In this document: one piece after another, positions 1 through 37,558 of the stretch
Layout of the letters: each line of letters opens with the position of its first letter
Numbering within the stretch: the stretch's first letter is position 1
Origin: a virus
Length of the DNA: 37,558 nt
Strand: one strand, 5' to 3'
Virus record (IMG/VR): IMGVR_UViG_3300035670_000648
Location: 1-37,558 of that record
The notes under the pieces: generated by a model
What the model saw: only the letters and a program-made list of their open reading frames with translations
Database searches by the model: none
What the model was told of the DNA's origin: nothing
Position numbers and translations under genes: made by a program

Positions 1-343
1 CAGTATCAGCCCAAGATTGTGAAGTTGAAGTTGTTTCGGTTGAATAGGTACCACTGACTACTTGCAAAACTTTTCCACCAGCAGCAGGCGCAGCCCACTT
101 CAACCCTGTCGTTTCTGCCGAGTCAACCTGTAAGACATAACCAGCAGTAGAGGCAACGGCTAGACGGTTATAGGTATCGTTACCTGTACCAACAACTAAG
201 TCGCCCTTGGCTGCTATGGTTGTAGCCATATCATTAGTAATGGTTACAGTACCCGATGTACCCCCACCTGTAATACCTGTGCCTGCGGTAATCCCATTTA
301 TATCTGCAGCAAAATTATCTGCAAGCGTTCTTGCTTTTGTCAT
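1..343 (-). CDS. Tail-fibre-type protein, N-terminal part (runs off the left end)
   Basis: The reading frame starts with ATG at 343 and stays open to the edge, giving 114 residues of the N-terminal part only. The start overlaps the stop of the upstream fibre gene (TAATG), so the two are translationally coupled. It begins MTKARTLADN and is rich in Gly, Thr and Ala. Residues 44-83 (AAKGDL...TTGLKW) repeat a module found near the C-terminus of the preceding fibre protein. Such modules are common in phage tail fibres and receptor-binding proteins. The C-terminal receptor-binding part is missing, so specificity cannot be guessed. Confidence 0.7.
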   Translation of the reverse strand, partial: MTKARTLADNFAADINGITAGTGITGGGTSGTVTITNDMATTIAAKGDLVVGTGNDTYNRLAVASTAGYVLQVDSAETTGLKWAAPAAGGKVLQVVSGTYSTETTSTSQSWADT

Positions 344-2430
344 TAGTATGCTCCCATTATATTCATTACTAAGTTATCTTGAACTGAAGCAGTTGTTGCA
401 TAAGAAGATAAATCTACCTGTGCCCAAGCAAGTCCTGTAGCAGTTGTTGAGTCAGCCTTGAGGAAATATCCATTTGTACCTACGCTAAGTTTACCAGGAG
501 TATCGGAAGCAGTAGCAACGATTAAATCTCCTTTTGCATCTAGGATGCTATTAGGAATCGTTGTAGCCACATCAAATGCCGTAAAGGTAATAATCTCAAT
601 GACATCAGAGGCAGCAAGTGCAGGGCTAAAGCCTGTGATGCTTGTGCCATTGGTTGCTGTATAGTCTTGACTGCGAACCATAAGTACACCGTTTAGGTAT
701 ACTTGCTCCTTGCCAGCAAGATAAGAAAGAGTTACGCCATTATCATCTGGACCCGAAACACTAGTCTCTCCGCCAGATAAAGTATAGCGATAACGGAACA
801 ACTGAGCAGTTGAGGAAATACCACCCCAAGCACTACCGCTCCAGACATACATCTGGTTGTCAACTGTGTTCCAATATAAAGCACCAGTTAGAAGTGGATT
901 GCCATCATTATCTACAGTTGGTGGAGACGACTTAGCGCCTAGGTATCTATCATCAAATTCATCATAAGAAGTAGCAGCGCTAGAAGCAGATGTTGCTGCT
1001 GAGTTAGCAGATGTGAGAGCAGATGACGCTGATGTGCTTGCGCTATTAGCGCTAGTTAATGCAGACGAAGCAGAGGTGCTTGCGCTAGATGCTGAAGTTG
1101 CTGCATTAGTTTCAGATGTAGCAGCACTAGATGCTGAAGTAGAAGCACTGTTAGCCGAAGTTAAAGCACTTGAGGCTGATGTGCTAGCAGATGATGCACT
1201 TGTTGCTGCAGAAGTAGCAGAAGTAGCAGCAGATGCAGCAGATGTCGCTGCAGCAGCAGCGTCTCCTACAATACTTGCTGCAGAAGCAGCGGCACTAGAA
1301 GCCGAAGTAGCAGCAGCAGTAGCAGAAGCAGCAGCGCTTGTAGCACTAGTTGCTGCAGCAGTTGCTGAAGTGGCTGCTGAGTTAGCGCTGGTTAAGGCTG
1401 ACGATGCCGAAGTGCTAGCCGATGAGGCTGAAGTAGCAGCCGATGAAGCAGAAGTTTGTACCGCACTTACTGAAGCAGCAGCCGAGGTAGCAGATGTTGC
1501 CGCTGCTGTCGCAGAAGCCGCTGCAGAGGTTGCAGAGGTGGCTGCAGATGTGGCTGAGGTAGATGCACTGTTGGCGCTAGTTAGGGCGCTAGAAGCGCTT
1601 GTAGAGGCGCTAGAGGCACTTGTAGCAGCACTGGCAGCACTTGTGGCTGCGGAGGCTGCGCTAGTGGCTGCAGCGGTTGCAGAGCCTAGGATTGAGTCTA
1701 CATAATCTTTAGGGGTAGCAGAGGATGAAATCATACCTGCGCTAGATAGACCAGTAATTACTGGAGAGCCTGAGATAGTCGGGCTAGTTAAAGTCTTATT
1801 AGTCAGGGTCTGAGTAGCATCAAGAATTACCACCGTACCAGAAGTATTCGGTAGGGTGATTGTGTTGTCTTGAGTTGGGTCAACTACAGTCAGGGTAGTC
1901 TCGTGAGCATCAGCCGTAGCGCCTTCAAAGACAATGCTTGCTTCAGCAGATGGTGTACCCGTAAGGGTAGGGTTAGAGATTGTTGGGCTGGTAAGAGTCT
2001 TGTTGGTTAGAGTCTGAGTCTTAAGTGTACCGACTACGACACCTTCACCTGCGCCAATGCCGTGCATTGTGTGAGCAACACCAGCACCATCATTATAAGA
2101 AGCATCAGCCTCTGCGTGTAGGTTGGCATCACGGTAATCTCTACCGATAGCCATATGTCTGACTACTGCACCAGCAGAATGGTCTTGCGCCGAAGAACCA
2201 TCTATTGCTCTTGTAATTGTAAATGTATTAGTGGATACCGCCGTAGCATCTACGATTTCTTCTAGCGCTGTATCTACGTCAATGACTAATGTGAATGTTC
2301 TGCCTGATGGGATAGTCACACCACCAAGTAGCGCTGTGCCAGAAACCACCGTCATAGACGTGGCTCCAGATGTAATAGCACCTGTCAGCGTAGTTTGCTG
2401 AGAGCGAGATGAGTATTGCCGTGTTGTCAT
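343..2430 (-). CDS. Tail fibre protein with Ala/Ser/Thr heptad repeats
   Basis: A 695-residue structural protein, probably a trimeric tail fibre that contacts the host. The N-terminal 135 residues look like a virion-attachment domain (ALEEIVDATAVST, TRAIDGSSA). Two copies of TQTLTNKTLTSPTIS follow (residues 138-152 and 206-220). Residues 255-485 are 33 heptads of type xTSxxSA. The C-terminal 200 residues contain a TGALYWNTVDNQMYVWSG segment and the DAKGDL...ATGLAW module (631-669). Ala/Ser/Thr-rich repeats of this kind occur in lambda side-tail-fibre-like proteins. It follows the adaptor-like gene by 8 bases in the late operon. The general role is fairly sure; the receptor is unknown. Confidence 0.8.
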   Translation of the reverse strand: MTTRQYSSRSQQTTLTGAITSGATSMTVVSGTALLGGVTIPSGRTFTLVIDVDTALEEIVDATAVSTNTFTITRAIDGSSAQDHSAGAVVRHMAIGRDYRDANLHAEADASYNDGAGVAHTMHGIGAGEGVVVGTLKTQTLTNKTLTSPTISNPTLTGTPSAEASIVFEGATADAHETTLTVVDPTQDNTITLPNTSGTVVILDATQTLTNKTLTSPTISGSPVITGLSSAGMISSSATPKDYVDSILGSATAAATSAASAATSAASAATSASSASTSASSALTSANSASTSATSAATSATSAAASATAAATSATSAAASVSAVQTSASSAATSASSASTSASSALTSANSAATSATAAATSATSAAASATAAATSASSAAASAASIVGDAAAAATSAASAATSATSAATSASSASTSASSALTSANSASTSASSAATSETNAATSASSASTSASSALTSANSASTSASSALTSANSAATSASSAATSYDEFDDRYLGAKSSPPTVDNDGNPLLTGALYWNTVDNQMYVWSGSAWGGISSTAQLFRYRYTLSGGETSVSGPDDNGVTLSYLAGKEQVYLNGVLMVRSQDYTATNGTSITGFSPALAASDVIEIITFTAFDVATTIPNSILDAKGDLIVATASDTPGKLSVGTNGYFLKADSTTATGLAWAQVDLSSYATTASVQDNLVMNIMGAY
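976..1668 (-). repeat. 33 degenerate 21-bp repeats encoding heptads
   Basis: The reverse strand encodes 33 consecutive heptads of the form xTSxxSA in the fibre gene. Variants include ATSASSA, STSASSA and LTSANSA, and the pair STSASSA-LTSANSA recurs, so there is a higher-order 42-bp unit. The array is coding and in frame throughout, with one interruption (heptads 19-20, AASAASI VGDAAAA). The phasing suggests a coiled or beta-helical fibre shaft. Confidence 0.85.
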
Positions 2431-2438
2431 TTAGGTTC

Positions 2439-3362
2439 CTATCGGGCGCTGTAGTGAACTCGTGGGGGATACTGGTTCTGTTGCTTGCTACGCTCCTCAT
2501 TAAGTCGTTGCGTATACAAAGCAAATAGTTGCCGTACTGCTGTATTGCTTGCGCCAAATGGACGCTTTGCATCAATCTCATCAGCCTGTGGGCTGTACTG
2601 AGCAGCACGGGCTGGGTCTAGGTATTGTAGTAATCTATATGCAGCACCAAGAATTACTACATCTTTTACAGATTCTGGTAGTCCAGTCTGTGTAGCAAAG
2701 TCTTGATTAGTTGCTGTAAAAACTGATGGGCTAGTTGCATACATAACCTTTACAGTTCTGCCAGCAATAATTACATCCCCAATAGTTATAGTTTGGCTGT
2801 TAGTACCCCAGGTAGTTACGTCAGCAAATGGGTCAAAGTCCCAACGCTTAACGCGTATCCACTCTTTAGTAGGTCCAATGTCCTGCCAGGATACTGACAA
2901 GATATTCTCTATGCCTAAATTTTCAAATTCATAAGTTGTGACTGCAGCATTGTAAGTAAAAGTTGTCTGCTTAGTTGCGTAGATAGCACTACCAACTGCG
3001 TGGATAGTGTCGTTAATAGCCTTCTCAATACTGTATTTAGGAAAGATTGGGCTAACAGTTACCTTTGCTGCTTCGGCGTGAGTAGCAGCAGTGGTACCTA
3101 AATAACCTCTGCCATACGGAGCAACAGTGGCTGTGTTAGCCACACGGTCTACGCTATCTACCCACATCAATTCACTATCAATTTCAATAATACCTTTGCC
3201 AAGGTCTTGAGTAGAAGCAAGACTTAATACTAAAGGTGAAGTAACTGGAGAAGTTGTAGTAGTAACAGCAGCAGTTAAATATGTAGAACGGTCTTGTTGA
3301 TAGGTATAGCCAGACAAGTTTATCTGGACTTCATCCATCATCTGAGCCAGGGTATATGTCAT
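2439..3362 (-). CDS. Putative head-tail adaptor / neck structural protein
   Basis: A 307-residue protein whose start overlaps the previous gene by four bases (3359-3362). No motif is decisive. The segment LPESVKDVVILGAAYRLLQY followed by a basic, Gln-rich C-terminus resembles the helical part of phage adaptor and neck proteins. The N-terminal half is Thr/Ser-rich and beta-like, with a GIIEIDSELMWVD segment also seen in phage structural proteins. Its place just before the tail fibres in a short-tailed phage fits a neck or tail-tube role. The call is inferred from size, position and weak similarity; the gene itself is certain. Confidence 0.5.
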   Translation of the reverse strand: MTYTLAQMMDEVQINLSGYTYQQDRSTYLTAAVTTTTSPVTSPLVLSLASTQDLGKGIIEIDSELMWVDSVDRVANTATVAPYGRGYLGTTAATHAEAAKVTVSPIFPKYSIEKAINDTIHAVGSAIYATKQTTFTYNAAVTTYEFENLGIENILSVSWQDIGPTKEWIRVKRWDFDPFADVTTWGTNSQTITIGDVIIAGRTVKVMYATSPSVFTATNQDFATQTGLPESVKDVVILGAAYRLLQYLDPARAAQYSPQADEIDAKRPFGASNTAVRQLFALYTQRLNEERSKQQNQYPPRVHYSAR

Positions 3363-3634
3363 AGGTTAATGCTCCTTAAAGCATCAGTTGGAGATAAATC
3401 AGTTGTTCCTGCTAATTCGTTGCAGATACCGCCTAACGCTTTGTAAGCCGAAGGTTGACGATTAGTGTCTGCTTTCTTATTAAGCGCAGCAATCAGCGCT
3501 AATCCTGTTGTCCCTGCATAAGCATTGGCAGCAGCAGTTGGAGCCTTGTAATTAGAAATTGCTGGATATGTCCCACCATTAGCCAAGCGATTTAGTTCGC
3601 TAGCAAAAGAACTACCTGCTGTGCCTGTTGCCAT
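3359..3634 (-). CDS. Small hypothetical virion-operon protein
   Basis: A 91-residue Ala-rich protein (MATGTAGSSFASELNRLANG) between the basic-protein cassette and the adaptor-like gene. Its ATG overlaps the upstream stop (TAATG) and its stop overlaps the next start (ATGA), so it is embedded in the coupled late operon. It has no Cys cluster, no membrane segment and no recognised domain. It is moderately hydrophilic with predicted short helices. I do not know its function; a minor capsid or tail-assembly role is only suggested by location. Confidence 0.6.
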   Translation of the reverse strand: MATGTAGSSFASELNRLANGGTYPAISNYKAPTAAANAYAGTTGLALIAALNKKADTNRQPSAYKALGGICNELAGTTDLSPTDALRSINL

Positions 3635-3807
3635 TACTTACCTTTCTTCTTACGTAATACTGCAGCGTTATCTACTAGATTCGGATACGGTCTGCCCGCA
3701 GCCTTTGCACGTGCTCGTGCAGCAGCCTTCTGTGCAGAAGTCAGTTTTGTAGATGTACGCTTTGGATTCTTCTTGTCCCAAAATGCTTTGCCCTTCTTCT
3801 TCACCAT
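3634..3807 (-). CDS. Tiny Lys/Arg-rich protein (57 aa)
   Basis: Translation from ATG at 3807 gives 57 residues, MVKKKGKAFWDKKNPKRTST to a C-terminal RKKKGK. About a third of the residues are Lys or Arg and only two are acidic. It fits exactly between its neighbours: it overlaps the end of the upstream gene (3801-3807), and its stop shares a base with the next ATG. This is one of a run of tiny basic proteins. Binding to packaged DNA or to RNA is plausible from composition alone; no known domain is recognised. Confidence 0.6.
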   Translation of the reverse strand: MVKKKGKAFWDKKNPKRTSTKLTSAQKAAARARAKAAGRPYPNLVDNAAVLRKKKGK

Positions 3808-4100
3808 TTCACCTTGTCAGCCCAATAAGCAGCAGACATCTTTCCTTTGGCAATGTTTTTACTATGGCGTGCCTTAAAAGATGCACGCTTCTTCTTCATT
3901 CTGTCAGACTCTCCAGCCTTCGGCTTGCCTGCAGTCTTAGCACCCTGTTCGCCAAAGCGAATAGTCTTAACCTGGTCGCCTGATTTAGCGACTACAATGT
4001 GGCTTTTAGTAGGATGATTAGGTGTTCTTTTAGGTTTATTAAAACCTGATACACCAGCCCTCTTAAGCCTTGGGTCCGCTTTGCTTGCCATATTCCCCAT
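3801..4100 (-). CDS. Small basic phage protein (DUF5872-like)
   Basis: A 99-residue basic protein with the segments SGFNKPKRTPNHPTKSHIVV, TIRFGEQGAK and a C-terminal KARHSKNIAKGKMSAAYW. I recall this arrangement from a family of unknown function widespread in environmental phages (I believe DUF5872), but could not check. ATGs at 4100 and 4091 are both possible starts; AGGAAAG precedes the first. It overlaps the upstream 49-residue ORF by 38 bases. Function unknown. The conserved C-terminus and repeated presence in virion operons suggest a structural or DNA-associated role. Confidence 0.7.
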   Translation of the reverse strand: MGNMASKADPRLKRAGVSGFNKPKRTPNHPTKSHIVVAKSGDQVKTIRFGEQGAKTAGKPKAGESDRMKKKRASFKARHSKNIAKGKMSAAYWADKVKW

Positions 4101-4212
4101 ACTTTCCTAGTACTGCTCTTACTGTTCCGTTTTTATTTAACCGCACCACTAGACCGTTCTTAATCTGAACAGAGTTAAATCCGCGGTGCGGTTTGAATTT
4201 ACCTGATGACAT
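4063..4212 (-). CDS. Tiny basic protein (49 aa)
   Basis: From ATG at 4212 the minus strand reads 49 residues, MSSGKFKPHRGFNSVQIKNG and onward to a stop at 4063. The start overlaps the upstream stop (TAATG). It contains KNGLVVRLNKNGTVRAVLG, a beta-hairpin-like segment with alternating polar residues. It overlaps the following gene by 38 bases. No family is recognised. The exact fit into the coupled cassette supports it as a real gene. Confidence 0.5.
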   Translation of the reverse strand: MSSGKFKPHRGFNSVQIKNGLVVRLNKNGTVRAVLGKYGEYGKQSGPKA

Positions 4213-4421
4213 TACGGATTCCGATGGGTGTATGTTCCGCCTTTGGTTTGAGCAGGAAATCCTGACTCAACAGACTTTACACCGCTTCTAACCCATTGAT
4301 AAATTTTATCTACACTAGACTGGTCATCAAACGATTTACGTCCACGTAGTTTAGCACTGGTTTCTTTTTCTTTGCGGCGCTTTGCGCTACCTGCACTTTC
4401 GGAACGAATTATATTAGCCAT
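4212..4421 (-). CDS. Small hypothetical basic protein (69 aa)
   Basis: A 69-residue protein, MANIIRSESAGSAKRRKEKE at the N-terminus, rich in Lys, Arg and Ser, then a helical middle (SSVDKIYQWVRSGVKSVESG) and a polar tail. Both ends share a base with the neighbouring genes (TAATG junctions). No recognised domain. It belongs to the same cassette of tiny basic proteins. Function unknown. Confidence 0.55.
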   Translation of the reverse strand: MANIIRSESAGSAKRRKEKETSAKLRGRKSFDDQSSVDKIYQWVRSGVKSVESGFPAQTKGGTYTHRNP

Positions 4422-4606
4422 TATTTCTTACCTTTTTTCATAGCACCCTTAACTTTTTTAAGATTTGGGTTCTTCTTTTTGGCTGCTGCTGAGGCTTTCC
4501 GAGCACCAGCCGCAAGGATTGCTCCTGCACGTTCCTTGGAGATACCCTGCTTTTTGGCAATTTGTGATTGGGCTGCTTTGAAGCCCATTCCTTTTTTTGC
4601 CTTCAT
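4421..4606 (-). CDS. Tiny Lys/Ala-rich protein (61 aa)
   Basis: A 61-residue protein with MKAKKGMGFKAAQSQIAKKQ, then GISKERAGAILAAGARKASA and a Lys-rich tail ending MKKGKK. The middle looks like a short helix-turn-helix-like unit (IAKKQGISKERAGAILA), although the length is too small for a full repressor. Similar tiny proteins recur in environmental phage genomes (from memory). It is coupled on both sides by one-base overlaps. A nucleic-acid-binding role is plausible from charge but unproven. Confidence 0.6.
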   Translation of the reverse strand: MKAKKGMGFKAAQSQIAKKQGISKERAGAILAAGARKASAAAKKKNPNLKKVKGAMKKGKK

Positions 4607-4809
4607 TAGTTGGTTCCTCCTAGTGGATAAGCACCAGTTTTATTAGCAATACGCTCTTTAATTTTTCTAATGTTGGCTGGAGTAACCTTGCCTTGCTGAA
4701 TCATTTTTTCAAACATTGCTTCAGCCTTGGCTAACTTAGCATTATCAGCAGCATCAATTTCTTTCTTACGCTGCTCTGCAGTTTTACCTGGACTAATTCT
4801 ACCTGGCAT
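4606..4809 (-). CDS. Small hypothetical helical protein (67 aa)
   Basis: A 67-residue, highly charged and probably helical protein (MPGRISPGKTAEQRKKEIDA, then AEAMFEKMIQQGKVTPANIR). Less basic than its neighbours because it also carries many acidic residues. The start lies just after the end of the Lys-rich 49-residue gene, and its stop overlaps the next ATG. No recognised family. Confidence 0.55.
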   Translation of the reverse strand: MPGRISPGKTAEQRKKEIDAADNAKLAKAEAMFEKMIQQGKVTPANIRKIKERIANKTGAYPLGGTN

Positions 4810-4811
4810 AA

Positions 4812-4961
4812 CTACTTCTTCTTCTTTTTAGCAGCCATCTTCTTCTTTGCTGCCTTCATCATCATTGCTTTTTCTTCCATCTTCTCAGCCTTGGCATACA
4901 TCTTTGCTGCTTTCTTACCCTTGGCTGTGTATGGGAATTTCTTGCTGCCTACCTTTGGCAT
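4812..4961 (-). CDS. Tiny poly-Lys protein (49 aa)
   Basis: From ATG at 4961 the minus strand reads 49 residues starting MPKVGSKKFPYTAKGKKAAK and ending in AAKKKKK. Nineteen residues are Lys. The MPKVGxKxFPYTxKG start is one I recall from many environmental phage genomes, where it is annotated as hypothetical. The gene sits two bases after the end of the upstream gene. Composition suggests binding to DNA or another polyanion. Confidence 0.6.
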   Translation of the reverse strand: MPKVGSKKFPYTAKGKKAAKMYAKAEKMEEKAMMMKAAKKKMAAKKKKK

Positions 4962-4963
4962 AG

Positions 4964-5275
4964 TTATACTCCTAGTTCTTTCATTATTGCTGCTGATTTA
5001 CTGTTGATTGCTTTGGCTGGTGGCATTTTGTTGCCGTCATAGGGTCTACCCATAACTTCACTAGCCTTAACTGCCTCTTGAATCTTTGCCATAGAAGTTC
5101 CATTTGGCTGGATACCCTGTGCTCTCGCTGCTTTATAGGCATCCAATTCTTTATTAAATGCTTTAGTAGGCATACTGCGCCGACTATCGGCATCACCTGC
5201 GTTCATCTGAACGCTTAGTCCCTTACATCCAAAACAATCTTCTACATATTCAGGATGATATTCCCAGTGCTTCAT
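4964..5275 (-). CDS. Hypothetical protein with N-terminal CxxC
   Basis: A 103-residue protein beginning MKHWEYHPEYVEDCFGCKGL; the HPEYVEDCFGC segment carries one CxxC pair that could bind metal as a dimer or with the nearby His. The rest is helical and polar (AYKAARAQGIQPNGTSMAKI). It overlaps the upstream gene by four bases (ATGA). I recall similar proteins beside the capsid gene in actinophage-like genomes, without known function. It could be a minor virion component. Confidence 0.6.
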   Translation of the reverse strand: MKHWEYHPEYVEDCFGCKGLSVQMNAGDADSRRSMPTKAFNKELDAYKAARAQGIQPNGTSMAKIQEAVKASEVMGRPYDGNKMPPAKAINSKSAAIMKELGV

Positions 5276-5544
5276 AGTGCAGTAAAATTACTTTCTGTTA
5301 CTCCAACACCGCCTGCAATGAGCCTAGCCTTTGTAGCATCATCAACTACGTGGTTGTAACCACCTTGATAAATCTCAGGATAGGTTGCATATTGTTCATC
5401 TTGTAGATAACGAACCTGTGCATAGTCGCCATCTAGTTCTCTGACTATGGTTATGCCACGGTCAATCTTGTAGAAGTGAAATAGCCGAGCCTGTCCAGCA
5501 GGTCCTTCTTCTACAGTTGGTGTTTTAAACAACCATTGAGTCAT
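5272..5544 (-). CDS. Small hypothetical protein next to the capsid gene
   Basis: A 90-residue protein (MTQWLFKTPTVEEGPAGQAR) with an aromatic, beta-rich N-terminal half (LFHFYKIDRGITIVRELDGD) and a helical C-terminal half ending GVTESNFTAL. It is the first gene after the major capsid gene, separated by 70 bases that contain a hairpin. The TPTVEEGPAG start and VTESNF end are familiar from phage capsid neighbourhoods. Function unknown; a head-completion or decoration role is possible from location only. Confidence 0.6.
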   Translation of the reverse strand: MTQWLFKTPTVEEGPAGQARLFHFYKIDRGITIVRELDGDYAQVRYLQDEQYATYPEIYQGGYNHVVDDATKARLIAGGVGVTESNFTAL

Positions 5545-5571
5545 TAAGTCCTCCTAGTGAACTCACCCCGA

Positions 5572-5600
5572 AGGGCAGACTTTTCAAATATGCCTGCCCT
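5572..5600 (-). terminator. Hairpin after the capsid gene
   Basis: AGGGCAG (5572-5578) pairs with CTGCCCT (5594-5600) across a 15-base loop, 15 bases downstream of the capsid stop on the minus strand. A competing CCC-TTCG-GGG hairpin overlaps its 3' arm. There is no clean T-tract, so partial termination or mRNA processing that sets capsid level is as likely as full termination. Confidence 0.45.
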
Positions 5601-5614
5601 GCAGAGTCAATCAA

Positions 5615-6817
5615 CTACTTAGCAGCGATTGATGAACCAGTTTCAATACGGTACAACGCTTCCTCACGATAGCGAGCAAAGCCGAGTACGCCGTACCAGC
5701 CCATTGGGCGGAAGCGCATCAACTTGTCGGTTACGTTACCGATAACGATGTGTGGTTCCTCAGCAACAGCCTCAGCAAGTGCTTGCTGTCCGCAGAGGAG
5801 AGTATCAAATACACGGGTAACTGGGGTAACTGTGATGGTTGCTGTAGTAGCAACTGCAGCAGAGTTAGCAACAGTCATTGTAAGGGTTGTGGTGCTTCCA
5901 GATGTGCTGATAGAAGCAATCTTTGCATCAGTTCCGATACCAGTACCAGAAATCTTATCGCCAACTTCTGCACGGGTTGCAATTACAGATGTTGAAGCAA
6001 CACCAATTGTGAAGCCACCAGATGTACCAGCAACTGTTGGAACAGTTGTAGCAAGTGCAGTCTGGTCAGCGCCATCCTTAGCGTTTGGAATACGTGAAGA
6101 CTCTACGAAGAACGCGCCTTCATAGTCTCCGATTTCTCCAGCCCAAACCTTGTCAACATTGCCAGGGGTTTGGATGTGGGTGAAGTTCCAGCCCATATTG
6201 CCAGTCTCTGCACGAAGGTCGTGTGAAACTTCTGGGTGGATACCGCACCAGTAGTAAGAACCACGGCGAGCCTTTGCCTTGTTAGCACGCAACTTAGCAA
6301 CAGCCTTGCGGATGTCTGCTGAGTCAATCGTGTCAGAAGCAGTGATGGTTGCTGTGGATGTACGGCTACCGCCGTAAAGAACATTTGTTCCGCCAATTAG
6401 GGTTGTTCCAACAACTGCGTCAATAGAATCAGCAAGGTTGTATGCAACGATATTTGCAATTGCTGGGTCTACGTCTGCAAGTGAGAACAACTCAAGAGCA
6501 CGGGTTACGAGTACTGCGTTACCGTACTCATTGAGAGTAATGGTAACTGAAGTAGGTGTAGACAATGCTACTGCATCTGGGTCAACTGTCTCAGATAAAG
6601 TAGATGTCTTTTGGTCAAGGTCAACATAGCGTTGTAGAACAACGGTTGAGCCAGGGAAAGCCTGACGAGCAGGGCGCTTGTCTGCGACAGAACGAAGTAG
6701 TGGTTCTGAACGGAGAGCAAACTCTAGAAGACGGTCATACGCCTTCTGGACTAGACCTGCTGCACCAGCGGTACCTCCAAGTGAGGAAGAACCTGTTGAT
6801 GTATAAGCATTGGACAT
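5615..6817 (-). CDS. Major capsid protein, N4-gp56-like family
   Basis: A 400-residue protein that builds the head shell. Residues 25-135 (AYDRLLEFALRSEPLLRSVA, SVTITLNEYGNAVLVTR, LFSLADVDPAIANIVAYNLA) match what I know of the N4-gp56-type capsid family, and residues 335-395 (FDTLLCGQQALAEAVAEEPH, GWYGVLGFARYREEAL) match its C-terminus. Between them, residues about 247-333 are a Gly/Thr/Ser-rich, Ig-like insertion. A strong GGAGG lies 12 bases before the ATG. The scaffold-like gene is directly upstream and a hairpin follows. Confident on role; the insertion is unusual. Confidence 0.9.
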   Translation of the reverse strand: MSNAYTSTGSSSLGGTAGAAGLVQKAYDRLLEFALRSEPLLRSVADKRPARQAFPGSTVVLQRYVDLDQKTSTLSETVDPDAVALSTPTSVTITLNEYGNAVLVTRALELFSLADVDPAIANIVAYNLADSIDAVVGTTLIGGTNVLYGGSRTSTATITASDTIDSADIRKAVAKLRANKAKARRGSYYWCGIHPEVSHDLRAETGNMGWNFTHIQTPGNVDKVWAGEIGDYEGAFFVESSRIPNAKDGADQTALATTVPTVAGTSGGFTIGVASTSVIATRAEVGDKISGTGIGTDAKIASISTSGSTTTLTMTVANSAAVATTATITVTPVTRVFDTLLCGQQALAEAVAEEPHIVIGNVTDKLMRFRPMGWYGVLGFARYREEALYRIETGSSIAAK

Positions 6818-6850
6818 TAGTTTGCGTCACCTCCAAGTGACTATGAACGA

Positions 6851-7324
6851 TTAGGAATTGCGTAGTAGATTTATTAAATCTTCCATTGACTCCGCATTAT
6901 TTAAACGGGCTTCAATGTCTACGACTTTATCTGGAGCAATTCCGCCTTGAGTAAGAATGTCTTGCTGACGTAATGTCGCAAGATTCTGCTGTTCTTCTAC
7001 CTTTTCAGCCTGTGGGTTATAGCCGATTAAATCTCCGTTATCACGGAGCCAAGAGTCAATAGACTCCTCAGTGGCTTCCTCAACATCTTTCAAGATAAGG
7101 CGAGCAGCCTTAGCGTTTACTCCCTTTTTTGCTAGGACTTCGGCGACAGTAACTTCTCTTTCCTTCTTGCGATATCCATCAAGTTGTTCAGATAGTTCTT
7201 TAATACGCTTCTCATCAGCACGCTTGGCTTTTCTTAGTTTCTTAACTAAGTCATCACCACTCAACTGATGGTCAGGTACTTCTACGTTGTCGTCTTCTTC
7301 GTCATCCCAGTAGTTGTTGCTCAT
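6851..7324 (-). CDS. Scaffolding-like protein
   Basis: From ATG at 7324 this is 157 residues. I prefer this start to the upstream GTG at 7333 because GGTGG lies five bases before it and overlaps the GTG. The N-terminus is very acidic (MSNNYWDDEEDDNVEVPDHQ), followed by a charged coiled coil (LRKAKRADEKRIKELSEQLD) and a helical C-terminus. Size, acidity, coiled coil and position directly before the capsid gene are typical of phage scaffolds, which guide head assembly and then leave. No catalytic residues of a protease are visible. Confidence 0.7.
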   Translation of the reverse strand: MSNNYWDDEEDDNVEVPDHQLSGDDLVKKLRKAKRADEKRIKELSEQLDGYRKKEREVTVAEVLAKKGVNAKAARLILKDVEEATEESIDSWLRDNGDLIGYNPQAEKVEEQQNLATLRQQDILTQGGIAPDKVVDIEARLNNAESMEDLINLLRNS

Positions 7325-7338
7325 AGCAACCACCCTTT

Positions 7339-7437
7339 CTATTTGTCGTTAGTCGCAAGCCACAGTTCTATCCAGGGGTAGATAGGCTGGCTCTTGCTAC
7401 CAGTCTTATACACCGTGCGGGGCTGGTCGGTCCGCAT
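7339..7437 (-). CDS. Possible micro-ORF (32 aa)
   Basis: An ATG at 7437 opens a 32-codon frame (MRTDQPRTVYKTGSKSQPIY, then PWIELWLATNDK) that fills most of the otherwise empty 121-base gap between the 513-residue virion protein and the scaffold gene. It begins 8 bases after the upstream stop. The ribosome-binding site is weak. It may be a real peptide or chance; nothing identifies a function. Confidence 0.35.
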   Translation of the reverse strand: MRTDQPRTVYKTGSKSQPIYPWIELWLATNDK

Positions 7438-7445
7438 CGGGATTC

Positions 7446-8987
7446 TTATATTTGTCCGCCTATTTGGCTACCTAGCGAACCTCTGCCTAAGCCAGATTGT
7501 CCGCTAAATGCAGCAATCTCACGTTCAGCAAGTCGCTGACGTTTACGTTGTGCAGAGGCTAGGCTATTAAATACTTCTTGTTCAGCCTCAGCCTGACCAT
7601 ACTGGTCAAGTACATCGGTATAAATCTCACTAAGTTTTGTAGCCTGTGGAAGTATGTTGGCAATAGTTGAGTAACCACGCTGTGCTTCAGCCTGTGTAAT
7701 ACCTTGGGCTGCCAACTGTTCAGCAACGTTAACTCCAGCAGTAAGTCCTTGACGTGCTGCAGCCACACCAATTTCGGCTGCTGCAACTTGACGTTCAATC
7801 TTAGGAAATTGCTGGCTTGGGTCAAGAACATAAGCAACCATATCGGTTGTGCCAATGCCGTAGAATTGTCTTAACATTCCGCTAACAGCAGGGTCAGCAT
7901 TTTGTACTCGCTGCACCGCAGTTACTACACGACTAGATAGTTCTTCTGGGGATACATCATTAGCAAGGAACTGTGTTACATAAACATCATTATCAAACTG
8001 CTTAAGTCCATACGCTCTAAGAATCTGACGGTATCTATCTTCTAGTCCAATGTAAGTACCTGGGTCAAGAACAGCCAAGCCTTTCTTAAGACGGTCTTGG
8101 TTGGCAATAAAACGCTGTCTGTATTCTTCTGTATCTTGCAATTGAAGTGCAATAGTATCTTCACTAGCACCAGTGCTAACAAGTTCTCTAATTTTAGGAA
8201 CAAGACTGGCGAGACCATATCTACTAAAGCGGTCCGTAAGAGCCGTTAAAGCGTTTTGACGTTTTTGCTGTGTAGCCAATGCTTCGGCTGCAGCAGTATC
8301 TGCCCTAAACTGATTTTGGCTAGCAGTAAGGCTAGCAATCTGTGCTTGTAAAGAACTAATAAGAGCCTGAGTTGCAGCATCAAGCCCCGCAGGTACAGGC
8401 GTAGGAGTAACTGTGGGTGTAGAGGTAACAACCGTAGGAGTAACTACAGTTGTAGATGTTGTCTTGGGTGGAACAAATTTTCCAGTTATAGGGTCTATAA
8501 CATAATTTGCTGGTGGTTTAATAATCATACCAGTGTTAGGGTCAATAGATAAACCTAATTGAGCAGCAAGTTTTTCTGCATTTTCTTTAGCCGCTATTTG
8601 TTCTGGAGTCAATGTTTTAGATTGGCTAACTGTTCCAGAAGAACTTCCTTGAAAACTTGTAGGACCAGACCACATTGACTGGACGGCTGGACTTCTTGTT
8701 CCAGTAGCAGGGTCTACTATAGTATTAGTAGAAGAATCATAATATGCATTTGGTGTTTTAATTAAATTTAAACTGCCAGATACATCTGTAGACTTACTAC
8801 CTACATCAGTTCTAAAAGCATAGTTATAGTTATAAGCATCAGAGGCTGGCAACTGTGGAGCCTGTGCAGCAGCAGCGGCTTCAGCCTTTGCTTTATTTTC
8901 AAAATATAATCTTGTTCGTTCTTCAGAACGAGCAGCAACTTCTTTTTCAATACGAGCACGGCGCTCAGCAGCAGTTTCTTTAGCCAT
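7446..8987 (-). CDS. Putative internal virion / ejection protein
   Basis: A 513-residue protein, Ala/Gln-rich, starting with a charged helix (MAKETAAERRARIEKEVAAR). A low-complexity Thr/Pro/Val linker near residues 180-200 (TSTTVVTPTVVTSTPTVTPT) splits it into a Gly/Ser-rich N-terminal part and a helical C-terminal part. That part ends AAFSGQSGLGRGSLGSQIGG, a tail type I associate with internal virion proteins. It follows two other virion-type proteins in the late operon with TAATG coupling. In a phage with no tape measure, such helical proteins often enter the cell with the DNA. Function inferred. Confidence 0.5.
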   Translation of the reverse strand: MAKETAAERRARIEKEVAARSEERTRLYFENKAKAEAAAAAQAPQLPASDAYNYNYAFRTDVGSKSTDVSGSLNLIKTPNAYYDSSTNTIVDPATGTRSPAVQSMWSGPTSFQGSSSGTVSQSKTLTPEQIAAKENAEKLAAQLGLSIDPNTGMIIKPPANYVIDPITGKFVPPKTTSTTVVTPTVVTSTPTVTPTPVPAGLDAATQALISSLQAQIASLTASQNQFRADTAAAEALATQQKRQNALTALTDRFSRYGLASLVPKIRELVSTGASEDTIALQLQDTEEYRQRFIANQDRLKKGLAVLDPGTYIGLEDRYRQILRAYGLKQFDNDVYVTQFLANDVSPEELSSRVVTAVQRVQNADPAVSGMLRQFYGIGTTDMVAYVLDPSQQFPKIERQVAAAEIGVAAARQGLTAGVNVAEQLAAQGITQAEAQRGYSTIANILPQATKLSEIYTDVLDQYGQAEAEQEVFNSLASAQRKRQRLAEREIAAFSGQSGLGRGSLGSQIGGQI

Positions 8988-9892
8988 TAGAACGCCAACT
9001 TAAATTGCTGAAGAATATTTCTACCAACATTATCAAAAGCATCACGAGCATTGTTTGTGTACAACCATTCATCTGAATTTTTCACTGTTTGTTGTACCTC
9101 CCATAACGGCATAATTTCAAAAGCACCAGTTTTAGGATTCACATATCCTGTTACTTTTTGAAACAATGGATTATCATTAGTAATTGTATCTACATCTTTT
9201 TCAAGCAAGTTAGCAATCATCTGCCTAGCAGCCGAAGTCTGCATACTAAATGACCTGCCAGCCTCTATACCCTTTGCATAGGCTGGGTAGGCAGACATAG
9301 CAAATCCTTTTAATTCTTCCTGGATAGTTTCATCAGTTGTAGTGCCGTCTAGCAAACCAGCAGATACTTTGTCCCAATAATTTTTCGGCAGTAGATAACT
9401 AACTCCTTGGTCATCAGCATAGGACTTTAAAGCATTAACCGTGCCAAGAGCACTGCCACCTATCTTACTGCCCATCAAACCAGAGTTAAGAATTTTAATC
9501 TCAAGTTGCACATCTGTGTCACCCTTGAGGTAAGAATCTTCTAACATTGCATCTATAGCAGAATTCCAAACAAATCCTTTTTCTATAAGTCTACGCTTTT
9601 GCGTTTGCTTCCACGCATCTAATTCTTGAGCGTAAACACCAGGTTGTGTCTTTTGTTTGGTTTGTCTAGATTGGGCATTGCTAGTTAAATTCCTATAATA
9701 ATCAGAATTAAAATAGGCTAATCTTGCTTCAGCAATATCACCCGCCACAAACATATCAAAGATGGGTTTTAATTCAGGAAACGCAATAAGAATAGTTTCT
9801 GTAATACCCAAAGCAAGGGCTTCTGCTTTACCAGTAGCACTTTGAGGAGGGATAACTCCTCCGCCACCATCTATTACATTATTAGGTCTCAT
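8987..9892 (-). CDS. Putative virion protein, unknown function
   Basis: A 301-residue protein with a Gly-rich start (MRPNNVIDGGGGVIPPQSAT) and a largely helical body; segments such as AFPELKPIFDMFVAGDIAEA and SAYPAYAKGIEAGRSFSMQT look like repeated helices. The C-terminus is amphipathic (NVGRNILQQFKLAF). Coupled by overlaps to the genes on both sides. It lies between the 1817-residue protein and another internal-type protein, so a role in the internal core or ejection is likely, but nothing in the sequence proves it. Confidence 0.5.
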   Translation of the reverse strand: MRPNNVIDGGGGVIPPQSATGKAEALALGITETILIAFPELKPIFDMFVAGDIAEARLAYFNSDYYRNLTSNAQSRQTKQKTQPGVYAQELDAWKQTQKRRLIEKGFVWNSAIDAMLEDSYLKGDTDVQLEIKILNSGLMGSKIGGSALGTVNALKSYADDQGVSYLLPKNYWDKVSAGLLDGTTTDETIQEELKGFAMSAYPAYAKGIEAGRSFSMQTSAARQMIANLLEKDVDTITNDNPLFQKVTGYVNPKTGAFEIMPLWEVQQTVKNSDEWLYTNNARDAFDNVGRNILQQFKLAF

Positions 9893-10761
9893 ACTACTGG
9901 CGCTCCCATCTGGTCAAGGAATACCAAAAAATCAAAGTTTTGTTTATAGCGCATCACATCTGGCAATTCTGTTTCTACTTTTTTGCCTACTTCAGCCTCT
10001 ACTTGCGCTTGGGTAAACGGTTTAGTAGTAGTTCTAACAATCTTGCCCCCAGCCTCTTTAGTAGTAGTAAGGGTTCCCTCTTTAATTTGTTTTACATAAC
10101 GGTCAGTTTCTTGCTGAATAAAGTCTTCAGTACCAGTTGTCATATCTGTTTTGCCACGAACTACACCACGAACAATAGCCTCAACTACATCCCTATCCAT
10201 AAGATTAATGTCTTGAACTGGAAGATTTTTGTCGCCAGCGCCAGCGCTACCTAGACTACCTAACCAACTTTTAAACGGACTGAACTTAGTATTACCTTCA
10301 ATAGTATAAGACTGAACCTGAGTAAGGCTATGATTTCTTGCTGCGTCTAAAATAGCCTGATTAAATGCTGTTTCGTTTTTGGTTTTATAATCAGTCTCAG
10401 AAAGAAAATTCTTATCTAATAATTGCTGACGTAGTACTTCAAGATTACCCTTAAAGTTAGTTTTAATAGACTTAATGACCTGTGAGCCATACTGTTTAGT
10501 AAAGCCAAGACCATCTGGTGCTACCCAAAAGAAAACTTCAGGTCTTTCTCCTGTTGGTTTACCCTTACTATCAACTGCTATTTCATACAAAATAAGATTT
10601 CTATTTTGGTCAGTACCAACCTTTAATTGACCATTATCTAATCCTATGTCGCCAAGTACTCTTTTAAGGTCATCTAAATGTTTTTTATTAGCCGTAGCAG
10701 CAGCATTAGCCGATGCTTCACCGCGTGTCTTGGCTTCTTCTGGTGACTTATCTACCGCCAA
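9889..10761 (-). CDS. Putative virion protein, unknown function
   Basis: A 290-residue hydrophilic protein. It starts with TTG at 10761 (AAAGGG six bases before it), overlapping the end of the giant virion gene by 14 bases. The N-terminus is a charged helix rich in Ala, Lys and Glu (MAVDKSPEEAKTRGEASANA). A middle segment contains DRDVVEAIVRGVVRGKTDMT, and the C-terminal part has a Thr-rich stretch and a final helix. No recognised fold. Position suggests it works with the giant protein and the two following ones. Confidence 0.5.
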   Translation of the reverse strand: MAVDKSPEEAKTRGEASANAAATANKKHLDDLKRVLGDIGLDNGQLKVGTDQNRNLILYEIAVDSKGKPTGERPEVFFWVAPDGLGFTKQYGSQVIKSIKTNFKGNLEVLRQQLLDKNFLSETDYKTKNETAFNQAILDAARNHSLTQVQSYTIEGNTKFSPFKSWLGSLGSAGAGDKNLPVQDINLMDRDVVEAIVRGVVRGKTDMTTGTEDFIQQETDRYVKQIKEGTLTTTKEAGGKIVRTTTKPFTQAQVEAEVGKKVETELPDVMRYKQNFDFLVFLDQMGAPVV

Positions 10762-13700
10762 CGTATGCCCTTTCTACGGAAGCACCCACCACATCGCGGG
10801 AGTACTTGTTTAACATAGGTACAAATATCAAACGGGTTGCTTCTTTAACGGCTGGGTCAAATACCAACTGTTCAAGAACCGCTATTACTTCTTCTTTCAT
10901 ACGCTTACGGTCATCACTAAACGTATACAATTGCTTATAGGATGGGTTGGTTGAGTAATCAACAAAAGCCTGAACTTCATTAATTGCTAACCGCATAGCA
11001 TTTCTAGTGGCATTTGGTATAGGCGCACTAGCATCATCTACCGCGCCTCTAAGGTCACGGAACATCATCTTTAAATCCCGACCAGATATATTGTCATCTA
11101 ATGAATCTTCTAGTTCTGGATTAGATAGTAGCAACGACTGTTGCTCTGCATCTGCTAAAGCAATTAGGCTGGCACGCTCTTGATAGTCAGTAGACGTAGC
11201 CAATCTTTCCACTAACGCATCATTAATTGCATAATACTTTTCTTTATCTCTGGCTATTTGAACTTTGTTTAAATACTCTCTGAAGTCAGCCTGTTCAACT
11301 AACCCTTGTGCTTCCATCCAGGAATATATATCTGGGTTGTATTCTCCAACTTTGGGAGCAAATACAAAACCAATACCTGAATCTTGATACTCATCTAGAA
11401 ATCGTCTATTATTAGTAGACCAATCTTTTAATTCGTTAGTCTTGGCTATAACTGTTTTAAATGCTTTATTTGTTTTAGGTATTGTATATACTGATTTGCC
11501 TGGATTATTACCAATAAACATAGCAACAGCCAACTCAAATGGGTTGGCTACTTCAGGGTCTGCTTTAATAACACCTTGATATACATCCCAGAAAGCACTG
11601 GTCCAAGTACTGATACCAGTCTCTTTAATAAAGTCAGGTAATCCCTTACTATCTTTTAAACTTGGGTATGCAGGGCTACCAAACAAACCTATAATTGCCT
11701 GTGCAGCAGTTACGTTATTAGCAGCAACTTTGACGTTCTGTATATATCTTGTTTTTTCTTTGCTAGTTGCGTTATCTGGTAAACCTTTGCCAAAGGCTTC
11801 CATATAATTAACTGCTTGATACCAGGCATTAGCCTTATTTCTATTACGCTCCGCAGGGGCTAAAGTATCCCAAGCCGTTGTAGCCAACATTGGGAAAGCC
11901 GTTCTTAAAGCATCACCGACATCAGTATTTTGACCAATATGACCCATAGCAAATGTGTCTAAATAATTGGCTACTTCGTTGGTGTAAGGATAAATTCTAT
12001 CTTCCCAAGTTTGTGGCAAAAAAGCACTAAGCACTGGTAAATCACGCAAGAATCCTTTAACTGCGGTAATGCTTATTCCTGCAAGTGGTCCAGCAAAGGC
12101 TGGCTGTCCAGCATCAGGAGCAAAAGATGGGTTAATTAATCGGAACTTAAAAGAAAACTCATTAAATGAGCCAACCTTGTAGTCAACATTAAATGCACCT
12201 AGCACCTTTTGTGTGGCTGTATTCATAACAATATCCGTAGGTACTGTTAGATAGTCATCGCCATTCTCATCCTGGTAAACAGAACCTATGTTTTCTAATC
12301 CATAGTGCAAAAGCCGTAAACGCATAAGTGCTCTTGGTCCCTCATTTGCATAAAGACGATAAACACGGCGCTGGAAATCTTCGGTAGCACGGAAGAATCT
12401 GCCTACATAGCGGATAGCCAGAGCAAAATTAGAACGAATACTTGGATTATCTACAAACTCAAGCACAGAATCTGTAGCCATATTAATTGCTATATTGGTT
12501 ACCTGCTTATCGGCTGCTTCATCAGCAAACTTTCTAGCAGTATCTGGGTCTATATTTGGATTTGCATCCAGTAATCCTCTGTAATGGCGGTCAGATAAAA
12601 ACTTTTCGTAAGGAACTAAATCATCTAGGGCTTTATTTACAGCCACACGCATAGCAGGCAGACGGAAAAATCCCGTTACCTGACGGTCCATCATCTCAAG
12701 AACTTTATCTGGGAACCGTTCAAACCATTTATCTATGGTGCTAAGGTCTTCCTTTAGCGCATCCATATCAGATACTTTGCCGTTAGATACAAGGCGCGTA
12801 TTTATATAACCAGAAGTAGGACGCTTACCTACTGTAGCGTCATTAAATTCTTTCCAGGTTAAATTATTAGCAGCGCGTGACCAAGCAGTTGCTGCTGGCA
12901 TACCCTGACGTGGGGCTGCCTTAATCACATCAGCATATTTACGTTGCATTAAGTCATACAAGTTATCATTAAAGCCATCTGCGCTACCGTGGAAAGCAAA
13001 ACGCATATCATTCAAGATACGCTCTGCATAAATACGGGCTATCTCTGGGTCGGACACACCTTGTTGACGGAAATAAACGGTCTCACCCCAGTTAGATAGG
13101 GCTGCCTGTAGTCTTTTAGCATCCAGTACGTCATAAAAAGCGCTAACTTCATTGAATGTTGCGCCCATCTGCTCCATAAGTTCAGTACGTGCATTGGCAA
13201 AATTAGTACTTGGACGTAATGCTCCAAAGAAATCATCATTACGTAACCCGTTATTGTTAAAAAATACACTTACTGGGTCTAAATAATAATTTCCAGGTAG
13301 TTTAAGTTGGTTAAATCCAAAACGAATTAGGAAGTTGTCCCACATAGCAACGCCTAATTCTTGTTGACTTAACTTTTCTATTTCTTTAGGCGTATAAAGT
13401 GGTGACCGCTCTAATCCCAACTCTTTAATAAACCTAGTTAGTTGGTCTATATCAAATACAGACTCATAAAAATCTCGGTCCATTCTGCCTACGACTAAAT
13501 CACGGGCAGCAATAGAGGCTGTTAAGCCCTCATTAAAATTAGAATTATTGCGAAGAACTCGTTTTAAATTTTGCCATTCTTTATTGTCATCAGTAAATTT
13601 ATAGATTTCTTCAATTCTGCTGATAATGCCTTCTTTAATAAATACTGGCTTTATCTCAGATAGTGGTATTTCGTATCCAACTTCTTTAGATTTTTTAACT

Positions 13701-16201
13701 CTAATTTTTTCAATAATGTCGGCTTGTTCTGCTGAAGTAAGAACTTTCCGTGGGTCTAATGGTCTACCGTCTACAGTAATACCCATCTTATTTGCTATAT
13801 AGTATAAAGAACCTTTATAAGGACCAATAGCAGCACCACTGCCAGTAACCGTCTGCATAGCCTTAATATCTTTTTGAAACTTACTGGCTACTAAATCAAG
13901 AATATCCGTAACTGGCTTAGTTAAATAATAAAAGAAACCTTCATCTACGTTAGTTCTAATACCTAAACGTGGAGCCAGGGTATATGCAGCCCAGTTATTA
14001 TTCCAAAGAGTAGCAAATCTGCTCCTACCAATACCGTTAAACAAAAGCAGAAAGTTTTTAGCAGGAGTGCCCTTGGCACGTTCATCTAATCTTGCCTTTG
14101 AAGATAGTTGATAAATAGTATCAAACGGCAACTGCTTAATACCTTTACGTAATTGAGATGGCTCAATAGCACCAGTAGCAGCAAGGGTTGGCGTAAGGTT
14201 ATTAAAGGCTACTGCCATAGGATGCATCTGAGCCGCAATATTATCCGCAATAGGCATATCTACAACTGGAGTAAATCCAGCCTGCCCGTTATATGTATCT
14301 TGAAGAATACGTTGAATATCATCTTCAGGAACATTCATACGCTTCATAAAGGCGTACTGCATATTACGTACTGCTGTCAATTGAATATCTAATGGCTCAT
14401 CTAAAAGCATCAGAGTAACAGCATTGGCTATATTTTTAGGTAGCACCAAACTAGCAGTATTGCGAATATTGTCAGCAGTTTCAATAGCGTTTTCGCCAAA
14501 CTTAATAACTCCAGGTAGTCTGCTGGCAGCAACGCCCAACTTAAGCGCTAAACGCCGTGCTTTACCAACATCCTCTTGTAGCGCAAACAATTCATCAATC
14601 TGTGGATTGAGCAGTTTATTTTCTTCATCGGCAACTTTAGTAACAATTGACATAGCCTTAATGGCTTCTGCATCGCCCTTAGCAAGAATCTCTTTAGTAG
14701 TTATATCTACTTCGCTTGTTGGATTAAATACTGAATAAGCAACTCGGTGCATAGCCGAAGTAAGAGTTCTGCTTTTGCGAGCATAAGGAATACCATTACG
14801 GCGGAAAGAAATACCATTAACTCTGCCATTAAGCATAAGATTAGCATCATCTACGTGGGTGAAAAACTTTTGTGCACTAGCAGCATCAAAGGCTTTAACT
14901 TCACCAGTAGTAAGGGTTTTTATTACTGGTTCGTTATACCACTCAGGAAAATCAAATCTAATAGACTCAAGTATTGAGGCTTTAGCAGTAGGAGATTTAG
15001 CCTCTGCATAGGACTTTAAGCGTGGTCCTAGTTGGTCATCCCAAAGAGTTTTAATTTCAGGTTCATTAAATAACCAGGCATAACCTTCTTCAGTACCTTT
15101 GCGCTGAGATACAAACTTAAACTGTTCAGCAAGGCGTTGACCTTTACTTTTAAATGCAGCCTGCTGAAATGCCTCACGGACTCCAACGCGTATACCGCCA
15201 ACACCCTTAGCAAGTGTCTTGGCTACGGCTGGTAATCCTAAACCTATGTAAGTAAGTGGGTCAATAAACACTGTGTAAAAAGCATCTATAGTTCCAGATA
15301 CTTTCTTTTTAACTTTTATTTCTTCGGCTTTAAGTATTGCTTTGCCACGTTTGCTTTCAGGCGATACGCCCTCTGGCAAAACAATTCTTGGCTGAACACC
15401 TAATAATCTTTGGGCTACGCCAGTCCAGTAATCACCTTCAACAGTCTTGCCAATAAAACCAAATTTTTCAGTTATGTCACGACCTGGAGAAATCTGTGCA
15501 TCTATTTTTAATCCATCTTTAATAGTATTAAATTGCTTAGGCTTGTCATACATAAATACAACAGCAGCCATAATCTCAGGGTCTTCGGGATTTCCATATA
15601 ACTCAATAGACTCGCCTACAGTTCTACCTTCTGCAATACCCCTAGCAAGTGTAGTAATTGCAACGCCATAGCGTTGCTCATACATATCTACTTTGTCCCA
15701 CTTCCAGTTATTTCGCCCATCAAAAGTATCTTTGATAATTCCGCTAGCGAAATCAGGACGCTTAGTAACTGGTAATCCCATTTGTTGGGCTTGAGTTGCT
15801 TCTTGTATTTGACGTCCTGCTGGATAAGCAGTCTTAGTTCCTTTTTCCCAATTTTCAAGCGCATTAAGCGCTGCCATAAATGGGCTACCTAAAAATTTTA
15901 TTGGGAATGTAGCAGCCTTAAATCCCAATGTTGCTAATTCTAAAGCCAAACTTTTTTCAGCCTCAAAGGCTTTTTGCTCTGGAAAAAACGCTCTGATGTT
16001 ATCTTGCACTTTAGGGTCTAGTGCAAGGAATTTATTTCTTGCAGCAGATTCACCTAGTTTAAGTAAGTCAGCACCTAACTTATATTGTTTAGACATCTGA
16101 TTAAGAAACTTAGCCTGTGCTGAATTCAGTCCTGAAACACGTGCAGCGTTATAAAGACTAGGGCTAAGTTCGGCTACAGAGGGGTCAATTATCTCTGGCA
16201 C
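10748..16201 (-). CDS. Giant internal virion / DNA-ejection-type protein (1817 aa)
   Basis: By far the largest gene: 1817 residues from a GTG start (AAAGG nine bases before it) overlapping the upstream TAG. It is helical throughout with many charged segments. Short hydrophobic stretches near the N-terminus (about residues 85-115 and 310-345, e.g. IDPLTYIGLGLPAVAKTLAK) could insert into membranes. No protease or transglycosylase catalytic motif is obvious to me. In short-tailed phages of the T7 and P22 types, large internal proteins are ejected to form a channel for DNA. That role is the best guess here because there is no tape measure in the window. A polyvalent multi-domain protein is an alternative. 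Confidence 0.6.
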   Translation of the reverse strand: MPEIIDPSVAELSPSLYNAARVSGLNSAQAKFLNQMSKQYKLGADLLKLGESAARNKFLALDPKVQDNIRAFFPEQKAFEAEKSLALELATLGFKAATFPIKFLGSPFMAALNALENWEKGTKTAYPAGRQIQEATQAQQMGLPVTKRPDFASGIIKDTFDGRNNWKWDKVDMYEQRYGVAITTLARGIAEGRTVGESIELYGNPEDPEIMAAVVFMYDKPKQFNTIKDGLKIDAQISPGRDITEKFGFIGKTVEGDYWTGVAQRLLGVQPRIVLPEGVSPESKRGKAILKAEEIKVKKKVSGTIDAFYTVFIDPLTYIGLGLPAVAKTLAKGVGGIRVGVREAFQQAAFKSKGQRLAEQFKFVSQRKGTEEGYAWLFNEPEIKTLWDDQLGPRLKSYAEAKSPTAKASILESIRFDFPEWYNEPVIKTLTTGEVKAFDAASAQKFFTHVDDANLMLNGRVNGISFRRNGIPYARKSRTLTSAMHRVAYSVFNPTSEVDITTKEILAKGDAEAIKAMSIVTKVADEENKLLNPQIDELFALQEDVGKARRLALKLGVAASRLPGVIKFGENAIETADNIRNTASLVLPKNIANAVTLMLLDEPLDIQLTAVRNMQYAFMKRMNVPEDDIQRILQDTYNGQAGFTPVVDMPIADNIAAQMHPMAVAFNNLTPTLAATGAIEPSQLRKGIKQLPFDTIYQLSSKARLDERAKGTPAKNFLLLFNGIGRSRFATLWNNNWAAYTLAPRLGIRTNVDEGFFYYLTKPVTDILDLVASKFQKDIKAMQTVTGSGAAIGPYKGSLYYIANKMGITVDGRPLDPRKVLTSAEQADIIEKIRVKKSKEVGYEIPLSEIKPVFIKEGIISRIEEIYKFTDDNKEWQNLKRVLRNNSNFNEGLTASIAARDLVVGRMDRDFYESVFDIDQLTRFIKELGLERSPLYTPKEIEKLSQQELGVAMWDNFLIRFGFNQLKLPGNYYLDPVSVFFNNNGLRNDDFFGALRPSTNFANARTELMEQMGATFNEVSAFYDVLDAKRLQAALSNWGETVYFRQQGVSDPEIARIYAERILNDMRFAFHGSADGFNDNLYDLMQRKYADVIKAAPRQGMPAATAWSRAANNLTWKEFNDATVGKRPTSGYINTRLVSNGKVSDMDALKEDLSTIDKWFERFPDKVLEMMDRQVTGFFRLPAMRVAVNKALDDLVPYEKFLSDRHYRGLLDANPNIDPDTARKFADEAADKQVTNIAINMATDSVLEFVDNPSIRSNFALAIRYVGRFFRATEDFQRRVYRLYANEGPRALMRLRLLHYGLENIGSVYQDENGDDYLTVPTDIVMNTATQKVLGAFNVDYKVGSFNEFSFKFRLINPSFAPDAGQPAFAGPLAGISITAVKGFLRDLPVLSAFLPQTWEDRIYPYTNEVANYLDTFAMGHIGQNTDVGDALRTAFPMLATTAWDTLAPAERNRNKANAWYQAVNYMEAFGKGLPDNATSKEKTRYIQNVKVAANNVTAAQAIIGLFGSPAYPSLKDSKGLPDFIKETGISTWTSAFWDVYQGVIKADPEVANPFELAVAMFIGNNPGKSVYTIPKTNKAFKTVIAKTNELKDWSTNNRRFLDEYQDSGIGFVFAPKVGEYNPDIYSWMEAQGLVEQADFREYLNKVQIARDKEKYYAINDALVERLATSTDYQERASLIALADAEQQSLLLSNPELEDSLDDNISGRDLKMMFRDLRGAVDDASAPIPNATRNAMRLAINEVQAFVDYSTNPSYKQLYTFSDDRKRMKEEVIAVLEQLVFDPAVKEATRLIFVPMLNKYSRDVVGASVERAYVGGR

Positions 16202-16620
16202 TATCCAATACCTTTTTCAAGCATAGCCTGGAAAATCAAATCAGTTTCTCCAGTTGGGTCATTTTGTGCAATCTGACGCAATACGCTAAGAACGGTTGGT
16301 TGTGTATTAGGAAGATTAATTACCTCTGAACCAGGACCAGGACCAAAATCAACACCTGCTGTAATTGGTTCTGCACTTCTTTCTGTGGGTGCAGTAATAC
16401 CAGTAATAGCCTCTAAAGGCATATTGGTAGAAGCCATAGGTGCTGCTAGTTGTTGAGCGTAAGTTTGTTGTCCTTCGCCATAAGGAAGTCCAGGAATATA
16501 GGTAGCAGCCTGTTTTCCGCTTTGTCCATTACCGCCAGTAGCAGAAACATTCATAGGACTATTCTGAGGAGCAGTTGGTCTATAGCCACCACGATTATCC
16601 ATTGGTTGTGTCATTGACAT
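16201..16620 (-). CDS. Gly/Pro/Gln-rich hypothetical protein
   Basis: A 139-residue protein with a disordered N-terminal part (MSMTQPMDNRGGYRPTAPQN) and a short helical C-terminus (TVLSVLRQIAQNDPTGETDL). Met1 and Met3 are both possible starts. It is coupled by TAATG to the gene before and TAGTG to the giant virion gene after. Low-complexity composition suggests a flexible structural linker or assembly factor. Not recognised. Confidence 0.5.
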   Translation of the reverse strand: MSMTQPMDNRGGYRPTAPQNSPMNVSATGGNGQSGKQAATYIPGLPYGEGQQTYAQQLAAPMASTNMPLEAITGITAPTERSAEPITAGVDFGPGPGSEVINLPNTQPTVLSVLRQIAQNDPTGETDLIFQAMLEKGIG

Positions 16621-16883
16621 TAATCGTCATCCTCTTCAAAATCATCTAGCGGATTTTTAATTGGGTCTTTAGGGTCTACTATCCAATCAGGATAACTTGA
16701 CCTATCCATAGCAAATGCCATTGCCGTACCTTCATCAAAGCCAGCACGGAGACAAGCATCATAAACTTCTTTAGCAGCAATAGCCCAAAAATCAATTTTA
16801 ACTAATACTGGTTCTTTGGTAGTTCTTCTGCGTTTTACTTGAGGTTTGATAACCTTCTTAGTCTTCTTGCGTTGACTAGGCAT
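16620..16883 (-). CDS. Small hypothetical protein downstream of portal
   Basis: An 87-residue protein with a strongly basic N-terminus (MPSQRKKTKKVIKPQVKRRR), a helical core (DACLRAGFDEGTAMAFAMDR) and a strongly acidic C-terminus (DDFEEDDD). This charge polarity is striking for its size. The core segment is one I recall near portal genes in other phages. It starts two bases after the portal stop. A head-assembly role is possible; function unknown. Confidence 0.55.
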   Translation of the reverse strand: MPSQRKKTKKVIKPQVKRRRTTKEPVLVKIDFWAIAAKEVYDACLRAGFDEGTAMAFAMDRSSYPDWIVDPKDPIKNPLDDFEEDDD

Positions 16884-16885
16884 AA

Positions 16886-18613
16886 CTACCTCCTAATTGC
16901 TGTTCGTGCGCTTGCGCTTGCCTGTCCACCAGCCGTTAGGCTAGATAAAAGTGTTTGTAGGGAAGGAGCGCCTCCTACTGGCGCAGCGGGAGCAGGGGAC
17001 GTTTGCTCAACCATAGGAGCACCAGCAGGAGGTAATTCTTCAGGCGTAAAGACTTCTTCAACTGCGTCTTCAATTGCTACACCTTTTTGACGTGCCTTAA
17101 TAACGTCAGCAACTTTCTTAATAACATCTGATGGGTCTTGACCACCAACTGCCATCTGTGGAATTGCTTGAGTGTATGCCTGCAAAGATTGGACTAACGA
17201 CCTACGCATTTGTTCAATCTCAATCTTTTCTTGCTCTTGGGTTACGTTAATGCCAAATGGCAACTCACGCATAGCAAGGTCTGTTGAAATTAGTCCGCCC
17301 CCTAGTGCTTGTAACATAAAAATCAAACCCTGTGCTGGGTTAAGTCCTGCCAACATTCCATAGCGAACATCGGCTGAATAATCTTTCTTAATGTCTTTAC
17401 TTGGTAGGTAGGTAATCTGGTATGGGCTACCAGCATCTACACCACGGATAGTCTTCTCATAGTTAAAGAACTTCTCATCTACCTCAAAGCAAACAGAGAT
17501 AACATCACGTAGTGATGAAGCAAAAATAGCCTGAGCAGACTTGACCTGTGTGTCAAAGCCTCCCATAAGTGCCTGCACACCTTGTCCCGTGATAATGCTG
17601 GCATCAATATTTCCAGTACGTCCCTCTGGATAACGTGTACCTGTTCTTAGTTCTTGCTGAAGCAGTGCTTGTTCAGTAAATGCTCCAGGTGGAATGTTAA
17701 GGTCTACACGGCGAACTCCAGCAGGGTTAGCAGTACGGATAACCGCATCGCCACCCATCTCAAGTTCATTAACATCTGATGGTAAAACAATTGGTGCTTG
17801 CACGGATTTTTCCGCTGCTTCCATCGCAAGTAATGCGAACCTGTTGCGAAGCAACTGAATACCGAGCACGTCATCAAACTGTCCACGCATCTCGCCATCT
17901 ATAGACGGACGGCGTGCTACTACAACCATCATTTTGCCAATAGGGTTCTTGGCTTGGGAAAGAACTAGGTTGTTGCGTTCTGGCACATACAGCAAAGATT
18001 GTTGGTCGTCATAATAACGAACAACCTCTAACTGATAGTTCATATCCGACTTGTACATTTCTTTGCCAAGTAGAATATGAGCATACTCAGGGAACTGTGA
18101 TGCTAGTTCACCTGCTGCCATATAGTAGCGTTTTGCAAAGGCAATACAGCGTCCATAGCGGTCAAACTCTGGGTAAGCGCCCACTGGGTTTTCTATGCGG
18201 ATACGCGGTAGCCCTGCTTCTTCGTCCAACTCTATGATGAATGGGACGAAACCAAACGTGATGTAGAGGTCTGCGCCTGTGTACATCTGAACTTGTAAAT
18301 CTGAGTGAGCAAAATAATTAGTAGCAATACGGGTACGTGTATCAGCAAACTTCCTAGCGCGGTCATTAGCCTGATTCGCCGCGGAGCAGTTGACTGAAGG
18401 CAGAGGCGCCATAACCTCAGATAGGTCTCTTGCAACAATATCAATAAAATTTGCAACGACATTGGCATCTACACCTTCAGGAAAAAAGTCTGGGTATACA
18501 GAGGCAATCATTCCCTTACGGACAGCAAGCACGTCTTGTTGGCGTGCATCACGGTCAGCAGCACGTTCACGTAGATTTTCTACACGTGCCGAGATTTGCT
18601 CAATTGATAGCAT
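16886..18613 (-). CDS. Portal protein
   Basis: A 575-residue protein, the expected size for the dodecameric ring at the head vertex through which DNA passes. Order: helical N-terminus, a clip/wing-like beta region (YITFGFVPFIIELDEEAGLP, VVRYYDDQQSLLYVPER), a central GQFDDVLGIQLLRNRFALLA helix, then a Pro/Ala-rich C-terminal tail (PPAGAPMVEQTSPAPAAP). The segment TGTRYPEGRTGNIDASIITG is typical of portals of this group as I recall them. GAGG lies six bases before the ATG. It sits between the terminase side and the internal protein genes, as in most phages. Confidence 0.85.
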   Translation of the reverse strand: MLSIEQISARVENLRERAADRDARQQDVLAVRKGMIASVYPDFFPEGVDANVVANFIDIVARDLSEVMAPLPSVNCSAANQANDRARKFADTRTRIATNYFAHSDLQVQMYTGADLYITFGFVPFIIELDEEAGLPRIRIENPVGAYPEFDRYGRCIAFAKRYYMAAGELASQFPEYAHILLGKEMYKSDMNYQLEVVRYYDDQQSLLYVPERNNLVLSQAKNPIGKMMVVVARRPSIDGEMRGQFDDVLGIQLLRNRFALLAMEAAEKSVQAPIVLPSDVNELEMGGDAVIRTANPAGVRRVDLNIPPGAFTEQALLQQELRTGTRYPEGRTGNIDASIITGQGVQALMGGFDTQVKSAQAIFASSLRDVISVCFEVDEKFFNYEKTIRGVDAGSPYQITYLPSKDIKKDYSADVRYGMLAGLNPAQGLIFMLQALGGGLISTDLAMRELPFGINVTQEQEKIEIEQMRRSLVQSLQAYTQAIPQMAVGGQDPSDVIKKVADVIKARQKGVAIEDAVEEVFTPEELPPAGAPMVEQTSPAPAAPVGGAPSLQTLLSSLTAGGQASASARTAIRR

Positions 18614-18621
18614 CTATATCC

Positions 18622-19509
18622 TCACTTAGTTAGGTCAAGCAATCCGCCACCAGGCATAATAGGTGGTATTGCTCCCATTGGTGCACGTGGTGTTACTGGT
18701 GGTTTACTTTTGTCTATTAAAGACTGTTCTGTTTTTTGTCTGGAAGTTCTTGTTTTTTCTGCTGCTTGTCTTCCTTCAAGTGTTCTACGTTCTGCTTCTT
18801 GCATAGCCTTGTAATCTTCAAAGGCTGATGTCATATCTCCACGTGCTGCTAATGCTTCTTTAGTAGCAGCCTCACGTTCCATAATTGCATCTCGCACTCT
18901 TTGTGCAAGTAAGTCTAAATACTTCTGTTCTTCTCGGCTAAGAAAATTTCTTGGTACTTCAGACATTTCAGTTTTAGCAAAGCGCTCAAGCGCATCACGA
19001 ATAATCTGAAGGTCTGCTGCTTGTCTAGCACGAACTGTAGCCATACCTCTTGCTATCTCAACATCTGGCGTAACAGGTGGTTTAGACCCAGGCGCTCTGG
19101 ACATACCGCCAATAACCCCACCACGAACACCAGCATTAATAGCCTTACGTTCTGCCGTAGTAGTTACTTTCTTGCCAGCCTCTTTAAGTGCTTTACGTTT
19201 TGCTTTTTCAACTACTAGCATTTCTTGCTCAGTAACTGTTACCGTTTTTACATCTGGCGCAGGAGACGGAAGCCGTGACGGTTTTTCCTCGCCATAAGCA
19301 TAAAATCTAAATAATGAAATTGCTGGGTCTCGGTAAGTTCTTACACCAGTTGCAGGGTCTACAACGCCAGGCTTAGGTTCTGCTGGTGGTCCGCCAAGAA
19401 TAGGACCAGGAGTTACTGGACGTGGCTGTGCAACATTACCGCCAGGAGCCTTTGACATCTCCTTTAAGACCTCTTTAAGGTCTTTGCTTAAATACTTTTC
19501 CTCAGCCAT
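18622..19509 (-). CDS. Hypothetical protein between terminase and portal
   Basis: A 295-residue, Pro- and charge-rich protein. The N-terminal 60 residues are largely disordered (GGNVAQPRPVTPGPILGGPP); residues about 100-270 are charged helices (VTEQEMLVVEKAKRKALKEA, AEKTRTSRQKTEQSLIDKSK). No catalytic signature. It follows the terminase by six bases and precedes the portal by eight. In location it could act as a connector, a packaging accessory or a second scaffold. Not recognised. Confidence 0.55.
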   Translation of the reverse strand: MAEEKYLSKDLKEVLKEMSKAPGGNVAQPRPVTPGPILGGPPAEPKPGVVDPATGVRTYRDPAISLFRFYAYGEEKPSRLPSPAPDVKTVTVTEQEMLVVEKAKRKALKEAGKKVTTTAERKAINAGVRGGVIGGMSRAPGSKPPVTPDVEIARGMATVRARQAADLQIIRDALERFAKTEMSEVPRNFLSREEQKYLDLLAQRVRDAIMEREAATKEALAARGDMTSAFEDYKAMQEAERRTLEGRQAAEKTRTSRQKTEQSLIDKSKPPVTPRAPMGAIPPIMPGGGLLDLTK

Positions 19510-19515
19510 TTAGTC

Positions 19516-21402
19516 CTACCCATAGGTTTGTTGCCATTGCTCGGCAAGCATCTCGTCAAGATTTACTGTATATCTCTTTTGTGATTGTGCTCTAGTTGCC
19601 CAACGGTTATGGGCATACTTTTGAACATAAGAGTTTTGCTGCATAAATTCTCGGCATCTTAAGACACCAAACCACAAAGCCATCACACAGTCGGTTTTGC
19701 CTCTGGTCTCAGGCTTCCAGGTTAGTAGTTGTTGAACTAAAGCCTTAAGTCCTTCAGAGCCTTCAGTGCTAGGTAACTCCAAGATGTTGTTCTTCTGATG
19801 CTTTCCGTTGTTAACGGAGCCAAAGAGTGTAGACATTCCAGCGACTCCAAAGTTTGTGTCCCATTTGTTTTTGCCCGTGAAGTGAGCATTGAGTCTAACG
19901 CCATAAGTTGCCAGCCACTGCTGTAAGTCTGTGTCAAGTGAGTAGGCTTTCTGGTGTGCGTTAATTTCAACGCGGAGTTCTTGCGGTTTATACTTGTGAA
20001 CAAACTCCTCAATTGCCTGCCTAATCTTTTGTGGTGTTGGCTCTGCCATATTTAAACAGTCCAAAACGTAAATTTTTCCATCGTGCCTGTTATAGGTCAT
20101 AGCGACAAAAGCAGCATTGCCAGCCATAGCAGGGTCAAATCCCACAACGGTATAACCTTCAACCTGTGATGGATGTCCTGCAGCGCCAGGTCTCAAGGGA
20201 CCACGCTTTCTCATCCCATTAATAGAACCCTGAACAAGTTCAGCGGGAAAAATGGAATCTTCTAAAACATCTTCTTGCTGGTAGACCAACGCCCAGGTAG
20301 AGGGAGTTACCTCTCCTCGTCTGCGTTGTAGCGTCTTTCCATCCCATTTAGGATAGAGTCCGTCAGCATCTGGCGTATCGTCATCGCCATCCCAAGGAGT
20401 GTCACTTTTAGCCCAAAGCGTTTTCCAGTCTTCGGGTTTTTCAGCGTACTCAAGAACCGCAGGCATACCCATATAAGTAAAAGGAGACTTACCGCCTGAC
20501 CAATGCTTCGGGTCACGGAGTTCTTTGTAAAAGTCTGTCGGCGCAATTCTCGTCCCTACTACTAACAGTTTGCCATTCTTACCCAAACGGGTAATAACTT
20601 CTTTTTGGAGCCAGTTAATCTGCTTTTCATACTCGTGAGCGTTAGCCGTGGTTATGCAGTCATCCAGAATAATCAGGTCAGCACGGGCACCATAAATCTG
20701 TCCACCCATACCAAGGGCTTGGATGGTGGGGTCTTTCTCACTTGAGTTACGGGCATCGCCCCCAAGGTAAACGGTGTCAACTCGCCAGGTATCAGAGTCT
20801 TCTTTCCATCCCCCTTCTGGTCCAAATGTTGTCTGCAACTTTAACCAGCGCGGGTGGCTTAACCTTTGTTTGATTGCGTACACGAACTCGCGTGCTTTGA
20901 CAAGCGTTTTAGAAACTACGATGATTCTAACGTTGGGATTGAGAGCGATGCGGTAGGTAGAGTAGTTGACCGTAATCACCGTACTCTTAGCGTGCTCAGG
21001 TGGCACGTTTACAAGAAGGCGATTTGGGTCGCCCTTCTCATAAATCATACTTGGGTGGAGCCAACTAGGCTCTCTGCCCTCTAGCAAGTCAATCCAGTCC
21101 TGGTGGTGTGGGAACACCTTCTGGTCTAGGAACATCTGGCTAAACTGTGGAAAACTTATATCTTCCCTGGCTATGCCAAGGGCGGTCAAGGAACGCTCTT
21201 TAGAGTCTTCTTTTGCCTGGGCTAGGTCAGAGGCAAACTTAGGGTCTCTCATACACCAGATACGGATGGTGTCGGGTTGCTTGCCAACCTCAGCCATCGC
21301 CTTATGCGGTGCCCAACCCTCTGATACAAGGGCTATAACCTTAGCCTTTGCGGCTACCATAGCCTCTGTCTTGGGGTTAGTTTTACCCCTCTGAAAAGTC
21401 AC
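19516..21402 (-). CDS. Terminase large subunit with N-terminal HTH-like segment
   Basis: The packaging motor. From GTG at 21402 it is 628 residues. A Walker A variant PPEHAKST is at about 134-141, Walker B LIILDD at 243-248, and the nuclease domain opens with VVGFDPAMAG (Asp 423). Residues about 15-53 (AKVIALVSEGWAPHKAMAEV) look like a helix-turn-helix of the kind found in small terminases. The frame stays open back to a GTG at 21513. That start lies inside a hairpin and almost at the likely transcription start, so I prefer 21402 (AGG just before it); ATG at 21360 is also possible. No separate small subunit is visible. Confidence 0.9.
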   Translation of the reverse strand: MTFQRGKTNPKTEAMVAAKAKVIALVSEGWAPHKAMAEVGKQPDTIRIWCMRDPKFASDLAQAKEDSKERSLTALGIAREDISFPQFSQMFLDQKVFPHHQDWIDLLEGREPSWLHPSMIYEKGDPNRLLVNVPPEHAKSTVITVNYSTYRIALNPNVRIIVVSKTLVKAREFVYAIKQRLSHPRWLKLQTTFGPEGGWKEDSDTWRVDTVYLGGDARNSSEKDPTIQALGMGGQIYGARADLIILDDCITTANAHEYEKQINWLQKEVITRLGKNGKLLVVGTRIAPTDFYKELRDPKHWSGGKSPFTYMGMPAVLEYAEKPEDWKTLWAKSDTPWDGDDDTPDADGLYPKWDGKTLQRRRGEVTPSTWALVYQQEDVLEDSIFPAELVQGSINGMRKRGPLRPGAAGHPSQVEGYTVVGFDPAMAGNAAFVAMTYNRHDGKIYVLDCLNMAEPTPQKIRQAIEEFVHKYKPQELRVEINAHQKAYSLDTDLQQWLATYGVRLNAHFTGKNKWDTNFGVAGMSTLFGSVNNGKHQKNNILELPSTEGSEGLKALVQQLLTWKPETRGKTDCVMALWFGVLRCREFMQQNSYVQKYAHNRWATRAQSQKRYTVNLDEMLAEQWQQTYG

Positions 21403-21523
21403 AGACCTGTCCCATCTACATACAGTACTGATAGTTAGAACAGCCAGTAGTAACAGATAGTAGATACAGTCTGTACGCAAAGTCCGAAAGACTTTGCTAC
21501 TATCAGTGGGCACTTTGTGCCCC

Positions 21524-21552
21524 TATATAGTATTAATCCGTTCAAACAGCCA
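21524..21552 (-). promoter_or_regulatory. Candidate late promoter
   Basis: On the minus strand TGGCTG, 17 bases, then TATATA, leading into GGGGCAC at the start of a hairpin. The -10 is good, the -35 poor, which would suit a promoter that needs a phage-encoded activator such as the WhiB or sigma-like protein. It would give a structured leader of about 115 bases before the GTG at 21402. Confidence 0.3.
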
Positions 21553-21865
21553 TTCCGAACGGTTTATAACAAAATTGTTATACAAATCACATTACAGAGT
21601 ATACCAAACTAGGACATAATAGGACAGAGCAGGGGGCTAATAGTCTGTACGGGAAAATAGTTTTGGTAGTAACTATACTTAAGTCAGTCCCGATTTAAAC
21701 AGTCTAGGGTCAGAACTACACAGTAACTGGCTAGACTAACAGGTAGACTGAACAGAGCAAGCAGATGTCTGCGAGCAGTCTATCGCTCGGCACTATCCCT
21801 GATGCCTCGCCCAGTAATAATACTGCTTTGTCGCAGGCTGATTAATAATTTAAATCTAATTTCCT

Positions 21866-21917
21866 AGCAGAGCCGTCAAGCCAGATAAAGCCAAAGACCT
21901 GGCTTGACTGCCCTGCT
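21866..21917 (+). promoter_or_regulatory. Long hairpin upstream of the early operon
   Basis: GTCAAGCCAG (21875-21884) and CTGGCTTGAC (21899-21908) pair perfectly over ten bases with a 14-base loop. AGCAG and CTGCT extend the stem after a 4x4 internal loop. It overlaps the candidate early -35 box, so it may be a regulator-binding site rather than an RNA structure. Confidence 0.5.
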
Positions 21918-21931
21918 CTTGTGGATAGTTG
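21904..21931 (+). promoter_or_regulatory. Candidate early promoter
   Basis: TTGACT (21904-21909), 16 bases, then TAGTTG (21926-21931), placing the start near 21938 and the first early gene at 21964. The -35 is close to consensus and the -10 is weak. A second perfect hairpin, TGTAGTTAG/CTAACTACA (21930-21952), ends directly before the AAAGG ribosome-binding site. Confidence 0.35.
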
Positions 21932-21963
21932 TAGTTAGAAATACTAACTACAGAAAGGTAATA

Positions 21964-22119
21964 GTGACTAAGCAACTAGTGTATAAAGTCTATTGCCCTT
22001 GCGGGTTACAAGAACCAATCTATGTGCCGATGGCAAGCGATGAGTTCTTCGCAATAAGTGACTGCCCACTCTGCTTTTGTGGCAATGTCTACAAAATAAA
22101 GGCGGAAGTCAATGGCTAA
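21964..22119 (+). CDS. Tiny zinc-ribbon-like protein (51 aa)
   Basis: A GTG at 21964 with AGAAAGG five to six bases upstream gives 51 residues. The frame is open further upstream but lacks a ribosome-binding site and includes the hairpin region. CPCG near residue 11 and CPLCFC near residue 34 form a four-Cys zinc ribbon. It is the first gene of the early operon and overlaps the next by eight bases. A small zinc protein made first after infection could bind a host protein or nucleic acid; no specific function is known. Confidence 0.65.
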   Translation: MTKQLVYKVYCPCGLQEPIYVPMASDEFFAISDCPLCFCGNVYKIKAEVNG

Positions 22120-22555
22120 AGTTCAATACCTTCCACTTGATGTGGAAGCAATGCTACAGGCTAGGCAGTTCAGTGAGTCTGCCTGCGTAGCCTGCGTAGG
22201 GCTGACAGAATTATGTCCAGCCTGCCAAGACTTACGGGATACCCGTGATGCTGAGATTGCCCATCAGATAGTAGATGAGTCGCAAGACTTCTACTATCGT
22301 GGCTATGGTGACAACAAGCGTGCCGTAGCCAACGGTGGCGCAGTTTCAGAATACAAACCTATGTCAGTAATCCGTGACCTTCCATCAGGTCACGACTGGA
22401 CTGACCGTGAGGATGAGTTCTTAGAGCCTATCGCAATGCTAGTTGACAGGCTTTACGACTTAGAAACCTCAGTGACAATCACCCCAGCAGAGGTTATCTG
22501 CCAAGACTGCCATTTGGTCTACAACAAATGGTCTAACTGCCCCAACTGCAAGTAA
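22112..22555 (+). CDS. Early protein with two Cys-pair clusters
   Basis: A 147-residue protein. CVAC and CPAC (about residues 25-38) form one four-Cys site. CQDC and CPNC at the extreme C-terminus (ICQDCHLVYNKWSNCPNCK) form a second, rubredoxin-like ribbon. The middle is acidic and helical. Not recognised as a named family. It overlaps the preceding gene and is followed by a strong hairpin, so the first transcription unit may end here. Confidence 0.65.
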   Translation: MAKVQYLPLDVEAMLQARQFSESACVACVGLTELCPACQDLRDTRDAEIAHQIVDESQDFYYRGYGDNKRAVANGGAVSEYKPMSVIRDLPSGHDWTDREDEFLEPIAMLVDRLYDLETSVTITPAEVICQDCHLVYNKWSNCPNCK

Positions 22556-22561
22556 TCACAA

Positions 22562-22597
22562 GGGCGTGCCCCGTCACAAGTGACGGGGGCTTCGCCC
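22562..22597 (+). terminator. GC-rich hairpin before the SSB-like gene
   Basis: CCCCGTCAC (22569-22577) pairs perfectly with GTGACGGGG (22580-22588) around AA; GGGCG and CGCCC extend the base. There is no T-tract after it, so an attenuator, a processing site or an mRNA-stabilising 5' structure for the next gene is as likely as a terminator. Confidence 0.45.
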
Positions 22598-22622
22598 ACC
22601 AACTAACAAAAGGAGAAAGAAA

Positions 22623-22943
22623 GTGAACACAGTCAATTCATTTACCTTCAACAACGCAGAGTTGAAGTCAGTCAAAGATTACGGCAAAGTAATCAAAGGC
22701 ATAGTTCAGTCCCGACAGACTGAATACACACCAGATGGTCAGATTCGTAGCCGTTTCATCGCAAGCCGTCAGGTCACCATCACCGAGCCTCACCTAATTG
22801 AGCAAATTCGTCCAATGCTCGCCGATAATGACAAATTCATTGTCAACATCTCAGGCTATCTCACAACTACAGCCCGAGAAGACAAAGGGGTAACCAAGTG
22901 GTATGACAACCAAATCGTGACAGATTTGGAATTCCTCAAGTAA
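22623..22943 (+). CDS. SSB-like single-stranded DNA-binding protein
   Basis: A GTG start with AAAAGGAGAAAG upstream, 106 residues. The pattern of beta strands (GKVIKGIVQSRQTEYTPDGQ, DKFIVNISGYLTTT, DNQIVTDLEFLK) resembles an OB fold of the SSB type without an acidic tail. It would protect single-stranded DNA during replication and work with the ATPase, primase and nucleases encoded further down. It stands alone between a hairpin and a strong terminator, which suggests separate and high expression. A different OB-fold protein is possible. Confidence 0.55.
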   Translation: MNTVNSFTFNNAELKSVKDYGKVIKGIVQSRQTEYTPDGQIRSRFIASRQVTITEPHLIEQIRPMLADNDKFIVNISGYLTTTAREDKGVTKWYDNQIVTDLEFLK

Positions 22944-22950
22944 TCAATCC

Positions 22951-22991
22951 AGCAGGGGTAGGGGCTTCGGCTCCTGCCCCTGCTTTCCTTT
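22951..22991 (+). terminator. Strong rho-independent terminator
   Basis: A 15-base stem (22951-22965 with 22970-22984, two G-U or mismatch positions) capped by TTCG, then TTTCCTTTT. It directly follows the stop of the SSB-like gene. Confidence 0.85.
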
Positions 22992-23054
22992 TGCGGGGGC
23001 GGGGGTTCCCAAAACAGTCAGTAGCGAGTCAATCAGAATTGTTAGGAGACGCAG

Positions 23055-23219
23055 ATGTATTTAGATACAGGCACACTAGTCGCTATATGTATAGCACTAA
23101 TCAGCCAATTGATAATGATGGTAGTTCTATTCCGCTCTGCCTATCTATGGGAGCAAAGATACCACCACGCAGCAAATGTATTAAAAAGAGAAAGGATAGC
23201 CCGTGATATACGGTACTAG
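23055..23219 (+). CDS. Tiny membrane protein (54 aa)
   Basis: ATG at 23055 follows AGGAGA at good spacing. The 54 residues start MYLDTGTLVAICIALISQLI, with one membrane span at about residues 7-26, then a basic, Arg-rich cytoplasmic tail (LKRERIARDIRY). It overlaps the next gene by 17 bases. Predicted topology is N-out, C-in. It might act at the host membrane early in infection, for example in exclusion or membrane anchoring. Not recognised. Confidence 0.65.
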   Translation: MYLDTGTLVAICIALISQLIMMVVLFRSAYLWEQRYHHAANVLKRERIARDIRY

Positions 23220-23439
23220 ACGGTGCCCAGTCTGCCTCAAGCCTGGCTTTGTAGATGTCAAAGAGGATGAACTATTCACCTATCTCAGAGGTGAGTATGT
23301 AGGAACAGCATTTAAATCCTTGACTATCCCGCTAAGAGAGCAGATAATTAGCGGTGTCCATCCTGCTTGCTGGCAGGAAATGTGGGGACAAGAGCGAGTT
23401 AATGAGAACCAAGGAGACTATTCAGATGTCAACGACTGA
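23203..23439 (+). CDS. Small Cys-containing phage protein (78 aa)
   Basis: GTG at 23203 with AAAGGA upstream, 78 residues. RRCPVCLKPGFVDVKEDELF carries a CxxC near the N-terminus, and SGVHPACWQEMWG adds His and Cys that could complete a metal site. I recall similar proteins (CPxC, then GVHPxCW) in actinophage-like genomes with no known role. It overlaps both neighbours, so it is in the coupled early operon. Confidence 0.65.
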   Translation: MIYGTRRCPVCLKPGFVDVKEDELFTYLRGEYVGTAFKSLTIPLREQIISGVHPACWQEMWGQERVNENQGDYSDVND

Positions 23440-23560
23440 CAAATATTTCAAAGCCGAGTGCCAAAAGTGTGGCATCCCGCTAGTCATACCAGTAGCAGAC
23501 AGTAATGAGTGGAACTATTATCTCTGCCAAACCTGCGCCTTCGCAAAGGTCGGCGCATAA
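23426..23560 (+). CDS. Tiny zinc-ribbon protein (44 aa)
   Basis: ATG at 23426 with AAGGAG ten bases upstream; 44 residues. CQKC and CQTC are separated by 20 residues, a minimal four-Cys ribbon (ECQKCGIPLVIPVADSNEW). Its stop shares a base with the next ATG. Function unknown. Confidence 0.6.
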   Translation: MSTTDKYFKAECQKCGIPLVIPVADSNEWNYYLCQTCAFAKVGA

Positions 23561-23718
23561 TGACAATGGTATTTGCTACCAGCACAGTAGTCTGCGACAA
23601 CTGCGACTTGCTCACTATGAAGGCAGAGTATGACTACAACGCTCATTGCGTTACTTGGTATTGCAGTAACTGCCAACTAACTATTTATGACAACAACCTA
23701 GACACAGACAGGGAGTGA
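23560..23718 (+). CDS. Tiny zinc-ribbon protein (52 aa)
   Basis: ATG at 23560 overlaps the upstream stop (TAATG). The 52 residues carry CDNC and CSNC (VVCDNCDLLTMKAEYD, WYCSNCQLTIYDN), another four-Cys ribbon. The layout is similar to the preceding protein, so they may be paralogues. Function unknown. Confidence 0.6.
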   Translation: MTMVFATSTVVCDNCDLLTMKAEYDYNAHCVTWYCSNCQLTIYDNNLDTDRE

Positions 23719-23720
23719 CT

Positions 23721-23837
23721 ATGTTGCTTTGCTATCAGTGCCAGACACCAACAGATGAAAGCGAGTTAGTCTTTCATAAGACCAGAGACTACGAACCTTG
23801 GTGTGTAGATTGCCACGAAAGGAGCAGCAATGCGTGA
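23721..23837 (+). CDS. Micro zinc-ribbon protein (38 aa)
   Basis: ATG at 23721 after GGGAG; 38 residues with CYQC near the N-terminus (MLLCYQCQTPTDESELVF) and CVDCH near the C-terminus. This is about the smallest possible four-Cys ribbon. It overlaps the next start by eight bases. The regular Cys spacing supports a real gene. Confidence 0.55.
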   Translation: MLLCYQCQTPTDESELVFHKTRDYEPWCVDCHERSSNA

Positions 23838-23934
23838 GGTATATGCAGGACTAGTCAGAGTATTAGAACTACTCACCGAAGGAATAGAGCAAGGCTGGAT
23901 AGAGATAAAGAAGGAGACTAAAAATGAGAGATGA
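23830..23934 (+). CDS. Micro-protein (34 aa)
   Basis: ATG at 23830 is preceded by GGAGCAGCA and gives 34 residues (MREVYAGLVRVLELLTEGIE, then a Lys/Glu-rich tail). Probably one amphipathic helix. It overlaps its neighbours on both sides. No known family. Confidence 0.4.
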   Translation: MREVYAGLVRVLELLTEGIEQGWIEIKKETKNER

Positions 23935-24088
23935 ACAAATGCTGCTTAACCTAGCAGAAGTAGCCAAATGGTTAGACAGTTTAATAGTAGAAGTCAACCG
24001 TATTAATGAAGTAGTAGAAGACCTAATAGCCCAAGCACCAGTCTCAGTTGAGGCTTGGAATAAAGTAGGAGACCAGATATGGGGATGA
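23924..24088 (+). CDS. Small acidic helical protein (54 aa)
   Basis: ATG at 23924 with AAGGAG in range; 54 residues (MRDEQMLLNLAEVAKWLDSL). Heptad spacing of Leu, Ile and Val suggests a short coiled coil. Its stop overlaps the next start region (ATGA at 24085). No known family. Confidence 0.5.
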   Translation: MRDEQMLLNLAEVAKWLDSLIVEVNRINEVVEDLIAQAPVSVEAWNKVGDQIWG

Positions 24089-24180
24089 CAGGACAGTGCG
24101 AAGGCTGCAAGCGCAACACCCATCTGATTGATGGGGTGTTATGCGAAAGATGTGACATCCAATATAACAAAGGGGAGTAA
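24079..24180 (+). CDS. Micro zinc-ribbon protein (33 aa)
   Basis: ATG at 24079 (AGGAG seven bases before it) or at 24085 (ATGA overlap). CEGC and CERC are separated by 14 residues (GQCEGCKRNTHLIDGVLCER). It ends in GGGGAG, which serves as the ribosome-binding site of the next gene. It is the last of the run of tiny ribbons in this part of the early operon. Confidence 0.55.
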   Translation: MGMTGQCEGCKRNTHLIDGVLCERCDIQYNKGE

Positions 24181-24182
24181 CA

Positions 24183-24407
24183 ATGTCAGCATCATTTAAT
24201 CTACATAGACCAACTCTTAATAGAATAAGAGTGGATGTATTACGTCAGTCAGAAAACACAGCAGTGCTTGAGGTATATAACGAAGCAGCAACAGTCTCAG
24301 CAACCCTATTCTTCAACAACATTGATGAACTGCACGACTTTGTAGTCAAAGCGCTAGTCCTTGTTGATGAGAAACGAAACGAGATGCACGCAGCAGGGAT
24401 GCTATAA
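24183..24407 (+). CDS. Small hypothetical early protein (74 aa)
   Basis: ATG at 24183 after AAAGGGGAG. The 74 residues alternate beta strands and a final helix (VDVLRQSENTAVLEVYNEAA, DELHDFVVKALVLVDEKRNE), a compact alpha/beta layout. No Cys, no membrane segment. Not recognised; a small inhibitor or adaptor fold is possible. Confidence 0.55.
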   Translation: MSASFNLHRPTLNRIRVDVLRQSENTAVLEVYNEAATVSATLFFNNIDELHDFVVKALVLVDEKRNEMHAAGML

Positions 24408-24410
24408 TAA

Positions 24411-24506
24411 ATGTATGAAGTTATCTATCCACACATCTCAACAACAATCACCTGGCTCTACCTCATTGGCATTGGGTATTGCCTATACAGATGGGCTACT
24501 AAATGA
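24411..24506 (+). CDS. Micro membrane protein (31 aa) coupled to a transglycosylase
   Basis: ATG at 24411 gives 31 residues (MYEVIYPHISTTITWLYLIG, then IGYCLYRWATK). One hydrophobic span covers about residues 11-26 with basic residues after it. Its stop overlaps the start of the secreted transglycosylase (ATGA at 24503). The pairing of a tiny membrane peptide with a wall-degrading enzyme recalls a pinholin or helper peptide, but the ribosome-binding site is weak and the role is inferred only. Confidence 0.4.
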   Translation: MYEVIYPHISTTITWLYLIGIGYCLYRWATK

Positions 24507-24934
24507 AGAACAAATTAGCAGCGCTTGTCAGTTGGCTTGTGACGCTTTCCTCAGCAGTATTTCCAGCGCAGTCGTCAGCAACAGCAGAAAACAACAAGTC
24601 AGAAGACAAGTCACCAGTCAAGAAACATCAGAAGGAAATACGCTGGACAAAATCCTTGAGCAAGTATTACGCCAAGGCTCTCATCTCAGCACAGTATGAA
24701 GACTGGAGTAAGGCTGAGTACAAAGCATTGCTTAAATTGTGGGGCAAAGAATCGGCGTGGGACCATACAGCAGATAACCCTAAGTCATCTGCCTTTGGTA
24801 TTCCACAGTTGTTAGGCTTAAAACCTACTACGCCAGCGCCCGAGCAGATTGCTCGGGGCTTGGCGTATATCAAACACCGATACGACAAACCATCAATTGC
24901 TTGGGCGCATTGGCGCAAGCACGGATGGTATTAG
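24503..24934 (+). CDS. Secreted lytic transglycosylase-like muralytic enzyme
   Basis: A 143-residue protein. Residues 1-27 are a signal peptide (KNK, hydrophobic core LAALVSWLVTLSSAVF, likely cleavage after Ala). A charged linker follows. Residues 65-143 resemble the small SLT/lysozyme-like domain of actinobacterial secreted proteins: LLKLWGKESAWDHTADN with the likely catalytic Glu83, SSAFGIPQLL, GLAYIKHRYDKPSIAWAHW and terminal HGWY. It would cleave peptidoglycan outside the membrane. It lies in the early block, far from the late lysis genes. The family call is good; the timing role is open. Confidence 0.75.
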   Translation: MKNKLAALVSWLVTLSSAVFPAQSSATAENNKSEDKSPVKKHQKEIRWTKSLSKYYAKALISAQYEDWSKAEYKALLKLWGKESAWDHTADNPKSSAFGIPQLLGLKPTTPAPEQIARGLAYIKHRYDKPSIAWAHWRKHGWY

Positions 24935-24969
24935 ATTTGATTAGGCAGATGCCAAGAGGTTGCTGAATA

Positions 24970-25091
24970 GGGTTGAGGACTATAGCCAGAAAAACCCGTA
25001 CCTAATCATTAGGTTTCTCTCTTGATAAGCCCCGCTATTTATAGTGGGTATTCCTAGAGAGATTGTCCTGAGCACGACACTAAACTGCTCA
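24970..25091 (+). promoter_or_regulatory. Structured leader upstream of the DUF932 gene
   Basis: A 176-base gap (24935-25110) contains successive helices: GGGTT/AACCC (24970-24997); ACCTAA-TCA-TTAGGT (25000-25014); TCTCTC/GAGAGA (25016-25021 with 25057-25062) enclosing CCCGCTAT/ATAGTGGG (25031-25048); and TGAGCA/TGCTCA (25069-25091). The gene then starts after AAAGGAG. It may be a structured 5' UTR or a small RNA. No known riboswitch or tRNA pattern is recognised. Confidence 0.5.
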
Positions 25092-25110
25092 CACAAACAA
25101 AGGAGAAACA

Positions 25111-26100
25111 ATGACAACTATGACAGCAGTACCCAAAAAGAATCTATCTAATTGGGTCAAGTCTGGTGTTGCAGTAACAGCAACATCAGCCAGTGATGTA
25201 GCCAGACAAGCAGGGCTTGACTGGACAGTATCACTGCACGATATGACAGCGTCTTACACAATCCCAGGCGCAGGTCAGCCAATCTCTATACCAGTTCGCA
25301 ATAAGAAAGCAGTCATCAAGACAACACCATTCGGTAACGTAGACAACATCGGTGTAGTCGGCAACAGATATCAGGTCTTTCAGAACGGTGAGATATTCTC
25401 AGCGCTGGATAGCCTGATTGATTCAGGTGAAGCACGCTATGCAGCAGCAGGTGAGTATGACCACGGCGCAAAAGTATGGATGTTGCTTTCATTACCATAT
25501 GAAATCAATGTAGCCAATGACCCACACGCAGCATTTATCCTGGCTAAGACTAGCCACGATGGCAGCAGCGCAGTAGTTATCAAGCCAATCATTGAGCGTC
25601 TGTTCTGTGCCAATCAGATTAATAAAATCTATCGTGGCAAGAACAAGTTTACTTATACCTTGCGCCATACCAGTGGCAGCAAATTAGAAGTCAGCGAGAT
25701 AAGATATATCTTGGATATGACTTATCAAAACACACAGGAATACACTGCACTTGCTGGTAAACTGATGAGTAAAGAAGTTGAAAGGGAACACGCTCTTAAT
25801 TACTTTAAGAAAGTATTCCCGCTACCTACTACCATAGAGAACAAGCCATTGTCCTTGCTATCTACTGGTGAGAAGATGCAGTTAACCCGTGCCAATACAG
25901 CACGACACAAGGCTGCTAACATCTACTTCAACAGCGAGACACAAGAGAACATCAGAGGAACTGAGTTCGGTTTGTGGCAATCCATTGTTGAGTATGCCGA
26001 CCACGGCAAGCAGGATTCAGGTACTAAGACAGGCATCCGTGCTATGTCAGGTGGCTCTGATAACCTCAAGTTACGTGCATTAGAACTACTAACAGCATAA
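25111..26100 (+). CDS. DUF932-family protein
   Basis: A 329-residue protein of the phage/plasmid DUF932 type. Recognisable segments: VRNKKAVIKTTPFGNVDNIG, VGNRYQVFQNGEIFSALDSL, a GAKVWMLLSLP strand, then PIIERLFCANQINKIYRGKN and a helical C-terminal half with IRGTEFGLWQSIVEYADHGK. The family is widespread in phages and plasmids. Its biochemical function is not settled; roles in DNA metabolism have been proposed. It has its own AAAGGAG site behind a structured leader, which suggests separate control. Confidence 0.8.
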   Translation: MTTMTAVPKKNLSNWVKSGVAVTATSASDVARQAGLDWTVSLHDMTASYTIPGAGQPISIPVRNKKAVIKTTPFGNVDNIGVVGNRYQVFQNGEIFSALDSLIDSGEARYAAAGEYDHGAKVWMLLSLPYEINVANDPHAAFILAKTSHDGSSAVVIKPIIERLFCANQINKIYRGKNKFTYTLRHTSGSKLEVSEIRYILDMTYQNTQEYTALAGKLMSKEVEREHALNYFKKVFPLPTTIENKPLSLLSTGEKMQLTRANTARHKAANIYFNSETQENIRGTEFGLWQSIVEYADHGKQDSGTKTGIRAMSGGSDNLKLRALELLTA

Positions 26101-26113
26101 AGGAGATATGCAA

Positions 26114-26551
26114 ATGGAGATACTAATTAACAATGAAGATGGTAGCACTACCAAATTCACAGAAGATATGGCAGTCACTGCTATTAAAGAGCGTGACCAA
26201 CTACGCAAAGACCTAGCAGATAAGACGGAGTGGAATAGCCGTCACTCAGACCGTATTGCTAGTATCAGAGGGGCGGTTTACGACTTCTTTGTAGAGCGTC
26301 ACGAAACTAGCGAAACAAAAATTACTTGCACAGTGGATGATGTAAATGATTTACTATCCAGCATTGGTGCAAATAAACTCAAGCGTCTATTCACAATTAC
26401 TGGTCAGGTTAACTTCGTAATTACGGATGTAGAAGCAGATGATGAGGACGATGCCAATGACATTGTCAACAACGAACTGCAGTTAGAGTTCGGTGGAGAT
26501 GGCAACTTAGATGATTGGGATGTTGACATAAGAGACACTAACGAGCAGTAA
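26114..26551 (+). CDS. Hypothetical acidic protein
   Basis: From ATG at 26114 this is 145 residues. The ATG at 26108 is only two bases from AGGAG, whereas 26114 has an eight-base spacing. A coiled-coil N-terminal half (AIKERDQLRKDLADKTEWNS) is followed by a beta-strand region (TITGQVNFVITDVEADDEDD) and a strongly acidic C-terminus. Acidic small proteins in early phage regions are sometimes DNA mimics, but nothing here proves that. Not recognised as a named family. Confidence 0.55.
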   Translation: MEILINNEDGSTTKFTEDMAVTAIKERDQLRKDLADKTEWNSRHSDRIASIRGAVYDFFVERHETSETKITCTVDDVNDLLSSIGANKLKRLFTITGQVNFVITDVEADDEDDANDIVNNELQLEFGGDGNLDDWDVDIRDTNEQ

Positions 26552-26560
26552 CACGCCTTC

Positions 26561-26664
26561 AGATAGTGCCATTGTTATCCCTTCCGTCTGGTACTATCTA
26601 ACATAAGGGAGTGGGCTGGCTTTTAGTCTCCTTTTCTGCCAGCCCACACCTCTAAACAGGAGAC
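26561..26664 (+). promoter_or_regulatory. Tandem hairpins with a loop complementary to the next SD
   Basis: Hairpin 1: AGATAGTGCC (26561-26570) with GGTACTATCT (26590-26599). Hairpin 2: GTGGGCTGGC (26611-26620) with GCCAGCCCAC (26638-26647), perfect. The loop of hairpin 2 contains GTCTCCT (26626-26632), the exact complement of AGGAGAC (26658-26664), the ribosome-binding site of the nuclease gene at 26673. A pseudoknot that hides this site is possible. Confidence 0.5.
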
Positions 26665-26672
26665 GAGGATTA

Positions 26673-27461
26673 ATGAAACTTGAGATAGAACGTGACCGCT
26701 ATGGTCGCCCGATGGTGCGCCCTCCTAAAGGCGGTAAGGCAGAGGCATATACCAGGGCTACAACAATAGCCAACAGTCTTGATGACCCATCAGCATTGAC
26801 CGCCTGGAAAATGCGGATGGCAGCAATTGGTTTATCAGTTCGCAGCGACTTGCTTCTTGCAATTAACGCAGCACAAGATGACAAGATGGCTATCAATAAA
26901 TATATAGAGGATGCTATGGAAGTAGCAGGTGCTAGCAAAGCAGCAACTATTGGCACCGCATTACATACCTTTGCAGAGAAAATAGATTTGGGACTAGAAG
27001 TTAATGTCCCGAACGAGTGGGCAGGGGACCTAATTGCCTACGAGCAAGCAACAAAACAACTAAATAAAATCTTTATAGAACAGTTCTGCGTGCTAGACAA
27101 GTACAAAATTGCTGGCACACCAGACAGAGTTGTTGAATATAAAGGTGAAAGATTCATTGCAGATATAAAGACAGGTCGCATAGACCATCCGAATAACATA
27201 GCAATTCAGTTAGCAATCTATGCTAACGGGTTGCCTTACTTTGTGGATACGGCAACCCGTGGTAAATGGGGAGACGTAAACAAAGAGAAAGCAATCATCA
27301 TCCATCTTCCTGCTGGTACAGGCTTGTGCAAACTAGTCTGGATTGACATAGCAGAAGGCTGGCAAGGTGTACAATTTGCAATGAAGGTCAGACAGTGGCG
27401 AGACAAAAAGGGTCTAGTCACTCCATTCACAGAGCAAGGAGAAGATAGTGTCATCAACTGA
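26673..27461 (+). CDS. RecB/Cas4-like PD-(D/E)XK exonuclease
   Basis: A 262-residue nuclease. The PD-(D/E)XK core is visible: an upstream His in GTALHTF (His98), GTPD at 148-151, DIKTG at 164-168 and the QLAIYA helix at 179-184, all typical of RecB-like nucleases. These proteins process DNA ends in recombination-dependent replication or degrade host DNA. Next to an SSB-like protein, an ATPase and a resolvase-like nuclease, a recombination/replication role is likely. Translation may be controlled by the hairpins just upstream. Confidence 0.8.
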   Translation: MKLEIERDRYGRPMVRPPKGGKAEAYTRATTIANSLDDPSALTAWKMRMAAIGLSVRSDLLLAINAAQDDKMAINKYIEDAMEVAGASKAATIGTALHTFAEKIDLGLEVNVPNEWAGDLIAYEQATKQLNKIFIEQFCVLDKYKIAGTPDRVVEYKGERFIADIKTGRIDHPNNIAIQLAIYANGLPYFVDTATRGKWGDVNKEKAIIIHLPAGTGLCKLVWIDIAEGWQGVQFAMKVRQWRDKKGLVTPFTEQGEDSVIN

Positions 27462-27909
27462 GGCACCAATCAGTATCACAGTTAAATCACCAGCAGGCAG
27501 TTTGATTACTGTCCGCGCCGAAACAGGAAACCAACTTGATAACCTAGTAGTTGAGGCGTTGGAAGCAATCAAATCTGCAGTAGCAGAGTTAGAGTCTGCA
27601 GCAAAAAACCAATCTAGCCCAGCACCTATGACAACCGCACAGGTTGCAGCAAGCCTGGGCGCTAGCATCGTAGACAATGCACCAGCACCAACAAATAGTT
27701 GGGCATCTACATCAGCACCATCAGTAGGTGGCGGACGTGCTTGCCCTCACGGCAAGATGACTGCTATCCAAGGCACAGGTAAAGACGGCAAAATGTACCG
27801 TGGTTATTTCTGCCCAGCACCAAAAGGTGCATTTGATAAGTGCAAGAATGACTATGTTCGTATTGGCACAGCCGATTGGAATACATTTGTTCCTGACCAA
27901 GTGAAGTAA
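27448..27909 (+). CDS. Phage protein with C-terminal Cys motif
   Basis: GTG at 27448 overlaps the nuclease gene by 14 bases (AAGGAG upstream), 153 residues. The N-terminal half is a coiled helical segment (NLVVEALEAIKSAVAELESA), then a Ser/Pro/Ala linker. The C-terminal 55 residues have ACPHGKMTAIQGTGKDGKMY, GYFCP and DKCK, a Cys/His zinc-binding-like module I recall from other phages beside replication genes. It may bind DNA or the ATPase that follows. Function not established. Confidence 0.65.
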   Translation: MSSTEAPISITVKSPAGSLITVRAETGNQLDNLVVEALEAIKSAVAELESAAKNQSSPAPMTTAQVAASLGASIVDNAPAPTNSWASTSAPSVGGGRACPHGKMTAIQGTGKDGKMYRGYFCPAPKGAFDKCKNDYVRIGTADWNTFVPDQVK

Positions 27910-28727
27910 TGAGAACACTCAAGCGAAGCATCAGCAAAGCAGAGGTAGGTGGCGAGCCATTGCCACCCGCCTTTGCGGCGTTTGAGCGAGCAGGAATTAT
28001 CCTGCGCCGTGCAGAAATTACGATGATTGCTGGCACCCCAGGTGCAGGTAAGTCATCAGTTGCACTGGCAATCGCAGCCAGAGCCAAAGTTCCTACGCTG
28101 TACTTCAGCGCAGATACCAACGCTCACACTATGGCTATGCGATTAGTTGCTATGTCTAGCCGTATCTCACAGCAAGCAGCAGAGCAGTTACTAAAGCGTG
28201 ACCCAGCCAAAGCAGAAGAAGTTCTTGTTATGAACAACCACTTGTTCTGGTCTTTTGAATCAACACCAACTCTAAAAGATTTGGATGATGAGGTCAGTGC
28301 ATTTGAAACTGTATGGGGCAGAAGTCCTACGCTTATTGTTGTAGACAATCTAATGGATATAGCAATGGATGGACACGAAGAATTCCAAGGTATGCGTGCA
28401 GCAATGAAGGAGTTAAAGTATCTTGCAAGAGATACCAACTCAGCCGTGCTTGTTCTGCACCATACTAAGGAAGGCTTTGAGGGCTATCCCTGCCAGCCAC
28501 GGTCAGCCATTCAGGGTCTGGTCAACCAGATACCAGCAATGGTTCTGACTATCGGTCAGATGAAACAAGGTGATGATACCTATCTCTGCGTAGCCCCAGT
28601 CAAAAACAGATACGGGCGAGCAGACCAGACAGGTAACAACTATGTCAGCCTTGCTTTCAACCCTGACAATATGTATTTAGACGATGTTCAAATTAAGTAT
28701 GCACAGGAGACTATGTATGGAGACTAA
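27909..28727 (+). CDS. DnaB/RecA-like replicative ATPase
   Basis: A 272-residue P-loop ATPase. Walker A AGTPGAGKSS at about 41-50, Walker B LIVVDN at 142-147, and LVLHHTKEG at 181-189, matching the RecA-type core shared by DnaB helicases and RadA-like proteins. The N-terminal 25 residues are too short for a DnaB N-terminal domain, so it is a core-only form. With the adjacent primase genes it probably supplies helicase activity at the fork; a recombinase-like role is the alternative. Overlaps the preceding gene by one base (TAATG). Confidence 0.8.
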   Translation: MRTLKRSISKAEVGGEPLPPAFAAFERAGIILRRAEITMIAGTPGAGKSSVALAIAARAKVPTLYFSADTNAHTMAMRLVAMSSRISQQAAEQLLKRDPAKAEEVLVMNNHLFWSFESTPTLKDLDDEVSAFETVWGRSPTLIVVDNLMDIAMDGHEEFQGMRAAMKELKYLARDTNSAVLVLHHTKEGFEGYPCQPRSAIQGLVNQIPAMVLTIGQMKQGDDTYLCVAPVKNRYGRADQTGNNYVSLAFNPDNMYLDDVQIKYAQETMYGD

Positions 28728-28896
28728 GATTTGGGAATACTCTTTCGCAAAGGAAGATGTAGAAACTCTACTTGCCAAACCAATAACAGATGGTGAGTGG
28801 AACATTATTGTTGATGAACTATATAACAATGATGAGTTATACAATGCACTAACTACGCTAGCAATGGATGTAGCAAGGGATGTATTAAATAGTTGA
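28717..28896 (+). CDS. Small acidic hypothetical protein (59 aa)
   Basis: ATG at 28717 overlaps the end of the ATPase gene, with AGGAG eight bases upstream; 59 residues (METKIWEYSFAKEDVETLLA). Acidic and helical, with DELYNNDELYNALTTLAMD. Its TGA overlaps the TTG start of the next gene. Not recognised; possibly an accessory of the replication proteins. Confidence 0.55.
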   Translation: METKIWEYSFAKEDVETLLAKPITDGEWNIIVDELYNNDELYNALTTLAMDVARDVLNS

Positions 28897-29237
28897 GCAG
28901 CGCAGCCAAACGCAAGGGTAGCCAAGCAGAACGAGATGTAGTTGCTTGGCTTAAAGCCAATGGCTTTCCGTATGCAGACCGCAGATTAGCAGGCGCAACG
29001 CTAGACAAAGGCGATATTAGCGGTGTGCCAGGAGTTACCATTGAGATTAAAAACCACGCTAAGATGGACCTTGCAGGTTGGACAGCAGAGTTAGAAGTAG
29101 AGATGAAGAATGACGGTGCTTGGACAGGCACAGTTTTACACAAACGTAAAGGCAAAGGAGATGTCGGACAGTGGTATGCGACTATGCCAGCACAGGTATG
29201 GTTAGAACTACTTAAGAAAGCAGATGGAAAAACATAG
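28893..29237 (+). CDS. Holliday-junction-resolvase-like nuclease
   Basis: A TTG start at 28893, 114 residues. KGSQAERDVVAWLKANG (Glu13), LDKGDISGVPGVTIEIKN with Asp41, Glu51 and Lys53 form the PD-(D/E)XK pattern of archaeal/phage resolvase-like and VRR-NUC-like small nucleases. It could resolve branched DNA before packaging. It is the second nuclease of this superfamily in the operon, with a different layout. It overlaps the primase start by 14 bases. Confidence 0.75.
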   Translation: MSSAAKRKGSQAERDVVAWLKANGFPYADRRLAGATLDKGDISGVPGVTIEIKNHAKMDLAGWTAELEVEMKNDGAWTGTVLHKRKGKGDVGQWYATMPAQVWLELLKKADGKT

Positions 29238-29616
29238 CATTGCAGCCTACCTACAATACGTAGGCGCCACCCTGCCTAGGGAGGGCAGTGGTTGGCGCAA
29301 GATGAAATGCCCATTCCACGGAGACAAACACGCATCTGCTGGTATCAATTTTGAACAACAAAGATTTAAGTGCCACGGATGTGGCATTGGTGGAGACGTA
29401 TACGATTTGATTATGGAAAGAGAAGGAGGCAACTATCGTGAGGCTGTCAAATTCGCAGAGACAATTTCTCCTACAGGCAACGACAGAATACGCCCAGCAC
29501 ATACATCTAGCAGCAGACTATCTCGCAACAAGGGGTCTGTCGGTAGACGAAGCCAGGAAGTTTCATTTAGGAGTAGTGGAGAATCCATTGCCAGGTCACG
29601 AAGGCTACAAGGGTAA
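29224..29616 (+). CDS. Primase zinc-binding subunit (CHC2 domain), 5' part of a split primase
   Basis: A 130-residue ORF. Residues 1-82 are a CHC2 primase zinc domain: Cys29-x2-His32-x17-Cys50-x2-Cys53 (KCPFHGDK, RFKCHGCGIGGDVYDLIM), then a helical EGGNYREAVKFAETI segment. Residues after about 83 are Arg/Ser-rich and read like an out-of-frame tail, because the +1 frame of the same bases (from 29438) encodes the start of the TOPRIM part. The two halves of a DnaG-type primase thus lie in two frames with 179 bases of overlap. Either a two-chain primase or a programmed frameshift is possible. Confidence 0.8.
   Translation: MEKHSIAAYLQYVGATLPREGSGWRKMKCPFHGDKHASAGINFEQQRFKCHGCGIGGDVYDLIMEREGGNYREAVKFAETISPTGNDRIRPAHTSSSRLSRNKGSVGRRSQEVSFRSSGESIARSRRLQG
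29423..29440 (+). promoter_or_regulatory. Internal SD and GTG start for the TOPRIM half
   Basis: AAGGAGG (29423-29429) lies eight bases before GTG (29438-29440), inside the coding sequence of the zinc-binding half. This is among the best ribosome-binding sites in the window and argues that the second frame is started independently. A strong internal site can also stimulate frameshifting. Confidence 0.65.
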
Positions 29617-30067
29617 GTTAGTTATCCCATACAGCACCCCATCAGGGGTGGTTGACCTGCGGTTTCGTTCTATCCACGGTGAAGACCCTAAGTACATTGG
29701 CTTGCCAGGAGCAAAGACAACTATGTTCAATGCCCAGGCTGTGTTAAATGCAGACCAGTATATCTGTGTCACCGAAGGTGAGATTGACTGCATAACAGTA
29801 GTAACTAAGACAGGACACCCAGCCGTTGGCATACCAGGTGCTAATAATTGGAAGCCCTACTACACAAAAATACTTGACGACTTTGATACAGTTATAGTCC
29901 TAGCAGATGGTGACAATCCAGGGCTGGAGTTCGGTAAGAAAGTCAGCAGAGAATTAGGAAATGTAAACATAGTTCAGATGCCAGAAGGACACGATGTTAA
30001 CAGCATTGTGCTACAGGAAGGAGTACAATTTTTAGATGAGCGAATTAGAAAATGTATCAATGGATGA
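29438..30067 (+). CDS. Primase TOPRIM subunit, 3' part of a split primase
   Basis: A 209-residue ORF in the +1 frame relative to the zinc-binding half. Residues 25-50 (AADYLATRGLSVDEARKFHL) match the segment that precedes the catalytic core in DnaG-type and phage primases. A beta-rich part follows (KLVIPYSTPSGVVDLRFRSI), then a TOPRIM domain with the Glu motif VTEGEIDCITV (about 111-121) and the DxD motif VLADGDN (Asp157, Asp159). It makes RNA primers with the zinc-binding subunit and the adjacent ATPase. Independent start at GTG 29438 is favoured. Confidence 0.8.
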   Translation: MRLSNSQRQFLLQATTEYAQHIHLAADYLATRGLSVDEARKFHLGVVENPLPGHEGYKGKLVIPYSTPSGVVDLRFRSIHGEDPKYIGLPGAKTTMFNAQAVLNADQYICVTEGEIDCITVVTKTGHPAVGIPGANNWKPYYTKILDDFDTVIVLADGDNPGLEFGKKVSRELGNVNIVQMPEGHDVNSIVLQEGVQFLDERIRKCING

Positions 30068-30347
30068 ACTTGAGGGAGTCTGGATACACATAGCAGCCAA
30101 CCCTCTACTAATGGGTATCCCACTATCAGAAAAGAAGGGCATTGATTTACTCTCAGCCCTGCACGATATATACAAAGCAATGAAAGTAGATTTAGAGTCA
30201 GCACAGATGCTACTCACCCTACTAGCCAATGTCTTAGTGGCAGCAGCACAAGGTGATGGCGATGAGGTAGTAGAAGAAGTAATAGTTATGGAAGCAATGG
30301 CAGCCTTTGATAAAGAGTCAAAGAAGGTATTAGATGAAGGACGTTAA
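30036..30347 (+). CDS. Hypothetical acidic helical protein
   Basis: A 103-residue protein overlapping the primase end by 32 bases and the next gene by 14. Almost entirely helical and acidic (MSELENVSMDELEGVWIHIA, ANVLVAAAQGDGDEVVEEVI). A Leu-rich central stretch (ESAQMLLTLLANVLVAAAQG) is hydrophobic but probably a packed helix rather than a span. Not recognised. Confidence 0.55.
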   Translation: MSELENVSMDELEGVWIHIAANPLLMGIPLSEKKGIDLLSALHDIYKAMKVDLESAQMLLTLLANVLVAAAQGDGDEVVEEVIVMEAMAAFDKESKKVLDEGR

Positions 30348-30639
30348 AGACCTAGATGACATCTTAATGGAACTTAAAATAGTTATGGTGCAGAAGCACC
30401 AAGACTACGGACCATACAACATAGCCCACGCACCAGGTGGACCTACCAATGGTTTACTAGTTCGGATGCACGACAAGATGGAACGGCTAAAGAATCTTTA
30501 CTACAACCGCAAAGGCAACACGCCGAACTATGAAAGTATAGAAGATTCCTACAAAGACCTGGCAAACTATGCCATAATAGGACTATTGGTACAAAGAGGT
30601 CAATGGGAAGGCACAGGTGGAGGCAGAATACCTAACTGA
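30334..30639 (+). CDS. Nmad1/DUF1599-like protein
   Basis: A 101-residue protein with KHQDYGPYNIAHAPGGPTNG, LLVRMHDKMERLKNLYYN and ESIEDSYKDLANYAIIGLL. This set (DYG, RxxDKxxR, EsxxDxxxDlanYa) is the signature I know for DUF1599, also named nucleotide modification-associated domain 1. The family is found in phages, sometimes with base-modification genes, and is related to MazG-like nucleotide-handling folds. No hydroxymethylase or similar enzyme is visible in the window, so the substrate is unknown. Confidence 0.75.
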   Translation: MKDVKDLDDILMELKIVMVQKHQDYGPYNIAHAPGGPTNGLLVRMHDKMERLKNLYYNRKGNTPNYESIEDSYKDLANYAIIGLLVQRGQWEGTGGGRIPN

Positions 30640-31270
30640 ATATGACGCATTAGTAGCGTCATTAGCCATTGAATACCACAGAAAGTATCCGATGGTAGAG
30701 AGTCTAGATATACAGCAGATTCTCTGGTTATGGTTCATTACCCATCCCACAAAATATGTAGAGTGGTCAGCCCTTGACCAAAAAGATAAAGACAAACTAA
30801 TAGCCAAGTCTCTCCGCAATGCAGCCGTTAAGTTTTGCGAGAAGGAAAAAGCAAAGGCAGTCGGCTACGAGTTGCTTGACCTGTACTACTACGACTCAAC
30901 AGTGGTTGAGGCATTTCTGCCTAGCATTATCTCTGAGTCATATGAAATACCAACCAAGATTAAAGACTTAAACTTTAAGTTCAGCAAGGCAGAGAACAGC
31001 AGTGATGGCAACAACTGGCTAGTGTTAAGGTCAGATATAGCCAATGCTTTCTTTAAACTTACAGAGGCTAAACAAAATGTCCTGCGGGTCAGGTTCAGCA
31101 CAGAGAATAATGAGTGGAACCTTATAGCAAAGGACTTAAAGACAACACCAGATGGTGCCAGGATGAAAGTCCAGCGTGCTATCAACTCACTTATCCGCAA
31201 CCTAGGTGGATGGAGACCATACCAAGATGAAGATGTACCACAGACAGAGCAGGACGATGACGGAGAGTAG
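30617..31270 (+). CDS. Sigma-factor-like HTH protein
   Basis: A GTG start at 30617 (GGGAAGG six bases upstream), 217 residues. The C-terminal part, about residues 140-200, reads NAFFKLTEAKQNVLRVRFST, then EWNLIAKDLKTTPDGARMKV and AINSLIRNLGGWRP, close to a sigma region 4 layout. The N-terminal part (QQILWLWFITHPTKY) is helical and could be a reduced region 2. It is a candidate for switching host RNA polymerase to late phage promoters. A plain DNA-binding regulator is the alternative. Confidence 0.55.
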   Translation: MEAEYLTEYDALVASLAIEYHRKYPMVESLDIQQILWLWFITHPTKYVEWSALDQKDKDKLIAKSLRNAAVKFCEKEKAKAVGYELLDLYYYDSTVVEAFLPSIISESYEIPTKIKDLNFKFSKAENSSDGNNWLVLRSDIANAFFKLTEAKQNVLRVRFSTENNEWNLIAKDLKTTPDGARMKVQRAINSLIRNLGGWRPYQDEDVPQTEQDDDGE

Positions 31271-31499
31271 AGACATCCGTGACCTGCTACATAAGATTGA
31301 TTACAGCAGGGCAATGGACCTACGCGGTACACCTCTTGAGGTGTGTCCGTGTGGCTGTGACATCTTTGTAATGCTAGGTGGATTCATAGATGGAGAGTTA
31401 GGTTTTTACTTTACAGATGGCGAGTGTGCAGGTTGTGGCAGTATGGTCACACTACCTACACCAGTAGACGGAGAGGAGTTGGGTCTTGCCGACCTATGA
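31257..31499 (+). CDS. Small Cys-rich zinc-ribbon-like protein (80 aa)
   Basis: ATG at 31257 overlaps the previous stop region by 14 bases; 80 residues. CPCGCD (about residues 30-35) and CAGCG (about 57-61) are separated by beta strands (IFVMLGGFIDGELGFYFTDG), a zinc-ribbon pattern. The end overlaps the next gene's TTG start by 14 bases. No specific function. Confidence 0.6.
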   Translation: MTESRDIRDLLHKIDYSRAMDLRGTPLEVCPCGCDIFVMLGGFIDGELGFYFTDGECAGCGSMVTLPTPVDGEELGLADL

Positions 31500-31659
31500 A
31501 TTTAGTTGCCCGATATGCAACGTAGTTGTAGAGCAGACTTTCTCAGTCTATTCAGACCACGCTATGTGGTGTGAGAAATGCAAGGTGCAGATGGATAAGC
31601 AGTTCAGTGCAGCACCAGTCCACTTTAAAGCCAAAGGCTTTTACAAAACAGGAGATTAA
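31486..31659 (+). CDS. FmdB-like zinc-ribbon protein (57 aa)
   Basis: A TTG at 31486 with GAGGAG eight bases upstream gives 57 residues starting MPTYEFSCPICNVVVEQTFS. This start, with CxxC and a second CEKC at residues 29-32, is typical of FmdB-type regulatory zinc ribbons found in bacteria and many phages. Role in phage unknown, possibly in transcription or protein binding. Next gene starts on its last base (TAAATG). Confidence 0.7.
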   Translation: MPTYEFSCPICNVVVEQTFSVYSDHAMWCEKCKVQMDKQFSAAPVHFKAKGFYKTGD

Positions 31660-31824
31660 ATGAAAAAGAAATTTGATGTAGGTAACAGGAGTATCTTCAT
31701 ATTAGTAGGGTATAGATGGAATAGATTCGGTCTAGGATTCTGTATCAGCAAATGGGGAATTGATATAGACTTAAGCGTAGTGTGGCTAACTATTGAATGG
31801 TGGCGTAATGATTCCGAAATTTAA
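31660..31824 (+). CDS. Small aromatic-rich phage protein (54 aa)
   Basis: ATG at 31660 with AGGAG in range; 54 residues (MKKKFDVGNRSIFILVGYRW). Rich in Trp, Ile and Phe with a basic start. The central part (NRFGLGFCISKWGIDIDLSV) looks beta-rich rather than a true membrane span. Similar tiny proteins with GYRWNxxGLGF occur in other phages as I recall. It overlaps the WhiB start by 17 bases. Confidence 0.55.
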   Translation: MKKKFDVGNRSIFILVGYRWNRFGLGFCISKWGIDIDLSVVWLTIEWWRNDSEI

Positions 31825-32080
31825 GAACAGACCAGCCTGCGAAGGTACAGACCTAGACTCCTGGTTTCCAGAAACTTACAGTTCAATAGACACTCCGTAT
31901 ATGAAACGGATATGCTCTACCTGCCCAGCAGAAAGCGAATGTCTTAGTTACGCATTAGAATATAACGTCATAGGAATATGGGGAGGAACAACTGCTTCCG
32001 ACAGGGATAGGATACGCAAGGCAAAAGGTATTGTTGCCAAGCCGATATTCCCAGAATGGGAACTTAGACGCCGTGCTTGA
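31808..32080 (+). CDS. WhiB-family transcriptional regulator
   Basis: From ATG at 31808 it has 90 residues; an in-frame TTG at 31793 is less likely. The four iron-sulfur ligands are present: Cys11 in PACEGTDLDSWF, Cys36 and Cys39 in ICSTCP, and Cys45 (spacing CxxCx5C). The GIWGG turn (56-60) and a basic C-terminus (SDRDRIRKAKG) follow. WhiB proteins bind sigma region 4 and DNA in actinobacteria; the mycophage TM4 homologue interferes with host WhiB2. Here it may redirect host transcription. This is the best evidence for an actinobacterial host. Confidence 0.92.
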   Translation: MIPKFKNRPACEGTDLDSWFPETYSSIDTPYMKRICSTCPAESECLSYALEYNVIGIWGGTTASDRDRIRKAKGIVAKPIFPEWELRRRA

Positions 32081-32531
32081 ACCAATACGTCAGGTAAACG
32101 CAGATGGTAAGCGGGAGAAGATTGCAGCCAAGGCGCTTGAGGATTACTTCAAGGGTTGGAAGTTGTATGGCACACCCCGCTTTTACTTCTCCGACTTCCA
32201 CATCTGCTTACAGTGGGGCAATGGTAGAGAGAACTACATCGGAGATTTAGAAGTCAAATGGTTGAAGACAGATAGCAGTAGACCTGCCATCTTTCCTTTC
32301 AACAAACTACAGCAGATGATGATAGCCCCACCATACACAGACAATGAACACTCATACCATCGCATCTGTTTTAGATTCGCAGACGGCATAGCAATGGTGC
32401 CAGCCAGAGAACTAGCCCACATAGAACCAGTCTTTCATACTAGATGGGACACGCAAGAGCGTGACCTAGTAGTATTCTTTGATGCTAGAAGCAGACCCGA
32501 ATACTGGCACAACCTAGTGATAAACGAATAG
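32073..32531 (+). CDS. Hypothetical protein after WhiB
   Basis: GTG at 32073 gives 152 residues; the frame opens further upstream (TTG 32031) but that part overlaps the conserved end of WhiB. A basic helical N-terminus (REKIAAKALEDYFKGWKLYG) is followed by a beta-rich, aromatic body (FYFSDFHICLQWGNGRENYI, RICFRFADGIAMVPARELAH). It has no Cys clusters and no known catalytic motif. Not recognised. A pair of hairpins follows its stop. Confidence 0.5.
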   Translation: MLEPIRQVNADGKREKIAAKALEDYFKGWKLYGTPRFYFSDFHICLQWGNGRENYIGDLEVKWLKTDSSRPAIFPFNKLQQMMIAPPYTDNEHSYHRICFRFADGIAMVPARELAHIEPVFHTRWDTQERDLVVFFDARSRPEYWHNLVINE

Positions 32532-32532
32532 A

Positions 32533-32561
32533 TTTCTGCTGGAAGGGGAAGCCAGCAGAAA
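32533..32561 (+). terminator. Hairpin between early operon and methyltransferase gene
   Basis: TTTCTGCTGG (32533-32542) pairs perfectly with CCAGCAGAAA (32552-32561), nine-base loop, followed by AACAAT. It stands two bases after the stop of the previous gene. With A/T at its base it can work in both directions. Confidence 0.5.
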
Positions 32562-32569
32562 AACAATAG

Positions 32570-32602
32570 ACCCTGCTCTATCGGACGGGCAGGGTTTATT
32601 TA
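32570..32602 (+). terminator. Terminator before the methyltransferase gene
   Basis: ACCCTGCTC (32570-32578) pairs with GGGCAGGGT (32587-32595), one G-U, then TTATTTAT. The ribosome-binding site AGGAGG of the next gene follows at once, so the hairpin may separate that gene from the early operon. Confidence 0.6.
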
Positions 32603-32612
32603 TAGGAGGACT

Positions 32613-33185
32613 ATGGAATATCCAAATTGGTTTGAATCTACAGAGGCTGTAGATAACTTTAAGAATATGTTATACCACTATAAAGGTCAGCCTAATTTAA
32701 AGTTCCTACAACTTGGCGTATACACAGGTGATGCTTCAGTATGGTTACTAGAAAACATACTGACAGATGAAACCTCTAAGTTAATTGATATAGATACCTG
32801 GCAGGGTAGCGATGAAGAAGCCCATAAAGATATGGACTTTGAGGAAATCTACAAGTTTTACCTCAGCCGAGTAGAGCCATACGGTGACAGAGTAGAGAGC
32901 ATACGGGCTACGACTATGGATTTTTTGCGCTATGAAGCACTAGAAGAATACGACTTTATCTACATAGATGCAGACCACACAGCGACAGGAGTTCTACTAG
33001 ATGCCGAACTATCTTGGGACATCCTCAAGCAGGGTGGGATAATGGCATTTGATGACTATGAGTGGAAGTCAGGCAAGGGTAATAACTATGACCCAGCCCC
33101 AGGCATTAACTCTTTCCTAAACAGGCACAATAAGGAGTTCAGAGTCCTACATCAGGGCTGGCAAGTCTGGATAATCAAGGGCTAG
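32613..33185 (+). CDS. Class I SAM-dependent methyltransferase (Methyltransf_24-like)
   Basis: A 190-residue enzyme. Motif I FLQLGVYTGDASVWLLENI (about 31-49) binds SAM; IDIDTW near 58-63; DFIYIDADHTATGVLLDAEL (114-133) and GGIMAFDDY (141-149) complete the Rossmann core. This pattern fits the Methyltransf_24/FkbM-like group, which methylates sugars and other small or surface molecules, not the usual DNA methyltransferases (no DPPY or Pro-Cys motif). It stands behind two hairpins with its own AGGAGG, at the end of the plus block. It could modify a glycan, perhaps alongside the glycosyltransferase near 36.4-37.1 kb. Confidence 0.75.
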   Translation: MEYPNWFESTEAVDNFKNMLYHYKGQPNLKFLQLGVYTGDASVWLLENILTDETSKLIDIDTWQGSDEEAHKDMDFEEIYKFYLSRVEPYGDRVESIRATTMDFLRYEALEEYDFIYIDADHTATGVLLDAELSWDILKQGGIMAFDDYEWKSGKGNNYDPAPGINSFLNRHNKEFRVLHQGWQVWIIKG

Positions 33186-33198
33186 AAAGCAGAAAAGA

Positions 33199-33240
33199 AC
33201 CCCCAGTCTAGGGGATTACCCTAGAGCGGGGGTCTTCGTG
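33199..33240 (+). terminator. Terminator ending the plus-strand block
   Basis: ACCCCC (33199-33204) and TCTAGGG (33207-33213) pair with CCCTAGA (33219-33225) and GGGGGT (33228-33233), with a 2x2 internal loop, then CTTCGTGTCT. It is a very stable stem just after the methyltransferase stop, with only a weak T-rich tail. Confidence 0.7.
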
Positions 33241-33245
33241 TCTAA

Positions 33246-33268
33246 AAACCGCCTTAGAAGGCGTTTAA
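33246..33268 (-). terminator. Terminator ending the right minus-strand block
   Basis: On the minus strand CGCC, TT, a short loop and AAGGCG form a stem (33250-33263), then GTTTTTAG. It lies directly after the stop of the holin-like gene, converging with the plus-strand terminator. Confidence 0.6.
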
Positions 33269-33272
33269 AGGG

Positions 33273-33458
33273 CTACTTTTTCTTACGCCCAAACTCTGGC
33301 GCAGATGGGTCAAGCCACTTTAGGACTGGTCCGAGGAAGCCAGCCAATGCTGCAGTGCCTAACACCTTCAGGTCAGTCTCACCAGCAAGGTAGAGTGCAA
33401 TAGCAGCGGCTGCTGCTGCACGGAACCAAGTGAGGGATACTTGCTTTAGTGTTTCCAT
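33273..33458 (-). CDS. Holin-like membrane protein (61 aa)
   Basis: A 61-residue protein with two hydrophobic segments (about residues 10-25, WFRAAAAAAIALYLAG, and 32-48, VLGTAALAGFLGPVLKW), a short acidic turn and a basic C-terminus (FGRKKK). Size, two spans and charge match a class II holin. It follows the endolysin gene by one base (TAAATG-type junction) and is the last gene of the right minus block. I recall very similar proteins beside endolysins of actinophages. Confidence 0.7.
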   Translation of the reverse strand: METLKQVSLTWFRAAAAAAIALYLAGETDLKVLGTAALAGFLGPVLKWLDPSAPEFGRKKK

Positions 33459-33983
33459 TTAGATTGCCTTTCGTTTTGTATTGTGAACCTGGCAACAGGT
33501 GCACGTAGGTGCCACTGTAGCACCTTCTGCCACCTTCTTCTTAGGTGAAGGGGTGAGTCGTGCTCGTACCTGATTCACAATCTTAGGCTGATTCATCCAC
33601 CAGAACCAAGGGCTAGTGTCATCAGCGTGAGTATCATTAATAGAGATATGAAGATGCTTAACGTGAGGGTTATTACCAGTATACTTCCTGTTGCCTTCTT
33701 TACGTCTTTCCCGTGACCAGATTTTGCCCCTGAAGATAAGATACGCAACGCGTTCATCCTCTTTAAGTTTTTCAAAGATGACATTGCAGTCAATCCCGTG
33801 CTTCAAATCGTGGGTGAGGTCTACTGCTAGCCCAGTATTGTGGTCCGAATTCGGACTCGCTTTCAGATGAGCAGCACTTGGCAATAATCCGTCTGACACT
33901 TTCTTGCGCTTCGGCGACAATGCTGTCGCCTGACGTAGCACAGCAATAGCAGCAGGACTCGCGACCTTCACTACAGGTTTCAT
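33459..33983 (-). CDS. Endolysin, M15-type peptidase
   Basis: A 174-residue zinc peptidase. SDHNTGLAVDLTHD carries the first zinc ligands (His48, Asp55), and PHVKHLHISI carries the late ligand pair (His110, His112), as in VanY/M15-type D,D-carboxypeptidases and L-Ala-D-Glu endopeptidases of phages. It cuts wall peptides. The C-terminal 35 residues are Lys-rich and include CTCC, an odd Cys cluster in a possible wall-binding tail. No signal peptide, so it needs a holin. Flanked by two holin-like genes. Confidence 0.82.
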   Translation of the reverse strand: MKPVVKVASPAAIAVLRQATALSPKRKKVSDGLLPSAAHLKASPNSDHNTGLAVDLTHDLKHGIDCNVIFEKLKEDERVAYLIFRGKIWSRERRKEGNRKYTGNNPHVKHLHISINDTHADDTSPWFWWMNQPKIVNQVRARLTPSPKKKVAEGATVAPTCTCCQVHNTKRKAI

Positions 33984-34187
33984 TCATTTCCTCAGCACTT
34001 CTCTAACTAGGTCGGTCAGTAAATCTACTTTGTCTTCCAAGGCATTAACCTTGTCTTTAATACTTGACCCACCGTTGGGCTTTAGTTCTGACAGATAATG
34101 TTTAGTTAAATGCTTAACTCCCATAGCCAGTGCTCCAGCAAGGGTAGTTACAGATACGGCTAATCCAGCCCAATCAGCAGGTGACAT
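33984..34187 (-). CDS. Second holin-like protein (single span plus coiled coil)
   Basis: A 67-residue protein. Residues 5-24 are a membrane span (DWAGLAVSVTTLAGALAMGV). Then comes KPNGGSSIKDKVN, a segment familiar from DUF2746-type holins of actinophages, and a coiled coil ending VREVLRK. Directly upstream of the endolysin gene. With the 61-residue protein this makes two candidate holins; this one could also act as an anti-holin or regulator. Confidence 0.65.
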   Translation of the reverse strand: MSPADWAGLAVSVTTLAGALAMGVKHLTKHYLSELKPNGGSSIKDKVNALEDKVDLLTDLVREVLRK

Positions 34188-34189
34188 AG

Positions 34190-36394
34190 TTATACAGTCC
34201 TTATTAGTATATCCAGGATTCCACCATAGCCAGAGAAACCTCTGTCTGGTGGAGTCTGTCGTGTGAATGTGATTTGTTCAATTATTACTTGACGGCTTTC
34301 GCCAGTCTGTAAGTCCTGCCAAGTTACTACGTCTCCACCTTGTTCAATGTTTTCCAGTTGGGCAATACGGTCTTTAGCCCGACCTTCATAACCAACCATT
34401 ACATTGTACTTATCTGTCTCAACGTCATAGCAATAGACAGGAAACTTAATTACCCGTTGACGCGGGGTAGCGATAGTAGCCTTTGCTTGATAGCCCTTGA
34501 AGATTGGACCTTTAGTATTATCTGTACCGTCTCTGTATAGGATGAATTTGTAGGCTAGATATTCTCTGGAGCCTGATGGCTGGCTAGTAGTTACTTCTAC
34601 TGGCGGAACTGATGAGTCATAACTAACTACGTCATACTCTGTGCCATCTTCATCTACAGTTTCTAACGTCATAGAACCGTAGGTAAAGTCACCACGTCCA
34701 AGTAAACGTTTAAAGTTTTTAGGCTCAAGAGTATTGTAGCGAATATAGCCAGTTTCAACGTAACCATCAGGCATCTTCGCACCAGCAGATTCTATATTGA
34801 TTGAACCAGTTTCATTGACCAGCGCATATGCGGATGATACGGCAGTTGATGCTACATCAGCAGCCGTTTTAGCGTAACTAAATGTTGTTGTTGTTGCTGA
34901 AGTTACTGTGTATTGACCATTAAATGTAGAGTCAACTCCCTCTACCCATATTGAATCACTAGTGGTCAAGCCGTGTGCTGTAGCCGTAGTAAGTGTAGCA
35001 ACATTAGATGTAAGTTGTTTGTTGGTAATTGTGCCACGATTAATAGCATCAGTTACAAAAACTAATCTATTAGTAAGTCCAGCAAAAGCACAAGAGGTTG
35101 TTTTATACCCAGTTACACCATTGTCTAACCACAAATCATTTGCATAAGCAAAGCGTAATCCACCTAAATCATTGCCTAAATCTAGGCGAACGACTCCAGC
35201 CTCGCCAGCAACACCAGTAGCAGCCCAGGCATATTTATCTCTAAATGCAAAGTCATATACAGGTTGGCTAGTCTCAACTATAAGTGGACCATAAGTAATA
35301 GAACCATTGTCATCTACGGTGGCAGCCCTAATACCTTTACTTGTACCAATTAACATATAGCCAAGATAATATTTGATGCTATGGATAAGTTCGCCAGATG
35401 GCATTTCAGCAGCAGTAATAGCACTGGTAAGGCTAGGCATAGAACCTGTGCTTGTACTTAAAGTGAATTTATAAATGCTAGATTGAACACCAGTAAAACC
35501 AGCCACATAGATAGCAGTACCAGATGCGGTAATGCTAGTGAAGGTATGGTTCTCATCGCTATGGGTATATACAGCAGTCGGTGCGCTGGTAGCCGTAGTT
35601 GAAAATTCATATATCTTATTATTCGCACCCATAACAATACGGTCTTTAATATATTCCATAGTTGCATTAGTTACCGTAATGCCATTAATGGTAAACATAA
35701 CTGTTGCCGATGTACTTGCATCACCTGTTAATACTTTTTTATTTACTTCTAATTTACCTGATGGACCAGTATCATTAGTCACCCAAAAAGCAGTAACACC
35801 ATCATCGCAGATAGCATAAACTTTATCATCAGTTCCAGCATTGTAATCAATGAAATCGGTAACTGTTCCGCTTACTGAAATTTTATCTACATCGTATCCG
35901 TCTAGTAATAAAACTCCATCAGTATTAGACCACCGTATACTGCGAACGGCTTGAGTTGCTCTGCCGTTGCTAACAGTAGGGCTAGTTGTGTAGTGAGCAG
36001 CGGACGTATTATTTAATAAAGTTACTTCTCCTGGCTCCCAAACATTAACGCCACGACTATCTTTAAATTGATAGGTACCTTCCCCGACAATAAGTGCTGG
36101 GTCATAAAAAGTAATGCCAGTCCCGTCTTGAAACGAGGACTGGCTTCTTAGCCACCACCCAGTTAGTGACTGTTCACCAGGTTCAGTTTGATTATCAAAT
36201 TGTTCTTTGCGGTATGGCGCTGTTTGACGGATATATGGTCTTTGGTCAGAGATAGCATAGATAAATGGCATACCGCCAAGGGCTGTATCATAAGCAATAT
36301 CAGTGTTCTGCCAGATGCTATCGGTAGCAACTACACCTACATCTACAGCAATCGCTCTACTAGAGCGACCTTCGGTAATATCACGACCAGCCAC
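34190..36394 (-). CDS. Large tail protein (beta-propeller-like)
   Basis: A 734-residue protein built mostly of beta strands with repeated blade-like segments (DKVYAICDDGVTAFWVTN, DRIVMGANNKIYEFSTTA, GTAIYVAGFTGVQSSIYKFT, YMLIGTSKGIRAATVDDNG), suggesting a beta-propeller. Residues about 450-525 (TSNVATLTTATAHGLTTSDS, FNGQYTVTSATTTTFSY) are a separate Thr-rich, Ig-like insertion common in phage tail proteins. The C-terminal part (YCYDVETDKYNVMVGYEGRA) is alpha/beta. Probably a tail hub or nozzle, or a receptor-binding component. Sits between the glycosyltransferase and lysis genes. Confidence 0.65.
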   Translation of the reverse strand: MAGRDITEGRSSRAIAVDVGVVATDSIWQNTDIAYDTALGGMPFIYAISDQRPYIRQTAPYRKEQFDNQTEPGEQSLTGWWLRSQSSFQDGTGITFYDPALIVGEGTYQFKDSRGVNVWEPGEVTLLNNTSAAHYTTSPTVSNGRATQAVRSIRWSNTDGVLLLDGYDVDKISVSGTVTDFIDYNAGTDDKVYAICDDGVTAFWVTNDTGPSGKLEVNKKVLTGDASTSATVMFTINGITVTNATMEYIKDRIVMGANNKIYEFSTTATSAPTAVYTHSDENHTFTSITASGTAIYVAGFTGVQSSIYKFTLSTSTGSMPSLTSAITAAEMPSGELIHSIKYYLGYMLIGTSKGIRAATVDDNGSITYGPLIVETSQPVYDFAFRDKYAWAATGVAGEAGVVRLDLGNDLGGLRFAYANDLWLDNGVTGYKTTSCAFAGLTNRLVFVTDAINRGTITNKQLTSNVATLTTATAHGLTTSDSIWVEGVDSTFNGQYTVTSATTTTFSYAKTAADVASTAVSSAYALVNETGSINIESAGAKMPDGYVETGYIRYNTLEPKNFKRLLGRGDFTYGSMTLETVDEDGTEYDVVSYDSSVPPVEVTTSQPSGSREYLAYKFILYRDGTDNTKGPIFKGYQAKATIATPRQRVIKFPVYCYDVETDKYNVMVGYEGRAKDRIAQLENIEQGGDVVTWQDLQTGESRQVIIEQITFTRQTPPDRGFSGYGGILDILIRTV

Positions 36395-37129
36395 TTACTC
36401 TCCTTGCTGTTGTTGTAATTCCTTAACTTTTTCTTTCAAATGTTCGTTAGCCCAATACAATGCGTAGTAGTCAAAGTCAACGCTAAAGCGTTTCATATGT
36501 TTGACTAACGCCCCAGTGTGGGCGTGTAGTGGAATACCTGCATCTCTCATACGGCGAAAGAAGATGATGTCCTCACCGATAAAGTGGTCATCATTACCAT
36601 CACCAGTCTCCATAAACATACCCTTGCCAGGGTGTGCTGCCCTCATCTTAGGAACAATAGACTTGTGCATAATGACAAAGCCAAAGCCTGCATTGTCTAC
36701 CTTAATTAACTGATTGTCAGGTAGCGGGTGGATATACTGAATCTGATGTGCTGAGATGTCGTTGAATAGACAAGGGAATGGGCGCATCAATGTGCCCTCA
36801 TTCTCCTTAGAGATGAAGTAGGTACCGCTTACTACTGGACGGTTAATCTTGTCGGCTGACTGCCAGAGTTTCTTCATAGCCTCAAGGTTGAGCACTATGT
36901 CTGAGTCAACCCAGAGTAGCCAGTCAGTCTTAAGTTTGTCTGCCCAATAGTCAAATAGATTCTGGCGTTGTCTGCCAATCTGATTGCCTTGGACTCTAAT
37001 GCTGGTATTGATGAACATATCATTGGTAGCGCCAGCGATAAATGCTGTCATCAATCCTTCAGTAAACTTGCCATCGGTAGTGCCATTGTCGCACCAACCG
37101 AGGGCTACTGTGTCATTCTTGCCTATCAT
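36395..37129 (-). CDS. Glycosyltransferase, GT-A fold
   Basis: A 244-residue enzyme. LLWVDSDIVL (71-80) carries the metal- and nucleotide-sugar-binding DxD (Asp75, Asp77), flanked by a Rossmann-like N-terminus (ALGWCDNGTTDGKF) and by VDNAGFGFVIMHKSIVPKM and FIGEDIIFFRRMRDAGIPL, which resemble the acceptor side of GT2-like enzymes. It starts 15 bases after the stop of the 75-residue gene, within the late minus block. Possible substrates are the virion (fibre or capsid), host surface glycans or modified DNA bases. I cannot choose between them. Confidence 0.75.
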   Translation of the reverse strand: MIGKNDTVALGWCDNGTTDGKFTEGLMTAFIAGATNDMFINTSIRVQGNQIGRQRQNLFDYWADKLKTDWLLWVDSDIVLNLEAMKKLWQSADKINRPVVSGTYFISKENEGTLMRPFPCLFNDISAHQIQYIHPLPDNQLIKVDNAGFGFVIMHKSIVPKMRAAHPGKGMFMETGDGNDDHFIGEDIIFFRRMRDAGIPLHAHTGALVKHMKRFSVDFDYYALYWANEHLKEKVKELQQQQGE

Positions 37130-37144
37130 TGTCCCCTTCTTTCT

Positions 37145-37372
37145 TTAAGCGCCTACTAGGGCGGCTACTTCAATATCGGTCAAACCAAGAGCCTTGAGTT
37201 TATCCTGTGCTGCTTGCTTTGCTGCTGCCTTAGCCTGCTCATCTGCTAGGCGTTGCGCTTCAGCCTCAGCAAATGCTGCTGCTTCAGCCTCGCGCTGTGC
37301 AATTTCTTCGGCTGTTAGTTCTACCTCTGTGGTTACTCCGCTGGAGCAGTCCACTATTAGTTTCGTTGGCAT
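37145..37372 (-). CDS. Small fibre-associated protein, Ala/Glu-rich
   Basis: A 75-residue protein. It starts MPTKLIVDCSSGVTTEVELT, then has a long Ala/Glu/Gln helix (EEIAQREAEAAAFAEAEAQR) and ends LKALGLTDIEVAALVG. I recall this layout next to tail fibre genes in many phages and metagenomic contigs. AGGAAAGGAAA precedes the ATG. Possibly a trimerising chaperone or a tail-fibre attachment piece; function not established. Confidence 0.65.
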   Translation of the reverse strand: MPTKLIVDCSSGVTTEVELTAEEIAQREAEAAAFAEAEAQRLADEQAKAAAKQAAQDKLKALGLTDIEVAALVGA

Positions 37373-37395
37373 TGTTTCCTTTCCTAACTGTTCTT

Positions 37396-37558
37396 GATTC
37401 CGTAAAGTGTCGCGGTTGAGTATTGGGCAAGATTACCTGTTGTATCTGGAAATATTTTGATTGAAGTTATTGCTGCCGAATTTGCCCAAAGTGACGCATT
37501 CAATGTTGTAAATGCTTTTGTTGCGTTTGCTTCAGATACTCCGTCAATACTAACACTT
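37396..37558 (-). CDS. Tail-fibre or surface protein, C-terminal part (runs off the right end)
   Basis: On the minus strand an open frame enters from the right edge and stops at 37396; about 53 residues are visible. It reads SVSIDGVSEANATKAFTTLN, then ...NSAAITSIKIFPDTTGN and ends STATLYGIKNS. A WxNSAAITSI...LYGI ending is typical of phage tail-fibre or receptor-binding proteins as I recall them. The N-terminal part is outside the window. It does not join in frame with the left-end fibre gene if the ends are placed together. Confidence 0.65.

What the first reader, a model, noticed from the sequence alone, without database searches (positions are those of the whole stretch)
21964..24180. Run of tiny four-Cys zinc-ribbon proteins in the first early genes
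Within 2.2 kb at the start of the early operon, at least six ORFs of 33-147 residues carry two CxxC pairs (21964, 22112, 23426, 23560, 23721, 24079), and 23203 has a Cys/His set. Several are too short for usual gene calling, but all have ribosome-binding sites and coupled overlaps. Genes at the head of an early operon often take over or disarm the host. A battery of minimal ribbons with different surfaces could be a set of protein-binding inhibitors, for example of RNA polymerase or defence proteins. The function is inference.
Basis: partly seen in the sequence, partly recalled or inferred. Interest (0 to 1): 0.62.

Follow-up and report, generated by a model that had tools for sequence, protein, structure and literature searches.

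The report
Tiny zinc-ribbon genes in phage cassette
A virus of freshwater Actinobacteria carries seven very small, cysteine-rich (probably zinc-binding) protein genes next to its DNA-replication genes; three are a conserved core kept in most relatives and four come and go at fixed spots, which fits a phage tool-kit for handling the host cell, although what each protein does is still unknown.

Summary
Five ORFs at 22112-24180 carry at least two CxxC pairs, 23203 carries CxxC...HxxC, and 21964 carries CxC...CxxCxC (so not two CxxC pairs). The 3.2-kb stretch has 5 such ORFs against 0.0015 expected, none antisense. Testable frames (a, b, d, e, g) are under purifying selection with nearly invariant Cys. 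The window is an IMG/VR record whose closest cultivated relatives are 'Ca. Planktophila' phages E7 and F5 (terminase about 61%). The 'battery' splits in two: b (22112), d (23203) and e (23426) are a syntenic core; a, f, g and j are accessory, f and j being clean single-gene insertions relative to L009. In E7/F5 the same position carries other tiny 4-Cys ORFs that differ between otherwise 96%-identical genomes, and E7 has an ArdA antirestriction gene among them. A strong, conserved terminator-like hairpin after 22943 splits the 'operon'. No tested known family (Lar, Com, Ogr/Delta, DksA/TraR, YacG) matches. d belongs to a broad uncharacterised phage family seen beside nucleotide and replication genes. 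Best reading: small, mostly acidic, zinc-stabilised protein-binding modules in a recombining early host-takeover/anti-defence cassette. Function is inferred, not shown.

The parts
21964..22119 (+). gene a, 51 aa, GTG start, CxC...CxxCxC; accessory
   Evidence: relatives only in L009/L086, L121 and weakly L120; pN/pS 0.33
22112..22555 (+). gene b, 147 aa, two N-terminal CxxC pairs and a C-terminal CxxC...CxxC ribbon; core
   Evidence: 31 distinct sequences, Cys nearly invariant; poor model
22562..22597 (+). stable hairpin between b and c
   Evidence: -25.8 kcal/mol for the 73-nt stretch
22623..22943 (+). gene c, 106 aa, no Cys; backbone gene, replaced by another small protein in some relatives
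   Evidence: SSB family not met
22951..22984 (+). terminator-like hairpin, conserved in position
   Evidence: 15 pairs; 13 of 15 relatives
23055..23219 (+). gene m, 54 aa, predicted single membrane segment (by eye); backbone
23203..23439 (+). gene d, 78 aa, CxxC...HxxC (CxxC...CxxC in distant relatives); core; phrog_20898-like
23426..23560 (+). gene e, 44 aa, CxxC...CxxC; core
   Evidence: C12, C15, C34, C37 invariant in 22 aligned
23560..23718 (+). gene f, 52 aa, CxxC...CxxC; accessory, inserted between e and g relative to L009
23721..23837 (+). gene g, 38 aa, CxxC...CxxC; accessory
   Evidence: resembles F5 4033
23830..23934 (+). gene h, 34 aa, no Cys; no relatives found
23924..24088 (+). 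gene i, 54 aa, no Cys; backbone
24079..24180 (+). gene j, 33 aa, CxxC...CxxC; accessory, inserted between i and k relative to L009
24183..24407 (+). gene k, 74 aa, no Cys; accessory
   Evidence: L009/L086 only
24411..24506 (+). gene l, 31 aa, predicted membrane segment; backbone; low synonymous change
24503..24934 (+). gene n, transglycosylase-like; end of the cassette; backbone
25111..26100 (+). DUF932 gene used as anchor for relatives

Best explanation
This is a recombining gene cassette at the head of the rightward (replication-side) gene cluster of a phage of freshwater Actinobacteria. It has a conserved backbone (b-c-m-d-e-i-l-n) that includes three probable zinc proteins, and hot spots (upstream of b, between e and i, between i and l) where single tiny genes, several of them 4-Cys ribbons, are gained and lost. 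Shown: the genes, the retained Cys, the fixed order, the single-gene insertions, and the swapping of equivalent genes in cultivated sister phages next to an antirestriction gene. Inferred: each protein is a small zinc-stabilised scaffold, mostly acidic, that binds a host protein early in infection. The accessory ones (a, f, g, j) most likely counter strain-specific defence or adjust host enzymes; the core ones (b, d, e) more likely serve a constant step such as redirecting host transcription or replication.
For: Coding and Cys retention. Backbone order and variable slots. f and j as clean insertions. Sister phages E7/F5: WhiB onward about 96% identical DNA, cassette proteins 40-93% identical, tiny Cys ORFs 4033, 4587 and 5373 of F5 without a hit in E7, and ArdA (PF07275, 9.7e-9) in E7. 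Acidic charge. Position divergent from terminase and ahead of exonuclease, DnaB helicase, primase, sigma and WhiB genes. Precedents for small zinc proteins that bind host enzymes: TraR/lambda Orf73 on RNA polymerase (PMC9239242; that TraR has a C4 zinc finger is my own knowledge) and YacG on gyrase (PMC10886550). Host: PMC10202952 and terminase match.
Against: No target, no expression data and no zinc measurement. No recognised inhibitor family matches. No PDB fold match for d; the b model is poor. Core b/d/e do not behave like arms-race genes. Gain or loss of a small gene can also be neutral. Early timing is inferred from position only, and a conserved terminator-like hairpin after c means genes m onward may not be co-transcribed with a-c.
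Confidence: 0.5

Rival explanations
1. The zinc proteins are phage-internal regulators or parts: nucleic-acid-binding or RNA-polymerase-associated factors that time phage transcription or translation (as Com or Ogr/Delta do), or cofactors of the phage replication proteins encoded next door. The variable members are side branches of that network.
For: b, d and e are conserved in order and sequence across the clade. d homologues lie next to replication/nucleotide genes in Youna2 and DLP_6. A conserved terminator-like hairpin after c and a hairpin between b and c suggest regulated transcription inside the cassette.
Against: No match to Com or Ogr/Delta. b, d, f and g are acidic. Accessory ribbons are gained and lost, which a required regulator would not be.
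Confidence: 0.3
2. The cluster is mostly small genes of little individual importance: short frames that entered by illegitimate recombination and persist because they cost little, with the Cys pattern reflecting that tiny proteins need a metal to fold rather than a shared role.
For: f and j (and h) have no relatives. Single tiny two-CxxC ORFs also occur in stretches of unrelated phages. The different ribbons do not show clear common descent.
Against: Purifying selection and invariant Cys in a, b, d, e, g. Co-location with ArdA in E7. Density far above chance and the same region used in sister phages.
Confidence: 0.15
3. Chance or artefact: the Cys patterns arise from mis-called frames in a region without real genes.
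For: Several ORFs are short and below usual gene-calling limits (one search misses 21964, 23721 and 24079).
Against: Expected number 0.0015, none antisense, frames and Cys kept in relatives.
Confidence: 0.02

Closest known systems
Planktophila phages LanE43AprE7 and LanE43AprF5 (PMC10202952; OX376640, OX376641)
   Same: Related terminase (61-62%); an early-side stretch of tiny genes with several two-CxxC ORFs at the same position; gene content swapped between the two
   Different: The tiny proteins are mostly not detectably homologous to those in the window (only g resembles F5 4033, and e weakly F5 5579); they carry ArdA (E7) and a staphylococcal-nuclease-like gene instead
phrog_20898 and the uncharacterised phage family with the motif ISGxCxxCF/W (e.g. 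Youna2 UKM63098, DLP_6 AAY80_048)
   Same: Gene d shares sequence and predicted fold
   Different: In the window clade the second pair is HxxC instead of CxxC; function unknown everywhere
TraR / lambda Orf73 (DksA family)
   Same: Small mobile-element protein (TraR 73 aa) that reprograms host transcription by binding RNA polymerase (PMC9239242)
   Different: No match to PF01258
YacG
   Same: 65-aa zinc-finger protein that blocks DNA gyrase (PMC10886550)
   Different: No match to PF03884; host-encoded
Lar / ArdA antirestriction genes
   Same: Phage or mobile-element genes against restriction; ArdA occupies the same cassette in E7
   Different: No window protein matches Lar or ArdA

Membership tests
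phrog_20898-type phage protein (gene d) | profile match and shared predicted fold | tested here: met
   20/20 members match, best 1.1e-8, the window copy 5.5e-4; viral fold matches from E 1.8e-4
DksA/TraR | match to PF01258 zinc finger | tested here: not met
   no match in the window at E<=1
YacG gyrase inhibitor | match to PF03884 | tested here: not met
   no match at E<=1
Mu Com | match to PF10122 | tested here: not met
   no match at E<=1
P2/P4 Ogr/Delta activators | match to PF04606 | tested here: not met
   no match at E<=1
Lar restriction alleviation | match to PF14354 | tested here: not met
   only a non-significant hit of e to phrog_6422 (E 0.14)
Zinc ribbon / treble-clef proteins in general | two pairs of zinc ligands retained across relatives | tested here: met
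   b, d, e, g:
Zinc ribbon / treble-clef proteins in general | bound zinc | not testable with these tools
   needs protein chemistry
Early host-takeover / anti-defence cassette | variable gene content at a fixed position, with a known anti-defence gene among the alternatives | tested here: met
   (the anti-defence gene is in the sister phage E7, not in the window)
Early host-takeover / anti-defence cassette | early transcription and effect on host or defence | not testable with these tools
   no expression or functional data held
SSB (gene c) | match to PF00436 | tested here: not met
   also no solved relative

The most novel reading that the evidence does not exclude
Phages of abundant freshwater Actinobacteria keep an exchangeable set of minimal (33-60 aa) zinc ribbons as a modular inhibitor platform, in which the four-Cys core is held constant while the rest of the surface and the neighbouring genes are swapped to hit different host or defence proteins.
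Probability: 0.2. Interest if true: 0.75.

Novelty: new variant of a known kind. Interest (0 to 1): 0.42.

Why it matters
Variable early cassettes of small genes are where phages often keep host-takeover and anti-defence tools, but genes this short are easily missed by annotation. Here the cassette is defined in dozens of relatives, and a cultivated phage-host pair ('Ca. Planktophila' LanE-43 with E7 and F5) has an equivalent region, so the role of minimal zinc proteins can be tested directly. It would also give a first handle on how phages overcome one of the most abundant freshwater bacterial groups.

Tried and rejected
Search for relatives of f in viral contigs: none; j too short for the tool. 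PDB by profile for b, c, e: nothing significant. AlphaFold model of b too poor to use. PADLOC and NCBIfam: nothing useful. The idea that c is a single-strand-binding protein rested on eye only and failed the Pfam test. The idea that ORF 24415-24699 is a real overlapping gene across n was weakened: synonymous change in n is not reduced there. Common origin of the different ribbons by duplication: hhalign gives only g with F5 4033, and j or e with an L120 ORF, as suggestive; 30-50-aa Cys-spaced proteins give unreliable scores, so nothing is concluded. In one search the lines 'ABSENT in E7' and the n-gene rates came from faulty script options; one search replaces them (the charge figures stand). 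The metagenomic G2 phage record KU886271 is not in the collection and the paper describing it is not held.

Full report
What the window is. The window is a 37,558-base IMG/VR virus record. Structural genes run leftward from terminase (19516-21513) and a rightward block starts near 21964. That block contains a DUF932 gene (25111), an exonuclease (26673), a DnaB-like helicase (27909), a resolvase (28893), a primase (29224), a sigma-like factor (30617) and a WhiB-like gene (31793). The terminase is 61-62% identical to those of two cultivated phages of 'Ca. Planktophila', LanE43AprF5 and LanE43AprE7 (PMC10202952). A freshwater actinobacterial host is therefore likely; this is inference from relatedness plus the WhiB-like gene.

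The observation. Seven small Cys-rich ORFs are present as described, with one correction: 21964 has C-x-C...C-xx-C-x-C, not two CxxC pairs. The density is far above chance: 5 SD-preceded ORFs with two CxxC pairs in 3.2 kb, against a mean of 0.0015 in simulated sequence, none on the other strand of the whole window and one elsewhere. In 27 non-redundant relatives the same stretch holds 0-3 such ORFs in sense, none in antisense, and only one turned up in all the 3.6-kb stretches downstream. The window has the highest count.

Are they genes? A search with the DUF932 protein gave 78 relatives; a search with the gene d alignment gave 79 loci, many on the same contigs. Genes b, d, e and g keep their Cys almost without exception. 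For a, b, d, e and g non-synonymous change is about a third of synonymous change (synonymous change is near saturation and a and g rest on one pair each). These very short frames are therefore very probably translated and selected. f, h and j have no relatives in the set and rest on SD sequence, tight junctions and, for f and j, the improbable Cys pattern.

Core and accessory. Anchored gene maps show a backbone b-c-m-d-e-i-l-n in most close relatives, with variable genes upstream of b, between e and i, and between i and l. b, d and e are therefore conserved, not shuffled. a, g and k occur in few relatives. f and j are single-gene insertions: in L009, e is followed directly by g, and i directly by k, with the junction sequence otherwise kept. 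Other relatives have other small Cys-rich genes at these spots (for example L010 and L026 upstream of b; L120 between e and i). Gene c is replaced by a different small protein in L020, L026, L030 and L034.

The sister phages. F5 and E7 are about 96% identical from the WhiB gene onward but diverge in the corresponding stretch. WhiB, FmdB-like and the next gene are 96-100% identical in protein. The cassette proteins are 40-93% identical or missing, and three Cys-containing tiny ORFs of F5 (4033, 4587, 5373) have no hit in the E7 region. One shared 4-Cys ORF (F5 5579) is 71% identical, with all four Cys kept and the residues around the first pair changed. E7 carries an ArdA antirestriction gene (PF07275, E 9.7e-9, above the cut-off) where F5 has two other ORFs. 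The authors of PMC10202952 also reported an ArdA homologue in E7. This is the best evidence that the position is an anti-defence/host-takeover slot.

Transcription layout. A strong terminator-like hairpin (22951-22984) follows c, and 13 of 15 relatives inspected have a strong hairpin at the same place. A second stable hairpin lies between b and c. Sigma-70-like promoter matches do not exceed chance.

What the proteins are. None of the seven matches a Pfam, NCBIfam or PADLOC family at its cut-off. Direct tests for Lar, TraR/DksA, YacG, Com and Ogr/Delta are negative. d matches phrog_20898 in all 20 members, is modelled with good confidence over its first 60 residues as a beta-hairpin plus helices, matches predicted structures of other phage proteins of unknown function and nothing in the PDB. 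Its relatives in other phages lie near ribonucleotide reductase/dUTPase or in the DNA polymerase/clamp-loader/UvsX region. Gene b could not be modelled. Net charges are negative for b, d, f and g and near zero for e, j and a, which argues against general nucleic-acid binding.

Mechanism. Most likely these are minimal zinc-held scaffolds that present a binding surface to host proteins early in infection. The accessory set would be exchanged as host strains change; the core set would act on something invariant. Small proteins acting on RNA polymerase (TraR/lambda Orf73, PMC9239242) and on gyrase (YacG, a zinc-finger protein, PMC10886550) show that this size is enough; this is analogy, not membership. 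Steps shown: genes, Cys retention, order, insertion/loss, co-location with ArdA in a sister. Steps inferred: zinc binding, early timing, protein targets, anti-defence role.

Novelty. Variable early cassettes are a known kind. A cassette this rich in 4-Cys mini-proteins, with three uncharacterised conserved families at its core, is a new variant. Single tiny two-CxxC ORFs also occur in stretches of other phages checked as a rough comparison (0-2 per strand in 6.5-26 kb), so the individual type of protein is ordinary; the cluster is not.

Noticed in passing
24411-24506 (and overlapping ORF 24415-24699): The 31-aa gene l has unusually little synonymous change (pS 0.18 against about 0.57 in the adjacent gene n) and flat conservation at all codon positions; a second frame is open across it in many relatives. 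An overlapping coding or regulatory element is likely inside l.
   Followed up: partly
22951-22984 and 22562-22597: Two strong hairpins, after c and between b and c; the first is conserved in position in most relatives though its sequence differs.
   Followed up: partly
24503-24934: A transglycosylase-like (lysis-type) gene lies at the end of this early-side cassette and is found in nearly all relatives, including F5 and E7 (48% over 77 residues).
   Followed up: partly
22623-22943; L026:3597-3902, L030:2350-2658: Gene c is exchanged in some relatives for a small protein without detected similarity at the same place; in L062 and L070 the order of b and c is reversed.
   Followed up: no
31564-31659: A 31-aa ORF looks like a shortened FmdB-type zinc ribbon (a 57-aa form exists in F5 at L163:6955-7128).
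   Followed up: no
L016:362-622, L026:2754-3023, L055:1832-2086: A DUF4326 gene sits upstream of b in several relatives, as an alternative to gene a.
   Followed up: partly
L011:4359-4832, L014:2347-2820, L140:4767-5240: A 157-aa gene beginning MGLDMYL is inserted between i and l in several relatives (phrog_7971 match, function unknown).
   Followed up: no
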